Positions 1 through 64,000 of a DNA stretch of 64,000 nt are shown in pieces. The translations under genes and the position numbers were made by a program. The notes beneath the pieces were generated by a model, which was given only the letters and a program-made list of their open reading frames with translations, was not told where the DNA came from and made no database searches. How positions within the stretch are numbered: the first letter of the stretch is position 1; each line of letters opens with the position of its first letter. Source of the DNA: Planctomycetota bacterium (GTDB taxonomy: Bacteria > Planctomycetota > Planctomycetia > Pirellulales > Pirellulaceae); NCBI GenBank assembly GCA_026692845.1, contig JAPLNM010000033.1:44813-108812 (forward strand), given 5' to 3'.

Positions 1-1237
1 CCTTGACCTGCTCGGGCGAGCTATCCTTCCAACGTTTAGCATCCTGTTGCTTGGGATTCACCCCTGCCTCCAGAGGAAACAACTTGCGGAATATCCTGAG
101 CCGGTCATTCCACGTTCCACGGCTCATTCCATACTTTCGCACCACCGCATGCAAGGATTCGTCCAACTCTTCGCTCGTCGTTGGATCGTCCTGTTGCGCA
201 GGCCCTGTGGGCTGTGTGACCTCTGGTGCTCGTTGTGCCTCTTTGGGCGAATCCACTTTCGGATCGCTCGAACGAGCCTTCGGCTTGCTCCCCTTTTTGG
301 CCTCTGGCTTTTCGGTGCCTAAATCGCGATTGGCGCATTCATTCAGGATGCTCCAATTGAGCACCGAACAGTACTTCCCAAGGCTGATCTGCAAGAAGCC
401 TGTATCGCTACAGCGTGGCTTGGGCTCATCCGCGTCTTTCGGAGACTCATCGGGCTTTTCTTCCTTGATCTCCATGGGACTGAGCATCGACTTCTCTGTG
501 AATTTACGCAGCGACTCAACGTCCCAGTCGATCTGCTCTCCTTCCTGAGACATCTGATGGTAAGCTTCCTCGAGCTGCATGTAGATCGAGGTGTACTGAT
601 AGCCATCGAGCGAATTGGTCACCTTGGCCCGAAGCGCATTCAAATCGATGTACACGGCGCAAGTCAATAAATAGGCTTCGGAATGGATCACCGTCATGTG
701 AAAACGGCCCTTCCAGAAGGCTCCCTTGGCCTCCCCTTCTTTTTGTACCTCGGCATTGGCTCGCTTGGCAACTTTTTGCTTGAGCAACTGCATCCAAAAG
801 CTTACGGAACTGAGCTTCCGACGAAGCTTCTTGACCAACGCTTCGTCATTGGCCATCGCATCGATCTGTTCTTGGGTAGGCTCGATCGGTTCGTAGACCC
901 ATTTGCCTTCTACCTTCCTGCGACGCTTGCGTTGCGGACACAGATTCATCCACCTGGTTACCACCTCCTTGGCCGTCCATTTACCGACCACATCGGGCCG
1001 AGTCCGAAGCAAGAAATGGACGTGATTGTCCATGACGGCGAATCGCAGGACATCGATTCCCATGTAGACGGATTGAAAGGACATGATGTCGATAATCCAG
1101 TCCTTGCGGTGCGAAAAGTCTTGTCCCGACAGGGAATCCTTTCCCAGGAGAAACATCTGCTGGGCTACCTGAGTGGTGACATGAACGATGGTCACTTCGT
1201 CAGGAGAAATACGACTTGAACGATTACTACGAGCCAT
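1..1237 (-). CDS. REP-associated tyrosine transposase (RAYT/Y1_Tnp), 3' end outside window
   Basis: This gene is absent from the ORF track because it has no stop before the window edge, but the minus strand is open from the ATG at 1235-1237 to base 1 (about 412 codons). The protein has the HUH signature NHVHF at residues 71-75 and a YIDLN motif with the likely catalytic tyrosine near residue 196, the hallmarks of Y1 transposases of the IS200/RAYT type. These act as single-strand nucleases on palindromic repeats. The C-terminal part after about residue 250 is charged and Lys/Pro-rich. A second transposase at 26972-28204 shares spacing and motifs, with its HUH histidines at the same residue numbers. 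A palindromic repeat array begins about 390 bp upstream. The + strand ORF 683-1219 is its shadow. The family call is firm; mobility or activity is inferred. Confidence 0.85.
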   Translation of the reverse strand, partial: MARSNRSSRISPDEVTIVHVTTQVAQQMFLLGKDSLSGQDFSHRKDWIIDIMSFQSVYMGIDVLRFAVMDNHVHFLLRTRPDVVGKWTAKEVVTRWMNLCPQRKRRRKVEGKWVYEPIEPTQEQIDAMANDEALVKKLRRKLSSVSFWMQLLKQKVAKRANAEVQKEGEAKGAFWKGRFHMTVIHSEAYLLTCAVYIDLNALRAKVTNSLDGYQYTSIYMQLEEAYHQMSQEGEQIDWDVESLRKFTEKSMLSPMEIKEEKPDESPKDADEPKPRCSDTGFLQISLGKYCSVLNWSILNECANRDLGTEKPEAKKGSKPKARSSDPKVDSPKEAQRAPEVTQPTGPAQQDDPTTSEELDESLHAVVRKYGMSRGTWNDRLRIFRKLFPLEAGVNPKQQDAKRWKDSSPEQVK

Positions 1238-1375
1238 GCCACGAGTCTCCCTACCATTGCGGTGGAACTTAATACACACACGAACGCAATACTTAAGCAC
1301 TGCCGGGAAATCCATCCCTAGGCACCGAAGGCCGGTAGCAAGAATCCCATGTTGGCATTTGCTGTGGCCAACCAA

Positions 1376-1490
1376 TGCTTATTCAATTAATTCTTTAAAA
1401 AAGTGCATTTGTGTCAACGAATTGGTCGATTTATTTTTTTTGGTTTTTTAAATATGCGAAAAACCTTGTATTTTAAGAGGTTTTCGAGCT
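1376..1490. other. AT-rich stretch with an inverted repeat between transposase and repeat array
   Basis: This interval between the transposase start and the palindrome array is markedly AT-rich compared with its surroundings. It contains an imperfect inverted repeat of the form CGAAAAACCT...AGGTTTTCG near 1457-1487. It could hold the transposase promoter or be the end of the mobile unit. I see no gene in it. Confidence 0.35.
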
Positions 1491-1628
1491 CCAATCCCTG
1501 TCGTTTTGCGCGCCACTTTGCACGCTGAGGAATGGTCGACCTTGAAACCAAAATGGCATGTTATTTGGGCGTTGAATGCCGAGTGTTTTTTGATCGCCGT
1601 GCCGTACAAAAAACGCGGGAGGATACAC

Positions 1629-2160
1629 TCGTGTCTGTCCCCAGTAGCAGCGTTGGGTTTGCTAGCGTTCGGTAAATTGCGCGCCGGGGGCATTTCTACA
1701 GGTGCCTGTCCCCAGTAGCAGCGGTGGTTTGCTAGCATTCGGCAGCTTGCACGCCGGGGGTATTTCGACAGGTGCCTGTCCCCAGTGGCAGCGGTGGATT
1801 TGCTAGCATTCGGCAGCTTGCACGCCGGGGGTATTTCGACAGGTGCCTGTTTCGACAGGTGCCTGTCCCCAGTGGCAGCGGTGGATTTGCTAGCATTTGG
1901 CAGCTTGCACGCCGGGGGTATTTCGACAGGTGCCTGTCCCCTGTAGTAGCGGTGGTTTGCTAGCATTCGGTGGCTTGCGCGCCGGGGGCATTTCGACAGG
2001 TGCCTGTCCCCAGTAGCAGCGGTGGTTTGCTAGCATTCGGTGGCTTGCGCGATGAGGGCATTTCGACAGGTGCCTGTCCCCTGTAGCAGCGGTGGTTTGC
2101 TTGCATTTGGTGGCTTGCGCGCCGGGGGCATTTCTGCCGGGGGCATTTCTGCCGGTGTCT
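1629..2160. repeat. Tandem ~70-bp REP-like array with palindrome GACAGGTGCCTGTC
   Basis: About eight direct repeats of a ~70-bp unit are present. Each carries the palindrome GACAGG-TG-CCTGTC followed by CCCCAGTAGCAGCGGTGG and a GCTAGCATTCGG...GCGCCGGGGGCATTTC segment. Palindrome copies start near 1698, 1767, 1838, 1854, 1925, 1995 and 2065, giving spacings of 69, 71, 16, 71, 70 and 70 bp. The 16-bp step is a local duplication of the palindrome alone. A decayed unit sits at each end (1629 and 2101-2160). ORFs called across this array on either strand (for example 1448-1966 minus) are repeat translations, not genes. The adjacent RAYT suggests these are its REP substrates; this is inference. Confidence 0.9.
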
Positions 2161-2452
2161 ACTCCCAAGACCTGCCTGCAGCCGGCGACAGTCGTCGGGA
2201 AGCGATTTTGTTGCCAATACCTGACTTCCGCCTGAAACGCTTATGTCTGACATGCCGGTTCTAACGCTCCAGCTTCACGAATCAACTCTACCCCTAGACC
2301 ATTACGCAAATACTCGAAATCGATTCGTCCGATAAATTGAACTTCCAAACGTAGCGTTCCACCGATGGATTGATGGTTCCGCTCCGGTTATCCAAGTTGG
2401 ACTTTCCCAGAAGACTGGGTTTTCGTCATCAGATAGAAGAAGGAACTTCTCG

Positions 2453-4144
2453 ATGTGTCGCAACCCCAATCATTTCGCTTCTTGCTTGGCTCGCCTATGG
2501 TCCCCCTTGAGCTCTGTATTTGGGTTCGGGGTGGCTGGGGCTGTCTGGTGCGTCGGATCCTTTCTTCCGGCCACAGCACAAGTAACCATCACGAACGCTC
2601 CTTCGACGAACCATATCTCTGGCGAAGGCCTCTCACCAAGCTACTTCATTCCTCCTTCGCAGCCAACAACTCCTCCGCTCGACTCGGGCCTACCACTTGG
2701 CCTAGTTCCACCACCTGCCAAGACTCAACCCCTGGCTCCTACTCCCCCCTCGAAAGATTCTCAACTACACTCCCCCCCGAGTTCCTTGGCACCCTCGTTG
2801 TTCGGTAGTGGGGTGCCCTCGCCTCCCCAATTCCCATCGGTAGTAGGATCGCTACCCTCGATCCCCTCGATCCCCAATCCCGAAATCCCCCTCGGAGAAA
2901 TCCCCCTCGGAGAAATACCCCTCGGAGAAATCTCAACACCCTTGTCCGATTGGTCCGACTCGCCTCAGTCAATTCAAGCCGCTCAGCCCAATACTTCGAT
3001 CAATCTCGATCTTCGCTCTGCGTCGGCAAAAGGTGTATCGAGTTCCCTGGATAGCCAATCACACCAACCGCTCTCGAATCCATCTCCATGGTTCTTTTCC
3101 TCCAACGCTCTTATCTACAACCTCCGCCCGGGTCCAAGCCGCTTATATTCTAGCGCTGCAAGCGACCCGGAACTCGGAACTCTGGACTCCCATAGTGTTC
3201 GCATGCCTTCGACTGGGGGATATGAACTCGGTATCGGCCGCTACTTTGGCTGCGGCAAGTATGCCCTTCAGGCTAACTATTGGGGAGTTTCTCCAGCCGT
3301 CTCGCGTGCTAGTATCGACGATTCGACATATGGCCCACTTGCAACCAACCTACCGTTCAATTTGCCTTCGTCGAGCGTACCTGGAAAAATCGAAGGTTTA
3401 TACTTGGGCGCTACCCCCATGTCCGAAGCTTTTCGAGGCGCTTCGGAACATCGATTGGAGAGCCAAAGAGAATTCAATAATCTGGAGCTGAATCTGTATT
3501 GGTTTGCAACGGGTGGGTCGGCCCGACAACCTATTGCTCCCCGATTTGACGACAGTCGCTGCTGGACACTTTCTGACCAACCTACTGGTCCGACCGCACC
3601 GTGGTTCCAAACGCCGAGTCGTCTTCATTTGAGCTTGTATTCCGGAGCCCGCTGGTTTCAGTTTCAAGACTTGATCGACTACCGTGCAAACGACGCTTAC
3701 TTTCGATCCGATGTCCGCAATGATCTATGGGGCTTCCAAACGGGAGCTTTAAGCCACTGGGCGATGACTCCTCGCTGGTCACTTTGGGGCAATATCAACG
3801 GCGGTCTGTACAACAATCATGGCAAGATGCGGACCAACGCAGGCAACCAAGCCGGATTTGCTACGATCGTCTCACCAGGTGCGAGCAATGGTGCTTTGTA
3901 CGATTTCGACGTCTCAGGCAATTCCACCGCATTCCTTGGGGAGACATCAACAGGCCTTGGATGGCACTTCGCTCGAGGCTGGACGGCAAACTTGGGCTAC
4001 CGTGTCATCGGCGTTTCCGGGGTTGGCACCGCCGAATCTCAGATACCGGGCGATGTTCGTGTTTCTTCGCAATCCAGTCGGATCCAAAGCAGCGATTCTT
4101 TGATTCTTCACGGATTTACTCTGGGGGCGGCTTACAACTTTTAA
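2453..4144 (+). CDS. BBP7-like outer-membrane beta-barrel protein
   Basis: A 563-residue secreted protein. An N-terminal signal peptide ends near residue 42 (...LPATAQ). It is followed by a Pro/Ser-rich region to about residue 225, which includes the 5-residue repeat IPLGE at about 145-160, encoded by a 15-bp tandem repeat near 2881-2930. The C-terminal ~330 residues alternate in the manner of an outer-membrane barrel: GYELGIGRYFG, SGARWFQFQD, LWGFQTGALSHW. The protein ends in Phe (AYNF), as barrel proteins often do. The pattern resembles the planctomycete BBP7 family. An AAGAAGGAAC stretch just before the ATG may be the ribosome binding site. No operon partner is evident. The barrel call is reasonable; the function is unknown. 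Confidence 0.65.
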   Translation: MCRNPNHFASCLARLWSPLSSVFGFGVAGAVWCVGSFLPATAQVTITNAPSTNHISGEGLSPSYFIPPSQPTTPPLDSGLPLGLVPPPAKTQPLAPTPPSKDSQLHSPPSSLAPSLFGSGVPSPPQFPSVVGSLPSIPSIPNPEIPLGEIPLGEIPLGEISTPLSDWSDSPQSIQAAQPNTSINLDLRSASAKGVSSSLDSQSHQPLSNPSPWFFSSNALIYNLRPGPSRLYSSAASDPELGTLDSHSVRMPSTGGYELGIGRYFGCGKYALQANYWGVSPAVSRASIDDSTYGPLATNLPFNLPSSSVPGKIEGLYLGATPMSEAFRGASEHRLESQREFNNLELNLYWFATGGSARQPIAPRFDDSRCWTLSDQPTGPTAPWFQTPSRLHLSLYSGARWFQFQDLIDYRANDAYFRSDVRNDLWGFQTGALSHWAMTPRWSLWGNINGGLYNNHGKMRTNAGNQAGFATIVSPGASNGALYDFDVSGNSTAFLGETSTGLGWHFARGWTANLGYRVIGVSGVGTAESQIPGDVRVSSQSSRIQSSDSLILHGFTLGAAYNF

Positions 4145-4298
4145 ACCTTAGAAAACCAATGATTCGATCCAGTATCTGCCAAGTAGCCCCGGTTCGCAAA
4201 TGAATTGATGAATTCAAGTACGAGGATTTGCTTTCGTCTACATGGAAGCCGGGGAGCTTCAACCCGTAGACGGATTGAACGTCTTGCAAGAGTATCGA

Positions 4299-4658
4299 TC
4301 AGGTGCCTTCGTTCTTTAGTAATTGGTCAATCTTAGCCGCCAGGATAAAATCGTTTTCGCTCAATCCGCCAATAGCATGCGTGGTCAGTTCAATTTTTAG
4401 GTTTCGGTATCCGGTCAAATGCAGGTCCGGGTGGTGGCCTTCGGCCTCGGCCAGATCGGCGATTTGGTTGACACAAGCCATCATTTTGATGAAATTTTTC
4501 AAGCGAACCGAGCGTTCGATCCACTTGCCGTCTTGACTCAAGATCCACTGCGGAATTGCGGAGTTTTGGGATATAGCCTGCTCGAGCGAACAGGCCTCGA
4601 CCCCTCCCTCGCAGGGCAAACATTTCTTTTGAAGCAATTCTTCGCTTGTTCCGCTCAT
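4299..4658 (-). CDS. phhB: Pterin-4a-carbinolamine dehydratase
   Basis: A 119-residue protein, about the usual length for the family. It dehydrates 4a-hydroxytetrahydropterin, recycling the cofactor of aromatic amino acid hydroxylases, and acts in the cytoplasm. The active-site signature AEGHHPDLHL and the downstream THAIGGLSENDF segment are both present. The first ~25 residues (with a CLPCEGG stretch) match the usual N-terminal extension. It lies alone on the minus strand, divergent from the DUF1592 gene with about 70 bp between starts. The family is firm. No aromatic hydroxylase is in the window, so the physiological partner is not shown. Confidence 0.9.
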   Translation of the reverse strand: MSGTSEELLQKKCLPCEGGVEACSLEQAISQNSAIPQWILSQDGKWIERSVRLKNFIKMMACVNQIADLAEAEGHHPDLHLTGYRNLKIELTTHAIGGLSENDFILAAKIDQLLKNEGT

Positions 4659-4727
4659 GGGTTACAATTCCTTGGTTCGGTCTTGGAGTTCGGTGGTTTT
4701 TTGATTCTTCTTTAGGATTATTGCGCA

Positions 4728-7079
4728 ATGGCTAGAGCCTGTCGTGATTTTACATCCTGTTTCTTGGCTTTCGGAATGGCCCTGGCCTGCATGCTCGCAA
4801 CTGCTGGGGCTACCGATTGGAACAAGCTCAACGAGGAGTACGAAAAAAAGATCCAGCCACTGATCGAGCGATACTGTTCGGGTTGCCATAGGGGAGCCGA
4901 GGCCGAAAGCGGTTTGGCGTTCAATAATTTCCCCGATGCGAAGAGTGTTTTTCGGCAAAGGCGAATTTGGGAGAAGGTCGCTCAGCGGATCGAAATCGCC
5001 GACATGCCGCCGGCCGATTCGCCTCAGCCAAGCCAGGCGGAAAGCAAACTCCTGACTTCATGGATCCAATCGACGCTCAACGACATCGACTGTGGCAAGA
5101 CGCCTAATCCTGGATCAGTGACGCTTCGAAGGATCAATCGTTATGAGTACCGCAACTCGATAAGGGACTTGTTCAAACTCGATTACGAACCTGCGTTGGG
5201 TTTCCCAGGCGATGACGTCGGCTATGGTTTCGACAACATCGCCGATGTGCTCACATTGCCGCCTCTCCTGATGGACAAGTACCTCAGTGCTGCCGAAGAA
5301 ATCAGCCAAAAAGTCATTGTCGCCGCGAGTACCGGCCCAGTTTATAATTCGCCTCGCAAGATAAGCCAGCTGACGGCCGATTCTGGCGGCAAGTTCGAAG
5401 GGGACCGTTTTGTGTTCTTCTCCAACGGCAAGACTCCATTCGAGGAGCAGGCGCCTTGGACTGGGCTGTATACGTTGGAGCTCGGGATGGCAGGCTCGGC
5501 TGCCGAAGGGCGATACCCCAAGGTGGTCATCACCGTCGATGGAAAGAAGATCGACGAGATCACCGTTAAGACGGAGTCTTCCAACATTGCCGAAGTGTTC
5601 CGAATTCCCATGAAATTGCGGGCTGGCAAGCGGCTTTTAGAAATCGCATTCGTGAACGACCATTACGTTGCGGCCAAGGATGGCCATGCCGCGCAGGATA
5701 CGAATCTATATATCTTCGACCTTCGACTCACGGGTCAGAAAACGGCTGAGAAAATCCCCGAATCGGCATTGCCAGAGACCCATCGCGAGTTGGTTCGCGA
5801 TTCGGTCCCATCGGCCACACGCACGGTAGCCGATGCGGCCAAGGATGTGATGCGTCGGATTGCGAGCCGAGCGTTCCGCAGGCCCGCGAGCGACGAGGAA
5901 CTCAACCGCTTGGCATCGATCGTCGCAAAGACCGTCGAGTCTGGGGAAAGTTACGAGTTTGGATTGCAAACTGCACTTTCGGCGATCTTGGTGAGTCCGA
6001 ATTTTCTATTTAAAGTCGAGGAACCCGCTTTGCGGATCGGCAATGCGTACCCGTTGCTGAGCGATTTTGAGCTCGCCACGCGACTGAGTTACTTTCTATG
6101 GAGTTCTACCCCGGACCGTGAGCTTTTGACGCTGGCTTCCAAAAAGCAACTGCGCGAGCCTGGAGTTTTGGCTGCCCAGCTCGATCGGATGATCCGCGAC
6201 GAGAGAGCCAGAGATTTTGTCCGCAACTTTGCAGGCCAATGGCTGACGTTGCGCAAGCTAGAGAGCTTTACGCCCAACGAGGGCCAATTTCCAGATTGGA
6301 ACGAACAGATTCGCGATTTCAGCAGAACGGAGACTTACTATTTGTTCCTTTATGTGTTGCGCGAGAACATGAGCGTGCTGCGATTGCTCGACGCGGATTT
6401 CTCGTTTATGAATGAGAAACTAGCGCGCTTTTATGGGGTGCCTGGAGTCCAGGGGGACAAATTCCAACTCGTGTCGCTCAAGGGGCAAAAACGACTCGGG
6501 ATCCTGACGCATGCGTCGGTTCTTGCCGTGACGAGCAATCCGACACGGACGAGTCCTGTGAAGCGAGGCAAATGGATCCTCGACAACGTCTTGGGGACAC
6601 CCCCACCGCCAGCACCGGCTGGAGTACCCGAACTGGACAAGGGAGAGTTGGTCGGCACGCTTCGCCAACAGCTCGAACAACACCGAGCCAATCCGGCTTG
6701 CGCTGCGTGCCACAAGCAGATGGATCCCTTGGGGTTGGCATTGGAGAACTACGACGCGATTGGACGATGGCGGACGAGCGACCGAGGCAGTCCGATCGAT
6801 GCGTCTGGAGAGCTTCCAACGGGTGAGAAAGTACGTAATCCCGGGGATTTGATCCGATTGATCCGCGATCAAAAATCCGAGCAGTTCGTCCGAACCTTGA
6901 CCGAAAAACTCATGACCTATGGGCTTGGACGCGGACTAGAATACTACGATCGATGCGCGATCGATTATATATTGGCGAATGCATCGAAGGATGATTATCG
7001 ATTCCAGGAGCTGTTGCTCGGGATCATCACCAGCGACCCATTCGGTCGCAAGGGAACAAGGGACGAGGAATTGCCGTGA
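4728..7079 (+). CDS. Planctomycete secreted cytochrome-type protein (DUF1587/1595/1592/1588/1585)
   Basis: A 783-residue exported protein with a signal peptide ending near residue 27. A c-type heme motif CSGCH lies near residue 50 within a PSCyt1-like segment. The DUF1587 segment (RRINRYEYRNSIRDLF) follows near 133, then a ligand-binding-like insert, then DUF1595 (FRRPASDEEL), DUF1592 (FELATRLSYFLWSS), DUF1588 (VLAVTSNPTRTSPVKRG) and C-terminal DUF1585 (KLMTYGLGRGLEYYD). A second CxxCH (CAACHKQMDPLG) lies in the DUF1588/1585 junction, so two hemes are possible. The family is typical of planctomycetes and is usually followed, as here, by a DUF1552 gene whose start overlaps its stop. The pair probably acts in the periplasm. 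The substrate and reaction are not established from the sequence. Confidence 0.88.
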   Translation: MARACRDFTSCFLAFGMALACMLATAGATDWNKLNEEYEKKIQPLIERYCSGCHRGAEAESGLAFNNFPDAKSVFRQRRIWEKVAQRIEIADMPPADSPQPSQAESKLLTSWIQSTLNDIDCGKTPNPGSVTLRRINRYEYRNSIRDLFKLDYEPALGFPGDDVGYGFDNIADVLTLPPLLMDKYLSAAEEISQKVIVAASTGPVYNSPRKISQLTADSGGKFEGDRFVFFSNGKTPFEEQAPWTGLYTLELGMAGSAAEGRYPKVVITVDGKKIDEITVKTESSNIAEVFRIPMKLRAGKRLLEIAFVNDHYVAAKDGHAAQDTNLYIFDLRLTGQKTAEKIPESALPETHRELVRDSVPSATRTVADAAKDVMRRIASRAFRRPASDEELNRLASIVAKTVESGESYEFGLQTALSAILVSPNFLFKVEEPALRIGNAYPLLSDFELATRLSYFLWSSTPDRELLTLASKKQLREPGVLAAQLDRMIRDERARDFVRNFAGQWLTLRKLESFTPNEGQFPDWNEQIRDFSRTETYYLFLYVLRENMSVLRLLDADFSFMNEKLARFYGVPGVQGDKFQLVSLKGQKRLGILTHASVLAVTSNPTRTSPVKRGKWILDNVLGTPPPPAPAGVPELDKGELVGTLRQQLEQHRANPACAACHKQMDPLGLALENYDAIGRWRTSDRGSPIDASGELPTGEKVRNPGDLIRLIRDQKSEQFVRTLTEKLMTYGLGRGLEYYDRCAIDYILANASKDDYRFQELLLGIITSDPFGRKGTRDEELP

Positions 7080-8413
7080 AACAACTCGATCGACGAACCG
7101 TACTCAGGGGACTAGGGACCGCCATTACGCTTCCTTGGCTCGAAGCGATGTCACCTGTGAGCAGGGCCTGGGCCGCTGCAGACGAAAAGCCGGTGCGCGT
7201 TCTGTTTATGATGGTACCCAATGGAATTCATATGCCTGCATGGACTCCGGTTTCAGACGGTGCAGACTATGCGTTACCAGCGACCCTTGAGGTATTGGCC
7301 AAACACCGCAAGTCGCTCAATGTGTTTACGGGGCTGACGCTCGATGGGGCTAGAGATCACGGAGATGGTCCAGGCGACCATGCGCGTAGCGGGGCTTCGT
7401 TTTTAACCGGTGCGCATCCCAAGAAGACCGATGGATCGGATATCAAGAATGGGATATCGGTAGACCAAGTCGCCGCGCAGGGGATCGGCCACAAAACCCG
7501 ATTTGCATCGCTGGAACTTGGAATGGAAGGCTCCAGTCAGTCCGGAAACTGCGACAGCGGTTACTCTTGCGCCTATTCGAGCAACCTTGCTTGGAGGAAC
7601 GAGTCGAGTCCTTTGGCCAAAGAAATGGACCCATCGAGTGTCTTTGAACGGCTTTTTGGCACTCCCGACAAGGTTTCCGAAGGGGGGCCGACGACCGCGC
7701 GTGCTGCACGTCGAAAAAGCGTCTTGGATTACGCCCTCGAGGACGCCAACACCCTGAAACGAAAGCTTGGGGCTGCAGACACTCGTAAGCTCGACGAATA
7801 CCTATATGCTGTGCGTGATGTCGAAAACCGGATCGGTCGTAGCGACAAGTTGCAGCTCGGTGAGAACGGGCTGCCGAGCTACTCGCGGCCTGCTGGAGTC
7901 CCCAGGGTATGGGAGGAACACTGCAAGCTGATGATGGACATGATCGGTCTAGCGATCCGGACCGATGCGACGCGAGTGCTGACTTTCATGATGGCCAACG
8001 AGGGGAGCAATCGCGGGTATCCTGAGATCGGTGCTCCCGAGAGCCACCACGATTTGTCTCACCATGGGAAAAGTGAGGACAAACAGACCAAGCTTCAAAA
8101 GATCAATCTATTCCACTTGCAGCAGTTTGCGTACCTGGCGGACCAACTGTCGGCAGTCGATGAAGGGGGTGAATCGCTTCTGGATCGCACGATGATTCTT
8201 TACGGGAGTGGTATCTCCGACGGGGATCGGCATAATCACGACGACTTACCGATCCTGATGCTCGGTAAAGCTGGAGGCAGACTCAATAAATCGGGGCATT
8301 GGAAATACCCAGGCAATACTCCATTGTGCAATCTGTATCTTTGGATTCTGCATCAAGTTGGGATCAAGGCGGATCGTTTTGGGGATAGTACCGATTTGCT
8401 TCGGATCGGTTAG
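7076..8413 (+). CDS. DUF1552 family secreted protein
   Basis: A 445-residue protein starting at GTG 7076, whose GTGA overlaps the stop of the preceding DUF1592 gene, so the two are translationally coupled. The N-terminus has an RRTVLRGLGTAITLPWLEA stretch resembling a Tat signal, with cleavage expected near AWA (residue 33). The body carries typical DUF1552 stretches such as MVPNGIHMPAW, DHARSGASFLTG and LYGSGISDGDRHNHDDLPILMLG. These recall sulfatase or alkaline-phosphatase-like DUF1501 relatives. It is presumably the partner of the upstream heme protein. The enzymatic role is unknown. Confidence 0.88.
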   Translation: MKQLDRRTVLRGLGTAITLPWLEAMSPVSRAWAAADEKPVRVLFMMVPNGIHMPAWTPVSDGADYALPATLEVLAKHRKSLNVFTGLTLDGARDHGDGPGDHARSGASFLTGAHPKKTDGSDIKNGISVDQVAAQGIGHKTRFASLELGMEGSSQSGNCDSGYSCAYSSNLAWRNESSPLAKEMDPSSVFERLFGTPDKVSEGGPTTARAARRKSVLDYALEDANTLKRKLGAADTRKLDEYLYAVRDVENRIGRSDKLQLGENGLPSYSRPAGVPRVWEEHCKLMMDMIGLAIRTDATRVLTFMMANEGSNRGYPEIGAPESHHDLSHHGKSEDKQTKLQKINLFHLQQFAYLADQLSAVDEGGESLLDRTMILYGSGISDGDRHNHDDLPILMLGKAGGRLNKSGHWKYPGNTPLCNLYLWILHQVGIKADRFGDSTDLLRIG

Positions 8414-8448
8414 GCTGGCAATCGGACTTCTATTGTCGAGCACCATTT

Positions 8449-9546
8449 TTGAACGCGGACTCCAGAGACTCGAAGGCGGCGGTTTGGAAAGGGGAACGGT
8501 TCGCCTTGGCGGATTTGCTGCGTGCGATCGCTTCGCTCGGTATCGTTTGGCACCACCTGTCCCTCTATGCCCCTCGGTCGGATCTTGCAGATCAAATCGC
8601 GCCGAGGCTTGGATACTTTCTATTCAATCATGCTCTCTACGCCGTAGCCATCTTCTTTGTGGTCGGTGGATTGACGTCAAGTGTAGATAAGGGCTTTATC
8701 AAGCGGCCTGCAGGTGCGATGGACTGGGTTGCTTTTGCGCGAGGTTTATTGGATAGATACCTACGATTGGCGATTCCCTATCTAGTCATGCTCTTTTTGC
8801 TACTCGGAACGGTGTGGATGACCGACCGATTCGGCTGGCCACTGCACTTGATCGAATCGTTCTCATGGCCCCAGTTTGTTTCGCATCTGTTTTTGGTTCA
8901 GAACTTGCTAGGCTTTGAGAATTTCTCGGCCGGTACTTGGTATCTGTGCATCGAGTTGCAATGGTCCTTTTTTATCGTTGGCTTGACGTTCTTTGCCAAC
9001 GGATTCCAAACCGACCATGGAGCCAGTGCCCTTGTTCGCACTTGGTTGCTTTTTCCATTGGGATTGCTCAGCGCTTGGAACTGGAGCCGAGGCGATCGGT
9101 GGGAGGCTTTTTTCTTCTACTTTGCCGCTCAGTATGTGCTGGGGACTTTCTTGGGATGGACCTTGCAGGGAAAACTCCCAACTTGGATATTGTCGCTTTA
9201 CAGTCTGTTGGCCGCAGGGAGCCTGATCCTGAATCCCAGACCGCAGTTGCTGATTTCTTTGTTGGTCGTGGCGGTGTTGTTTTTTGGATACGCGCGGACC
9301 AAGAACTGGATATTGCCAGGTTATCTTCGTTGGCTAAGCGACATTTCTTACAGTCTGTTTTTGGTCCACTACTTGATCAATGGGCTGGTTCTCAAGACAT
9401 TGGATGGCTGGTCGAGCCAAGAACCAGTTCACGCTGCGGCGGGAATGCTGATCGCCTTTGGTTGCAGTTTACTTGCTGCCGATGGTTTTCATCGCTGGGT
9501 AGAAGGCCCCTGGCAGCGTTGGGTCCGATCCCGATCCCTAAGGTGA
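8449..9546 (+). CDS. Acyltransferase family 3 (OafA/YrhL-like) membrane protein
   Basis: A 365-residue polytopic membrane protein. The N-terminal ALADLLRAIASLGIVWHHL matches the conserved first helix of acyltransferase_3 proteins, with the characteristic RaxA...WHH arrangement and catalytic-type histidine. About ten hydrophobic segments follow, and the late helix reads WLSDISYSLFLVHYLI, also typical. Such enzymes transfer acyl groups to surface glycans or other envelope molecules. The only plausible start is TTG 8449, 35 bp after the DUF1552 stop, so it may be the third gene of that operon. It converges with the HEAT protein gene downstream. The substrate cannot be told. Confidence 0.85.
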   Translation: MNADSRDSKAAVWKGERFALADLLRAIASLGIVWHHLSLYAPRSDLADQIAPRLGYFLFNHALYAVAIFFVVGGLTSSVDKGFIKRPAGAMDWVAFARGLLDRYLRLAIPYLVMLFLLLGTVWMTDRFGWPLHLIESFSWPQFVSHLFLVQNLLGFENFSAGTWYLCIELQWSFFIVGLTFFANGFQTDHGASALVRTWLLFPLGLLSAWNWSRGDRWEAFFFYFAAQYVLGTFLGWTLQGKLPTWILSLYSLLAAGSLILNPRPQLLISLLVVAVLFFGYARTKNWILPGYLRWLSDISYSLFLVHYLINGLVLKTLDGWSSQEPVHAAAGMLIAFGCSLLAADGFHRWVEGPWQRWVRSRSLR

Positions 9547-9612
9547 TCGGTACGGATGGAGCCATCCGCGGGAGGTCAGACACCTTCGCGTTCTTAAGAA
9601 TCCATGCTTGGG

Positions 9613-11292
9613 TTATTTAGCGGACTTTTCGATTTGGTCCTTGGCCCACCGGCCTGCGCAACTAAGCGCATCCTGACTATCGATGGCGTGGCGTTCAACA
9701 ATCGGTTTGGAATCGAGGAATCCGAATTCACCTAGCGTAAGAATGCAGCCGTATCCGACCAAATAGTTTTCGGGTGTGAGCGTTCCGAGGTCTAGGACTC
9801 TCTCGTGGAGTTGAGCGCGCAAGGCAGGGTCGTCCTGTTGCTTCATGGTTTTGCCGATCGCCCAGATCGCAGAAGTTCGCGACAGGTTCCCCATTTTGAA
9901 GTTGTCTTTTGGAATGTACTTACGAAGCATTGGCAAGACCGGCTCGTAGCGGTTGCGACCGAATGCCTCGAACAAGAAGCTCAACCGGATGATATCTTGC
10001 TTGGCTACTTTTTCCTCAGCAGCTAAATCGCTGGTTAAACGCTCGGCGTGAGGCACGATGGCAGCGAGGATCTGAGGTTCGTTGGCCAATTCCATCAGTG
10101 CCCAACCTGCAACCATGTTTACTTCGGGTCGAGTGTGTTCGAGGAGTTCGATGAATTTCGAGCAACGGGAGCGATCTTGGAGTTCAACGGCTAAGACGAT
10201 AGCTTGCTCGACTCCTTGCCAGGCTTCCGAGAGTAGATTTTGGCTGACGCAATCATCGACGGTCGGTCGGAAGTTTTTGCCTGCCAACTCGAGGATCTGA
10301 GTTCTTGCGATTTTCCGGACTTTGAGGTCAGGGTCTGCCATGAGGGTTGCTTGGAGTCGCGTGTTCTGTTCGCTGGGGGTGCTTTTGAGGAGCTCTAGGG
10401 CAGCGAGTCGGATTGCATCATCGGGGTGTTTGGTCCAATCGACGACCATGGCTAGACCTTGCTGCGGGAAGTGTTGTGCGATGCTGCTTGCCGCTAGTCG
10501 TTGGGAGACAGGCGGGCCTTGTTGCAAAACGGTCTCGAGGAGTTTGAGCGCACTCGCATCGGTATGCGTGGCAACCAACGAGACGGCCAGCAGATGCTTG
10601 TCCGGATCTTGAGAGTTCAGGATCTGGTTGGCCAATTCCGTAAGGCCATTGGGTTGGAGAAGGCCGAGCGTTCGAGCGGCCGCAAATCGAGTGATGGGAC
10701 TGGAGCGATTGGATTCAAGCCATTCCAGGCAGAGCGATCGGTCTTCCTCTTTTCCGACCTGCGCAAGGCCATTGAGTGCGTTTTCGATTTGCGCAAAGGA
10801 GGATTTCGGATCCTTCAATCGTTGGCGCCAAAAATCCAGTGCGACAGGGGATTTCCATTTGCATAGGTAGGGCTCTACCATTGAAGAAGCAAGCGGGTCG
10901 CTTTTCGCGGCATTCCAAATGGTTTGTGCATTGGCCCCATCGTCCAGCAGGCACGCCGCAGAGATCATCGATCGTCGGGCGAGGATAGAATTGGCATCAT
11001 TGCCGACTTGGTCGAGCACCAGCGTGAGGGTTTTCGGGGAATTCCTGAATCCGGGACGGTCGAAATTCAGGCAGATATTTTGGGCCGCCTCGAAACGTAC
11101 GATCGCTTGCTCGCTCTTTAGATCGTTGACGTTGAGGAACTTGGCTCGTGGTTCGCGGATAGTATTCCAGACATCGCCGAAGCCCGGGTCGACTTCCCAA
11201 CGGTGTTCCAGAGGCACGACGCGTTGAGCCCAAGCAGAATCGACAGCAAGGAAGGCAAGCAAACTGGCCAGGGAAATTCGAATGCTATTCAT
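9613..11292 (-). CDS. Secreted HEAT-repeat protein, last gene of ABC export operon
   Basis: A 559-residue protein with a signal peptide ending at AWA (residue 22). The mature part is a series of helical pairs resembling HEAT/PBS repeats, for example FAAARTLGLLQPNGLTELANQIL, HLLAVSLVATH and AIRLAALELLKS, across about residues 60-540. HEAT solenoids bind proteins; no catalytic motif is visible. Its start lies 8 bp after the stop of the ABC permease gene, so it is probably co-transcribed with the permease, the ATPase and the large membrane protein. A scaffold role for that system is inference. Confidence 0.7.
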   Translation of the reverse strand: MNSIRISLASLLAFLAVDSAWAQRVVPLEHRWEVDPGFGDVWNTIREPRAKFLNVNDLKSEQAIVRFEAAQNICLNFDRPGFRNSPKTLTLVLDQVGNDANSILARRSMISAACLLDDGANAQTIWNAAKSDPLASSMVEPYLCKWKSPVALDFWRQRLKDPKSSFAQIENALNGLAQVGKEEDRSLCLEWLESNRSSPITRFAAARTLGLLQPNGLTELANQILNSQDPDKHLLAVSLVATHTDASALKLLETVLQQGPPVSQRLAASSIAQHFPQQGLAMVVDWTKHPDDAIRLAALELLKSTPSEQNTRLQATLMADPDLKVRKIARTQILELAGKNFRPTVDDCVSQNLLSEAWQGVEQAIVLAVELQDRSRCSKFIELLEHTRPEVNMVAGWALMELANEPQILAAIVPHAERLTSDLAAEEKVAKQDIIRLSFLFEAFGRNRYEPVLPMLRKYIPKDNFKMGNLSRTSAIWAIGKTMKQQDDPALRAQLHERVLDLGTLTPENYLVGYGCILTLGEFGFLDSKPIVERHAIDSQDALSCAGRWAKDQIEKSAK

Positions 11293-11300
11293 GATCGTTT

Positions 11301-12965
11301 TTATTCAGCACGTGTGAGTCGAGCAATTCGCAGTATCAGTATCACCAAGCCTGCCGCGCAGATCGACAGTCCAACATACCAACCGTTGGGGATGAGTTGG
11401 AAAGTTTCAAAGCCCGGGGCTTTCATTTCCGCGAGGGCTGTTGCGGCTGGGTTCAGCAGCAGTGCTCGTTCAACGAACACAGGCCCAAACGGGTTACCGC
11501 GCCCGAGCCAGATCAGCAGCGTACCTGCAAAGAGAAAGAGCAAGACCGCATAGCTCGCGGCCGTCGCCGCTGCGCTGGTTTTTGAGTAGGCGCTGACACA
11601 GGCGCTCAGGATCGTGACCATGGCCGTTGCGATCAGCAGCGAGATAATCACGTTAGAAACTTGTCCGCCGATCGCCGGCTGAATGTAGCTCATCATGACG
11701 TACCCGGGCAATGTCGCCATGAGCAGCAACAGTAGGGTTAAGAAGGTGCTCAAGAGTTTTCCCGAGAGGATTCTCCAAGGCGAGATCGGCGAGGCTCGCA
11801 TCAATTGCCAGCCACCGCTCTCGACTTCCGAGGCGATCAGGTTGGCTCCCAGGCTTGGGCCGAGCAACAGCAGAAAGCCGATCTGCATGAGTACCATCGA
11901 CGAAGCGATTCGATCGACGCCCCAGTTGACCGTGCCGGTGGCAGCCACAACCGTCAGCAGGATCGAGACGATGGCTCCGCCGGCAACGAGGCGGAGCAAC
12001 CAGTGCAAGCGGCCGAATTTGCGAGTCCGGAATTCCTTGACCATGACCGGATTGAGCCAGAAGGGAATGCCGGATTTTCGTCGGTTCGGGTCGACCAGAT
12101 AGGAGAGCCGTCGCAGCCAACTCGACTGCTTTGGGTCGATGACTTTCCCCGCATCCCGAGCGCGGTCCATCATGGTCGGATGGAGTTTGTACACGGTGGC
12201 CAGTGCAAGACCAAGGGTTGACACGGCGCACATGATGAGAAACTCGATCCAGCCTGTACCGATCCCGATGGCTTGCGATTGGCCTTGGGCGCCTGTGATC
12301 TGCTGAAGAGCCGGGATCGGCGAGAGGGTCGTCATCGCTTGAGCGATCCAAGCTTTGAGTCCGGAGAGTTTCCCCACAAGGACGGTGGGACCAATCGACA
12401 GGACGACCAAGCAAAGGAGGATGCCATAGGTCCAGCGAAGGCTCGCATCGATGGATTGCGAGCGGCTCGAAACCCAAAGCCCCAGTGCGGAATACTGGAA
12501 TGCCATGCCAAGGAAAATCAGGACTAGCGGTAGGACATTCCCTGCGATGGAGATCCCTCCCATGGCATAGCAAGCGAAAATTGCAGGTAGGCTTACGGAA
12601 AACAGCAGCACGCTCAAGAGAACATTAGCAAGGAGTTTTCCAATGTAGATGACCCATGGTGGCGTTGGGGAGTTAAGCATCAGGACCAATGTCCCTTTTT
12701 TGCGTTCCGAAACGATGGCCGTCGCGGGAAAGGCCGGAGTGAGCATCATGATCGCTATGGCGATTGCATAAGCGACCGGACGAAAGACTTGAATCGACCC
12801 TTGACTGACCAGATCGATGGTCGCTTCACGGGGCCATCGCATCAAGACCAGGGTGCAGGAAACGATCGCGACGAGAGCCATGGCGATGAGCGCTTTGGGG
12901 CTGCGCAGACGGCTCGTGAGCTCGCGTTGGAGGATTGGGTTATTGAGCAAAGAGGGTGAATTCAC
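11301..12965 (-). CDS. ABC-2 type transporter permease, fused double module
   Basis: A 554-residue polytopic protein with about twelve hydrophobic segments in two similar halves. Each half contains the signature seen after the first helices of NosY/GldF-like ABC-2 permeases: AIVSERKKGTLVLMLNSPTPPWVIYIGKLLA in the first and LIASEVESGGWQLMRASPISPWRILSGKLL in the second. That indicates two permease units fused in one chain. It starts 30 bp after the ATPase gene stop. Such transporters move substrates out of the cytoplasm or serve gliding and nitrous-oxide-reductase maturation systems. The substrate here is unknown. Confidence 0.87.
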   Translation of the reverse strand: MNSPSLLNNPILQRELTSRLRSPKALIAMALVAIVSCTLVLMRWPREATIDLVSQGSIQVFRPVAYAIAIAIMMLTPAFPATAIVSERKKGTLVLMLNSPTPPWVIYIGKLLANVLLSVLLFSVSLPAIFACYAMGGISIAGNVLPLVLIFLGMAFQYSALGLWVSSRSQSIDASLRWTYGILLCLVVLSIGPTVLVGKLSGLKAWIAQAMTTLSPIPALQQITGAQGQSQAIGIGTGWIEFLIMCAVSTLGLALATVYKLHPTMMDRARDAGKVIDPKQSSWLRRLSYLVDPNRRKSGIPFWLNPVMVKEFRTRKFGRLHWLLRLVAGGAIVSILLTVVAATGTVNWGVDRIASSMVLMQIGFLLLLGPSLGANLIASEVESGGWQLMRASPISPWRILSGKLLSTFLTLLLLLMATLPGYVMMSYIQPAIGGQVSNVIISLLIATAMVTILSACVSAYSKTSAAATAASYAVLLFLFAGTLLIWLGRGNPFGPVFVERALLLNPAATALAEMKAPGFETFQLIPNGWYVGLSICAAGLVILILRIARLTRAE

Positions 12966-12995
12966 GCCGATGAGCTTTCAAGAGAGGATCCGAGA

Positions 12996-13943
12996 TTAAT
13001 CCTTGCCCGCGACGGAGAGGAACGCATCCTCCAGGTCGCTGGTCAGTTCACGGAATTGGGTCACGGGTAGCTTGGCAGCCACGAGTTGATGCAACAGTTC
13101 GGCCAGTTCCGGTTCGGTGCGGACGGTGGGAAATCGAAGCGTCAATTCCGCAGGGCTGCTCGTAAGGACTTCAGACTCCAGGAGCAATTTACCGAGCACC
13201 TGCTCGGCTTGTTCGAGGTGTGCGGCGCTGGCCAACTGGATTTCATAGCTTCGCTGCGGACATAGCGAACTCATCACTTCATCGACTGAACCGAACGCCC
13301 GGAGCTTACCGGCCGTTACGATTGCGACGACGTTGCAAATACGGGCCAATTCCGGAAGGATGTGGCTTGTGACGATCAGCGTTTTGCCTCGTGATGCGAG
13401 TTGCAAAAGCAATTGTCGCATCTCGATACGGGCTTTGGGGTCCAAGCCGTTGGCGGGTTCATCGAGGATGAGAACTTCTGGATCGTGCAACAAGGTTCTG
13501 GCGATTCCCACGCGCTGTTGCATTCCGTGGCTGAGGCTCTCGACAAAACGGTCTTGCATGTAGGTCGTGCTGGTCGTTTCCATAACCTCTTGAATACGGG
13601 CCTTGCGCTGCGAGCCTGGGATCCCAAAGATCGCTCCGAAAAAATCTAGGTATTCATGCACTCGCATGTTGTCATACGAACCGAATTTGTCTGGCATGTA
13701 GCCGACGAGGCGTTTGATTTTGGAAGCATTCTGGCTGCAATCGACCCCGGCGATCGTGGCGGTGCCGGAGGTGGGTTTCGAGAGCCCGACGAGGATTTTG
13801 ATTGTGGTGGTTTTTCCCGCACCGTTGGGTCCGATGAAACCGAGGATTTGGCCTCGATTGACATGGATCGAAAGGTCGCTCAAGGCGGTAAAATCGCCGT
13901 AGCTTTTGGTCAGATTCGTGGTTTCGACGACGGTGTCGCTCAT
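12996..13943 (-). CDS. ABC transporter ATP-binding protein (CcmA/GldA type)
   Basis: A 315-residue ATPase. Walker A is GPNGAGKTT near residue 38, the signature is SHGMQQRVGIARTL near 139, and Walker B is VLILDEPANGLDP near 159, with the switch histidine in TSHILPEL. The last ~90 residues form the accessory domain found in ABC-2 exporters. The operon order on the minus strand is large membrane protein, this ATPase, permease, HEAT protein, so it energises the fused permease. The short repeat array just upstream lies in its leader. Confidence 0.93.
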   Translation of the reverse strand: MSDTVVETTNLTKSYGDFTALSDLSIHVNRGQILGFIGPNGAGKTTTIKILVGLSKPTSGTATIAGVDCSQNASKIKRLVGYMPDKFGSYDNMRVHEYLDFFGAIFGIPGSQRKARIQEVMETTSTTYMQDRFVESLSHGMQQRVGIARTLLHDPEVLILDEPANGLDPKARIEMRQLLLQLASRGKTLIVTSHILPELARICNVVAIVTAGKLRAFGSVDEVMSSLCPQRSYEIQLASAAHLEQAEQVLGKLLLESEVLTSSPAELTLRFPTVRTEPELAELLHQLVAAKLPVTQFRELTSDLEDAFLSVAGKD

Positions 13944-13951
13944 GGCGGTTT

Positions 13952-13999
13952 TTGTAGTTTGAAGTTTGAAGTTTGTAGTTTGAAGTTTGAAGTTTGAAG
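13952..13999. repeat. 7-bp tandem repeat (GTTTGAA) between two operon genes
   Basis: About seven imperfect copies of GTTTGAA/GTTTGTA fill the 63-bp gap between the large membrane protein gene and the ATPase gene. On the coding strand the unit reads ACTTCAA. Slippage here would change the length of the leader of the ATPase gene. No regulatory function is shown by the sequence. Confidence 0.8.
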
Positions 14000-14006
14000 T
14001 CGAGCT

Positions 14007-16544
14007 CTAACGCTTCAGCGGATTGCTCGGCTGGGTTGTTCCGTGGACTTTGAGCCGCAGATGCTTGATCCGCCAAGGGATCGAGCTTCCTGGTTCTTGG
14101 TCTTCGGCCACTTCCAAGCGGAGCGTCAGGAGTCCATCTTGGAATTCCCCGAGCAGGTCAGGATCGGTGTTGGAGGCTTTCCAGGGCAAGGAGGGGCCGT
14201 CGAAACTGATGATTTCAACCAAGGATTTGTCTGAAGATCGAAGCCATGAGAGTTTGACTTTGCGACGGGGGGCTTGGAGGTCCCAATCGAAGTCGATTTG
14301 GGTGACTTGGATTGGGAGGACTTCAACCGGGAGTCGGAATTCCAAGCTAGATTCGGCGCGGTTGGAGGATTGACTGATCCATCGTCCGGTACCTTCGAGA
14401 AACACCGGTGAGGAGTTTCCGTCGCGAGCGATTTTGATATCGATGAATGGGTAAGGGATAGTAAACAGCTCACCAGCCTCTGGGCGTTGGAGCGTCAAGG
14501 GCATGGAGACCAGGGCGACTCCACGGCGTTGGATGTCGGAGTTCCATTGGGGGCCTTGTTCGAACAAGTCGGTCCAACCCATCACGATACGCGAAAGGGT
14601 TTGTGTTCGATCGTTCGATTCGAGAGCTTTTCGATAAATGGCACTTCGGCGTCGTTGTTCATCCCCGACGATCGCATCCAAGGTCCATCGTTCGCCCTCG
14701 GCGGGAAAGGAGCCGTCGATGAGGATTTGCGAATCGGTGACCGCATCGCCCGAGACCTCAGCGCCCAAGACCGGAGCGCCAGGCACGTAGGCGATGACAG
14801 GATTTTGTAGGTTGGATGGAAGATTGGTTGGCAATCGAATCACAACACCTTCCTTGGTGAATCGACCTTCGGCGAATGCTTGTAGGTCCGGCAGTGATGA
14901 TTCGGTCTGGTATCTCCAGGTTCCGGTGGGCCAAGCCTCGTTGCTCAATCGCCAGCTTTGGAGGTCTTCGGTCAGGAGCGTTTTGATCCCGGTTTGGATT
15001 TTAGGGTCTGGAACCGCGTAGCCTAGCTTCTTGCTTTGGAGGTCCATCGCGGCGCCTTGCGGCAGGTAAACGGCGGCCGACTCTTTGAGTATAGCGCCGC
15101 TTTTGGACTCGAGTTGCACCCATTGGAATAGCGAGACCATCGCTGGAATATCGCGTTTTTGCGACCAAGCCAAATAGGTCAGGGGAATCGATGCGACCAA
15201 GGCTAACGCAGGGGCGATCCAGCCCATGGCTTTGGCATCGCTTGCCGTCAGCCGCCAGATGCTTATCCCTATCAAAGCCGTGCAAAAGGAAAGAAGGATC
15301 GCAGCGACGAGTCCGCGCGAGACCACCGGGTTACCGATTCGTTCTAGCGGATAATCGAGATCTTTGAGCGATACGATATTCGCCGCACGCTTGACTTGCA
15401 CGGTATCGATGATACTGCGAGCCCAGGGGCGTAATTCATAGTCCGAGCGGAAGAACGGGTCCTCGCTCGATTGCACTTTCCGTGGTTTGATCCAAGCACT
15501 GCTTTCGAGGGCCGTGAGAATCAACTCTCCTCGACCAATGGGCATTACCAAAGAGGCAGGCCAACCGTCGATTCGGTGGCCGACAGTTCCGCCTTGATGC
15601 ATCAATCGCTTGAAGATCACTGGGTCTTCAAGGACCACCCGTGCGTCTTGTTCTTGGATCGATGGCCCCGTTGGATCGACCAGAAAGTTGGTCATTTTGA
15701 CCGAGTCGACCGTGCGCAGTTGCTGGTTCGGTTCGAGCAGCGGTTGGAGGTCCTGGGTATCGATCGAGTCGAGCATGACCCAGATCCGTCCTCCGGAATT
15801 CAGGAAGGTTTTGAGTGTTCCGACGGTTGCCGCATCGCGCAGCGGAGCGGGTTCGGCGAGCATCAGCAGATCGGTGTTCTTCCAATCGTTTTGATTGATA
15901 GGAAACTGGATCCCGTCGAGCCCGATAGCCTCTTTGCTCAGTTCGCCATCGACGCGACTGGCCATTGCCAATTCGTAAGTTGTCAGTGGGAACGTTTTTT
16001 CCCATCGCCAATCCAGAGGTGGTGCAAGTTCCCTGCCAAGGGCCGAAGCCGCGACGACGGGAAGTTTTGGGCCTCGGAAGACGGTCACTTTGCGGACAGC
16101 CGGTTCATCGCCCACGACCGAAAGTACTTCCCTGCCGGCAACCATCGTATAGAGGGAGGCTTCGACCTCGAACCTCGCCTCGGGCAGGGGGATCCGTGGA
16201 CGGACGGTGATCTCACAACTTCGAATCTGTTGGGGTTCAACCGTGATTCGATGGCGATCATCATCGGTCACATTTCCAGCGATCCGTGCCGAGACAAATC
16301 CAGTGAGGGTTTCTTTGGAACCGTTTCTAACATTGCATCGGATGACAATGAGCGGATCGCCGATGAGCATGCTTCGGGGCGATAGGCTAGCCGAATCGAG
16401 CGTTAGGCCTTCGATGCCACTTGAGGCAGCGAATTGCAAATCCTCCTGTTGGGCAGTGCCAACGGACGACGGCAAGAGAGATAGGATCAAAAGCAGGCAC
16501 AGCGCAGGGAGGCCGCTGAGGGTAGGCATCGGAGAAGATTTCAT
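14007..16544 (-). CDS. Large membrane-anchored protein with GATase-like domain, ABC operon
   Basis: An 845-residue protein not matched to a named family. It has a signal peptide (to about residue 31), a beta-rich extracytoplasmic domain (about 35-155), and a segment resembling the glutamine-amidotransferase-like fold seen in GldG/DUF4350 proteins (LLMLAEPAPLRDAATVGTLKTFLNSGGRIWVML, near 230). Two transmembrane helices lie near 410-460 (AAILLSFCTALIGISIW and IAPALALVASIPLTYLAW), followed by a long C-terminal domain with beta character. It is the first gene of a four-gene minus-strand operon with the ABC ATPase, permease and HEAT protein. By analogy with gliding-type ABC systems it could be the extracytoplasmic partner; this is inference. 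Confidence 0.6.
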   Translation of the reverse strand: MKSSPMPTLSGLPALCLLLILSLLPSSVGTAQQEDLQFAASSGIEGLTLDSASLSPRSMLIGDPLIVIRCNVRNGSKETLTGFVSARIAGNVTDDDRHRITVEPQQIRSCEITVRPRIPLPEARFEVEASLYTMVAGREVLSVVGDEPAVRKVTVFRGPKLPVVAASALGRELAPPLDWRWEKTFPLTTYELAMASRVDGELSKEAIGLDGIQFPINQNDWKNTDLLMLAEPAPLRDAATVGTLKTFLNSGGRIWVMLDSIDTQDLQPLLEPNQQLRTVDSVKMTNFLVDPTGPSIQEQDARVVLEDPVIFKRLMHQGGTVGHRIDGWPASLVMPIGRGELILTALESSAWIKPRKVQSSEDPFFRSDYELRPWARSIIDTVQVKRAANIVSLKDLDYPLERIGNPVVSRGLVAAILLSFCTALIGISIWRLTASDAKAMGWIAPALALVASIPLTYLAWSQKRDIPAMVSLFQWVQLESKSGAILKESAAVYLPQGAAMDLQSKKLGYAVPDPKIQTGIKTLLTEDLQSWRLSNEAWPTGTWRYQTESSLPDLQAFAEGRFTKEGVVIRLPTNLPSNLQNPVIAYVPGAPVLGAEVSGDAVTDSQILIDGSFPAEGERWTLDAIVGDEQRRRSAIYRKALESNDRTQTLSRIVMGWTDLFEQGPQWNSDIQRRGVALVSMPLTLQRPEAGELFTIPYPFIDIKIARDGNSSPVFLEGTGRWISQSSNRAESSLEFRLPVEVLPIQVTQIDFDWDLQAPRRKVKLSWLRSSDKSLVEIISFDGPSLPWKASNTDPDLLGEFQDGLLTLRLEVAEDQEPGSSIPWRIKHLRLKVHGTTQPSNPLKR

Positions 16545-16615
16545 CTTGGATTGGTCGTGAGGAGGGCTCGGAAGAGAGTATCAATGTATCAGATTTCGAT
16601 GAGCGGAACCCTCAC

Positions 16616-17341
16616 CTAGTACGTCCCTTCGATAGAGTTTTTTCCTCGTTGGTAGAGGTCGCCTAAGGAAGTAGCGACCGCCCTAACGGCTTGCTCTTCG
16701 CTCCAGTTCCGGTAGTCCTCGGGTGGGATCGGCTTGCCAAAAACTACAGCGATCGGTTTCGGAAAGATCCACTTCGATCCCTTGGGCATGCACTCGAAAG
16801 CACCGACGATCGCCACGGGGATCAACGGGACATCGGACCGTTTGGCGATCGGAAAAAATCCGGGTTTCACAACCCCAATCGCGCCATCCTGGGTTCGAGT
16901 CCCCTCGGGGAACAACAGGACCACCTTTCCAGAACGCAATCTTGAGAGCATCTCCCGCAAGCCGCTAAGGCCACCGCGTTCCCGATCGATTTCAATCGAG
17001 TCGAGTGTTTTCAGCAATAAGGAGAAAGCTGGATTCCTGAAAAGCGTGCTTCTTGCGAGGAAGTTTAGGTTGCGGTTGCAAGCCAGACCGACCAAGATCG
17101 GGTCGAGACCTGACTGATGCGTCGAGAGGAGCATTCCACCCCCTTGGCTAGGAACATGGTGTCGACCATCGACCCGAATGCGAAACCACAACACACACAG
17201 CATTCTTGCGATCAATCGCAGGACGCGATAGACGATGCGTCGCGCGATAAGACTCAGTTGGCTTTCGCTCCCCTTGGGTTTCTTTTTGGCGGTGTTTTCC
17301 GCTGCTGTGTTCGCTTGATCCGATAGGGTTTGGTCGCTCAT
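16616..17341 (-). CDS. plsC: 1-acyl-sn-glycerol-3-phosphate acyltransferase
   Basis: A 241-residue PlsC-type acyltransferase that makes phosphatidic acid from lysophosphatidic acid at the inner membrane. The catalytic HX4D motif is HQSGLD near residue 76. The glycerophosphate-binding motif is LLFPEGTRTQDG near 138, and the IPVAIVGAFECMP block follows. A hydrophobic stretch near residues 33-50 could anchor it. Its ATG overlaps the stop of the upstream cytidylate kinase gene by four bases, so the two are coupled; cmk-plsC adjacency is common in bacteria. Confidence 0.92.
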   Translation of the reverse strand: MSDQTLSDQANTAAENTAKKKPKGSESQLSLIARRIVYRVLRLIARMLCVLWFRIRVDGRHHVPSQGGGMLLSTHQSGLDPILVGLACNRNLNFLARSTLFRNPAFSLLLKTLDSIEIDRERGGLSGLREMLSRLRSGKVVLLFPEGTRTQDGAIGVVKPGFFPIAKRSDVPLIPVAIVGAFECMPKGSKWIFPKPIAVVFGKPIPPEDYRNWSEEQAVRAVATSLGDLYQRGKNSIEGTY

Positions 17342-18015
17342 TTCGTAACCGATTCGCTAGTGTTATCGACGATACGCAAGCGAACGATTTCGAGCAGTTT
17401 GTCGTGAACTTGCTGCTCGCTCATGCCGTCGGTACCAACGACAAAGGCATCGGGAGCGGCGATCAAAGGCCCGGCAAGTCGATTCGAGTCATTCTCGTCT
17501 CGCTGGTTTTGTTGTCGCAGGATTTCGTCGTAATCGGCATCGATGCCGATTACGAGGAGTTGTTGGTAGCGTCTCCTGGCTCGTTCCTCGGGAGTAGCCG
17601 TCAGAAAGATTTTGCACTCGGCGTCTGGGAACGCTACGGTGCCTTGGTCTCTGCCCTCGGTCACGCAATCTTGCCCGGCGCAGATACGGCGTTGCTGCTG
17701 GACCATAAGGGCTCGGATTTCAGGATTTTCAGCGATCGGTTTGATCGATTTCGCGACTGCGGGGGTTCGAATCTGGCGCGTCACGTCGATTTGATTCAGT
17801 GCGACGGATCCTTTGGCTAGATCGATTTGACAGCACTGGGCCATATCAAGGGTTGCGGCTGGATCTTCCAGATCGACCTGGGCCTGCATGCACGCAAGAG
17901 TAATGCATCGATACATCGCCCCTGTGTCCAGGAAGAAGAACCCTAGGGTCTCGGCGAGCTTCAGGGCAACGGAGCTTTTTCCGGCCCCCGCAGGACCGTC
18001 GATTGTCACGATCAT
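17338..18015 (-). CDS. cmk: Cytidylate kinase
   Basis: A 225-residue enzyme, the usual length, that phosphorylates CMP and dCMP with ATP in the cytoplasm. The P-loop IDGPAGAGKSS starts at residue 5, followed by FLDTGAMYRCITL. The CMP-binding block TEGRDQGTVAFPDA and the lid region TPEERARRRYQQL are intact. It starts at ATG 18013-18015, divergent from the SppA gene. The downstream plsC gene overlaps it. Confidence 0.95.
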   Translation of the reverse strand: MIVTIDGPAGAGKSSVALKLAETLGFFFLDTGAMYRCITLACMQAQVDLEDPAATLDMAQCCQIDLAKGSVALNQIDVTRQIRTPAVAKSIKPIAENPEIRALMVQQQRRICAGQDCVTEGRDQGTVAFPDAECKIFLTATPEERARRRYQQLLVIGIDADYDEILRQQNQRDENDSNRLAGPLIAAPDAFVVGTDGMSEQQVHDKLLEIVRLRIVDNTSESVTK

Positions 18016-18154
18016 CTAGGTTTCTGATTAGAATGGCGAAGTGTCCATGGGAATATTGCGACGGAACGTCAGTTTAACGAACACTGCGTTTCGATCAAAA
18101 CGGATTCCTAGATGGTTTCGGATCGATCATCTACTTCTATTTCTCTACATCACT

Positions 18155-20206
18155 ATGGCTATTCGATTTATGCGGCGAGAATCGCGTTGGTTTCGCTTCG
18201 TTTCACTCAGGAATTGGGCAGGTTTTGGGATGCTTTCGATCGCAGGGGGCATTTTTTCGCCGCCGATAGCAGCGCAGGACAAAGCTCCCGAAGCTCCTGC
18301 TCAAGCGTCTCAGGAAGCACCGCCGGCGGTGGTTCCAAGTCCTTCGGAGCAAAAGCCCGCTGAAGAAAAACAGCCCGCTGAAGAAAAACAAGACGATAAG
18401 ACGGAAGACAAGAAGCAGCAGAAAGCTCCCGCAAAAAAGCAGGTACGCGTGTTGGCACTCAGTGGCGAGTATGTCGACTTGCCAGGATCCGCCGGTTTAA
18501 ATCCGACGGATCTGATCCTCGGTGGTGGGCTTGGGAAGCCCAAAGCATTCTATAAACTCTGCGATTACCTCGATGAGCTTAGCCATGAGGAGTTGGTTAC
18601 CCACGTGGTTTTTGACCTTTCCTCCCCTTCGTTGTCGATGAATCCGGCGCAGTTGGACGAGTTTTCGCGACATCTGCAGCACCTGCGCGGTCACTCAAAG
18701 AAGTGCATCGCCTGGTTGGAATCGGCAAGCAACGTGCACCTGTCGATCGCATCGGGTTGTGACGAGATTCTAATGGCAGACCTCGGGGGCATCGACATGC
18801 CATCGTCGTCGATGGAGACGATGTTCTACCGCGATGCGATGAACTTGCTGGGTATCCAAGCCTCGGTCACGCGGGCCGGAGACTTCAAAGGTGCCGTCGA
18901 ACCGTACGTCAACTCGGTGATGTCTAAGCATCTCAAGGAGCATTACCTAGCGATGCTCGAGTCGATCAACAACGCACAGATTTCCAGGATTTCCAAAGGG
19001 CGAGGACTTTCTATCGGTGCGGTTCGAGAGCTCCAGAAGCAACGAATCATTCTGCCTGCGGAAGCGCTAGCGAGCCGATTGGTCGACCGACTGGTGCCTT
19101 ACGGTTCCTTGCGAAAAACGGTGATGGATAGTCTTGGAGATAGCTATGAATGGACCATGCCCAAGGCGAAGCCGAAGAAAGAGATCTCCATTTTTGAACT
19201 GATGGGGCAGGCCATGGCCTCTCCCAAGGGTGCCATGAAGATCAAGGATGAATCGATTGCTGTGGTGCATTTGAGCGGTGCGATCGAGGATGGCAAACAA
19301 GCCAACTCCGGAGCCATCGTTTCGGGACCCACTGTCAAGTTGATCGAAGATCTCATGGCCGATGAGAAGGTCAAGGGGGTGGTCGTCCGTATCAATTCTC
19401 CGGGTGGCAGTGCTACGGCGAGCGAAGCGATTCGCCAGGCGATTGATGCATGCGCGAAGAAAAAGCCGTTGGTCTTTTCGATGGGTGAAGTTGCCGCCTC
19501 GGGAGGCTATTGGGTCACTTGCATCGGACAGCCTATTTTCGCTGAGCAGGGGACCATCACCGGCTCGATCGGAGTCTTCTCGATGAAGGTCAGCGCCGGG
19601 GCCTTGGCCCGGCGCATTGGGGTGCATATCGAGTCCGTGACGCTCGATTCGGCCGCGGGCATGAACGCCTTGGATCACTCCTGGAGCGAAGAAGAGATCG
19701 ATTTGATGCAGAAATCGATCGGAACGATCTACGACAAGTTCCTGCAGATCGCGTCGGCTTCCCGGAGTATTCCAGTCGAAACCCTCAAGTCCCTTGCCGG
19801 TGGCAGAGTATGGTCAGGCGAACAAGCCAAGTCGCATGGATTGGTCGATCAGATCGGCGGGCTCGACGATGCGATTTGGATGGTGGCCAAGACCGCAAAA
19901 ATCGACAAATACAAGGTGATTCATCGGCCCGAGCCCTCCGGCGGCTTGGATCTAGGAAGCTTGCTCGGAGGTCCTCAAGAGGACTCCGAGATCTTCGGAT
20001 TGTCAAACGTCGCGAGTATTCCAAACAACGCCTTTTTCAATTCGGGATTGCTGCCGACGCTCGAGTCGAAACTCACCTCGGTGCTTCAAGTACAAGGCTT
20101 CCGAGGGGATTCGATACGTTTGCTGCTAAGGTCGATCGACTGGACGGGCAAACAGCCGCCGAAGGCTTGGGTGCTTCTGAGCGAAGAGCTCAAAATCGTC
20201 CCGTAG
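18155..20206 (+). CDS. sppA: Signal peptide peptidase SppA, 67-kDa type (protease IV)
   Basis: A serine protease of family S49 that cleaves leftover signal peptides in the membrane. The ORF opens at GTG 18041, but that leaves only 25 bp to the divergent cmk start. ATG 18155 (or 18170) gives a classical signal peptide, FGMLSIAGGIFSPPIAAQ. A Pro/Glu/Lys-rich linker (AEEKQPAEEKQ) follows. Tandem S49 domains carry the catalytic lysine in AGDFKGAVEPY and the serine nucleophile in VAASGGYW, matching the Lys/Ser dyad split between domains in E. coli SppA. The segment after about residue 610 of the long ORF is a poorly conserved tail. The function is firm; the start is uncertain. Confidence 0.9.
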   Translation: MAIRFMRRESRWFRFVSLRNWAGFGMLSIAGGIFSPPIAAQDKAPEAPAQASQEAPPAVVPSPSEQKPAEEKQPAEEKQDDKTEDKKQQKAPAKKQVRVLALSGEYVDLPGSAGLNPTDLILGGGLGKPKAFYKLCDYLDELSHEELVTHVVFDLSSPSLSMNPAQLDEFSRHLQHLRGHSKKCIAWLESASNVHLSIASGCDEILMADLGGIDMPSSSMETMFYRDAMNLLGIQASVTRAGDFKGAVEPYVNSVMSKHLKEHYLAMLESINNAQISRISKGRGLSIGAVRELQKQRIILPAEALASRLVDRLVPYGSLRKTVMDSLGDSYEWTMPKAKPKKEISIFELMGQAMASPKGAMKIKDESIAVVHLSGAIEDGKQANSGAIVSGPTVKLIEDLMADEKVKGVVVRINSPGGSATASEAIRQAIDACAKKKPLVFSMGEVAASGGYWVTCIGQPIFAEQGTITGSIGVFSMKVSAGALARRIGVHIESVTLDSAAGMNALDHSWSEEEIDLMQKSIGTIYDKFLQIASASRSIPVETLKSLAGGRVWSGEQAKSHGLVDQIGGLDDAIWMVAKTAKIDKYKVIHRPEPSGGLDLGSLLGGPQEDSEIFGLSNVASIPNNAFFNSGLLPTLESKLTSVLQVQGFRGDSIRLLLRSIDWTGKQPPKAWVLLSEELKIVP

Positions 20207-20251
20207 TGTCGAGAGATTCCTGAGGGCTGAGCAAGCTCAGGGTGACGAATG

Positions 20252-20296
20252 AAAAAAGGGCGATGAGAGTTTCCTCTCACCGCCCTTTTCGTTTTT
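20252..20296. terminator. Bidirectional intrinsic terminator between sppA and the lipoprotein gene
   Basis: A strong hairpin, GGGCGATGAGAG-TTTC-CTCTCACCGCCC, with an A-tract before it and a T-tract (TTTTCGTTTTT) after it. It lies between two convergent genes and could stop transcription from both sides. Confidence 0.8.
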
Positions 20297-20352
20297 CATT
20301 AAACACTCTTTACCGGAAGCAATCAGAGCCAATGCCGCTGATCAGATTCATG

Positions 20353-20724
20353 CTACAGTGTGACTTCCAAGTTGGCTTCGCCTGCTTTGACCGTTACGGT
20401 GCGTTGCATATTGGCTTCCTTCAGGGAAGCGTCAAGCCCTTGTAACGCCGACTCTCCACCGTCTTCATTTGCGGAAATAAAGTAAGCGTATTTTCCAGGG
20501 ACGATGTTTCCTTTGAAGGATCCATCGCCTCCGACTTTCATCGGCACCATGTGTCCGGTCTCCAGTGGCTGGAGCGTCAGGGTCAGATTACCAACTGGCT
20601 TTCCTGCCTTGGTAAGTTTGCCGACCACATCAACAGGAGTGTCCAACAGGGCCACCTTGGATTGGCAACCGATGGACACGCAAGCCAGAGCTAATAGGAG
20701 AACTAAACGCAACATAGGGATCAC
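20353..20724 (-). CDS. Small lipoprotein, possible carboxypeptidase-regulatory-like fold
   Basis: A 123-residue lipoprotein with lipobox VSIGC (lipidated Cys near residue 20). The mature part reads VVGKLTKAGKPVGNLTLTLQPLE...GSFKGNIVPGKYAYFIS. This is the pattern of small beta-sandwich domains found after planctomycete DUF1559 genes. Its ATG directly abuts the stop of the DUF1559 gene upstream, so the two are co-transcribed. No catalytic residues are evident. Confidence 0.7.
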   Translation of the reverse strand: MIPMLRLVLLLALACVSIGCQSKVALLDTPVDVVGKLTKAGKPVGNLTLTLQPLETGHMVPMKVGGDGSFKGNIVPGKYAYFISANEDGGESALQGLDASLKEANMQRTVTVKAGEANLEVTL

Positions 20725-21888
20725 TTACTCCGGCATTTCGTAGGTTCGGCTGTCGTTTCGACCGATCATCCACTTGAGAACTACACCATCGGTGTTTGCC
20801 GAGAGGAACTTAACCGAGCCATCGCCGAAACCAGCGTTGGCACCAGCACCGTGGAAGGCGAATGGTTCGTCGTTAGGACCGCAGTTGTTGACCGACCAAA
20901 GGCACTCGGCTGGTCCACCGATGACGTTCCCGTAGTTGTTGATCTTCGCAATTCGGTCTCCTGGAGCGATGGCGTTGCTCGGACCCGAATAGCCGTTGGT
21001 GTTCGCATCGGCATCGGCCCAAGCATACATGTGGCGACCGTTCGAACCGGTCGACATGTTGACTGGAAACGCAGGCGTCGAGACCGGGGTTTTACGGGTC
21101 GAGAACGAGCCAAATTTGGCAACGACTGGATTAGCACGACCGGCATCTTCGATCACAAGGATGGTGTTCGAGGTACCGTCAGTGGTCGATGCCAAGCGAC
21201 TGCCTTCGCAATCAAGCATCCCCGAAACGCGCATTTCGGCCAGTTGAGGATCGGTGCTCGGAGTGCGGGTCCCGTAGGTTGCCGATCCTACTCGGTGGTC
21301 GACGTCCGACAAATCGATGAACATGTAATCGATGCCCCCGAGTCGGTTGACCGGGTCTCGCGTACCAGCATCCAAGGGAGTCGAAGGGCAGACATAGGTT
21401 GAGATTTGGGTTTGAGCAGCAAGCTGCCCGTTTGGATGGGTCGGATCGTCAAACGCCTTGCCCTTGGAACTGCGATGGATCAAGCATCCGCTTGGGGTTA
21501 AAAACGCAGCACCGCTGGCCGAAGCGCCGTAATGGGCGATCGAGTTGGTCGTGAAGTCGAACAGGTTGTAGACAGACTGCTGCTCGATGTACGGAAGCAG
21601 AAGCGTGGCGGTCGAGTGAATCATGTAGACCGTCGTGGTGCTTCCGGTCGATCCGCACTGACCGCTGTGTGGAAGCTTTTTGAAAGCCGACTCGTGATTG
21701 GCTACCGACAAGCCGATTTGCTTGACATTGTTCGAGCAGCTCATTCGGCGTGCTGCCTCGCGTGCAGCTTGTACCGCCGGGAGCAATAGCCCGACGAGAA
21801 TTCCGATAATTGCAATAACCACGAGCAATTCGACAAGCGTGAATGCTTTGCGGCTATTGCTCGACCTAAAAATTTGACGACTCATCAA
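20725..21888 (-). CDS. DUF1559 (SBP_bac_10) prepilin-like protein
   Basis: A 387-residue protein of the large planctomycete family with a type IV pilin-like N-terminus: [38 protein letters not shown], where prepilin peptidase should cut before the Phe. The globular part contains the H-x-G-G/DGS pattern near the C-terminus ([28 protein letters not shown]). These proteins are probably exported and assembled or surface-held by the type II/IV machinery; their role is unknown. It is followed without a gap by a lipoprotein gene. Confidence 0.92.
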
Positions 21889-22234
21889 TTCGACCCCTCA
21901 ATCATGAAACGAAAAAACTCCGTGTCCAGAACCGTCTGAACTCGACGCGGGAAACATAACGGGATGAATAACGTCGTATAGCGGCGAGGCCCGCTATTCA
22001 CGCGAAATTCACGCAATCCAAATGAAAAGCAAATAAAAGCCGTTTCGTTTGCGAGTTAAATGAAGAGATCGTTAAGAAGGCGTTAAGGGGAGTCGGCTGA
22101 AGCCCTCGACGTTCAGGCTCAAGTTCTCGGAGCGACCAACGGCAGATCCGGGATCCGCTTGCGACACCAAGAGTCAATCATCAACAAGGCAAATACGCCT
22201 TGTATTAAAATCGCTAAACAGAAGCATTTCTGTT
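21889..22234. other. Intergenic region with two small hairpins and a direct repeat
   Basis: No gene is seen in this 346-bp gap. It should hold the promoter of the minus-strand DUF1559 gene. Near 22070-22087 the heptamer CGTTAAG occurs twice. At 22193-22213 there is a perfect 7-bp stem, ACAAGGC-AAATACG-CCTTGT type, and at 22219-22232 a stem CAGAA-GCAT-TTCTG. Both lie just beyond the stop of the squalene-cyclase-like gene and may act as its terminator on the minus strand. Confidence 0.45.
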
Positions 22235-24112
22235 TTATGGAGCGGCTAGCGAATCGGATTGATAGAGTGGCAGATAGCGGTAGTAGACTTCGAGACACAT
22301 GCATCCCAGAGCGGTGGTGTAGATTCTGCCGCCGTGGCCTCCCCAGATGCATCGCGGGTCCCAAGAGCCCGCTAGGTCTGCCTGAGTCGATTGCGTAGCA
22401 AGGAGTTCTTTTTTGATGGCCTCGTTCCATCGAGTCCAAGCGTCCGAATGGGGTTGGGATTGATAGAGGGCCAAGGTGGCATAGTACCAGTAGTAAAAGT
22501 TGGGTTCCGAGGAGCCGGGCAGTTGGCTCAGGAGCATTTGCTTTGCCTCCAGGGTTGCTTGTGCCGACATTGGCAGTCCAAGCATCGTGCGCATTGCGAG
22601 CGCTTCGGCGGTCATGGCCGCCGTGGCTTGTTCGACTGCAGGACGCGATTGAGGATGAAGGTTTCGGTAGACTGCCAAACCGCCGGATTTACCGGTGCTT
22701 ACGGAGTCGAGGAACCGCTGTAGCAAGACGCGGTGTTGGCCTTCGAGAGCCGATGCGTTGCTGACACTGGCACTGCTGAGAAACATCGCTTGCCAACCGA
22801 ATTGGCTGGTATCCCCGGGATCATCCGATGCGAAATCGTATCGCCAGCCTCCGGTTCTGGGATTCATCGCTTTGAGGGAATAGGCTGCCGCGTTTTTCAC
22901 AGGGTTCAAGAGTTCTTGGTCCTGGCTCATCGCATAGGCTTCGGCCAGAGCGATCCCTGCGATTCCATGGCTGTACATGCGAGCGTAGCGGACGGTGGGT
23001 TGTTGTCCGATTTGGCTCCGTCCGGACAAATCACCGGAAGGGAATTGCTCTTGGCACAAATAAGCAAGTCCTCGTTGGATGCAAGCCGCATAGGGTCCAC
23101 CATCGGTATGGGTGTGGCCTGCTCCAAGAAACGCCAATAGTGCTAAGCCTGTGATCGCCGTATCGGCGAACTTGCCGGTGTCGGCCCTGTAGACGGAATC
23201 GACCCTCGGTGCGATAGCACCTTGCCCGGCGCCGTAAGCTTGCGCGCTCCAGGATCCGTCTGGGGATTGGGATTTTGCAAGGAATTCCAATGCCCGTCGG
23301 ACAGCTTGTTCGGTGTTGACATCGCCGCCGTTGAGGAGTGTGTAAGCGAACCGCTCGGGGGCCGATCGCATGCGATAGACCTGGGGAAGGGAGCTTGTCA
23401 GGTCGGTCTTGATTGCAGGAATTCTCGGGGGTTCTGCTCCGGATGGGCCGCTGGTGGACTGAGCTTGGTCGGAAGGAATGGCGGGGTTTGAGGTAGTTGC
23501 AGGGTTTTCTGCCAACAGCACTGGATCGACCGGCAGGTCGGCAATGGGTTGTTCGTCGAATTGTCCAAGCAGTCGAAGGTCCTCGTCGGACAGATCCGAT
23601 GGGGATTCGATCTTGTCGTTTTGGGGAAGAAAGGCCGAGATGCTAGGCGATTCAAGCGAGCGGTTCCAAAGGGGTGTTGAATTCGAGTCTAAATCCATGA
23701 GGTTCTCCCCGGATGGATCATTCAGGAGATTATCGGCGGCTTGGAGGCTCGGGGGATCCAACTTGGAGCTTTGCTCGAAGGTCTCCGAGGTGGATTCGTG
23801 AGGAGTCCAAGCGATGGAGACTGGGCTCGAGGATTGCACGAGTGCAACGTGGCTGCCTTGCGCATCGGAGCCATCGGATGAAGTCCCGTAGGGTATTCGG
23901 GTTCCATAGGCGTAGAGCAGCAGCCAAATGTGGGCCAAGAGGGCGATCGCGATGCACTTGGTGAGGAGCTTCGACTGCCCCCATCGAGTCCATGAGAGCA
24001 CGAGCAGTCCGAGGGCCACTGCGGCCAAGAAACATCCGAGAAAGATCGCCCAGGCGCGATCCGAAACAGGGTTTCCGATCGCTCCTAGCAGGAGGTTTGG
24101 CCAAAGGTTCAT
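22235..24112 (-). CDS. Membrane protein with prenyltransferase/squalene-cyclase-like toroid domain
   Basis: The ORF begins at 24166, but ATG 24110-24112 (MNLWPNLLL) avoids overlapping the upstream ExbD gene and is preferred. Two transmembrane helices follow (IFLGCFLAAVALGLLVLSW and KCIAIALLAHIWLLLYAY), then a low-complexity acidic/Ser linker to about residue 250. The rest is an alpha-alpha toroid with repeats such as AVRRALEFLAKSQSPDGSWSAQ, CIQRGLAYLCQEQFPSGDLSG and NPRTGGWRYDFASDD, the QxxDGSW-like pattern of squalene cyclase/prenyltransferase repeats. No DxDD cyclase motif is visible, so it is probably a binding domain. It is the last gene of a TPR-ExbB-ExbD operon. Confidence 0.78.
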   Translation of the reverse strand: MNLWPNLLLGAIGNPVSDRAWAIFLGCFLAAVALGLLVLSWTRWGQSKLLTKCIAIALLAHIWLLLYAYGTRIPYGTSSDGSDAQGSHVALVQSSSPVSIAWTPHESTSETFEQSSKLDPPSLQAADNLLNDPSGENLMDLDSNSTPLWNRSLESPSISAFLPQNDKIESPSDLSDEDLRLLGQFDEQPIADLPVDPVLLAENPATTSNPAIPSDQAQSTSGPSGAEPPRIPAIKTDLTSSLPQVYRMRSAPERFAYTLLNGGDVNTEQAVRRALEFLAKSQSPDGSWSAQAYGAGQGAIAPRVDSVYRADTGKFADTAITGLALLAFLGAGHTHTDGGPYAACIQRGLAYLCQEQFPSGDLSGRSQIGQQPTVRYARMYSHGIAGIALAEAYAMSQDQELLNPVKNAAAYSLKAMNPRTGGWRYDFASDDPGDTSQFGWQAMFLSSASVSNASALEGQHRVLLQRFLDSVSTGKSGGLAVYRNLHPQSRPAVEQATAAMTAEALAMRTMLGLPMSAQATLEAKQMLLSQLPGSSEPNFYYWYYATLALYQSQPHSDAWTRWNEAIKKELLATQSTQADLAGSWDPRCIWGGHGGRIYTTALGCMCLEVYYRYLPLYQSDSLAAP

Positions 24113-24120
24113 GGCGTGAT

Positions 24121-24555
24121 CTACCGTGATCGGGTCCCGGGCATGACCGAAGCGGTCGTTGCCCATCGGATGTCTTGGACTCCCGAGCGGCTGATTGCTT
24201 CCATGACTTGACTAGCTTGTCCGACAGGCACGCCCGTGTCGGGTCTGAATCGGACTTGCAAGTCTGGATAGTTCCGCACCATGGGCGCGAGCCATTCGGT
24301 GAGCTGATCGCTGCTAAGTCGTTGGCCATCGAGTTCGATGGTGCCGTCAGCATAGAGATTCACGACCTTGGCTCCAGGTCGGTCCATCATCGACTCGGGC
24401 GAAGTCGATTTGGGCAACTTCAAGGCGATTTGGTGTTCGGATTCGCTAAAGCGGGTTCCGACCATAAAGAAGATGATCAGCAGGAAAAGCACGTCGATCA
24501 TACTCGTTAGGTTGATCGCTGGAAGTTCTTCGTCGCTGGATGTTTTAAGAGGCAT
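24121..24555 (-). CDS. exbD: ExbD/TolR-type biopolymer transport protein
   Basis: A 144-residue protein of typical length. It has one N-terminal transmembrane helix (MIDVLFLLIIFFMVGTRF) containing the conserved Asp of ExbD/TolR in SMIDVLFLL, followed by a periplasmic domain (ADGTIELDGQRLSSDQL and LQVRFRPDTGVPVGQASQVMEAI). With ExbB it converts proton flow into work on an envelope partner. It lies 18 bp after the ExbB-type gene on the minus strand. Confidence 0.92.
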   Translation of the reverse strand: MPLKTSSDEELPAINLTSMIDVLFLLIIFFMVGTRFSESEHQIALKLPKSTSPESMMDRPGAKVVNLYADGTIELDGQRLSSDQLTEWLAPMVRNYPDLQVRFRPDTGVPVGQASQVMEAISRSGVQDIRWATTASVMPGTRSR

Positions 24556-24573
24556 ACGAGTTCTCCTCTGGCG

Positions 24574-25554
24574 CTACGCGGCTTTTCGGGTGCGTCGAGT
24601 CCGGGTACCTTCGTTCTCTTGCAGGCCCTCGGCGCTGATGATATCGACCAGGCGCTGAGCCTGAGTGTCCAATTCGATGATCAAGCTATCGATGCGAGCG
24701 ACGAAGAAGATATAGAGTGCGTATGCAGGGATCGCGACGAGCAAACCGGCTGCTGTGGTCAAAAGGGCTTGGCCAATTCCACCCGCGAGCAGGTCCGGGC
24801 GTCCCATCGCTTGGGAATTCGAGATGTCGTTGAAGGACTGGATCATTCCCAGCACGGTACCTAACAACCCCAACAAAGGGGTGATGTTGCTAATGGCAAG
24901 AATGGCTCGCATGTTGCGGCGAAGGAAATTGCTTTCCCGTTCGCCGCTGTCTAAGACTGCTTGCTCGACTTCGACCGCAGGTCGTCCATGGCGGCGTAAG
25001 GCCGAAAGCATGATTTTGGCCATGGGGCTACCACTTTTTTCGCAAAGCTCGATCGCTTCGTCTCGGTCGATCAACTGCTGTTGAAGTTGCTCGATAACAC
25101 GGTTGACAAACGGGCGCGATACGACGCGAGAACGACGCAAGGCGATCGAGCGTTCGAAGGTGAAAACTGTCAGTCCAAACGAGCACAAGGCGATCGGATA
25201 CATCATCCAGCCACCGTCGTAAAACACCTGCAGCAGGTTTCGAGTGGGAATCTTCGCCGTCTTCGCCTCAACCGAGGCTGCATTCGGGACCGACCCGGTC
25301 GAATAGTTTACGTTCGATCCAGGGCTCGGAAGCGAGGCGATACGGGGATCGTTGTTCGCGATATTTTGCGCTGGGCGAGCCACGGGTGGAAACCCACCGG
25401 GCTGATTGGAAAAACCAGGAGCCGCTGGCTGAGGACTTGGGTTCCATCGACCGTTTTGCGCGATAGCCGACGGGTTCACTGCGCAAAGAATCAGCGCGAT
25501 ACTCCCAAGGGTGATCGTGAAAAATTTCGAGGCTAGGCCTGGCGAGGAAATCAT
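24574..25554 (-). CDS. exbB: ExbB/TolQ/MotA-type proton channel protein
   Basis: The ORF is open to 25779, but ATG 25552-25554 overlaps the stop of the upstream TPR gene (ATGA) and gives a proper signal peptide (FFTITLGSIALILCAVNPSAIAQ), so the shorter form is chosen. The protein is then about 326 residues. After a Pro/Asn-rich linker come helix one (WMMYPIALCSFGLTVFTFERSI) and the conserved MotA/TolQ core: NMRAILAISNITPLLGLLGTVLGMIQSFNDIS and GGIGQALLTTAAGLLVAIPAYALYIFFVARID. It partners with the ExbD protein encoded next. Confidence 0.92.
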   Translation of the reverse strand: MISSPGLASKFFTITLGSIALILCAVNPSAIAQNGRWNPSPQPAAPGFSNQPGGFPPVARPAQNIANNDPRIASLPSPGSNVNYSTGSVPNAASVEAKTAKIPTRNLLQVFYDGGWMMYPIALCSFGLTVFTFERSIALRRSRVVSRPFVNRVIEQLQQQLIDRDEAIELCEKSGSPMAKIMLSALRRHGRPAVEVEQAVLDSGERESNFLRRNMRAILAISNITPLLGLLGTVLGMIQSFNDISNSQAMGRPDLLAGGIGQALLTTAAGLLVAIPAYALYIFFVARIDSLIIELDTQAQRLVDIISAEGLQENEGTRTRRTRKAA

Positions 25555-26702
25555 CGGGATTGCTTGGGCATTTGTTTTTGGGTGGAACGAACCGGTGAGG
25601 CGTTGTTCGCGTCCGAACGATCTGCAATCGAACTTCCAGACGCTTGTCGGCACATTGCCATTTGGCGTTGGGCCAGCTCCGTCCATTTCGAATCGGTTGC
25701 TATTTTCACGACCTGTTCGTAACAAGCGTAGGCTTCGTGGTAATTGCGTTGCATCAAGTAGGATTCGGCAAGGGTCCACCAGGCTTTCGCCTGCAGCTCA
25801 GCGTGCGTGCCTCGACGGCTTTCCAAAATCGATGCTAGCAATTGCCTTGCGTCCTCGAATTTGGCTTCGTGAATCCAACACCGTGCTAGGACATAATCGA
25901 CTTGGGCCGATACCTTGCATTCGGGAAAGTGAGTACGAATCTTCCAAACGTCAGATTCGGCATCTTTCCATTTTGCCAAAACCATCGCGACCTCGGCTTT
26001 TCGTAGCAGAAAACGTTCAATCCAGTCCGGCGGGGGGCTTTGCGCAAGATCTTCCTGAGCGCGAAGTTGAAGGGACTGGATAGAGTTTGCCGCATCGGGC
26101 CATCGTTGGAGTTGCACGAAACATTCGAGGCGAACGAGTTCCCCCTCGAGGGGCTCGGAAGTGGCTTGTTGGATGGATTGGTTCAGTAAGCTCAGCGCTT
26201 GTTGGTAGCGTTTTGAAGCAAAAGCCAGCTCGGTTTCGATTTTTAGAACCGAATCGATACGGCCATTGAGTTTTTCCGAGTAGCTAGCCGTTTTCGTGAT
26301 CTGATCCGAATGCAGCCAACTGCTAGCCAGGCAATGCCAATCCGAGCAAGCCTGAGCGAATTGGGCTCCGGTAGTCTCAACGGAATTGTCCAGAGTTCCG
26401 CTCGGTGAAAGCCCCTGGAAAGGTCCAAATTGGATTTTTCGATGCGTCGCCAGCAGCTCAAAGAAACCGGCTTCGATGGCAAGGGGGCTAGCAGGTCGAA
26501 GTTGTGCGACTTGACCGAACCGTTCGATGGCCTGATCCCAATGTTGATCAGCAAATGATTCGGACGCTGCGCGGTAGAGTTCCAACACTTCCTGTTGGGA
26601 TTTGCTTTGGGCCAATAGGGACCCCGAGGAACCGATAAGTAAAGTTAGGAACCCTAGTTGTTTGGCCGAGGGCGACATTGCCAGTTGCCATGCGAGTTTC
26701 AT
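25551..26702 (-). CDS. Secreted TPR-repeat protein
   Basis: The ORF starts at TTG 26750; ATG 26700-26702 (MKLAWQLAMSPSAKQLGFLTLLIG) is preferred and gives a signal peptide ending near LLAQ. The mature ~350 residues are helical tetratricopeptide-type repeats: YRAASESFADQHWDQAIERFGQVAQLRP, KAWWTLAESYLMQRNYHEAYACYEQV and DYVLARCWIHEAKFEDARQLL. TPR proteins are binding scaffolds. It heads the operon with exbB, exbD and the toroid protein, whose genes overlap or follow closely. Confidence 0.8.
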   Translation of the reverse strand: MKLAWQLAMSPSAKQLGFLTLLIGSSGSLLAQSKSQQEVLELYRAASESFADQHWDQAIERFGQVAQLRPASPLAIEAGFFELLATHRKIQFGPFQGLSPSGTLDNSVETTGAQFAQACSDWHCLASSWLHSDQITKTASYSEKLNGRIDSVLKIETELAFASKRYQQALSLLNQSIQQATSEPLEGELVRLECFVQLQRWPDAANSIQSLQLRAQEDLAQSPPPDWIERFLLRKAEVAMVLAKWKDAESDVWKIRTHFPECKVSAQVDYVLARCWIHEAKFEDARQLLASILESRRGTHAELQAKAWWTLAESYLMQRNYHEAYACYEQVVKIATDSKWTELAQRQMAMCRQASGSSIADRSDANNASPVRSTQKQMPKQSR

Positions 26703-26971
26703 GACAGGGTGTTCGTTGGGTAAATTTGAATGACTCAACCTTTGGAGCAAAGCGACCAGATTAGTTTCGGCGATTGCACAATGGGTGTGTAAGACAATCC
26801 GATCGGAAGCCGCCCGAAGTCAGGTTCATAGTATGCTAGCTTTGAATGTTTTCATTGGTCCATGGTGCCAAGAGTCCATTCCCGCATTGTGAGCTATTTA
26901 GGAACTAGGAAACCTGCTGCATGTTCTGCCAATACACTGCGATCGCCTGCGCAAGCGATTTCCGACGTTGG

Positions 26972-28204
26972 TTATTGGCATTTGGATGCCGCGATGTATT
27001 TCCTTTGAAGTTCGTCGAATCCAACAGCTTGTTTGCTGTAGAAAAGCCTTGAAACCTTGGTGTTCGACGTGCGTTTGCGACCGAAACGTGCTGCTTCTTT
27101 GCGCATCGACTCAGGGCTTCCAACCCGATAACCCCTTCGGAAGATTTTTTTGAAGTCATTAATCAACCAACAGACATTCGACGGATCCACCCCGACGGAC
27201 TTTGAAACTTCCACAAGTTCCCGCGATGGCGCTAGGGCCGAAGCTTTTCCCGGTCTGAATCGCAAAGACTCCATCAGGATCTTTGTGTACTGATCGAGGT
27301 TGACCGTAAGGAAGCCTTTGTCCGTTGCTCGAAGCCCATTTTTGCTTAGGTGAGAATCCGTGGGATTGACAGACTGTTTTTTGTCGATCGCTAATTGGGC
27401 GAGCCAAGCGTCCTTAAAAACCATACGTCTTTCTGCTTGTTTGCGGGCGATTTCCATGCGTTTCCTCAACTGGGCTTGGGGAACTTCTTTGATCCTCCGA
27501 GCGACCTCTTGGTCCGAGATCGCTACTTTCGAGTAGGCAAGACTTGGGGCCATTTGATTTTGACTACCAAGAATCCTTGCTTGGATTGAAGTGTAATCGG
27601 ATCCCTCAAGTGTCATGGCGATCCCTGCGCGAAGAAGGTTCAGGTCGACATAGGCTACACAAACAAGGATCGCTAAGGAATCCAGTAGACGCTCAGCCTT
27701 GAAGCGACCTTCCCAAACGTGGCCCGTACGACCATCTTCGGCGTTTGCTCGTTTGGCAATGGGCTCGCACAGATCCTTCATAAAAGCTGATGGCGAAGAG
27801 AGTGCCATTCTTACCCGAAGGATGTTCTCAGGCTCGGCAAGAAACGCGAGGATTTGCGCATCGGTAGGATCGATACAGACGAATTCATCGAGATGGTAGC
27901 CAGGATGAAGCGACAGCCACCGGATTGCGACATCTCGGTCTGAAAGCTGCAGAACTTCATCTGGGCAGGTTCTTACCACCAAATGCAAGTGGTTATCCAT
28001 CACGGCGAAGGCAAGGATATCGATCAGGAAGATCGAAGCGAGTTGTTCGATACGCTGCGTGATCCAGTCTTTGCGGTAGGAGTAATCCTTTCCGGTCGCC
28101 TGATCGACTCCGGACAAGTAGGAGCCTTGGACAAAGCGGTTATAGCAGTGCGCAAAGCAGACTTCATCCGGTGGCAAGACTTCATCGCGTCGTGGACGTG
28201 GCAT
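26972..28204 (-). CDS. REP-associated tyrosine transposase (RAYT/Y1_Tnp)
   Basis: A 410-residue transposase. The ORF runs to 28288, but ATG 28202-28204 has an AAGGAGA ribosome binding site just upstream, so this start is chosen. It has HUH motif NHLHL at residues 71-75 and the catalytic-type Tyr in YVDLN near residue 185, closely matching the partial transposase at the left edge (same histidine positions; both have FAVMDNH). The C-terminal half is basic and unrelated in detail to the first copy. A palindromic array (GGTGCCAGGCACC) begins about 190 bp upstream, the same arrangement as the other locus. It appears intact. Confidence 0.88.
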   Translation of the reverse strand: MPRPRRDEVLPPDEVCFAHCYNRFVQGSYLSGVDQATGKDYSYRKDWITQRIEQLASIFLIDILAFAVMDNHLHLVVRTCPDEVLQLSDRDVAIRWLSLHPGYHLDEFVCIDPTDAQILAFLAEPENILRVRMALSSPSAFMKDLCEPIAKRANAEDGRTGHVWEGRFKAERLLDSLAILVCVAYVDLNLLRAGIAMTLEGSDYTSIQARILGSQNQMAPSLAYSKVAISDQEVARRIKEVPQAQLRKRMEIARKQAERRMVFKDAWLAQLAIDKKQSVNPTDSHLSKNGLRATDKGFLTVNLDQYTKILMESLRFRPGKASALAPSRELVEVSKSVGVDPSNVCWLINDFKKIFRRGYRVGSPESMRKEAARFGRKRTSNTKVSRLFYSKQAVGFDELQRKYIAASKCQ

Positions 28205-28386
28205 GTTACTTCTCCTTGGTTCAATTGTTTGTAGGTGTCGGGGGGGATCCTGCTGTGCCGTTGAGGCCATCCACAACGGATATGTCAACCTAGGGGTTTT
28301 GGGTAGCCTGTAGTAAAGTCAGTTTGTTCAGGTGTCGTGACACGTCTGGTCACAGCCTCCGAAACAAACCGAAAAAAATCCCGACA

Positions 28387-28800
28387 AGTTCCCAAAGGTG
28401 CCAGGCACCCTGAGAGTTTGAGCGTTGGGTAAACGTGGATGTAACAAGTTCCCAAAGGTGCCAGGCACCCTGAGAGTTTGAGCGTTGGGTAAACGTGGAT
28501 GTAATGCTGCATTCCTTAAAGTGCCAGGCACCTTAGGAACTGCATTCCTTAAAGTGCCAGGCACCTTAGGAATCGTGGTGCTAGCAAATCGAGAGCGATT
28601 CGTGTCTTGTTGCGGTCTTGGGCAATCGCTTACATTCCAAACCTATGAAACAATTTGCTTTAATACGGTTCCAAAAGGTGCCATTCCCAAAGGTGCCAGG
28701 CACCCTGAGAGTTGCCTGGTTGCCATTCCCAAAGGTGCCAGGCACCCTGAGAGTTGCCTGGTTCCCAAAGGTGCCAGGCACCCTGAGAGTTGGAGCGTTG
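28387..28800. repeat. REP-like array with palindrome GGTGCCAGGCACC
   Basis: Seven palindromes are present, near 28397, 28457, 28521, 28554, 28692, 28734 and 28770. Three unit types occur. The first is an exact 60-bp direct repeat (TTCCCAAAGGTGCCAGGCACCCTGAGAG..., 28387 and 28447). The second is a 33-bp repeat (ATTCCTTAAAGTGCCAGGCACCTTAGGAA) seen twice, itself a longer palindrome. The third is a ~36-42-bp group at 28685-28800. The array lies upstream of the second RAYT gene and inside the apparent 5' extension of the MscS ORF. It is not CRISPR: no unique spacers of constant length separate the copies. Confidence 0.9.
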
Positions 28801-28878
28801 GGTAACCAAGGATGTAGCGTAAGGGTTGGGCAGGGGTGTGAGGCATGGGTTGGCTTGGGAGTCGGTCGGAGGTCCGTG

Positions 28879-31800
28879 ATGGCTTGGATGAACTTTTTGT
28901 TTGTGGTCTTGTTCTGCATACCTGTCGTTGCGCAAGGTACCACGCAGTCGAGCGGCGCAGGCGGGGACAAATCTGCGGGACCGCCTGCCCGTCGAAATAC
29001 CGTCCGAGCGTTGATGGCAAGCCGTCAGGCGTCGGTCTCGGAGCAGGACCCCGCGATTAAAGAAGCTCCTGCTAAAGAGGGTTCTTCCAAGGAGCCTTTG
29101 GCATCGGATGTGCCGGCTGCAAACTCTGCAAACCCTGACTCTTCGGCGATATCGGCCGAATCGGTTGGAGCCCAGCTGCAACAGCTTCAATCGGCTACGG
29201 ACATCGATGCGAATCTCAAGCAAACGCTGACGACGGTCTACGAGGCTGTATTGGCGGAGACGAAAAAACGGTATGAGGAAGACAAAGCGACCAAGGATTA
29301 TCAGGCCGCATTGGAGCTTGCTCCCAGCGCCACTTCGGACTCCAAGCGTCGAAAGGACAAACCGGACTTTAAATCGCTGTATTTCGAGGGCTCGCTGACT
29401 TGGGCAAGTCCTGAGTATTTGCAGTCATTGCAGTTGCAGGTCAATGCGCAGTTGCAGTCGGCATCGAAGAACCGGACGGAGACCGAGACGACGATCGCGG
29501 CGCGTGAGGCTCGCAAGAAGGAGTTACCTCGTTTCATCAACGACGACAAGTCGGCGATCACCAAGCTTAACGAGGAGCTCCTTGCGCCGATTCCCGATGG
29601 GACCGACCCGCGCGTTCGCGAGGCGAATCAATTGCTTATCCGGGCGAAGTTGGCGACGATCAGTACTCACCTGCGGCGCGTCGAGCTTGAGCAACGGACC
29701 TACGAGGCGGAAAACGAATTGCTTCCGCTGCGCAAGGAGCTGTACTTAGCCGAGGAAAAGTTTTATCAATCGCAACTCAAGGAGATCGCTGAGGAACTTG
29801 GGAAGCGTCGCGAGACGCAGATCGGTAAGTATTCTGACTTGTTGGATCGCTTGCGCAAGCAGTTGAAGGTATCTGAGCGGAGCAAGGATTCCAAGGAAGT
29901 ATCCGATCTGAAGTCGCAGATCGTTTCGTGGCGTGAGTTGGTCGGTGAGCAAGCAAGAAGCCGTACTAGGCTTGAAGAGGAGCGCAATCGCTTGCGTTAT
30001 TTGTCCGACCGGTACCGGACGATGGTGGATCGTTTGGGCAACACCAGCGCCACGAGCGATTCGAGTCCGTCGAGTTTAAACGTATCACGGATGAAGAGTT
30101 TGGTGGCGAATGTTTTAAGGAGGCAGCGAGAGGACTTGCCTAGGACGGAGCAATTGAATCGCGAGCTAGAGGATTGTCAGTCGAGGATCATCAGCGTTCA
30201 GTCTCGGATACTGGAGTTGGACGATTTGAAGACCAAGTACGAGAACGCTGATACAGCGAGGGCGACTTCGGCAGAGTACGAGATGCTAGCATCGGAGTTT
30301 GAGACGCTGAGCGAGGATCAAAAAAGAACGTTGCTGTCTGCGACCGAGCGTCGGATTGTCGATGAATTTCGGATTGATGCGAACAATGCGGCCGAGACGC
30401 TTTTCAATCTTGCGGTGGTTTATCAATCCCTTATTGAGCATGTGACGAAGTACCGTAAGTTTATCGACGAGCATATACTTTGGATCCGATCGACCGATCC
30501 TTTTGGATTGGCGGATTGGAAATCGGTAGGGGATCAAACCAAGCGTTTTTTTGACTTGTCGAATTGGCGCGAGGTGCCGTTGCGTATCGGCGAGGACTTT
30601 CGCGATCATCTTTGGGGATATATCGGTACCATATTTGCGGTATTGCTTTTTGCTGTTTACACCAAGCGGATGCGTCAGCAGGTGTCCAAGGCTGGGATAC
30701 TTGCAAGCAAATCGACGACGACTTCTTTTATGCCGACTTTTCAGACGATATCGTTGTGTTTGGTTTTGGCGTTGCCGTTACCGATGATCCATTTGCTGTT
30801 TGGTTGGCGATTGCTATCGATAGCGCATGATGAGCAGTTTCTAAGGGCATTGGGATGGGGCTTATTGGTCAGCGCCAGGTATTTTTTTCCGTTGGAGGTA
30901 TGGAGGCAGATTGCACGATCGGGAGGACTAGCTGAGAGTCATTTCCAGTGGTCGACGCACTCGACTAGTGTTTTGCGTGGCCAGTTGCGCTGGTTGATCG
31001 ATTTGGCGATTCCTTGTGTGGGCATTTACGCGATCGTGGCCAACGGTGTGGAGTCGAAGGCAGAGGAGACATTAGGTCGGGTTGTTTTCGGGGTTCTGTT
31101 GTTTATGTGTTCGATTTTCCTTATCAACACGCTGCATCCTCGGCATGGCGTGCTCCGAGAGTACTTGCGAGCCAATTCGGGTGGTTGGATCGATCGGTTG
31201 CGGTTCGTCTGGTATACGGGTCTTTGCGCATCTCCGATTGTATTGTTAGGGATGAGCTTGATGGGATATCACTACACCGCGACACGATTAGCGATGCATT
31301 TGCATACGAGTTTCATGACGTTAATCGGGATCCTGCTTCTTTATTGCATTATTTGCCGTTGGTTATTGTTGCGCAAGCGGACGTTGATTGTGCAGCAGGC
31401 ACGGCAGCGATTGGAGGAAGCACGGCGTCGCGATACGGATTCGGCCGCACCGATACTTGCCGCAACGTCGAGTCCCCAGGCGGATCCTACGGATTTGTCG
31501 CAGATCAATGCGCAGACGATGCGTTTGGTTTCAAGTACGTTGGTGTTTGCCGCGATCGCCGCGATTGCGTTCATTTGGTCTGGAGTATTGCCGGCGGTTG
31601 GGGCGTTGGATTCGATCAAGCTTTGGACGGTAACGGGCGCGACTCCAGAGGAGAAGTTACCCGTAACGTTGGCGAATTTGCTTTTGGCGATCCCGGCTGC
31701 GGTGATGACGATCGTTGCGGCGAAGAACTTGCCGGGTTTATTGGAGATCGCGTTGCTTCAGCATTTGCCGCTTGAGAACGCTGTTCGTTATGCGATTACG

Positions 31801-32487
31801 TCGATATCGCGTTACACGATTTTGATGCTTGGGATAGCGATGACATTCAATAGTTTGGGGGTACGTTGGGCGAGTGTCCAGTGGCTCGTCGCAGCCTTGG
31901 GGGTTGGTCTGGGTTTTGGTCTTCAGGAGATTTTTGCGAATTTCGTGTCGGGGCTGATTTTGTTGTTTGAGCAGCCGGTACGCGTTGGGGATGTTGTGAC
32001 GGTGGGGGATACGACTGGTACGGTATCGAAGATCCGGATGCGAGCGACGACGGTGATGAATTTCGATCAGCAAGAGTTGGTGATTCCAAACAAGGACTTG
32101 GTTACTGGTCGGCTGTTGAATTGGACTCTTTCGGACTCGACCAATCGCTTGATTCTCGACATCGGTGTAGCTTATGGAACCGACACGACGGTTGCTTGCA
32201 AAATCCTGAGAGATATTTGCATCGGGCATCCGAATGTGCTCAAGGAGCCCGAGCCTACAGCATTTTTTGAGATCATTGGCGATAGTACTTTGCAGTTGAA
32301 GGTCCGATTATTTCTGTCGAGTTTGGATTTGCGTTTACCCACACGGCATGATTTGCTGACCAGGGTGCATGAGCGGTTCAAGGAGGAAGGAATTGAGATG
32401 TCGTTCCCGACTCGGGAGTTGCATATCAAGTCGATGCCAAGGGATTGGACGATAGGTGGCGGGCTCAAGTACAACCCGAATACTTAG
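28879..32487 (+). CDS. Large mechanosensitive channel, MscS/MscK type
   Basis: The ORF track opens at TTG 28618, but the first 87 codons are translated palindrome repeats (KVPGTLRVAW...). ATG 28879 has GGAGG six bases upstream and begins a signal peptide (MNFLFVVLFCIPVVAQ), so the protein is about 1202 residues. After a Ser/Ala-rich linker comes a long charged coiled-coil periplasmic region (about 90-560), then roughly eleven transmembrane segments. The MscS core lies near residues 960-1195, with GVGLGFGLQEIFANFVSGLILLFEQPVRVGD followed by the beta domain (GTVSKIRMRATTVMNFDQQELVIPN). This is the architecture of MscK-like channels, which release solutes on osmotic downshock. Confidence 0.9.
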   Translation: MAWMNFLFVVLFCIPVVAQGTTQSSGAGGDKSAGPPARRNTVRALMASRQASVSEQDPAIKEAPAKEGSSKEPLASDVPAANSANPDSSAISAESVGAQLQQLQSATDIDANLKQTLTTVYEAVLAETKKRYEEDKATKDYQAALELAPSATSDSKRRKDKPDFKSLYFEGSLTWASPEYLQSLQLQVNAQLQSASKNRTETETTIAAREARKKELPRFINDDKSAITKLNEELLAPIPDGTDPRVREANQLLIRAKLATISTHLRRVELEQRTYEAENELLPLRKELYLAEEKFYQSQLKEIAEELGKRRETQIGKYSDLLDRLRKQLKVSERSKDSKEVSDLKSQIVSWRELVGEQARSRTRLEEERNRLRYLSDRYRTMVDRLGNTSATSDSSPSSLNVSRMKSLVANVLRRQREDLPRTEQLNRELEDCQSRIISVQSRILELDDLKTKYENADTARATSAEYEMLASEFETLSEDQKRTLLSATERRIVDEFRIDANNAAETLFNLAVVYQSLIEHVTKYRKFIDEHILWIRSTDPFGLADWKSVGDQTKRFFDLSNWREVPLRIGEDFRDHLWGYIGTIFAVLLFAVYTKRMRQQVSKAGILASKSTTTSFMPTFQTISLCLVLALPLPMIHLLFGWRLLSIAHDEQFLRALGWGLLVSARYFFPLEVWRQIARSGGLAESHFQWSTHSTSVLRGQLRWLIDLAIPCVGIYAIVANGVESKAEETLGRVVFGVLLFMCSIFLINTLHPRHGVLREYLRANSGGWIDRLRFVWYTGLCASPIVLLGMSLMGYHYTATRLAMHLHTSFMTLIGILLLYCIICRWLLLRKRTLIVQQARQRLEEARRRDTDSAAPILAATSSPQADPTDLSQINAQTMRLVSSTLVFAAIAAIAFIWSGVLPAVGALDSIKLWTVTGATPEEKLPVTLANLLLAIPAAVMTIVAAKNLPGLLEIALLQHLPLENAVRYAITSISRYTILMLGIAMTFNSLGVRWASVQWLVAALGVGLGFGLQEIFANFVSGLILLFEQPVRVGDVVTVGDTTGTVSKIRMRATTVMNFDQQELVIPNKDLVTGRLLNWTLSDSTNRLILDIGVAYGTDTTVACKILRDICIGHPNVLKEPEPTAFFEIIGDSTLQLKVRLFLSSLDLRLPTRHDLLTRVHERFKEEGIEMSFPTRELHIKSMPRDWTIGGGLKYNPNT

Positions 32488-32544
32488 TCCGCCGACTGTC
32501 ACTGTAGGCGATTTTTCCGTACCGATTTTCGAGTGCGTTGTTTG

Positions 32545-32589
32545 GGGCCGAGATGGGCCGAGATGGGTTGAGATGGGTTGAGATGGGTT
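32545..32589. repeat. 10-bp tandem repeat GGGCCGAGAT / GGGTTGAGAT
   Basis: About 4.5 copies of a 10-bp unit lie in the gap after the MscS gene. Two copies read GGGCCGAGAT and two read GGGTTGAGAT, with a final partial copy. No coding or structural role is evident. Confidence 0.75.
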
Positions 32590-32731
32590 AGGAACTCATC
32601 AAAGTTCGGCTTGGCCATCGTTGACACGTGCTTGGGCAGGAAATACCTTTACGGACCCGAGTTGTGGACGCTACGCGGGGGAAGTGATCGAATTGAATTG
32701 GGTTGGATTGGATCGAGGGGGGGGCCGTTTC

Positions 32732-34012
32732 ATGTTTCAACAGTTGGCATGTTGGTTGGTGGGTTTATCCATCGTGAGTGTTGTCGGCTTTACGGATGAG
32801 TTGGTACTGGGACAGGCACCTGTGTCGGAGGGTTTGAATTCGTGGTCGGAGTTCCGTGGAACTTCCGGTGCGCACGCAGTAGGGCATCATCCGCCGATGG
32901 AGTGGTCTGACACGCAGAACATCGAGTGGAGGGTACCGATTCAGGGGTTAGGTTGGTCGTCGCCATCGGTGCATCGCGGGGTGGTTTACTTGACTACAGC
33001 AGTGCCTCTCGGGCCGGGTTTATCGCTTCGGGCGATGGCCTTTGATGCCCAGTCAGGCAAGAGTTTGTGGGACATCGAGGTCAAGCGGGTTGAGAAGGTC
33101 CCATCGATTCATGCCAAGAACAGTCATGCGAGTCCGACGCCGATAGTACGCGACGATGCGGTCTACGTACACTTTGGTACGTTGGGGACAGCCAAGCTTC
33201 GTCCAATCGACGGCAAGATTGAGTGGTTGTGTGAGGAGTTGGACTATCCGCCGGTTCATGGCAGTGGTGGTTCTCCGGTACTGAGAGACAACAAGCTAGC
33301 GATCATTTGCGATGGAAGCGCCAATCCTTTTGTGTGTGCATTGGATGCAGGTAGCGGCAAGGTTGTTTGGAAAACACCTCGTAGCGTTTCGGCGAGGATC
33401 TCGCATTCGTTTGGAACCGTTGCGATGGCAAGGGTCGAAGGCAGGACGCAGGTGCTCGCGCCGGGTCCAGACCACATGGCGGCCTATGATTTGGAGGATG
33501 GCAAGGAGCTTTGGAAGGTGCTTGCTCCGGGCTGGTCGGTTGTCCCGCAACCGATCTTGATCGATGACATGGTGATTTACAATCATGACTACGACAACCC
33601 GGAGCTTATGGCTGTGCGTCTTGGGGGTCAGGGGGACGTGACGCAAAGTCATGTCGTGTGGCGATCGGCGCGAGGGGCACCGAGCACACCGACGCCGTTG
33701 CTGGTAGGAGCGGAGCTTTATTTTGTATCGGACAATGGGATAGTCTCCTGTGTGGATGCAAAAACTGGGGAGCGGCACTGGATGGAGCGACTTGGGGGGA
33801 ATTACTCAGCATCCCCTGTGTATGTCAATGATCTGTTGTTGTTCTTGAGTGAGGATGGTTTAGCGACCTGGGTGAAACCTTCCGTTGAATATACGGTGGC
33901 TGGAAAAAACCAGATTACGGGTCGAACGCTTGCGACACCATCGTTTTTTAAGGACTCGATGTTTCTGCGAACCGAAGAGTATTTGTTGAAGATTTCGCAG
34001 CAAAAGAACTAG
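32732..34012 (+). CDS. Secreted PQQ-like beta-propeller protein
   Basis: The ORF opens at 32621, but ATG 32732 follows a GAGGGGGGG purine run and begins a signal peptide (MFQQLACWLVGLSIVSVVGF), so it is preferred; about 426 residues. The body is a PQQ/BamB-like propeller: FRGTSGAHAVGHHPPMEWSDTQNIEWRVPIQGLGWSSPSV at the start, as in planctomycete outer-membrane PQQ proteins, then repeats such as AMFDAQ-type SGKSLWDIEV, LDAGSGKVVWKT, LEDGKELWKV and VDAKTGERHWMERLGG. A 15-bp match to the first palindrome family lies in its N-terminal coding region (32809-32823). It is 14 bp upstream of the aldehyde dehydrogenase gene and may head that operon. Confidence 0.85.
   Translation: MFQQLACWLVGLSIVSVVGFTDELVLGQAPVSEGLNSWSEFRGTSGAHAVGHHPPMEWSDTQNIEWRVPIQGLGWSSPSVHRGVVYLTTAVPLGPGLSLRAMAFDAQSGKSLWDIEVKRVEKVPSIHAKNSHASPTPIVRDDAVYVHFGTLGTAKLRPIDGKIEWLCEELDYPPVHGSGGSPVLRDNKLAIICDGSANPFVCALDAGSGKVVWKTPRSVSARISHSFGTVAMARVEGRTQVLAPGPDHMAAYDLEDGKELWKVLAPGWSVVPQPILIDDMVIYNHDYDNPELMAVRLGGQGDVTQSHVVWRSARGAPSTPTPLLVGAELYFVSDNGIVSCVDAKTGERHWMERLGGNYSASPVYVNDLLLFLSEDGLATWVKPSVEYTVAGKNQITGRTLATPSFFKDSMFLRTEEYLLKISQQKN
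32809..32823 (-). repeat. Solo copy of REP family 1 core inside a coding region
   Basis: The sequence GGGACAGGCACCTGT is the reverse complement of ACAGGTGCCTGTCCC, exactly the first palindrome and flank of the 1629-2160 array. It falls within codons at the signal peptide/mature junction of the PQQ propeller gene (LGQAPV) without breaking the frame. Confidence 0.6.
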
Positions 34013-34026
34013 CAAGCGGCAGTCAG

Positions 34027-35529
34027 ATGGACACACAGGCTGAGGTACACCGGGCGATATCCCAAGCGAGGCTCGCTCAGCAGTCTTGGCGATCGGTTCG
34101 GGTTCGAGAGCGAGCCGAGCGTATCGCTCGATTTGCGGGCTTGGTTGTAGAGCATCGGCGGGAGCTTTCTGCGGGGGTGCTTTATCCGACTCGCGGAGGG
34201 TATCTTGAAACGATCACTGCGGAGTTGTTGCCTTTGGCTCAGACGGCTCAGTGGCTCGGCAGCGATGCGGACCGAGTGCTACGGACTAGGAGGACTTCCT
34301 GGTGGTCGCGACCGATGTGGCTCGGGTCGCTTCGGTCGCGAGTCGAGCGTGTTCCGCGAGGCTTGGTGCTCATTTTAGGGACTTGGAATTACCCGATCTA
34401 TCTGACTGGTTCGCAGCTTCTGCATGCGTTGGTTGCGGGCAATGGGGTACTGATCAAGCCCGCTGAGGGTTGTCAGCAGGTCACGCGCAAGCTTGCAGAG
34501 CTCTGTGTAGAGTGTGGTGTCCCATCGGATTTGGTCCAGGTGTTGGACAGTTCGCTTGAGGCGGGCAAGCAGGCGATGGCCTTTGGGGTCGATCATGTTG
34601 TGATGACAGGCAGCAGCGGTAGTGGAAGGCGAGTGCTTGAGCAGGCCATTGGCCATTTGAGTTCGGCGACCCTGGAGCTCAGCGGTTGCGATTCGGTATT
34701 TGTGCTTCCGAGTGCGGACTTGGACCGAGTCGCTGATTTGCTTCGATTTGGTGTAAGGTTAAATGGTGGAGCGACGTGCATCGCACCTAGGCGCGTTTTT
34801 GTGCTCGAGTCGATGCTTGATCGATTCATTCGGAAGCTCAAGCAGAGGCTTGATCCGCCCGGTGCGTTGCCCTGGAGTACATGGTTGTCGGCCTCGAGCC
34901 TTGGGCAGCTAGAGCCGTTGGTTCAAGAAGCGATCGCCCAGGGGGCATCGATGGCAATTCCGTGGCGGCAAGGGGTTCGAAGGCCGCAGATTCCTGACCC
35001 TGATGGAGTACCAAAGGAATGGGTATCGACCGGCCCGATCGTGCTCCAGGGGGTACGTCCGGGCATGTCGATTTATGGTTTGGATATTTTTGCACCGTTG
35101 CTTTCGATCGTGCCGGTGCGAGATATCGAGCAAGCGATTGCGTTTAATGATTCTTGTCGGTACGGGCTTTGCGCGAGCATTTTTGGGTTGGAGTCTGAGG
35201 CAGAGCAATTGGTATCCCGCATCCGGGCTGGATCGATCCTAGTCAACGACATGGTGGTGCCGACGGCCGATGCGAGGTTGCCTTTTGGGGGTCGGGGAGA
35301 AAGTGGATATGGGGTCACTCGTGGGGAGGAGGGGCTTTTGGAGATGACGAATTCCCAGGTTATATCGTTCAAAAGGGGCAAATGGCTCCCTCATAGCGAT
35401 TTGCCGCAGGAGGGGGATGAGCAATTATTGGACGGATTGCTACAATTTCAGTACGGACGGGGATGGAAGATCAGGATGAGCGGTTTGCAGCAAGTCCTCA
35501 GATCGATTCGAAGTAAACCGACGAACTAG
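34027..35529 (+). CDS. Aldehyde dehydrogenase family protein, carotenoid cluster
   Basis: A 500-residue NAD(P)-dependent aldehyde dehydrogenase. The N-terminus has the RARLAQQSW-type region. The cofactor segment LILGTWNYPIYLTGSQLLHALVAGNGVLIKPAE is intact. The active-site Glu lies in LELSGCDSVFV and the nucleophilic Cys in NGGATCIAPRRVFV (near residue 250), followed by the late block DIFAPLLSIVPV. It lies 14 bp after the PQQ gene and 22 bp before a CrtN/CrtI-like desaturase. In C30 carotenoid pathways (staphyloxanthin type) an AldH oxidises the carotenoid aldehyde to the acid; that role is inferred from context. Confidence 0.88.
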   Translation: MDTQAEVHRAISQARLAQQSWRSVRVRERAERIARFAGLVVEHRRELSAGVLYPTRGGYLETITAELLPLAQTAQWLGSDADRVLRTRRTSWWSRPMWLGSLRSRVERVPRGLVLILGTWNYPIYLTGSQLLHALVAGNGVLIKPAEGCQQVTRKLAELCVECGVPSDLVQVLDSSLEAGKQAMAFGVDHVVMTGSSGSGRRVLEQAIGHLSSATLELSGCDSVFVLPSADLDRVADLLRFGVRLNGGATCIAPRRVFVLESMLDRFIRKLKQRLDPPGALPWSTWLSASSLGQLEPLVQEAIAQGASMAIPWRQGVRRPQIPDPDGVPKEWVSTGPIVLQGVRPGMSIYGLDIFAPLLSIVPVRDIEQAIAFNDSCRYGLCASIFGLESEAEQLVSRIRAGSILVNDMVVPTADARLPFGGRGESGYGVTRGEEGLLEMTNSQVISFKRGKWLPHSDLPQEGDEQLLDGLLQFQYGRGWKIRMSGLQQVLRSIRSKPTN

Positions 35530-35551
35530 AAGAAAACTAGAAGAACACATA

Positions 35552-37105
35552 ATGATTGAACGCTCGAAGTCGAGTCTCAGGGCAGGGGTGATTGGCGGTG
35601 GGCTGGCAGGCTTGGCTGCTGCTTGTACGCTTGCGGCGCGTGGCCATCAGGTAACGTTATTCGATAAGAATCCATGGTTTGGGGGTAAGGCGGCGGTACA
35701 CCATCAGGACGGATATCGTTTTGACATGGGGCCGACGATTTTGACGATGCCTTCTATTTTGAAGCGAATATTCGCTGAGGCGGGTCGAAACGTCGAAGAC
35801 TACATGGAATTGGTTTTGCTCGACCCGCAGTGGCGAAGTTTCTTTGATGGTGGGGGCATTTTGGACCTTGTTGCCGATCCGGTTCAGATGCGAAGGAATC
35901 TCGAGCGATTCTCGGCATTATTGAGCGTCCCGGACGGTTACGAGCAGTTCATGAAGGTGGCTTCGAGGTTGCATGAAGTATCCGACAAATTTTTCTTTTG
36001 GAGGAGTGTCGGTGGCTTGCGGGATACGATGCAGATTGGCGGTGCACTTTCCTCGATGGTGATGGCCGACGTGATGAGTTTGCGGATGGGGACCTCGGTG
36101 GCTGGCTTGGTGCGCAAGTACATTCAGGACGAGAACGTTGCGCAGATGATTGATCACTTCACTCAGTATGTGGGATCCTCCCCGGAGGCATCTCCTGCGG
36201 TGCTGTGTGGGATAGCGAGCATGCAGACCAAAGAGGGAGTTTGGTATCCCATGGGTGGTACGCGATCGGTTCCGATCGCATTGGAGAAGTTGGCTACTGA
36301 GCTAGGAGTGGTTTTCAAGCCTAGTACCGACATAGCGAAGATCGAGCACGATCGCAAGAAAGTAACGGGTCTGACGACAACTCAGGGGGAGAAGTACGAA
36401 TTCGACTGCGTGGTATCCAACTGCGATTCGGTTCGAACGCACCGCGAGTTGCTTGAGGGATCCAACGTGGCCTCGAAGTTCGAGGGACGTCGGAAATATG
36501 AGCCGGCGTGTTCCGGAGTGGTTTTGTACTTGGGGCTCAAGAAGCGCTACGAGCACTTATTGCATCACAACTTTGTATTTAGCAAGGACCCGCATCGCGA
36601 GTTTGACTACATCTACAATCGAGGCAGGCCGGCTCCGGACCCGACGGCTTACGTTTGTGCCCCTTCGTCGACCGAGCCAGGAGTAGCACCAGAGGGTGGA
36701 GAAGCGTTGTATGTCTTGGTGCATACGCCTTATTTGCGTCCGGATCACAATTGGTCGGAGATGTTTCCGAAGTACCGTGAGGTGATTTTGGACAAGCTTG
36801 AGTATACGGGCAAGATGACGGGTTTGCGCGACAACATTGCGACGGAAAGTCATTTGACTCCTGAGGGAATCCACAAGCGATATCGGGTTCTCAACGGTGC
36901 AATTTATGGTTTGGCAAGCCATGGAAGATACCTTGGTGCGTTTAAGCCCGCGAATCGATCCAAGGATCTCAAGGGGCTGTACCTTGCGGGGGGTGCGGCG
37001 CATCCGGGACCTGGCATGCCCATGGTCATGATGAGTGGTTGGATTGCTGGTGATACGGTCGATCAGGACGTCCAAGTGGGCAAGCTAGCCGCCGCGAAGC
37101 GATAG
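35552..37105 (+). CDS. Phytoene/diapophytoene desaturase family FAD enzyme (CrtI/CrtN/CrtP type)
   Basis: A 517-residue flavoprotein. The N-terminal FAD-binding motif is GVIGGGLAGLAAACTLAARGHQVTLFDKNPWFGGKA, followed by GYRFDMGPTILTMPSIL, typical of carotenoid desaturases. The C-terminal FAD block is GLYLAGGAAHPGPGMPMVMMSGWIAGD. The family includes CrtI, CrtN and the oxygenase CrtP, which oxidises terminal methyls to aldehydes. Next to an aldehyde dehydrogenase and an acyltransferase it most resembles the tailoring part of a C30 carotenoid cluster. Which of CrtN and CrtP it is cannot be decided by eye. Spacing is 22 bp on both sides, so it is co-transcribed. Confidence 0.88.
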   Translation: MIERSKSSLRAGVIGGGLAGLAAACTLAARGHQVTLFDKNPWFGGKAAVHHQDGYRFDMGPTILTMPSILKRIFAEAGRNVEDYMELVLLDPQWRSFFDGGGILDLVADPVQMRRNLERFSALLSVPDGYEQFMKVASRLHEVSDKFFFWRSVGGLRDTMQIGGALSSMVMADVMSLRMGTSVAGLVRKYIQDENVAQMIDHFTQYVGSSPEASPAVLCGIASMQTKEGVWYPMGGTRSVPIALEKLATELGVVFKPSTDIAKIEHDRKKVTGLTTTQGEKYEFDCVVSNCDSVRTHRELLEGSNVASKFEGRRKYEPACSGVVLYLGLKKRYEHLLHHNFVFSKDPHREFDYIYNRGRPAPDPTAYVCAPSSTEPGVAPEGGEALYVLVHTPYLRPDHNWSEMFPKYREVILDKLEYTGKMTGLRDNIATESHLTPEGIHKRYRVLNGAIYGLASHGRYLGAFKPANRSKDLKGLYLAGGAAHPGPGMPMVMMSGWIAGDTVDQDVQVGKLAAAKR

Positions 37106-37127
37106 TACCTTTGAATTGGTTTAGTCA

Positions 37128-37940
37128 ATGCCGATACCTCAATCCAAAGTTTGGTTGGTCGATGGTTTCTGCCGCTTTACCACCAGGATGGTTCGTCGGA
37201 ACTTTACCTGCTTAGGGGTACAGTTTGAGCACGATCAAGGTTCGGTGGCCGCGCAGGATCGCTCGATGGTTTTCTATGTCAACCACGTCGGTTGGTGGGA
37301 TCCGATCGTCGCGATGCTATTGCGCAAGAAGTACTATTCGAATCACATCTTTTATGCGCCCATCGACTCCAAAGCGTTGGAGGCTTACGGGGTGTTTCGC
37401 AAGATGGGGTTCTATGGACTGGAGTTGGAATCCTATGCGGGTGCATCGGACTTTTTAAAGACATCGCGGGAGATACTCAAGGATCCACGTTCGTCGATTT
37501 GGATCACTCCTGAGGGGGACTTTGCCGATTGCCGAGAGCACGATCGACCCTTCATGCCAGGCTTGGCCCATTTGGCAGCAAGTTCTCCTCATACGACCTT
37601 TGTGCCACTGGCGCTGGAGTATCCTTTTTGGGAGGAGGCCAAACCGATGATCGCAGCGCGGTTTGGCAAGCCGGTGTGTTTTCCCAAGGGGACCAGCAAA
37701 TCAGAGTGTGCTCAGCATGTTTTTGAATCGTTGCGGACAACGCAGAAGGAACTGGCTCGGAGTGTGATGCGTCGGGAGTTTTCCGAGTTTGAGTTTTTGT
37801 TGCCACCCAAGCCCCAGCGTCAGAGTTGGTACGACACGCTTCGGGCCTCGAAGGCGTGGTTCAAGGGTAGGGCTTTTGATCCTTCCCATGGGTCTGTGAC
37901 ACGGCGTAAGGGTCGTTCCGAGCCGCGTCGTCCTCAGTGA
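37128..37940 (+). CDS. PlsC-like acyltransferase, last gene of carotenoid-type operon
   Basis: A 270-residue acyltransferase of the PlsC superfamily. The HX4D motif is HVGWWD near residue 52. The second motif is altered to ITPEGDFAD (near 125) instead of FPEGTR. The C-terminal tail is very basic (RRKGRSEPRRPQ). In the staphyloxanthin pathway the acyltransferase CrtO acylates a sugar on the carotenoid; gene order here (AldH, desaturase, acyltransferase) suggests a comparable role. A phospholipid function is the alternative. Confidence 0.8.
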   Translation: MPIPQSKVWLVDGFCRFTTRMVRRNFTCLGVQFEHDQGSVAAQDRSMVFYVNHVGWWDPIVAMLLRKKYYSNHIFYAPIDSKALEAYGVFRKMGFYGLELESYAGASDFLKTSREILKDPRSSIWITPEGDFADCREHDRPFMPGLAHLAASSPHTTFVPLALEYPFWEEAKPMIAARFGKPVCFPKGTSKSECAQHVFESLRTTQKELARSVMRREFSEFEFLLPPKPQRQSWYDTLRASKAWFKGRAFDPSHGSVTRRKGRSEPRRPQ

Positions 37941-37960
37941 AACGGTACTTTCCTGGCATT

Positions 37961-40078
37961 CTATCGCAGGCGGACGACTCGATCCGCGACGACTTGTTTG
38001 GCGTTGAGGTTTGGCAAGAAGCCTTGGGGGCCGAAAACGGTGACCGGTTGTTGGACGTAGCGCCTGAGGTTAAGTCCAGTGGTCGGTCGAACGTAGGCTT
38101 TGACGTTGCCGAGGTCATCGGTGATCGCGAACTCTGGCTGCCCGGGTAGCGAGGTATGAACAGCGACGAGCCAGCCGGACATTTCGGATTCCGAGGCGGG
38201 GGATCTTAAGGGGACAGCATCCGAGAAATTCGTTGGTGGAGCGATCGGGGATGCCGAGGATCGTTGGCGGACCGATTCGAAGCGTTCGATGCGATCGAGT
38301 AGCAGTCTTGCTTCACCGCGCACCAAGGGAGTTTCGCCGCGTTCGATCCACATTTGGGCAGAGTCGCGAAGTGGGGCGAGATTCCATTGTTCGGCTGGCC
38401 GGCTGACGATCACCGAGAGTTGGACCAAGGCGTCTTGGATTTGGGGTGTTTGAAACGATTCGCTCTCGTTTTGCATTGCATCTGGGTTGGGCGAGGCGTT
38501 GTTCGGAGCGAAGGATGCGGCGGATACACTCAAGCGATCTTCGGGGTAGGATCCGGCCGAGTCCATGGCGAGGGTGTCTTGGGGGTTGTAGTTCATCTCG
38601 GGATAACGGCTAGGTGCATAGCGGCCTGAGGGTCTAGGCAGGTGGTCGATTCCGGCGAGGGCTCCTGGGTTTGGGTTATTCGCGGCGTAGCTCAAAGGCC
38701 CAGCGTTGGTGTAGGGCGCAGGTTGGTTAGTAGCCGACCTGGTGCGTCCTTGGAGTGGGCGTCCTTGGAGTGGGTGACCTTGGATATTATTTGGATCGAC
38801 CAAGCTCAGTCCGAAGATACCCAGGACATGGTTCATCGAATCGGTTTGTTCGGGTCCGACTTGGCGTTGTTGGATTCGTTGACGGGGTTGCGTTGTGGGC
38901 AGCGGGAATGGTTGTGGTTGTGGTTGTGGTTGTGGTTGTGATTGTGGTCTGGTTTTGCTTCTTGTTTGTCGCTGGGTTGGTGATTTTTCGAGGATTGAGG
39001 ATTTGGCTTTGGTTTCGAGTCGGCTTGCTTTTAGTTCCTGATCGATTTTTTGTTGTTCGCGTTGGATTTCCTGGCGAGCGCGTTGGGTATTCTCGGCCTC
39101 GTCGCTCCATGCCAATTTCGATTCGGCGGGTTCTTGGTAGGAGGCTTGGATGACGGGTTGGTTGGATTTTTCTGGCGATGGCTCTTGGTAAGCGGGCTCT
39201 TGGTAAGCGGGGTCTTTAGGGATGGGTGTTTTCCCGATCATCGAGGACTTGATCCATCGGAATTCCCCTTGGGGAGGAGCGATGCGAAACCAGAGTTTCA
39301 TTTCGTCGCCTTGGCCTCGATAGGCTTCACCGAGAATAGCGACGGATTGCGTTTTGGAGAGTTCGGTTTGGAACAGGAGTTTTTCATTTTTGACGGCATC
39401 GGATCCGACCCAGGCGGGTGTGGCGTCTTGAGCGACTTCTGCCAGACGACCGCCAGGCATCAGGTATAGCGCGTCGGCTTGGACCCAGTTATGGCTGCCC
39501 GCAGGGGGGCGAATACCGGACCAGCCGTCATCGGTTTCGACGTAGACTTCGACGGTGGATCCTTTCGAGAGGGTTGCCGTTGGGTAGTATTCGGCGCCTG
39601 GACCGCAGCGAAGCGTTGCGCGTGGGACGTGGATGAAGCGTAGGTGATCTTGTTCGATCGCGCGCATTTGAGTTGGTTTGGCCATCGGAGCGTTGGCGGT
39701 TTGGATATTTTGAGCGGAGGGGTTTGCGGATGTGAGATCGGAATTGGGATTGCTCTTCGATTCGGTGGGATTAACGCTTGCGGGCGGAGTTTGCGCGGGT
39801 TTAGCTGAAGTGGGCTTGGCTGAAGTGGGCTTGGCTGAAGTGGGCTTGGCTGAAGTGGGCTTGGCTGAAGTGGGCTTGGCTGAAGTGGGCTTGGCTGGAG
39901 CGGGCTTGGCTGGAGCGGGCTTGGCTGGAGTGGGCTTGGCTGGTTTGTCGTCGAGTTGCCACTGAGCATGGGTTGACGGCGGGAGGGCAAGGCATACGGC
40001 AAGTGCGATGCAGCGGCAGGAGGATTGGCTGGGGGCAAGCGTAGGGAGTAGGTTTTGGAAGAATCGCATGACGATCAT
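37961..40078 (-). CDS. Secreted SH3-domain protein with long low-complexity regions
   Basis: A 705-residue protein. A signal peptide ends near LPPSTHAQ (residue 38). Then comes a run of AKPTS/AKPAP pentapeptides (about residues 45-92), encoded by a 15-bp DNA tandem repeat. A bacterial SH3 domain follows (LRCGPGAEYYPTATLSKGSTVEVYVETDDGWSGIRPPAGS, about 160-200), then a second SH3-like region (about 230-280), QPQPQPQP and RSQPxxx low complexity, and a C-terminal domain with LRLLLDRIERFESVRQ. Such SH3 proteins often bind peptidoglycan or envelope proteins. It follows the small membrane protein on the minus strand. The function is unknown. Confidence 0.7.
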   Translation of the reverse strand: MIVMRFFQNLLPTLAPSQSSCRCIALAVCLALPPSTHAQWQLDDKPAKPTPAKPAPAKPAPAKPTSAKPTSAKPTSAKPTSAKPTSAKPTSAKPAQTPPASVNPTESKSNPNSDLTSANPSAQNIQTANAPMAKPTQMRAIEQDHLRFIHVPRATLRCGPGAEYYPTATLSKGSTVEVYVETDDGWSGIRPPAGSHNWVQADALYLMPGGRLAEVAQDATPAWVGSDAVKNEKLLFQTELSKTQSVAILGEAYRGQGDEMKLWFRIAPPQGEFRWIKSSMIGKTPIPKDPAYQEPAYQEPSPEKSNQPVIQASYQEPAESKLAWSDEAENTQRARQEIQREQQKIDQELKASRLETKAKSSILEKSPTQRQTRSKTRPQSQPQPQPQPQPFPLPTTQPRQRIQQRQVGPEQTDSMNHVLGIFGLSLVDPNNIQGHPLQGRPLQGRTRSATNQPAPYTNAGPLSYAANNPNPGALAGIDHLPRPSGRYAPSRYPEMNYNPQDTLAMDSAGSYPEDRLSVSAASFAPNNASPNPDAMQNESESFQTPQIQDALVQLSVIVSRPAEQWNLAPLRDSAQMWIERGETPLVRGEARLLLDRIERFESVRQRSSASPIAPPTNFSDAVPLRSPASESEMSGWLVAVHTSLPGQPEFAITDDLGNVKAYVRPTTGLNLRRYVQQPVTVFGPQGFLPNLNAKQVVADRVVRLR
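39804..39946. repeat. 15-bp coding minisatellite (AKPTS repeat)
   Basis: About nine copies of TGGGCTTGGCTGAAG and variants (TGGAG, GCGGG) encode the AKPTS/AKPAP run of the SH3-domain protein. Being a multiple of three, length change by slippage keeps the frame. Confidence 0.85.
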
Positions 40079-40115
40079 TCGAGATTCCTTAGGTTGGGAT
40101 CGGCGGTTGCCGGGG

Positions 40116-40628
40116 TCAACGTTTTTGAGTTGGTTGTGTATTCGGGATGTTAGGGACGGCCATTTCCTGGAGGGCCAGGATTGCTTCGACGGTCTCGTCG
40201 GCTTGTCGTTTTTGCTCAGGGGTCCATTGGGCCGGGGAGTTAGGATTTTGCGCGGTTATTTCGTGGGGGATTTCGGTAGGTGTCGATCCGGAATGGAGCA
40301 GGGCATAGTAGGCCAAGGATCCCAGGCCGACGGCTAGCAGGGAGGCGAGGATATTGATGCTGGTTCGTTTTTTCTTTTTGGGGGAGTGCCAGGTGGTTTT
40401 GAGTTCGAGAAATTCCTGTCGGGAGGGAAGAGGGTCGGGGGATGGTTTTTGTCCTGCGAGCCAAAGGACATCGAAGCGCACGAGGGGATTCCCTGAGGGG
40501 GGATTCCCGGAGGGTGGATTCCCTGAGGGTGTCTGGCTTGAGGATTGGGCTTTGGAGTTGGCAGGGGTGGGGGATTGCATGGAGTTAGCAGACCTGGAGC
40601 TTGGCTGGAGACGTTTAGGGTTGGTCAA
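40116..40628 (-). CDS. Small single-pass membrane protein
   Basis: A 170-residue protein of no recognised family. The Ser/Pro-rich N-terminus contains SGNPPSGNPPSGNP (a 15-bp DNA repeat). A basic patch KKKKRTS is followed by one transmembrane helix (ILASLLAVGLGSLAYYALLH, about residues 92-111). The C-terminal tail has a helical segment WTPEQKRQADETVEAILALQEM. It precedes the SH3-domain gene by 37 bp and is probably co-transcribed. It looks like an anti-sigma or scaffolding-type membrane protein, but nothing specific supports either. Confidence 0.55.
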   Translation of the reverse strand: MTNPKRLQPSSRSANSMQSPTPANSKAQSSSQTPSGNPPSGNPPSGNPLVRFDVLWLAGQKPSPDPLPSRQEFLELKTTWHSPKKKKRTSINILASLLAVGLGSLAYYALLHSGSTPTEIPHEITAQNPNSPAQWTPEQKRQADETVEAILALQEMAVPNIPNTQPTQKR

Positions 40629-40906
40629 TAGCTGAGAATTCCCTTCGAAATCAAGGGTGATTGGCGAGCATTGGGGGCTTGGGTAGTCCGGGTAAGGGGA
40701 ACTTGCGGGTCGAACAAGAAATGTCGATTTTTTGGATAAACCCGTGCTTCGGGAGGATGTAAGGTCATGGATTGGGCCATTATCTTGGCAGAGTGGTAGC
40801 CATTGAGACCGTTGGCGATTAGACTCTCGGGTTTAGAGTCGAGGGGATTTGATGGACAGTTTGTTTCCCCGCTGAATCTTCTTTTTAGTCCTTTCTACCA
40901 GCGAAT

Positions 40907-42457
40907 GTGAATTCCATGAGCACAACGACAGAAACAACCGGGGTGTCGTCCCCTAACTCTCAGCGATTGTTATGGGCAGGCTTTATGGCCATTCTTGCTG
41001 CCGGGGTCGGTTTTTCGATCCGTGCGGGGATCCTCAGTCAATGGGCCGAGAAGTTTGGTTTTACGATGACCGAGCTTGGTCAGATCACTGGTGGAGGATT
41101 GACTGGGTTTGGGATCATTATTTTGTTGAGTTCGTTTTTGGCTGACACGCTTGGTTATGGTCGGTTGATGAGTTTGGCGTTTGTCACGCATTTGGTTTCG
41201 GCGATTTTGACGTTAGCGGCTGGATATGCGTTTGCCTCGGGTGGCAAGGACGCGGCTTTTCAGTGTTTATTTTGGGGCATGTTTCTCTTTGCGATTGGCA
41301 ATGGGATTGCAGAAGCGGTGGTCAATCCGTTGGTAGCGACGTTGTTTCCCAACAACAAGACGCACTACTTGAACATTTTGCATGCGGGTTGGCCTGGGGG
41401 TTTGATCGTGGGAGGATTGGCTTCTTACTTCATGAATCCAGACGGTGGAACGCCGGTTTCCTGGGAGGTTCAGATTTCCCTTTTCTTGGTGCCTGTGATT
41501 CTTTATGGCTTGATGTTGTTGGGACAAAGGTTTCCGCGGTCTGAGGCCAGCCAGGCGGGTGTGAGTTTGGTGGAGATGTTCACACAGGTTTTTGCGCCGT
41601 TGATGTTGGTACTGTTGTTGGTCCATGCATTGGTTGGATACGTCGAGTTGGGAACCGACTCCTGGATTACGAAGATCACAGGTACGATCATGGAGTCGAA
41701 GCAAAGGGGTTTGTTGCTTTTTGTGTACACCTCGGCTTTGATGTTTCTGCTTCGCTTTTTCGCTGGACCGATTGTGCATCGGATTTCCCCGTTGGGACTG
41801 TTGTTTGTTAGTGCGTTGCTTGGGTTTGTCGGTTTGAACATGTTAGGCGCTGCGACGACGGTGGTTGCATGTGTGATTGCTGCGACTGTGTATGCAGTTG
41901 GTAAGACGTTCTTGTGGCCGACGATGCTTGCGGTCGCATCGGAGCAATTCCCTAAGGGTGGAGCGATCACGATCGGTGCCTTGGGTGGAATCGGAATGTT
42001 GTCGGCTGGGTTGCTTGGTGGGCCTGGCATCGGGTTCAAGCAGGACTACAATGCGACTGCGAATCTCAAGGACAAGGGGCCGGCGGTCTATGAGCGTTAC
42101 AAGGCACCGGGAGAGAACTCGTTTTTTGGGTTTAAGGTCACCGGTTTGGATGGGGCCAAGGTAGGAGTGCTTGAGGATGGCGGCAAGGAGTTGGCCCGGG
42201 CTTCGGACCTTCTCAAGAGCCAAGGCCGTGCGGATAAGAACAACGAGGAGTTGTCGGCATGGTGGCAAGAGGCTTCGAAGACCGCCACGGAAGACCAGAG
42301 GCTTGTGACGGATGCAGGTCTATACGGTGGTCGTCAGGCGTTGAAGCTCACGTCGTTGGTACCTTTGACGATGGCTGCGATCTACGGGCTTTTGTTCCTC
42401 TACTTCCGCTCACGGGGTGGGTACAAGGCCAAGAATGTGGATGCTGGCTCCCACTAA
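40907..42457 (+). CDS. Major facilitator superfamily transporter
   Basis: A 516-residue transporter with about 12 hydrophobic segments (LLWAGFMAILAAGVGFSIRAGIL first, LTSLVPLTMAAIYGLLFLYFRS last). The N-terminus is short, and the first ATG (MSTTTETT) is three codons after the GTG start. The late part has an unusual insertion of about 90 mostly hydrophilic residues before the last helix (LKDKGPAVYERYKAPGE...DQRLVTDAG). The family exchanges small solutes; the substrate is not predictable here. Start codon choice is uncertain by three codons. Confidence 0.85.
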   Translation: MNSMSTTTETTGVSSPNSQRLLWAGFMAILAAGVGFSIRAGILSQWAEKFGFTMTELGQITGGGLTGFGIIILLSSFLADTLGYGRLMSLAFVTHLVSAILTLAAGYAFASGGKDAAFQCLFWGMFLFAIGNGIAEAVVNPLVATLFPNNKTHYLNILHAGWPGGLIVGGLASYFMNPDGGTPVSWEVQISLFLVPVILYGLMLLGQRFPRSEASQAGVSLVEMFTQVFAPLMLVLLLVHALVGYVELGTDSWITKITGTIMESKQRGLLLFVYTSALMFLLRFFAGPIVHRISPLGLLFVSALLGFVGLNMLGAATTVVACVIAATVYAVGKTFLWPTMLAVASEQFPKGGAITIGALGGIGMLSAGLLGGPGIGFKQDYNATANLKDKGPAVYERYKAPGENSFFGFKVTGLDGAKVGVLEDGGKELARASDLLKSQGRADKNNEELSAWWQEASKTATEDQRLVTDAGLYGGRQALKLTSLVPLTMAAIYGLLFLYFRSRGGYKAKNVDAGSH

Positions 42458-42658
42458 ATGCTCGTCAGGGGCAGAGAGTCGCAGAGAGTCTTGTTGCACT
42501 GGAATTTGAACTAGGACGGTTTCAGTGCATCAAAAAAGCTAAATCCGCTGAAAATCCTTTGGCCGAGAGTGCTTGGACATCTTCCGTGGTCGCTACAATG
42601 CATGGAAGCATTGCGATTTGGTTCCGATGGGGAGCCAGCGATCCGAAGACACCCTGCG

Positions 42659-44488
42659 ATGGTTAGCCGGCCAGTGAATTACACAGCGAACGTATCAAGT
42701 CTGCGTCGATGGACCTCGATTTGTCTAGTGCTGTTGGGTGCATCGGTTTCGCCTGGGGTAGCCCAGCAGGAAGCATCTTTGCCGCAGATAGCTTCTGCGG
42801 AGTTGGCGCTACCGGAGCTAGCTGCAGAGGTGCTTGTCGCTCAGCAAAGGCGGGTCGAAGCGATGCGTAAGGCATCGATGGCGACGGTAGGGGTCTTTGG
42901 ATTGGACAGTCAGGGTGGAGGGAGCGGAGTGTGCATCTCCCCAGATGGCTATGTGTTGACGAACTTCCACGTATCGAGTCCGTTTGGGCACCGCATGCGA
43001 TGTGGCATGAACGATGGCAAGATGTATGAGGCGGTCGTAGCGGGGATTGATCCGACGGGGGATCTGGCGGTTTTGAAGATGTTTGGCCGGGATGATTTCC
43101 CGACGGCCACGATGGGTGATTCGGATCAAATCCGAGTGGGGCAATGGTGTTTTGCGGCTGGGAATCCGTTTGTCTTAGCGACGAATTTGCAACCGACGGT
43201 GACCTATGGGCTCATCAGCGGAGTGCGTCGATATCAGTATCCTTCGGGGACGATTCTCGAGTACAGCGACTGCATCCAGACCGACGCATCGATCAATCCG
43301 GGGAATTCAGGCGGACCGTTGTTCAATGTAGATGGAGAGTTGATTGGCATCAACGGTCGTTGTTCGTTTGAGAAGCGTGGCCGGGTCAATGTAGGGGTAG
43401 GGTATGCGATTTCGATCAAGCAGGCGATGAACTTCTATGGGAATTTGCGTTCGGGTCGGATTGTTGACCATGCGACGTTAGGTTTCACCGTGGCGACTGA
43501 CAATCAGGGTCGCGTGGTGGTTTCGAATATTCTTGAGTCCAGTGATGCTTACCGGCGAGGGCTTCGCTATGGGGACGAAGTGTTAAGGCTTGGGGATCGC
43601 GACATAGCCACTGCGAACCAACTGAAGAATGTTTTGGGGATATTCCCTGATTATTGGCGAGTTGCACTTCGGTATCGCAACGAGCAGGGGGTTCAAGAAG
43701 CCGCGATAAGGCTTCAGAGTTTGCATCAACCTGGGGAGTTGGAAAAAATTGTTGAGGGGAGTTCTGAGCAAGGGGCAAAGAAAGCAGGTGATACCAAGCC
43801 GGCAGTATCGAAGGATGTATTGGCCGACAGGTACGAATCGCGACGTGGGTTTGGAAACTACTATTTCAATCGTTTGGAGCTCGAACGGATTGTGAAGTTG
43901 CAGGAGTCTCGCAAGCCGAGTCTTGCGACGAGTGCCGCGGACGACTCGGTGCAGATACGTTTTGTCGGCAGTGTGCTTGGAGAATCCACGGCGGTCGAAG
44001 CTCGATTCGATCTGGAGAAGATTCACTGGACACTCGGAGACAAGACCAACTCGGTCCCGATCAAGGGCAACTGGGGTACTTGGATAAAGAATCAAGAGCC
44101 GATGCCCATCGCTATGGCGATGAGGCTTTGGTACCAATGGCACGAGCAGGGGCCTCGAAAACTCGGGGAGGTCATCTACATTGGCCAGAGCCCGGTGTTG
44201 GGCAAGCAAGGGTTACTGGACATGACCAGGATCGTTTTGGGGGAAGTCACCGCCGAGGTCTACACGTCGGTCGCGAGCGGCGATATTGAACTGATCGAGT
44301 TGTTTACCGATCGGCAGACGGATCCGGCGGAGGTTTACTTTGACTACGATGCGGCTTCAGCGCTCGCACCCATGCCGAGTCGGGTTCGATTGCAGTATGG
44401 GCTCGAGTCTCGATTGGTTGTCGATTTGGGCAAGCTCGACACGTTGCCTGTTGTGAAAACCGAGGGTGTTCCAGGAGTCCAGCCATGA
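42659..44488 (+). CDS. HtrA/Deg-type serine protease with intact catalytic triad
   Basis: The ORF opens at 42569; ATG 42659 gives a signal peptide (CLVLLGASVSPGVAQQ) and is preferred; about 609 residues. The trypsin-like domain has all three catalytic residues: His in LTNFHVSS (about 104), Asp in DPTGDLAVLKM (about 135) and Ser in NPGNSGGPLFN (about 217). A PDZ domain follows (about 275-365: GRVVVSNILESSDAYRRGLRYGDEVLRLGDRDI), then a beta-rich C-terminal domain with no family match. It is the first of three consecutive HtrA-like genes. The next gene's ATG overlaps this stop (ATGA). Confidence 0.88.
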   Translation: MVSRPVNYTANVSSLRRWTSICLVLLGASVSPGVAQQEASLPQIASAELALPELAAEVLVAQQRRVEAMRKASMATVGVFGLDSQGGGSGVCISPDGYVLTNFHVSSPFGHRMRCGMNDGKMYEAVVAGIDPTGDLAVLKMFGRDDFPTATMGDSDQIRVGQWCFAAGNPFVLATNLQPTVTYGLISGVRRYQYPSGTILEYSDCIQTDASINPGNSGGPLFNVDGELIGINGRCSFEKRGRVNVGVGYAISIKQAMNFYGNLRSGRIVDHATLGFTVATDNQGRVVVSNILESSDAYRRGLRYGDEVLRLGDRDIATANQLKNVLGIFPDYWRVALRYRNEQGVQEAAIRLQSLHQPGELEKIVEGSSEQGAKKAGDTKPAVSKDVLADRYESRRGFGNYYFNRLELERIVKLQESRKPSLATSAADDSVQIRFVGSVLGESTAVEARFDLEKIHWTLGDKTNSVPIKGNWGTWIKNQEPMPIAMAMRLWYQWHEQGPRKLGEVIYIGQSPVLGKQGLLDMTRIVLGEVTAEVYTSVASGDIELIELFTDRQTDPAEVYFDYDAASALAPMPSRVRLQYGLESRLVVDLGKLDTLPVVKTEGVPGVQP

Positions 44489-45543
44489 TCGATCGAGCTT
44501 TGTCGCTAGCGCGTCTGATCGCAGCGATCCTAATCGTGTTGGTCTTTGAAGATCCAGGCATTTTCGCCGAGGACAAGCCTCGGTCCGATGTGCCGTTAGG
44601 GCAGGGGAGTTTGAGTGGGCTCGAGGAGTTGTTTCAAAGTGCCCAGCGTTCGGTTGTGAAGCTCTATGGTGCCGGGGGCATGCGTGGACTTGAGAGCTAC
44701 CAAAGCGGGGTCGTCATTGGGGATGGCAACACGATACTGACGAGTTGGTCGACGGTTTTGGATGTCGATAAGGTCCGCGTGGTGACTTATGATGGCCGTC
44801 GGCTCGACGCAGAGGTCGTTGGGGTGGATCCTGAGTGCGAGTTAGCCCTTCTGCGCGTTGAGAACTCGAAGCTTCCTGGGTTTGTCTTGGAGGCCAGTTA
44901 CCAGGTGCGGCCTGGCCAGCGGGTGTTTTCGATCACGAACCTTTTTGGGATCGCAGCGGGCAACGAAGCTTGTTCGTACCAGAAGGGGGTTGTCATGGCC
45001 GTATCGGACTTGCAGTCGAAGTACACGGGGCTTCGTTCGGTGTATCGGGGCAAGGTGATTGTGGTGGATGTGATGACGAACAATCCTGGGGCGGCCGGAG
45101 GGGCGCTTGTGGATTTAGGGGGTCGATTGGTAGGGGTCATCGGCAAGGAGTTGCGCGACGAGCAGAGCGGGATTTGGCTGAACTACAGCATCCCGGCTGA
45201 CGTTGCGGCCGCTTCGGTGGATCGCATTTTGGCGGGCAAAACGCGATCTGCTGGGGCATCGCTTACGATGGCTAAGAATCCACATAAGGCATTGGATCTC
45301 GGGATGGTCTTGATTCCGAACGTGATCCCCAAGACACCGGTTTATATCGATCGGATCCGCAAAGACTCGCTTGCCAATCGGGCTGGGATCCAGGCCAATG
45401 ATTTGGTTTTGTTGGTCAATGATCAGCGTGTAGATTCGCAGAAGTCGTTCGAACAAATCCTGCAAACGATCGAACGTGGTGATTCTTTTCAATTGCTTCT
45501 TCAACGGGGCACGGAGTTACTCCGAGTGCAGATTCGTCCTTAG
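44485..45543 (+). CDS. HtrA-like protein lacking catalytic residues, with PDZ domain
   Basis: A 352-residue exported protein. The fold follows HtrA (protease-like domain about 55-230, PDZ about 270-350: IDRIRKDSLANRAGIQANDLVLLVNDQRVDS). All three catalytic positions are replaced: the His motif LTxxHV reads ILTSWSTV, the Asp block DLAVL reads DPECELALL, and the Ser motif NPGNSGGP reads NPGAAGGAL. It is therefore predicted to be inactive, perhaps a regulator or partner of the active protease upstream. It overlaps the upstream stop by four bases and is followed 9-15 bp later by the third member. Confidence 0.85.
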   Translation: MIDRALSLARLIAAILIVLVFEDPGIFAEDKPRSDVPLGQGSLSGLEELFQSAQRSVVKLYGAGGMRGLESYQSGVVIGDGNTILTSWSTVLDVDKVRVVTYDGRRLDAEVVGVDPECELALLRVENSKLPGFVLEASYQVRPGQRVFSITNLFGIAAGNEACSYQKGVVMAVSDLQSKYTGLRSVYRGKVIVVDVMTNNPGAAGGALVDLGGRLVGVIGKELRDEQSGIWLNYSIPADVAAASVDRILAGKTRSAGASLTMAKNPHKALDLGMVLIPNVIPKTPVYIDRIRKDSLANRAGIQANDLVLLVNDQRVDSQKSFEQILQTIERGDSFQLLLQRGTELLRVQIRP

Positions 45544-45558
45544 GGAAAACCATTGCCG

Positions 45559-47607
45559 ATGAGAAACCGCTGCATGAATTTCGAGTTGTTGCGATGGGCC
45601 CGAGCTTTTTGGGCTACCCGAGCGTTTTGGATCCTTGGTGCTATCGTTTTTGGATCGATGCATGTAGGGCAAGTCTGTGCACAGAGTCCGATGAGGCTCG
45701 AGGAGCTCGAGCAGGCGGCTTTTGAGTCGGCGACACGATTCGTTCAAGACTCGGTCGTGCAGGTCGAGACGTTTGGGGGGGCCGAGCTGGTCAATCGGCA
45801 AGTGACCAGTTCGGGGCCATCGACTGGCACGGTCGTCGGGGCCGATGGTTGGATCATCACCAGCACATTTCAGTTCAAGTTCCCGCCGGCGTCGATCACG
45901 GTGGTCCTAGCGGATAAGCAGCGCAAGACGGCCAAGCTTGTGGCCCGCGACTTTAGCAGGGAGTTAGCGTTGTTGAAGATCGAGGTGGATGCACCGATCA
46001 AGCCGGTGATGCCAAGCGACCGCGCCGGTTGGATGATTGGCCAGTGGGCTTTGGCGATCGGCAAGACATTTGACCCATCGGTAGGAAGTTGTTCGGCTGG
46101 GATCCTCAGTGCTCAGGGGCGCATATGGGACAAAGCGATTCAGACCGACACGAAGATTTCGCCTCAGAACTACGGCGGTCCGTTGATTGATTTGCAGGGT
46201 AGGGTCATGGGGATATTGACCCCGATCAATCCTGGGATCGTCACCGAGGGAGAGGTCGAGCAGTGGTACGACTCGGGGATTGGTTTTGCGATTCCCTTGG
46301 CCGATGTGCTCGAGCGTTTGCCCAGGATGCAAGCTGGCCAAGACATCTATCCGGGCAAGGTGGGGATACGTTGGCGTGGAGAGGATGAGTACAGTCAGCC
46401 GGTGGTGATCGAAGGGGTCACCCCTGGATCTCCGGCGGCCGACGGTGGGGTCGAGATCGGTGACAGGATTGTCGCTGCGGGGCCTAGTGCATCGAGTCTC
46501 AAGCCTGTGGCGAACCATTCGCAATTCAAGCATGCGATGGGTCCTCTTGATGCGGGGATGCAATTGGTTTTGGTTGTCGAGCGGGGTGCGGATCGCAAGG
46601 AGTTCACCGCGAAGTTGGCTCGAGAGCTACCATTGTACAAGGAGTCCTATCTGGGGATTTTGATCGATCCGGCTTCTGCGGCGAATACGCCGAGGGTCAG
46701 CTACATCGTTCCTGGTTCACCCGCAAGCGGATCTGGGTTGCAATCTGGGTGGGTGATCGAATCGGTCAATGGGATCGCGATCGACGAGAAGCGAAGTTTG
46801 GAGAATCAGTTTGCGAATTTGAATTACAGGGTTCCAGTGGAGTTGGGGGTTCGCGATGCGACTGGGGTAGCAAGCCGCATTAAGGTCGAGCCATCGACAC
46901 GTCCCGAGAGTGATTTCGAATGGGATTATCAGCTGGCGGTTAATCCGGAGGCCCCGCCGAGCGACCCGGCTGGAGAGCCTGCCGAGGGCAAGCCGCAGGT
47001 GGGAACGGTTCAGATACCGATCAGCGATGTGAAGAACAAGGCGTTTGCGATTGTGCCGTCGAACTACAGCGAGAAGGTACCGCATGGATTGCTAGTACTT
47101 TTTGGGGATGCTGGATCGTTGAATCAGGCGCAGTGGGCTGCGGCTTGGGAGCCTTTTGCCAGGGAGCATCGGTGGATCATCGCGATTGCACAGTCGTCGG
47201 AGGAGAAGGGTTGGAGCTTTGAGGAGGTCGAGGTAGGGATGCGGATGCAAACGTGGCTTGCTAGGACCTATTCGGTCGATCGCAGGCGGATTGCGGTCGG
47301 GGGATTTGATAGTGGGTCGATACTGGCATACATCACAGCGGCGCAGTTTCCTGAGTTATTTCGGGGGGTGTGGTTGAGCAACCCTAAGGCTCCTCGGGGG
47401 CTGCGCATCAATCCGAGTGAACCGTTCAAGGCGGCGAATTATTTCGTCAACAGCAGCGACAAGGGAGTCGATGAGCTTGTCGAGAGGCTCCGCAAAAATG
47501 GTTACAGCGTGCAGCGCCAGGGGAGCGATTTGGACTCTTCGAAACTCGTTGAGGCTCCGCTGCTTTTACCGGTCCAGCGTTGGCTGCGCTTGTTGGAAGC
47601 CTATTGA
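45559..47607 (+). CDS. HtrA-like pseudo-protease with two PDZ domains and degenerate alpha/beta-hydrolase domain
   Basis: The ORF opens at TTG 45553; ATG 45559 is used. The protein of about 682 residues begins with a signal-anchor (FWILGAIVFGSMHVGQVCA). In the protease-like domain (about 60-240) the catalytic positions read IITSTFQF, DFSRELALL and SPQNYGGPL, so the His, Asp and Ser are all lost. Two PDZ-type segments follow (GVTPGSPAADGGVEIGDRI near 295; SYIVPGSPASGSGLQSGWV near 385). The last ~200 residues resemble an alpha/beta-hydrolase, but the nucleophile elbow reads GGFDSGS with Asp in the Ser position. It is probably a non-enzymatic scaffold; its stop overlaps the next ATG by one base (TGATGA). 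Confidence 0.83.
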   Translation: MRNRCMNFELLRWARAFWATRAFWILGAIVFGSMHVGQVCAQSPMRLEELEQAAFESATRFVQDSVVQVETFGGAELVNRQVTSSGPSTGTVVGADGWIITSTFQFKFPPASITVVLADKQRKTAKLVARDFSRELALLKIEVDAPIKPVMPSDRAGWMIGQWALAIGKTFDPSVGSCSAGILSAQGRIWDKAIQTDTKISPQNYGGPLIDLQGRVMGILTPINPGIVTEGEVEQWYDSGIGFAIPLADVLERLPRMQAGQDIYPGKVGIRWRGEDEYSQPVVIEGVTPGSPAADGGVEIGDRIVAAGPSASSLKPVANHSQFKHAMGPLDAGMQLVLVVERGADRKEFTAKLARELPLYKESYLGILIDPASAANTPRVSYIVPGSPASGSGLQSGWVIESVNGIAIDEKRSLENQFANLNYRVPVELGVRDATGVASRIKVEPSTRPESDFEWDYQLAVNPEAPPSDPAGEPAEGKPQVGTVQIPISDVKNKAFAIVPSNYSEKVPHGLLVLFGDAGSLNQAQWAAAWEPFAREHRWIIAIAQSSEEKGWSFEEVEVGMRMQTWLARTYSVDRRRIAVGGFDSGSILAYITAAQFPELFRGVWLSNPKAPRGLRINPSEPFKAANYFVNSSDKGVDELVERLRKNGYSVQRQGSDLDSSKLVEAPLLLPVQRWLRLLEAY

Positions 47608-47960
47608 TGAACCAGCCGCCGAATCCGTTGCCTCGTTGGATGGCGTTGATTTCTGGGGCCGTCCTGCTTTGCTTAGGTCTATCGATGCGGTTTGCACCGG
47701 CGCTATGGGATGGACAGCGTTGGTTGGCGACCGACACGTTCAGCAAGGTCGGGCTGGTGTTGATCTGCATGTGGATGGCTTGGCCAGCGGTCGAAGCGAT
47801 CCGTCGAGCCCCTGGTGGGGCGATGTTGATGATTGCATGCGTTTTTGTTCTCGGATTGTTTGTATATCGACCGAGGACAATTTTGGTGACCGGCCCATTT
47901 ATTGTGGTTGCCGTTGGGGCAGCAATGGTACGCGGGTGGTTGCGTAAGTATCGTCGTTAG
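47607..47960 (+). CDS. Small four-helix membrane protein of protease operon
   Basis: The ORF opens at 47580; ATG 47607 (in TGATGA with the upstream stop) gives a 117-residue protein with about four hydrophobic segments (WMALISGAVLLCLGLSM, VGLVLICMWMAWPAVEAI, AMLMIACVFVLGLFV and GPFIVVAVGAAMV) and a basic C-terminus. No family is recognised. It is translationally coupled to the third HtrA-like protein and convergent with rsmG (3 bp apart). It may be a membrane accessory of that operon. Confidence 0.65.
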   Translation: MNQPPNPLPRWMALISGAVLLCLGLSMRFAPALWDGQRWLATDTFSKVGLVLICMWMAWPAVEAIRRAPGGAMLMIACVFVLGLFVYRPRTILVTGPFIVVAVGAAMVRGWLRKYRR

Positions 47961-47963
47961 GGG

Positions 47964-48695
47964 TTATTCTTCGATGGTACCGATTTGGGTTTTTGCGAAG
48001 GGGCTCGTGTTCCGAGCGATCTGAAGAATGACGCTTTGGGATTCGGTACCGGGCATAGGGTAGGTAGCCATCCGCCGAAGTTGCAGCCCCTGGAGGAGTC
48101 CTCGGTGTCGAGCTTCGCCCCGTTCATCGACCCAACGAGGGCCTTTGATGGCAAGGAGTCGGCCGATCTTGTGCCATTCTTCCTTGAGCCACCCGCAGAT
48201 TCGAACCAGTGGGCCGACGCCGCGTGCGACGATCGAGTCGAATCGGTCCTCGGCAAGTACCAGAGTGCCGCTGATCGGAAAGACGCGAGAGTTCAGTCCG
48301 AGTTTCTTGACGATGTCCTGAGCGACCTTAGCTTTTTTAGCAACGCTATCGCACAAAGAGACATCCAAGTCTGGGCGGAGGATAGCCAGAAGGATTCCTG
48401 GAACGCCGCCGCCGGTACCGAGGTCAAGGATTTCCTCGTTGGGTTGAAGCAGTTGGCTCAGTTGGTAGCTATCGAGCAGATCGCGTTGCACGAAGAGTTC
48501 TGGGGTGGTGTGTCGGGTGAGGTTGATTTTGGTGTTCCAGTCCCAGGCCAACTGGCAGTACAGCGCGAGTTTATCCCAGGTTGGATCATCGATCGCCACT
48601 ATACCCAGATCGGTTGCTAAACGCTTGAGGTTTTCGGGCGTCGCGGCGGTAGGCGTCTGGTTGGTTTCCGTAGTTTTTGGATCTTCGCTTGGCAC
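47964..48695 (-). CDS. rsmG: 16S rRNA (guanine527-N7)-methyltransferase
   Basis: A 243-residue SAM-dependent enzyme, near the usual GidB/RsmG length, that methylates G527 of 16S rRNA. It shows the SAM-binding core EILDLGTGGGVPGILLAILRPDLDVSLCDS and the LTRHTTPELFVQRDLLDSYQL block typical of RsmG. The last ~15 residues and the first 25 are poorly conserved. It is convergent with the small membrane protein gene and stands alone otherwise. Confidence 0.93.
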   Translation of the reverse strand: MPSEDPKTTETNQTPTAATPENLKRLATDLGIVAIDDPTWDKLALYCQLAWDWNTKINLTRHTTPELFVQRDLLDSYQLSQLLQPNEEILDLGTGGGVPGILLAILRPDLDVSLCDSVAKKAKVAQDIVKKLGLNSRVFPISGTLVLAEDRFDSIVARGVGPLVRICGWLKEEWHKIGRLLAIKGPRWVDERGEARHRGLLQGLQLRRMATYPMPGTESQSVILQIARNTSPFAKTQIGTIEE

Positions 48696-48923
48696 AGTGT
48701 TTAGGCAGACTCCAGTGTTGGAAATGCGGTTGGGACGAGTCGGAAGTTCGTACGATGCATCGTAGCCCAGTTGGATAACTCTACAAGCATTCTTTTTCTA
48801 TGGAACAACGTACCGATGGCTTGATGTACAATGGTTTTCGAGTTCGTGGGTAACCCGGTGGGGGACTACGAATCTGAATTCATTGCCTGAGCGTGTTTGT
48901 TTCCTTGTTTGACGAGATTCCTG

Positions 48924-49943
48924 ATGAAAACCTCTCTGCTTGCCTTTGCTTTACTGATCACTACGTCCGTATTTCAACCCGTTGCGGGACAGGAAGCCGC
49001 TGCGACGGCCGTCAAGCCGGTTCGCATGGGTGCTGGGTTGATGACATTTGATACCGTTCCGGGCTGGGGACTACGGCCTGACGGCAAATCGGCCATCGGC
49101 CCGACTCACGGATCGGTGGTGGTCGATAAGGCTGGAAATATCTACACCAGTGCGGACCAGGGTGTTTATGTGTTTTCCCCAGATGGAAAAGTCATCCATA
49201 GTTATCTCGGCGGAGATTACACACGGCTGCACGACATGGAGATTCGCGACGAGGGCAATGGCGAGTTTATCTATGGGGCGCGCAATGCAAACGCCGAGGG
49301 GATCAAATTCAACGCCTCGACGGGCGAGGTGGTCTTGAGGCTCAAGTATCCCGAGGAGTCGGGGCTTAATCTCAAGCAATTCAATCCTACGGCGATCACT
49401 GTGGCGCTCAATGGGGACATCTATCTTTCGAATGGGTATGCTAGTAACCATGTCTTTCGGTACGACAAAACAGGCAAGTACCTGAGTCATTTTGGTACGC
49501 AAGGCAACGGACTCAAGGAGTTCAACACGGCGCACGGTATGACCTTAGATACGCGCTATACACCGGCGCGGTTGCTGATTTGCGATCGGAATCATCAGCC
49601 CAAGGGGCGGTTGGTGCACTACAGTCTCGAGGGGGAGTTCATCGAGGAAGTCATCACGGGGCTTGGGATGCCCACATCGGTAGCGATTCAAGGGGACTAC
49701 GTATCGGTACCGGATTTGCACGGTCGCGTGGTGATTCTGGACAAGAACAACACGATTATGGCCGTTTTGGGACACAACCCGGATCCGGCCAAGGGGGGCA
49801 ATTTCAATGTGCCCCAAGAGCAGTGGGTCGAAGGGGTCTTCAGTGGCACGCATGGATCCTATTGGGACAAAGAGGGGAACCTTTATGTCCAGGACTGGAA
49901 CGTATCGGGGCGGATCATCAAGCTGGTTCGTGTCAAGCTTTAG
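48924..49943 (+). CDS. Secreted NHL-repeat beta-propeller protein
   Basis: The ORF opens at 48897; ATG 48924 (MKTSLLAFALLITTSVFQPVAGQ) starts a clear signal peptide and is preferred; about 339 residues. The mature protein is a propeller of NHL-type blades: GSVVVDKAGNIYTSADQGVYVFSPDGKVIH, PTAITVALNGDIYLSNGYASNHVFRYDKTG, and a last blade ending EGNLYVQDWNVSGRI. It resembles peptidyl-alpha-hydroxyglycine lyase-like planctomycete proteins, but no catalytic set was verified. It is convergent with the sulfatase gene, 16 bp apart. Confidence 0.78.
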   Translation: MKTSLLAFALLITTSVFQPVAGQEAAATAVKPVRMGAGLMTFDTVPGWGLRPDGKSAIGPTHGSVVVDKAGNIYTSADQGVYVFSPDGKVIHSYLGGDYTRLHDMEIRDEGNGEFIYGARNANAEGIKFNASTGEVVLRLKYPEESGLNLKQFNPTAITVALNGDIYLSNGYASNHVFRYDKTGKYLSHFGTQGNGLKEFNTAHGMTLDTRYTPARLLICDRNHQPKGRLVHYSLEGEFIEEVITGLGMPTSVAIQGDYVSVPDLHGRVVILDKNNTIMAVLGHNPDPAKGGNFNVPQEQWVEGVFSGTHGSYWDKEGNLYVQDWNVSGRIIKLVRVKL

Positions 49944-49959
49944 CCGCTAGTTGTTGGGA

Positions 49960-51492
49960 CTACTGGGTTTGGTTCCAGAGTCTCCAAGGGTCATCCAATC
50001 GCTTCATTTCGGAGAGGAGCAATTCTCTCATTTCGGCGAGTTTGGCTTGGTATTTTGGGTCGTTGGCGAGGTTGATTTGGTGCGGCAGTGGTCGGGTAGC
50101 GGTCAGTCCGTAGATATCGGGACGATGGTGTTCTGCGAGAAGTTCGAGTGGGTTTTCGTTCAAATTGAAAAGCTGCGTTTTGCGTACCTTTCCGTCTAGC
50201 ACATCCCATTCGATGAGTTTCCAGTCACCTTTTTTGACACATCGCATGCCGGGCTTGGTCCCACCGTTGTACACGCCATAGAGGACGTCTCGAAGCGTTT
50301 CTTTTTGGCCCATTAGGACCGGTTTGAAGCTGATGCCTTCGTTGGATTCCGGGGTTGCGATGCCGGCCAAATCGCAGAGGGTCGCAAGGGTATCGAGCAG
50401 GTAGACGTTTCCTTCAGCGCGTCGACCTGGCGCGATTCCTGGCCCTTTGACGATCATCGGAACCCGCCAGGTGTGTTGGTAGAGGTTCTGTTTTCCTTGG
50501 AGTCCGTGGCGTCCGATAGCGATCCCGTGGTCGGATGTGTAGATAATGTAGGTGTTTTCCAGTTCGCCCATAGAATGGAGTTTGTCTAGGACGCGACCGA
50601 TTTGTTGGTCGATGAATTGGCTACAAGCAAACTCGCGGCCGAGTTCGTTTCGGATGGTTTGTGGGTCGCGATTTTCCCAGACACCGCTGACATCGACTTC
50701 GTCGCGCAGTTTTGGATGGCCGTGAGGAAAGGGGTGTTCGGGGAGGTAGTTTTCAGGCACGGGGGGTTGGTTGGGATTTGCCGGAGGTAGTTGATTTCGG
50801 TCGGTGTGGTTGACCGCACCGTATTTGGAAAGAAGTTCCGGGGTCCCATCGCGTTGGTCGTGTGGGTGGGAGAATCCGAAGTAGATCAGAAAGGGATTTT
50901 CTGGTTTCCCCGATTGGATCGCAGCATTTCGTGATTCGAGGAATTCGAGGACTTGTTCGGCATGCCATGCGCTGCCCGTCTGGGGAGTTCCACCGCGTTT
51001 GGTCGCGTCCTTGCGAATCGCGAATTGTTCATTAGCAGCCTCGTAACTATTCCCTTGTTTGCACGTGCGCATCGTGATGTATCCGGCTCGATGGAATACC
51101 GCGGGAATGGTTTGAAGTTCAAGATTTGGTGGGCAAAGATTACGTTCTTTGACTTTCGGTGAGATCGGCAGATGCCACAGGGTTCTGCCGCACATGATCA
51201 TGTGGCGAGATGGTGTGCAGACGGCCCCAGAGAACGAGCCCATGTGATAGGCCCCATCGATGACCATGCCTTGGTGAGCCAGTTGGTCTAGCACAGGAGA
51301 CTCGAGTTTCGACATGGGGTTGTAGATTTTCAAGTCCCAGGGGGATTGATCATCGACCAGAATAAACAGGATATTTGGGGGTTTGTCGTAGGCCATGGCA
51401 AGGTTGCCAAGGAGCAATGAGGCCAACGAGGCGATCGAGGCCAGCGCGTTAAGTCGGCGGATTATTCCAGATACAGAGGTTGTTGGGGCCAT
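49960..51492 (-). CDS. Formylglycine-dependent sulfatase, secreted
   Basis: A 510-residue sulfatase. The signal peptide covers about residues 1-34. The metal-binding NILFILVDDQSPWDL follows at 40-54. The formylglycine site is the Cys of AVCTPSRHMIMCGRTLWHL (Cys 92), matching the CxPSR consensus. A second metal-site block is IYTSDHGIAIGRHGLQGKQNLYQHTWRVPMIV. Such enzymes remove sulfate from polysaccharides or smaller esters; they are numerous in planctomycetes. The substrate is not predicted. No maturase gene is in the window. Confidence 0.93.
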   Translation of the reverse strand: MAPTTSVSGIIRRLNALASIASLASLLLGNLAMAYDKPPNILFILVDDQSPWDLKIYNPMSKLESPVLDQLAHQGMVIDGAYHMGSFSGAVCTPSRHMIMCGRTLWHLPISPKVKERNLCPPNLELQTIPAVFHRAGYITMRTCKQGNSYEAANEQFAIRKDATKRGGTPQTGSAWHAEQVLEFLESRNAAIQSGKPENPFLIYFGFSHPHDQRDGTPELLSKYGAVNHTDRNQLPPANPNQPPVPENYLPEHPFPHGHPKLRDEVDVSGVWENRDPQTIRNELGREFACSQFIDQQIGRVLDKLHSMGELENTYIIYTSDHGIAIGRHGLQGKQNLYQHTWRVPMIVKGPGIAPGRRAEGNVYLLDTLATLCDLAGIATPESNEGISFKPVLMGQKETLRDVLYGVYNGGTKPGMRCVKKGDWKLIEWDVLDGKVRKTQLFNLNENPLELLAEHHRPDIYGLTATRPLPHQINLANDPKYQAKLAEMRELLLSEMKRLDDPWRLWNQTQ

Positions 51493-51634
51493 CGTCGCTC
51501 CTTTTCGGTTGCTATCGATCAGTTGGAAACCTTAGATTATACAACGTGTTGGGGGGGTGAAATTGCAAGGCCAAGCCGTCGGTTCTTCCCCCGAGCGTTC
51601 TCCATTTTTTAAAAGATTGATTTTTGAGCCACCG

Positions 51635-52894
51635 ATGCAACTGAATATCTTAGACGATTTGCAAACCAAGCACCTTACGCTCGAGGCACGGCTGCGGGTC
51701 GTCGAGCATGAGCGAATCGAGGTTTCGGAAGCGACCGGACGGATATTGGCCCGATCGATTGTCAATTTTCGCGATAGTCCAGCGATGGATGTCTCGGCGA
51801 TGGATGGTTATGCCTTCCGATTGGCTGATCTAAAATTGGCGGATCGGAAAAAAGGGCTTGCTCGCGAAAATTCCAAGGATGGAGATTCGGGTGGGAGTTG
51901 TTTCCAGGTAACTTCGGTGGCTGCCGCTGGAGCCAGTCGGCTTGGGCTCTCAGCCGATACGGCGATCCGGATTTTTACCGGTGGCGTCGTGCCCCATGGA
52001 GCCGACGTTGTCATCCCAAGGGAGCGATGCCGAGAGGAGAGCGACTGCGTCTGGGTGACGATGCCCATCGACGAGATTCCAATCGGATGGAATATTCGCC
52101 GCCAGGGAGAGAACGCCAGGCAAGGGGAGGTTGGGTTGCTGGCGGGTTGCTGCATCGATGGGCCAAGAATGTCATCGATTGTGTCGATGAATCTTGAAGC
52201 GCAGATCGATGTATCGAGAAAGGTTCGTGTAACGATCATCAACACCGGGGATGAATTGAAGGGGATGGGTACTCCGATCGAGCCGTGGCAAATTCGCGAT
52301 TCGAACGGACCTTTGCTCGAGAGTATGCTGAGAGCTTGTCCATGGATCGAATGGACCCGGGTCAGCGCTAGGGACGAACTCGGAGAGATACAAACGCGAT
52401 TGAAGGAGGCGTTGGAGGTTTCGGATGCCGTATTATTGACTGGCGGCGTGTCGATGGGTGATACCGATCATGTGCCTGCGGCGGTTCGTCATTGCGGAGC
52501 GGAAGTGATTTTTCATCGTTTGGCGATTCGGCCTGGCGCACCGATTTTGGGTGCGGTAAGTTCGGCAGGTCAATTGATCATGGGATTGCCTGGTAATCCG
52601 GTGAGCGTTGCGGTGACCTTCCGGCGTTTGGGATTGGAGTTGTTGGATCGCATGGCCGGACGCTTGTCGGGGCGACGGAAATTCAAGGTTCAAGTTGCCG
52701 GATCGGATTCAAAGACGTTGGGGTTGGTATGGTATCGGCTGGTTCAAATTCAAGCCGACGGCAGCGCTTTGTTGTTGGCCAACCAAGGATCTGGGGACAT
52801 CCGATCGCTAGGGCTTTCGGATGGCTTCATCGAGGTCCCACCCGGGAGTTTGTCGCAGGGGATGTTTCCGTTTTACGATTGGAATGCGGTCTGA
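51635..52894 (+). CDS. moeA: Molybdopterin molybdotransferase MoeA
   Basis: MoeA inserts molybdate into adenylated molybdopterin. The track starts at GTG 51557, but ATG 51635 (MQLNILDDLQ) fits the family N-terminus and is preferred; about 419 residues. The hallmarks are present: SAMDGYAFRLADL, GGVVPHGADVVIPRE, the MoCF-type nucleotide block VTIINTGDEL, LTGGVSMGDTDHV, and RPGAPILGAV with LIMGLPGNPVSVAVTF. It stands alone between a sulfatase and a lipase-like gene. A tandem repeat begins two bases after the stop. Confidence 0.92.
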   Translation: MQLNILDDLQTKHLTLEARLRVVEHERIEVSEATGRILARSIVNFRDSPAMDVSAMDGYAFRLADLKLADRKKGLARENSKDGDSGGSCFQVTSVAAAGASRLGLSADTAIRIFTGGVVPHGADVVIPRERCREESDCVWVTMPIDEIPIGWNIRRQGENARQGEVGLLAGCCIDGPRMSSIVSMNLEAQIDVSRKVRVTIINTGDELKGMGTPIEPWQIRDSNGPLLESMLRACPWIEWTRVSARDELGEIQTRLKEALEVSDAVLLTGGVSMGDTDHVPAAVRHCGAEVIFHRLAIRPGAPILGAVSSAGQLIMGLPGNPVSVAVTFRRLGLELLDRMAGRLSGRRKFKVQVAGSDSKTLGLVWYRLVQIQADGSALLLANQGSGDIRSLGLSDGFIEVPPGSLSQGMFPFYDWNAV

Positions 52895-52896
52895 GT

Positions 52897-53008
52897 GGAT
52901 CGGACGGATCGGACGGATCGGACGGATCGGACGGATCGGACGGATCGGACGGATCGGACGGATCGGACGGATCGGACGGATCGGACGGATCGGACAGATC
53001 GGACAGAT
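52897..53008. repeat. 9-bp tandem repeat GGATCGGAC, about 12 copies
   Basis: About twelve uninterrupted copies of GGATCGGAC, the last two or three altered to GGACAGATC. The array starts right after the moeA stop codon. Reading-frame translations (GSDGSD...) in the ORF track are artefacts of the repeat. Its position in the gap before the lipase-like gene could affect transcription of either side, but nothing shows that. Confidence 0.92.
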
Positions 53009-53114
53009 TACAAAATTGGTGAATTAGGGGATTCGGCCGTCAGCTTGGTCGATACTTGACCGAATGGTCGTTTCATGGGGTTTCCGTATCGTTTTGTATC
53101 GCCTTAGTCGTTGA

Positions 53115-54698
53115 ATGTTTCTTATGTCAGATGCCAAGGCCAAGCGGAAAGCTCGAGCATCGCGTCGGCTGCTGTTGGCCATTGCATTGGCATTGGTGGC
53201 GTTGAGTAGTGGGATCGGATGCCATTCGATTCGGTGCAAATCGTTTTGGATTGGGCCGGGGGGCCCGATTCTCTCCTGCCTAGCCCGCAGCGCTGATGCC
53301 GACAATCACCTTAAGAGTCTGCTTGTGAAGAACCAGGGGATTCAGAACGGACCGTTATCGGCAGGTTGGAGGGTCGATCGGGGAGGACACATCGAGATAT
53401 TAGGGGTGTCGTTTCATGGTTTTGCTTGGGATCCCGAGGATTTCCAAGAGTTGGTGTTGATCGGACCTTATGGCAATGAGCGTTTGAAGACCGAGCAGAT
53501 ACGCGAGGGGTTAGGGGTGCCGGTGGTCATTGTTCGTCGTAGCGGGCAAAAAGCATCAGGCGAGCGTCACTTGCAGGGGGATCCTCGCGACGCGTTTCTC
53601 GGGGAGACTTCGGCATTCGCGGCCACGGGCGTTTTAAGTTCGGATGGTAGCACCATCGACTTTTACAATCCTGTGAGTATTCGCCACATTGAAATCGACG
53701 GAGTCGAGGTTCGATTGGCTTTTGACTTGACGGCCAGCATTGCCTATGCGTTGCATTATTATCCGCAGACGCGGTTCCGCGATTTTATCTTTCCAGATCG
53801 ATCCGAGGATCGATCGCGTTTGACGATGCTTGAGCCCTTCGAGCCCGATAAGATTCCGTTGATCCTTGTCCATGGTTTGCTCTCGAGCCCGGATACTTAT
53901 GGGGAGATTTACAATTCGTTGCGAGCCGATTCGGTGTTGATGGACGATTACCAGGTTTGGGTTTTCAAGTATGCGACGGGCAAGCCATTTATTCGAGCCG
54001 CTAGCGACTTGCGAGAGGAGTTGGATCGGGTGATGGAGCTTTACGATCCGGAGTTGTCCAATGAGCGACTTCGATCGAGCGTGTTGGTGGGTCACAGCAT
54101 GGGAGGATTGATCACTCGACTGATGATTTCGTATAGTGGGGAGCGAGTTTGGGATTCGGTATCAAGGTTACCGCTGGAGGCCTTGGTGGCCGACGAGTCG
54201 GCGCGCGCTTCGTTGGCTGAGCGATTTTACTTCGATCCCCACCCGATGATTTCGCGGGCGGTTTTTATTGCTACGCCGCATCGAGGCAGCAGCACAGCGG
54301 GTCGTTCGTTGGGTCGGTTTGCCAGTGCGTTGGTCGTGCAGTCTGACAGTGGAATTGAGCAGATCCTTGCGGACAATCCAGGTGCATTTCGAGAGACGCT
54401 TGCCGACGGTTTGCCTACGAGCATCGACATGCTCGACCCGGATCAGCCGTTTTTGAAGATTTTGGCCAGGCTAGATCTGTCCGAGGGGGTAACCAAGCAT
54501 ACGATCATGGGGGTGGGTGGGCCGTTGATGGGGCTATTCCAGACCGACGGATTGGTCCCATTGGAGAGTGCGAAGCTCGATGGGGTGGCGTCTGAGCGTC
54601 GGATCCGGACTTCCCATAATGGGATACTCAAGCATCCTGAAACGGGTTTGGAGTTGCGTCGAATACTTTTCGACCACGCAGAAACACTTGGAAAATGA
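53115..54698 (+). CDS. Lipase/esterase-like lipoprotein (alpha/beta hydrolase)
   Basis: A 527-residue lipoprotein. After a basic N-terminus and a hydrophobic segment (LLLAIALALVALSSGIGC) the lipobox Cys is near residue 36. The alpha/beta-hydrolase core starts near 245: oxyanion region ILVHGLLSSPDTYGEI, then nucleophile elbow VGHSMGGLITRLM near 325, and TPHRGSSTAGRSL, typical of lipase/PGAP1-like hydrolases. A beta-rich N-terminal half (about 60-230) has no recognised family. It is predicted to act in the periplasm or outer envelope; the substrate is unknown. A second ATG (residue 4) is an alternative start. Confidence 0.82.
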   Translation: MFLMSDAKAKRKARASRRLLLAIALALVALSSGIGCHSIRCKSFWIGPGGPILSCLARSADADNHLKSLLVKNQGIQNGPLSAGWRVDRGGHIEILGVSFHGFAWDPEDFQELVLIGPYGNERLKTEQIREGLGVPVVIVRRSGQKASGERHLQGDPRDAFLGETSAFAATGVLSSDGSTIDFYNPVSIRHIEIDGVEVRLAFDLTASIAYALHYYPQTRFRDFIFPDRSEDRSRLTMLEPFEPDKIPLILVHGLLSSPDTYGEIYNSLRADSVLMDDYQVWVFKYATGKPFIRAASDLREELDRVMELYDPELSNERLRSSVLVGHSMGGLITRLMISYSGERVWDSVSRLPLEALVADESARASLAERFYFDPHPMISRAVFIATPHRGSSTAGRSLGRFASALVVQSDSGIEQILADNPGAFRETLADGLPTSIDMLDPDQPFLKILARLDLSEGVTKHTIMGVGGPLMGLFQTDGLVPLESAKLDGVASERRIRTSHNGILKHPETGLELRRILFDHAETLGK

Positions 54699-54808
54699 GA
54701 AACTCAAGGATTGATTTTCGATTCGAATCTGGAAATTGGATTTCGGTTTGGTAGAACATAGCGAAAGGACTTTCTACCCCTACGTATTTTTACGGAGCAT
54801 GCATTCAA

Positions 54809-56002
54809 ATGACCAATGGACCTCTCAATCGCAAACTGAATATGGGGCTAGTAGGGGGAGGGCCGGGGTCGTTTATCGGCAAGGTCCATTCGATAGCAGC
54901 TTGTTTGGACAATCGAGCGACGGTCGTCGCGGGTGCATTTTCCAGCAATGCAGAGCGATCATTGCAGGCGGCGCCTGACTATGACGTTAGCACGGCTAGG
55001 GCTTATGCATCCTATGCGGCGATGTTTGCCCAGGAGTCGAAAAAGCCGGTAGGCGAGCGGGTCGATTTCGTATCGGTCACGACCCCGAACTCGACGCACT
55101 TTGAGGTAGCGAAAGCGGCATTGGAAGCAGGTTTTCACGTCGTGTGCGACAAGCCGATGACGTTTGATTTAGCGCAAGCCGAGGAGCTAGCAGCGATTGT
55201 CGACAAGTCCAAGACGGTTTTTGCTTTGACCCATAACTACACGGGCTATCCGTTGGTACGACAAGCGCGCGAGATGATTCTCTCCGGGGAGTTAGGGGAG
55301 ATTCAGGCGGTACGGTCCAACTACATCCAGGGATGGTTGCGGACCAAGCTTGAGGATTCCGATCAGAAGCAAGCGGCATGGCGGACCGATCCGACCAAGA
55401 GTGGCGCGGCGGGATGTTTCGGAGACATCGCCACGCATGCTTACAATTTGGGTCGATACATGACTGGACTTTTGCCTGCCGAGATCAGTTGCCATTTGAA
55501 GGCGTTTGAGCCGGGTCGCAAGCTTGATGATTACGGGACGGCGATTGTTCGTTATCAAAACGGAGGGCTTGGGACCGTCACAGCCAGCCAGATCAGCCAT
55601 GGTCGCGAGAACGATTTGTCTATAGAGATCGATGGGACTAAGGGCGCGTTGTCTTGGCGTCAAGAGGAACCGAACGTGATGGTTGTACGCCAGAACGGCC
55701 AACCGCATCGACTCTACACGCGTGACCCGAACGCACCGTTTATGAACGCAAGTGGCCGGGGAGCTTGTCGCTTACCCAGCGGTCACCCCGAGGCGTTTTT
55801 CGAAGCTTTTGCCAACATCTACTGTTCGGCGTATGATGCCATGGTAGCTTTGGCCCAGGGTGAAGCGATCGAGCGCGTCAACACGGTGTATCCGAACGTT
55901 CATGATGGAGTTGAAGGGATGTATTTCATCCAGCAGTGCGTGGCCAGTTCGGCACACGATGGGGCTTGGGTGTCGATGAGTCATCCGCGGGCTCGAAGTT
56001 AA
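54809..56002 (+). CDS. Gfo/Idh/MocA family NAD(P)-dependent oxidoreductase
   Basis: A 397-residue enzyme. The Rossmann motif LVGGGPGSFIGKVH starts near residue 14, and the second-domain entry CDKPMTFDLAQAEEL (the EKP region with Asp for Glu) follows. The C-terminal part has GCFGDIATHAYNLGRYM, typical for the family, and AFANIYCSAYDAM near the end. These enzymes oxidise or reduce sugars and related alcohols; the substrate is not predicted. No signal peptide is present, so it is cytoplasmic. It precedes the PQQ propeller gene by 46 bp, possibly in one transcript. Confidence 0.9.
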   Translation: MTNGPLNRKLNMGLVGGGPGSFIGKVHSIAACLDNRATVVAGAFSSNAERSLQAAPDYDVSTARAYASYAAMFAQESKKPVGERVDFVSVTTPNSTHFEVAKAALEAGFHVVCDKPMTFDLAQAEELAAIVDKSKTVFALTHNYTGYPLVRQAREMILSGELGEIQAVRSNYIQGWLRTKLEDSDQKQAAWRTDPTKSGAAGCFGDIATHAYNLGRYMTGLLPAEISCHLKAFEPGRKLDDYGTAIVRYQNGGLGTVTASQISHGRENDLSIEIDGTKGALSWRQEEPNVMVVRQNGQPHRLYTRDPNAPFMNASGRGACRLPSGHPEAFFEAFANIYCSAYDAMVALAQGEAIERVNTVYPNVHDGVEGMYFIQQCVASSAHDGAWVSMSHPRARS

Positions 56003-56048
56003 TCGATGTCGCGACGAGCGATTCTTTTTCCATAATAGTGGGTGCAAG

Positions 56049-57425
56049 ATGGGTTTGTCGAAGCGAATTGCTGCGTTGTTATGGATCGGTTCGGCGGGGT
56101 TGGCAGGTCCGAGCCAAGTCGAGGGACAAGATCGCTGGCCGCAATTTCGCGGATCGCAATCCCGAGGGATATCCACCGAAGCGATAAGTCCGGAGGGGTC
56201 TGCATCGGACAGCAAGTTGCCGGACCAATGGTCATCGACGAGCAATGTGGCTTGGAAGAAGGACATTGAAGGCAGGGGTTGGTCATCGCCTGTGGTTTGG
56301 GACGACAAGGTTTTCCTTACGACGGTGATCAACTCGGAGGCTTATGAGCCGGCCAAGAAGGGGCTTTACTTTGGCGGGGAGCGTAAGGCTCCTGAATCGG
56401 AGCATCGATGGAAGGTTCTTTGTTTGGACCTAAAGACCGGCCAGACACTTTGGGAAACGCAAGTTCATCAGGGGGTGCCCAAGAGTTCGATCCATATCAA
56501 AAGCAGTTTTGCTTCGGAGACTCCGGTGACCGACGGCAAGCGGGTTTATTGCTGCTTTGGGAGTTTGGGAATATTCTGTTTGGACTTTGATGGCAAGGAA
56601 ATTTGGCGATCGGAGCTTGAGGCATTGCCGACGCGGTTGGGCTGGGGGGCTGCCGCATCGCCGGTTTTGCATCAGGGGCGACTGTACTTGTGCAACGACA
56701 ACGAGCGAGCCTCTTATTTGGTTTGTTTGGATGCGGCGACGGGTAAGGAGTTTTGGAGGGTGCCGCGAGAGGAGAAGAGCAATTGGTCGACACCCTTTGT
56801 TTGGAAGAATGCGATTCGGACCGAGATCGTCACGGCAGGGACCGGTCAGGTGCGTTCTTACGATTTGGATGGGCAATTGCTTTGGTCATTGAAAGGGATG
56901 TCGAGCATCACGATTGCGACACCTTATGAAGCCGAGGGCTTGCTCTACGTGACGTCGGGTTATGTAGCCGACCAGACAAGACCCATTTATGCGATTAAGC
57001 CGGGTGCTAGTGGAGATATCACTCTTGCTGAGGGTTCGACCACATCGGACTCGATCGCTTGGAGTATTCCCAAGGGGGCGCCTTACAATCCTTCGACGCT
57101 GGTGTATCACGGCCGAATGTATGTTCTTTACGATGCGGGCTTATTCGCCTGTTATGATGCGGCGACAGGCAAGGAAATTTACAGTCGTCAACGGATTCCC
57201 AATGGACGAGCTTTTACCTCTTCGCCGTGGGCCTATGGGGACAAGATCTTCTGTTTGAACGAAGAGGGTCAGACGTTTGTGATACAAGCAGGGGATGAGT
57301 TCAAGGTGCTCCACACCAACGCGTTCGAGGGGGACGACATGGGGATGGCAAGTCCAGCGATTTTGGGGGATCGGGTATTGATCCGAACCGCGACGCGGAT
57401 TTACTGCATCGCCAAACCGCAGTAG
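56049..57425 (+). CDS. Secreted PQQ-like beta-propeller protein
   Basis: A 458-residue protein with a signal peptide ending near AGPSQVEGQ. The propeller part starts RWPQFRGSQSRGIS, as in planctomycete PQQ-repeat proteins, with blades such as LDLKTGQTLWETQVHQG, LDFDGKEIWRSELEALPTRLGWGAAASPV, LDAATGKEFWRVPREEKSNWSTPF and YDAATGKEIYSRQRIPNGRAFTSSPWAY. No catalytic residues are assigned. It is a second PQQ propeller in the window (also 32732-34012) and shares the FRG...GRGWSSPVV style. Confidence 0.85.
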   Translation: MGLSKRIAALLWIGSAGLAGPSQVEGQDRWPQFRGSQSRGISTEAISPEGSASDSKLPDQWSSTSNVAWKKDIEGRGWSSPVVWDDKVFLTTVINSEAYEPAKKGLYFGGERKAPESEHRWKVLCLDLKTGQTLWETQVHQGVPKSSIHIKSSFASETPVTDGKRVYCCFGSLGIFCLDFDGKEIWRSELEALPTRLGWGAAASPVLHQGRLYLCNDNERASYLVCLDAATGKEFWRVPREEKSNWSTPFVWKNAIRTEIVTAGTGQVRSYDLDGQLLWSLKGMSSITIATPYEAEGLLYVTSGYVADQTRPIYAIKPGASGDITLAEGSTTSDSIAWSIPKGAPYNPSTLVYHGRMYVLYDAGLFACYDAATGKEIYSRQRIPNGRAFTSSPWAYGDKIFCLNEEGQTFVIQAGDEFKVLHTNAFEGDDMGMASPAILGDRVLIRTATRIYCIAKPQ

Positions 57426-57529
57426 GATTGAAATCAAGCTCGGTTGGTGCCAGCGGGATGATGCCAACGAGATCGTCGGTATTTGAGGGACGTTAGGTAA
57501 ATTCGAGTCACGGCAGTGAAGGTCTTTTG

Positions 57530-59845
57530 ATGACTAGAAATCTACCGGAGGATGATTTGCCCGAGGAATTCGACGGGATTTTGCTCGAGTTTTTGCGCAA
57601 GTACGATTCCAAGGAAGTCGTCGATCGCGAGGAGTTCCTCAAGCAATATCCTGAGTTTCGCGATCGGTTGTCCAGTTTGCTTGAAACGGTCGATTGGATC
57701 GAGAAGATGGCTGGCCCGACCTTGGGAGAGTTGGCCAAACAGGATACATCCACCCTCGCATCGATTGTTATTCCCCTAGAGGGGGGGGCATCGATTGCTG
57801 AGGGTCAAGTCGGATTGGTTGAATCTCTCTCGGATGGCCGGGACAAATACGATCCGAATGCCGCGACGATCGACGCGCCACCCAGGCCCCGTCGTGCGGT
57901 GGGCGACGAAGTCGGATTCAGTGTTTCTGAGTTTGCTGGCTCGGATGGTGGGATTTCCGAGTTTCCTTCGCTCGACAACACCCAAGCGAGTTTGCCTTTT
58001 CGGTTTGGAGACTACATCCTTCATCGCGTCTTAGGGCGAGGTGGGATGGGGGTGGTGTACTTGGCGACACAAACGGCGTTAAACCGCCAAGTGGCCGTCA
58101 AGATGATACGTTCTGGGGCATTGGCCAGCGACGATGAAGTCGACCGATTTTACCGCGAAGCTCGAAGTGTTGCGAAGTTAACGCATCCGAATATTGTTAC
58201 GATCTATCATTGCGGTGAGAGCAACGGCCATCACTACTTCTCGATGGACTTTGTGCCCGGAACGGACTTGTCCAAAATCCTTGCCCAAGGACCGCTTGAG
58301 GCCAAGCGAGCCGTCAAGTATGTCATGGATGTGGCACGGGCCATCCACTACGCGCATTCCTACGGGGTCGTCCATCGGGACCTTAAGCCTGCGAATGTTC
58401 TGATCGACGAGAGCGATCAAGTCGTGATCACCGACTTTGGGTTGGCCAAGCAGATGGGTGCTGAGCAAGGCTTGACGGCTACAGGGGCGACCCTTGGCAC
58501 GCCTAGCTACATGTCCCCAGAGCAGGCTTCGGGAAAGAGTGAAGCCCAGGGGATCGCGACGGATGTGTACGCCATGGGGGCGATACTTTTTGCATTGCTC
58601 ACGGGCAAGCCACCCTTTCAGGCCGAATCGGTGATGCAAACGATCATGCAGGTCATCCACAGGCCCGCGCCGCTGGTCCGGCATCAGCAAGCCAACATTC
58701 ATGTCGATCTTGAGACGATCGTCGGCAGGTGCTTGGAAAAGCAGCCCGATCTGCGCTACGCATCTGCAGGCCATCTGGCCGACGACTTGGAACGATTCCT
58801 CAATGGGCATCCCATCGAGGCTAGGCCGCCGTCGCTTATGAAGCGCGCCCGTTTTTGGTTTGCGAATATTCCGCTCGTTGCCGCACTGACCGGTGGGCGA
58901 CAGGTCGAGCCGAGCAGATCGCAGCGAATGGCCCAGAATCTGTTTCTTGCGATGGCTGCTGGAATGTTCGTCATCGCGTTATTGGGGAGCTCCCTATGGG
59001 ATAGGTTTCGCGACGCGAGTCTTCCGAGCCGCATTACCATCGCATCGGGATCACCTGGTGGGATGTACTATGATTTGGCTGGCAAAATCTCCGATCGGAT
59101 GCGGACAGGCAGTGGGCGGCAACCGACCGTCACGGCCACTGGGGGGTCGATCGAAAATCTCAAGCAATTGCTCGACAAGCAAGCCGATGTCGCATTGATG
59201 CAAGAGTCCACGGTACGGGCCGATCAGGTCGCCGTCGTAGCACCACTGTTCTTTGAGCCGATCCACATTTTGATACCCAGTGGTGCAGAGATCTCCACGG
59301 TGACGGATCTGAAGGGTCAATCGGTGGTGCTAGGGAGCAAGGATTCCGGAACGCGTCAGGCAGCCTTGAAGCTACTGAAGTACTTTGGTCTGAGCGAAAA
59401 GGACATCGACATCGTCGAGAGCGATTGGAACACGCTGGGTGTCCGAGAGCGTAGGTTGCCGATGTTTGCGGTGATCAAAGCCGAGCAACCTGGATTATCG
59501 GAGTTGATCACCTCGGGCGAGTATCGATTGCTATCGATCGCCGACGCACCGAGCATGACGCTCGCCGAGCCGATGTTCCGGCTGTATCAATTTCCGGCTG
59601 GTTCGTACCGAGGCAGTGTCGAGGCTCCGGTCAGTTCGTTAGCGACGGCCGCATTGATGGTCGTCCGAAGGGATGCCCCATCGCGTTTGGTCGAGGAGTG
59701 CCTCAAGGCTCTCTATGAGACCAGCGCGTTGGCCGATGGATTGATCGCCAAAGAGATGGCCGCCGAATGGCAAGGTTTACCTTACCATCCTGCGGCCCGC
59801 AGATATTTTCAAGAGGTTTCGAACCGACTCGATCCGATTGACTAG
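57530..59845 (+). CDS. Ser/Thr protein kinase fused to TAXI-type solute receptor domain
   Basis: The ATG 57530 (preceded by TTG 57527) is used; 771 residues. After an N-terminal planctomycete-type region (about 1-155) comes a complete Hanks kinase: LGRGGMGVVYLA (169-180), VAVKMI with Lys 191, HRDLKPAN with Asp 284, DFG at 302-304 and GTPSYMSPEQAS at 323-334. A transmembrane helix follows (LFLAMAAGMFVIALLGSSLW, 471-490). Residues 500-771 then resemble TAXI/TRAP receptors (ITIASGSPGGMYYDLAGKI...TATGGSIENLKQLLDKQADVALMQ). So a ligand-binding receptor domain outside the membrane appears joined to a kinase inside. It overlaps the convergent HTH-receiver gene by four bases. Confidence 0.88.
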   Translation: MTRNLPEDDLPEEFDGILLEFLRKYDSKEVVDREEFLKQYPEFRDRLSSLLETVDWIEKMAGPTLGELAKQDTSTLASIVIPLEGGASIAEGQVGLVESLSDGRDKYDPNAATIDAPPRPRRAVGDEVGFSVSEFAGSDGGISEFPSLDNTQASLPFRFGDYILHRVLGRGGMGVVYLATQTALNRQVAVKMIRSGALASDDEVDRFYREARSVAKLTHPNIVTIYHCGESNGHHYFSMDFVPGTDLSKILAQGPLEAKRAVKYVMDVARAIHYAHSYGVVHRDLKPANVLIDESDQVVITDFGLAKQMGAEQGLTATGATLGTPSYMSPEQASGKSEAQGIATDVYAMGAILFALLTGKPPFQAESVMQTIMQVIHRPAPLVRHQQANIHVDLETIVGRCLEKQPDLRYASAGHLADDLERFLNGHPIEARPPSLMKRARFWFANIPLVAALTGGRQVEPSRSQRMAQNLFLAMAAGMFVIALLGSSLWDRFRDASLPSRITIASGSPGGMYYDLAGKISDRMRTGSGRQPTVTATGGSIENLKQLLDKQADVALMQESTVRADQVAVVAPLFFEPIHILIPSGAEISTVTDLKGQSVVLGSKDSGTRQAALKLLKYFGLSEKDIDIVESDWNTLGVRERRLPMFAVIKAEQPGLSELITSGEYRLLSIADAPSMTLAEPMFRLYQFPAGSYRGSVEAPVSSLATAALMVVRRDAPSRLVEECLKALYETSALADGLIAKEMAAEWQGLPYHPAARRYFQEVSNRLDPID

Positions 59846-60435
59846 ACCATTGCAACAGGTCGATCGACTTCGAGTTGGTCGCAAACTCGGTCGATGAGTT
59901 GATCGATGGTGAAGGGTTTTTGCATGAATTCGTTAGCGCCGGCCGAGCGAAGATCGGCGATCTTGTCTGCTTCGACCATACCGGAGATGCAAAGGATCTT
60001 GACGGTGTCCATCGTGCGATCCGAGCGGACGCGTTGGCAGACTTCGCGACCGTTGATGTCCGGGAGCATCACATCCAGGACGACCAAATCGGGACGAAAT
60101 TCCTTGACCTGCATTCCAGCATCGAAGCCGTTGTTTGCGGTTCGGACTTCGAAGCGTCCATCGCGTTCGAAACCGTCTCGCATCAGATCTACGAGGTCTT
60201 GATCGTCATCGACGATCAGCAGTTTTTTGCGGCCGCTTTCTAGAGCGTCCGTTGGAATCCCGTTGTCTTTCATGAAGACAAACAGGTGGTCACGAGGAAT
60301 CCGACGAAATCGGCTCCCGGGGACTCGAAATCCTTTTAATGTTCCGTTATCGAAGCAACGGATGATCGTTTGTTGGCTGACCTTGCAAATCTTGGCAGCC
60401 TCGCCGGTCGTAAATACTGTTTTTGTAGTGGACAT
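59842..60435 (-). CDS. Response regulator with N-terminal excisionase/MerR-like HTH
   Basis: The protein of about 197 residues (ATG 60433-60435; the longer TTG form has three extra residues) has an N-terminal winged-helix DNA-binding part (TTGEAAKICKVSQQTIIRCFDNGTLKGFRVPGSRFRRIPR, about 9-48) of excisionase/MerR type. A receiver domain (about 71-190) follows with acidic pocket VDDDQD, phospho-acceptor Asp 121 in LDVMLPDINGR, ISGM at 150-153 and Lys 173 in MQKPF. The domain order is reversed from most response regulators. It is convergent with the kinase gene, sharing four bases; a functional link with that kinase is not established. Confidence 0.88.
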   Translation of the reverse strand: MSTTKTVFTTGEAAKICKVSQQTIIRCFDNGTLKGFRVPGSRFRRIPRDHLFVFMKDNGIPTDALESGRKKLLIVDDDQDLVDLMRDGFERDGRFEVRTANNGFDAGMQVKEFRPDLVVLDVMLPDINGREVCQRVRSDRTMDTVKILCISGMVEADKIADLRSAGANEFMQKPFTIDQLIDRVCDQLEVDRPVAMV

Positions 60436-60664
60436 GGAACTCAACCATCCTTGTTGAACACACTCAACCTAAATCCGCTTGGCAGGTCTATCCTGTAACG
60501 CTGACCAAGCTCGCCGGTTTTACCGAACTTGCCCTGGCCTTGGGCGGAGAATAGCGAACCCAAAGAAGCCAGGTCAAGACGGATTCAAGACAAGTAGATC
60601 AAACAGTTTCCGAAGAATAGGGAGTTCCCAAAGATAGGGATCGTGGGCGAACTAGGCCCGGAGG

Positions 60665-60712
60665 GCTAGCCCAGTACCTTGCTAGCCCAGGACCTCGCTA
60701 GCCCAGGACCTG
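60665..60712. repeat. Three exact 16-bp repeats carrying the stop codon of the His-rich gene
   Basis: GCTAGCCCAGKACCTY occurs at 60665, 60681 and 60697 with exact 16-bp spacing. The last copy contains the stop codon (TAG on the minus strand) and final codons of the His-rich protein gene; the two others lie just downstream of it. Confidence 0.85.
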
Positions 60713-61045
60713 CAGCTTGCCATGGTCGTCGCAGTGGCCATTGTGCTGGTGGTGCAAGTGGCCATCGACAAGGTAGTCAACATGGTCGCCGTGAGGGACC
60801 GCAGGGTGACCGCAACCTGGGCCATGCACGTGATCGGCCGGGTGAGCCGAGCAAACATGTCCGCCGGTGCAGGAAGCTGGGTTTTGGGTCGAGACCTCCA
60901 GGACATGCTCTTCGATCACCCCGTCGAGGGTCGGGTGGTGCAAGTGTCCATCGTGGAGATAATCGATATGTCCATTATGTTCTACGGCCGTATGGCCGCA
61001 GTCTTTGCCGTGGACATGGTCATGGTTTTCGTGATGGTGTGACAT
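60698..61045 (-). CDS. His-rich metal-binding protein
   Basis: The ORF opens at 61084; ATG 61043-61045 (MSHHHENHDHVHG) is the natural start, giving 115 residues. Two related ~35-residue units follow, HGKDCGHTAVEHNGHIDYLHDGHLHH and HGPGCGHPAVPHGDHVDYLVDGHLHH, so it is an internal duplication with many His, Asp and Cys residues. No signal peptide is present. Such proteins occur beside zinc transporters and regulators and are likely metal-binding or storage proteins. It lies 57 bp after the SmtB-type regulator gene, which suggests zinc-regulated co-expression. Confidence 0.8.
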   Translation of the reverse strand: MSHHHENHDHVHGKDCGHTAVEHNGHIDYLHDGHLHHPTLDGVIEEHVLEVSTQNPASCTGGHVCSAHPADHVHGPGCGHPAVPHGDHVDYLVDGHLHHQHNGHCDDHGKLQVLG

Positions 61046-61102
61046 TTTCAGAGCTCTCAAATGCTTTCGTAAAGGAGGAACCAAAAGGGAAAAAAGGTGT
61101 TT

Positions 61103-61498
61103 TCAAGCCGTAGGGCAGAACGTGCAGTCGGTTTCGCTCCCGTGAGCCAGACCGTTTTCGATCAACGAAGCGATGTGATTGTCGGCTAGCGAGTAGTAAA
61201 TGTGCTTGCCCTGCCGACGGGTACTCACGAGCCGTTCGGCTCGAAGGAGTTTGAGTCGTTGGGAAATCGCCGGCAGGTTGTCTGAAAGACCGGTGGTGAG
61301 CTCCGTGACACACATTTCGCGTTTGGCTAGTAGGGCCAAAAGTTGCAGGCGGCTAGCGTCCCCCATAGCGCGGAAAATCGCTGCGGTTCGTTTGCAAATT
61401 TCCTGGTCGATCAGAGGCATCGGTCTGTTGAGCTCCGGATGCTCTAGATCGCAGCAATCGCGCTCGTCGGATGCATCCTCGGTTCGGTTTGTATCCAT
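61103..61498 (-). CDS. ArsR/SmtB family metal-responsive repressor, zinc type
   Basis: ATG 61498 has AAGG eight bases upstream and is preferred to GTG 61507; 131 residues. The HTH is in TELTTGLSDNLPAISQRLKLLRAERLV. The C-terminal helix DNHIASLIENGLAHGSE has Asp, His, His and Glu at spacing 0, 2, 13 and 16, exactly the alpha5 zinc site of SmtB (D104, H106, H117, E120). An N-terminal DCCDLEH and a C-terminal CTFC add further possible ligands. It should dissociate from DNA on binding Zn(II) and control itself and the His-rich gene downstream. Confidence 0.9.
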   Translation of the reverse strand: MDTNRTEDASDERDCCDLEHPELNRPMPLIDQEICKRTAAIFRAMGDASRLQLLALLAKREMCVTELTTGLSDNLPAISQRLKLLRAERLVSTRRQGKHIYYSLADNHIASLIENGLAHGSETDCTFCPTA

Positions 61499-61833
61499 AG
61501 GATCCACCTTTTCGCCCGCATGTTTTGCCTAAGTGCCCGGGTTTGCCCCCCGCAACATTCAACCACTTGGTTGATTGATTGAATCTTAGGACGGTTGATG
61601 GAACTGTCAAGTGTTATTTTGGATCCAAGAGCTATGGGGATGGCGGGTCACTGTAAGGTCCGGTTTTTCTTGACATTACATCAGGGATCCGTACGATTTA
61701 CAAAGTATGCCAAACGGCTTGCTGTAGACTAAAGCCATCTAGAGTTTCTGGATTTGTGATCCATAGGACTTCTAGCCGAGTGGCCCGAGTCCAACGTTGC
61801 CTCGTAAAAAACTTATCTGCCGGAGAGACGCGA
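61499..61833. other. Divergent intergenic region between smtB-type gene and DUF1559 gene
   Basis: A 335-bp region between divergent genes. It holds the candidate operator at 61557-61584. A possible -35 box TTGACA occurs at 61670-61675 for the plus-strand DUF1559 gene, but no good -10 is evident at the right distance. GGAGAG lies just before the DUF1559 ATG. No other feature is seen. Confidence 0.4.
61557..61584. promoter_or_regulatory. Candidate SmtB-type operator upstream of the regulator
   Basis: The 28-bp segment ATTCAACCACTTGGTTGATTGATTGAAT has outer arms ATTCAA/TTGAAT and an inner palindrome CAACCA-CT-TGGTTG. SmtB/ArsR operators are imperfect inverted repeats with TTCAA-type half-sites. 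It lies about 60 bp upstream of the regulator start, where self-repression would act. The assignment is by pattern only. Confidence 0.5.
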
Positions 61834-62922
61834 ATGAACAGAAGCATGATTCAAAGACGCAGGGGCTTTACGCTCGTCGAGTTGCTCGTGGTGATTGCGA
61901 TTATTGGGGTTTTGGTTGGATTGCTTTTGCCTGCGGTACAAGCGGCCCGGGAGGCGGCCCGGCGGATGTCCTGTGGCAACAACATTCGTCAAATCGCTTT
62001 GGCCTGTATCAATCACGAATCGGCACGCAAGCAGCTGCCAGGGAGCGTGGGGAGTTACACTGCGTCTCGCGACATCATCACCGATCCTCAGCCCAACGCC
62101 CCTTGGTCGCCCGGTCAGGTCTCTTGGATGACCAATGTGCTTCCTTACATTGAGCAAGATAGTTTGTTTCGCAATATTGACATGACGCGCGACGTGAGCA
62201 ACGACCCACGGAATGTGGGTGGCCCAACGCTTCCCACGGTCAACTCAAATCCATGGATTGCCCAACAGCGAATTTCGTTGTACCGATGTCCTAGCGATAC
62301 AACCCCGACCGTCCTTCCCTCGCGGGCGGAGCGTACGTCCGGTGGCCAGCAATATGCGGTGACCAGTTACAAGGGAGTCGCAGGGTCGAACTGGGCTTGG
62401 GGTAATTTCTTTACTACCAATGATTCGAACTTTGGGTCGGATCCTTACTTTAAAAATAACGGCAATGGGATCGGCAATGGCAACGGGATTTTCTTTGCTG
62501 GCTACCTAGGACCAGCGCCCGCACCGGTACCCTCGAACAACAACTACGGAGTGCCATGCAACACGTTGATCGCGGCCGTTAAAGACGGACTGAGCAACAC
62601 CTTGATGGTCGGCGAATCGGTTGGATCGTTTACCAGCCACAACTGGTGGTTTTGGTTCAATGGTAGCGTCGCGACCGTAGCGATCCCTTTGAATGCTCCT
62701 GCTGTGTGTTCACAAGCAGCCGGTGTGCCGTTGCGAAAAGGCTACGAGAACTGCTTTCTGGATTGGCAGAACAATTACGGATTTACGAGCGACCACTCGG
62801 TAGGAGCCAATTTTGCAGCCGCCGATGGGAGCGTACGTTTCATTTCGAACACCATAGACGTCAATACGTATCGCGCTTTAGGTGGAATGGCAGAGGGCTA
62901 CATTTCTGGCATGCCGGAATAG
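61834..62922 (+). CDS. DUF1559 (SBP_bac_10) prepilin-like protein
   Basis: The ORF opens at 61756; ATG 61834 ([20 protein letters not shown]) has GGAGAG upstream and places the pilin-like cleavage site correctly, so it is preferred; 362 residues. The N-terminal helix [36 protein letters not shown] matches the family. The C-terminus has the typical SDHSVGANFAAADGSVRFISNTIDVNTYRALGGMAEG. It shares the family with 20725-21888. Its last 17 codons, from about 62872, are repeated at 63551-63609 inside the array downstream. Confidence 0.92.
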   Translation: MNRSMIQRRRGFTLVELLVVIAIIGVLVGLLLPAVQAAREAARRMSCGNNIRQIALACINHESARKQLPGSVGSYTASRDIITDPQPNAPWSPGQVSWMTNVLPYIEQDSLFRNIDMTRDVSNDPRNVGGPTLPTVNSNPWIAQQRISLYRCPSDTTPTVLPSRAERTSGGQQYAVTSYKGVAGSNWAWGNFFTTNDSNFGSDPYFKNNGNGIGNGNGIFFAGYLGPAPAPVPSNNNYGVPCNTLIAAVKDGLSNTLMVGESVGSFTSHNWWFWFNGSVATVAIPLNAPAVCSQAAGVPLRKGYENCFLDWQNNYGFTSDHSVGANFAAADGSVRFISNTIDVNTYRALGGMAEGYISGMPE

Positions 62923-63550
62923 TATTTCTTGGCCTCCGTCGGCTTCATGCCGGCGGGGCCATGACTGACGGCTACCGAAGGCCTCGCGACACCCTTCTAT
63001 TTCATCTTTTTCTTCCGCCCGAAGGCGGAAGAAAAAGAAAAGGCGCTCGGGCGGGAGGCGCCTTGGTAGCTGCTTAGTTACGCCTCCGCCGGGACGAGCC
63101 CGACGGTAGGCTTCTTGGCCTCTGTCGGTTTTATGCCGTCGGGGCCTAGACTGACGGCTACGAAGGCCTCGCGACACCCTTCTATTTCATTTTTTTCTTC
63201 CGCCTTCAGGCGGAAGAAAAAGAAAAGGCGCTCGGGCGGGAGGCGCCTTGGTAGCTGCTTAGTTACGCCTCCGCCGGGACAAGCCCGACGGTAGGCTTCT
63301 TGGCCTCCGTCGGCTTCATGCCGGCGGGGCCATGACTGACGGCTACCGAAGGCCTCGCGCCACCCTTCTATTTCATCTTTTTCTTCCGCCTGACGGCGGA
63401 AGAAAAAGATGAAGCTCTCTCAGGGGGGGACTGGTAGCTGCTTAGTTACGCCTCCGCCGGGACGAGCCCGACGGTAGGCTTCTTGGCCTCCGTCGGCTTT
63501 ATGCCGGCGGGGCCATGACTGACGGCTACCGAAGGCCTCGCGACACCCTT
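62872..63550. repeat. 679-bp higher-order repeat block, first copy
   Basis: The block begins in the last 17 codons of the DUF1559 gene (CGCGCTTTAGGTGG...) and holds unit copies starting at 62931, 63117, 63302 and 63485 (the last truncated at 63550). A second copy starts at 63551 with the same gene tail, and its units begin at 63610, 63796 and 63981, each exactly 679 bp after the first copy. The duplication runs off the window edge. Copies differ at single positions, so the duplication is not recent or has undergone exchange. Confidence 0.88.
62931..63116. repeat. ~185-bp multi-hairpin repeat unit (first of array)
   Basis: The unit carries four stem-loops. H1 at 62931-62960 is GGCC(T)CCGTCGGC-TTCAT-GCCGGCGGGGCC. 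H2 at 63006-63037 is CTTTTTCTTCCGCC-CGAA-GGCGGAAGAAAAAG, a perfect 14-bp stem whose minus-strand loop is the stable c(UUCG)g. H3 at 63040-63064 is AAGGCGC...GCGCCTT. H4 at 63082-63111 is GCCTCCGCCGGG-ACGAG-CCCGACGGTAGGC. Other units start at 63117, 63302, 63485 (partial), 63610, 63796 and 63981. Their H2 loops are CGAA, TTCA, TGAC, TGAA and CGAA with mostly preserved stems. Minus-strand ORFs at 62878-63177 and 63557-63856 are repeat translations. Confidence 0.85.
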
Positions 63551-64000
63551 CGCGCTTTAGGTGGAATGGCAGAGGGCTACATTTCTGGCATGCCGGAATA
63601 GTATTTCTTGGCCTCCGTCGGCTTCATGCCGGCGGGGCCATGACTGACGGCTACCGAAGGCCTCGCGCCACCCTTCTATTTCATCTTTTTCTTCCGCCTG
63701 AAGGCAGAAGAAAAAGATGAAGCGCTCTCGGGCGGGGACGCTTGGTAGCTGCTTAGTTACGCCTCCGCCGGGACGAGCCCGACGGTAGGCTTCTTGGCCT
63801 CCGTCGGCTTCATGCCGGCGGGGCCTAGACTGACGGCTACGAAGGCCGCGCGCCACCCTTTTATTTCATCTTTTTCTTCCGCCCGAAGGCGGAAGAAAAA
63901 GAAAAGGCGCTCGGGCGGGAGGCGCCTTGGTAGCTGCTTAGTTACGCCTCCGCCGGGACGAGCCCGACGGTAGGCTTCTTGGCCTCTGTCGGTTTTATGC
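63551..64000. repeat. 679-bp higher-order repeat block, second copy (truncated by window)
   Basis: The second copy starts with 59 bp identical in arrangement to the DUF1559 gene tail (63551-63609, including its stop codon TAG), but lacks an upstream gene. The remainder repeats the unit array to the window end. The DUF1559 tail here is not part of an intact gene. Confidence 0.85.

Follow-up and report, generated by a model that had tools for sequence, protein, structure and literature searches.

The window, a stretch of 64,000 nucleotides that forms part of a 5.24-Mb assembly in 182 contigs, contains two genes for RAYT-like transposases, each with an array of palindromes upstream. An earlier note had placed a second intact RAYT at 26972-28800. 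The gene is indeed intact, with a frame of 410 aa that runs uninterrupted from ATG to stop and carries NHLH and YVDLN motifs; the interval marks a real feature, but one made up of gene and array together, and the gene alone occupies 26972-28204 on the minus strand. The features of this locus (locus 2) are:

26972-28204, minus strand: RAYT-like HUH/Y1 transposase gene, 410 aa (open frame, profile matches, AlphaFold2 model)
27983-27991, minus strand: HxH of the HUH motif, His72 and His74 (NHLH, residues 71-74)
27650-27652, minus strand: predicted catalytic Tyr185 (from the sequence motif YVDLN)
28337-28353, minus strand: imperfect palindrome GTGACCAGACGTGTCAC in the leader, separating the array from the start codon, kept in most P0001-clade loci
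28384-28503, plus strand: pair of identical units, 60 bp each; GGTGCCAGGCACC lies at 28397-28409 and 28457-28469
28507-28572, plus strand: pair of identical units, 33 bp each; AGTGCCAGGCACC lies at 28520-28532 and 28553-28565
28579-28586, no strand assigned: second palindrome TGCTAGCA, its centre about 24 bp from that of the core in the last 33-bp unit
28679-28798, plus strand: three 36-42-bp units, with GGTGCCAGGCACC at 28692-28704, 28734-28746 and 28770-28782
28879-32487, plus strand: MscS/MscK-type mechanosensitive channel gene on the far side of the array (Pfam MscS_TM, 3.1e-78)

Residues His72, His74 and Tyr185 are invariant across 46 aligned sequences. The profile matches fall below their cut-offs, both for NCBIfam REP_Tyr_transpos (NF047646; 2.7e-6, 27.3 bits, cut-off 80) and for Pfam Y1_Tnp (18.3 bits, cut-off 23). 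The AlphaFold2 model (mean pLDDT 85) finds as its best PDB match in Foldseek the E. coli TnpA-REP with a REP hairpin bound (4er8; probability 1.00, TM 0.69 by target length, E-value 1.6e-3), followed by the ISDra2 and IS608 transposases. The TnpA-REP fold predicted for this protein rests on a consistent set of matches and on no single score, and the combination by which TnpA-REP/RAYT enzymes are recognised, a HUH motif and a catalytic tyrosine in a Y1 fold, is present. Close relatives are planctomycete MAGs such as Planctomycetota bacterium ZE-3NOV15-plancto1, whose RAYT is 68% identical.

The array (28384-28798) occupies the divergent gap between the RAYT start at 28204 and the MscS/MscK-type gene. 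The latter probably starts at ATG 28879, and the long TTG-start frame, which extends across the array, most probably has a wrong start. The neighbours of the locus 2 gene differ from species to species. Seven GTGCCAGGCAC cores span 28397-28782 at spacings of 60, 63, 33, 139, 42 and 36 bp, which bears out the three unit types described before; the seven palindromes counted there hold as cores but not as seven copies of the full 13-mer, since five are GGTGCCAGGCACC and two are AGTGCCAGGCACC, which starts with A. The 33-bp units also contain a longer imperfect hairpin, TTCCT..AGGAA. A chance origin of the array is excluded: allowing up to one mismatch the palindrome has 15 matches where 0.94 are expected (0 of 100 shuffles), and 186 dinucleotide shuffles of RAYT upstream regions gave no recurrent palindrome of such kind. 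The leader palindrome GTGACCAGACGTGTCAC upstream of P0001-clade genes is a possible operator.

Exact-pattern searches of the whole genome find 65 copies of GGTGCCAGGCACC, 34 forward and 31 reverse, at about 20 loci, while the reversed pattern used as a control has none. The palindrome is thus both dispersed and adjacent to a transposase gene, two of the properties asked of a canonical REP. Units within one array are near-identical and the spacers are specific to each array, a pattern that fits local tandem duplication after seeding. At the end of one contig (C53) a second P0001-type gene begins, and there too the same palindrome forms an array, with other spacers. Two further contigs (C76 and C49) end in one C-terminal fragment and another two (C74 and C107) in a different one; such shared fragments at contig ends indicate that the assembly hides further collapsed copies. 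An ordinary tandem repeat, grown by replication slippage beside a transposase gene with no functional tie to it, would also yield units that are identical within an array, flanks included. However, the same core has 127 different flank contexts across several genomes, with no conservation of the flanks, and also lies upstream of independent gene copies; slippage as the whole explanation is already disfavoured, and we regard it as very improbable.

Locus 1 has the same overall arrangement with another palindrome, as had been reported:

1-1237, minus strand, continuing 79 bp past the left window edge: locus 1 RAYT, 439 aa, intact in the contig
1631-2134, plus strand: locus 1 array, units of about 70 bp with ACAGGTGCCTGTCCCC and TTGCTAGCATT

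The two RAYTs share 39% identity across their N-terminal halves. The locus 1 array holds seven copies of ACAGGTGCCTGT, with one more elsewhere in the genome, and a 15-bp form is found only in the three genomes of the genus that carry an 81-100% identical locus 1 gene. The locus 1 palindrome is confined to its own array and is not a genome-wide family. A partner repeat scattered through the genome therefore exists for locus 2 alone. Locus 1 would form a lineage of its own, with another site, which did not spread.

To ask whether the palindrome follows the protein, we scored the palindrome class within 700 bp upstream of relatives from the same family, as GGTGCCAGGCACC (CAGGC), GGTGCCACCCACC (CCACC), ACAGGCACCTGT, GGGGACAGACCCC or none, on a tree of 89 RAYT proteins, 87 of them classified. 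On this tree the classes require 18 changes, compared with 41.8 when the labels are shuffled (0/200). For 58 of 62 RAYTs the closest RAYT outside their own genome belongs to their class (28 expected; 0/500), and this still holds for 50 of 62 if only distances of at least 0.4 are admitted. In the five genomes that hold two classes all 14 RAYTs go with their protein clade and not with their genome. Palindromes elsewhere in the genome match the class of the sampled RAYT in 37 of 40 genomes (12/13 CAGGC-only and 25/27 CCACC-only; Fisher p 2e-7), counted after removal of copies beside sampled RAYTs, though copies beside unsampled RAYTs may still contribute. Thus palindromes near RAYTs correlate with the protein phylogeny, where a lack of correlation would have spoken against the idea, and the proposed pairing of transposase and repeat lineages is supported, though locus 1 lacks a dispersed family. 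As far as sequence comparison goes, these data support a palindrome that tracks the phylogeny of the enzyme and not the genome that hosts it.

All four P0001-clade loci of other genomes with at least 700 bp of upstream sequence carry three to six GTGCCAGGCAC, and a fifth, shortened by a contig end, carries one. The palindrome-rich carriers of this clade form one host subclade in an rpoB tree, so that palindrome abundance is not independently replicated. A genome-count correlation (Mann-Whitney p 7e-4) was dropped as independent evidence for the same reason, and an independent-pairs test of it had too few pairs. Two genomes have the palindrome apart from such a gene: one from another genus (G026) has an array of 11 GTGCCAGGCAC cores (locus L163, 3157-4253) with no relative of the locus 2 RAYT within about 3-4 kb of it (8 kb fetched), and another (G089), 80% complete, has 48 palindrome copies and no detected P0001-type gene.

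The correlation could also reflect linkage only, in that a gene passes on as one unit with the DNA upstream of it, in which case the correlation would be silent on recognition. Close relatives do have upstream DNA in common, and the restriction of P0001-clade carriers to one host subclade points the same way. Such inheritance does not account for spacers that vary between loci while the palindrome stays constant, for a correlation that persists at tree distances of at least 0.4, or for the matching copies elsewhere in the genome, and we consider it unlikely.

In sister lineages, at about 40% identity, the genes are present as near-identical copies of about 1.5 kb, with GTGCCACCCAC in strict orientation: 59 forward and 0 reverse copies upstream, 0 forward and 27 reverse downstream, and inverted repeats on both sides of 17 of 41 genes. 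Terminal inverted repeats have this layout, for example those of TIRtrons (PMC3733652). At locus 2 palindrome copies were found upstream of the gene only, with none downstream. Because the sister lineages use the related GGTGCCACCCACC as inverted ends of mobile gene copies, the solo palindromes may descend from transposon ends. Separately, a shorter TnpA relative in Rhodopirellula solitaria (L265; 274 aa) has seven copies of CCGGTAGGAACCGG upstream and is probably a further enzyme-palindrome lineage.

The site itself departs from the canonical REP. As a hairpin, GGTGC-CAG-GCACC, it has a 5-bp stem and a 3-nt loop, whereas canonical stems have 7-20 nt; a longer hairpin, with a bulge, is possible in the 33-bp unit alone. 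The GT[AG]G that canonical REPs carry 0-2 nt 5' of the hairpin is absent at locus 2, and no such foot lies within 8 nt of the stem in any of the 127 distinct contexts, on either strand. Whole array units are predicted to fold as single strands no better than shuffles (z -1.2 to +0.8), and a search for the 13-mer in a collection of papers gave no match. A 5-bp stem is nevertheless enough for one studied TnpA-REP, that of Marinomonas, which acts on 5-bp palindromes (PMC8266576).

The missing foot and the weak folding leave some room for a double-strand operator, bound by a dimeric regulator (the RAYT or another protein), with arrays as regulatory or decoy sites grown by slippage. A short near-perfect palindrome with unconserved flanks would suit that role, as would the position of the nearest upstream site in sister lineages, mostly 62-88 nt before the start codon and often directly before a TTGAC-like box (34/52). 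However, an operator leaves unexplained both the 65 dispersed copies in about 20 loci and the strictly inverted downstream copies of the sister lineages (27/27), and we hold this reading to be rather unlikely, if worth keeping in mind.

We consider it likely that locus 2 is a REPtron-like (or TIRtron-like) module, in which a low-copy HUH/Y1 transposase of TnpA-REP fold, resembling subclass 2.3, works with a cognate 13-bp palindrome. The enzyme would probably recognise the palindrome as a small single-strand hairpin, Tyr185 would nick near it, and transfer of the strands would seed new palindrome copies; local tandem duplication of a site with its flanks would then build arrays with array-specific spacers. 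Besides the missing foot and the weak folding, the confinement of palindrome-rich carriers to one host subclade, the two genomes with palindromes apart from such a gene and the differing gene neighbours weigh against this reading.

Known TnpA-REP/REP systems (REPtrons of E. coli, Stenotrophomonas and Marinomonas) share with locus 2 the HUH/Y1 fold (4er8), palindromes that flank the gene and are dispersed, and a repeat class tied to the enzyme lineage. Locus 2 differs in its longer protein (410 aa, with a C-terminal extension), in a 13-bp site without the GT[AG]G foot and in arrays of uniform orientation instead of inverted pairs. TIRYT genes and TIRtrons (Di Nocera 2013, PMC3733652), in which R. 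baltica is reported to be rich, resemble the sister lineages, with the palindrome as inverted repeats flanking the gene, and GGGGACAG, present in the locus 1 units, agrees with GGGGWSAS, the TIR motif given in the same work; locus 2, in contrast, has a one-sided upstream array and dispersed solo copies rather than paired ends.

The motifs, together with Shewanella-type proteins that are about 40-47% identical over the N-terminal half, place the family near TnpA-Y1 subclass 2.3 (Quentin 2018, PMC6006769). Family and subclass have in common the motifs NHxH, WE and YVDLNP, an extended segment that separates the HUH half from the Y half, and a long C-terminal tail. Specifically, subclass 2.3 has NHYH, WE and YVDLNP in about 325 aa and the relatives' consensus is NHLH, FWEGRF and YVDLNP, while locus 2 itself has NHLH, VWEGRF and YVDLNL in 410 aa, a comparison made by motifs and not with a subclass profile. 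Subclass 2.3 is tabulated as being without REP (PMC6006769), whereas the planctomycete branch has short cognate palindromes; none was seen upstream of gammaproteobacterial relatives. Several RAYT-REP lineages per genome have been described before (PMC3686654, PMC3733652), and the novelty lies in the branch of the protein, in a short site that lacks the foot and in arrays with two palindromes. Paired enzyme-repeat lineages would thereby extend to a TnpA-Y1 branch recorded without REPs, in mostly uncultured planctomycetes. One protein family also holds both states, near-identical multi-copy elements with palindromic inverted ends and low-copy genes with solo palindromes and arrays, which makes the origin of REPs from transposon ends testable by comparison and by exchange of sites between sister enzymes in vitro.

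In many arrays the second palindrome recurs as GCTAGC, often as TGCTAGCA, about 26-32 bp to the left or right of the core. Of the 78 cores in the own genome, 47 have a GCTAGC no more than 60 bp away (2.6 expected), as do 32 of 62 cores from other genomes, among them one of another genus (1.8 expected). GCTAGC is present in the locus 1 units too, despite their different main palindrome. A tentative and somewhat doubtful reading is that the arrays are a two-site element, built of RAYT palindromes and TGCTAGCA in alternation, their centres about 29 bp apart. GCTAGC may serve a second protein or may be a target or cleavage site of the enzyme.

Other repeats were seen in the same genome. CCACCTGTCGCCAGACGGTGG, which can form a bulged hairpin, recurs several times in L059 (about 1170-1400) and L046. 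In the window, a 185-bp tandem array at 62926-64000, whose unit has a long hairpin CTTTTTCTTCCGCC..GGCGGAAGAAAAAG, runs past the window edge, and at 52897-53008 the 9-bp repeat GGATCGGAC occurs about 12 times directly after an ORF ending at 52894.
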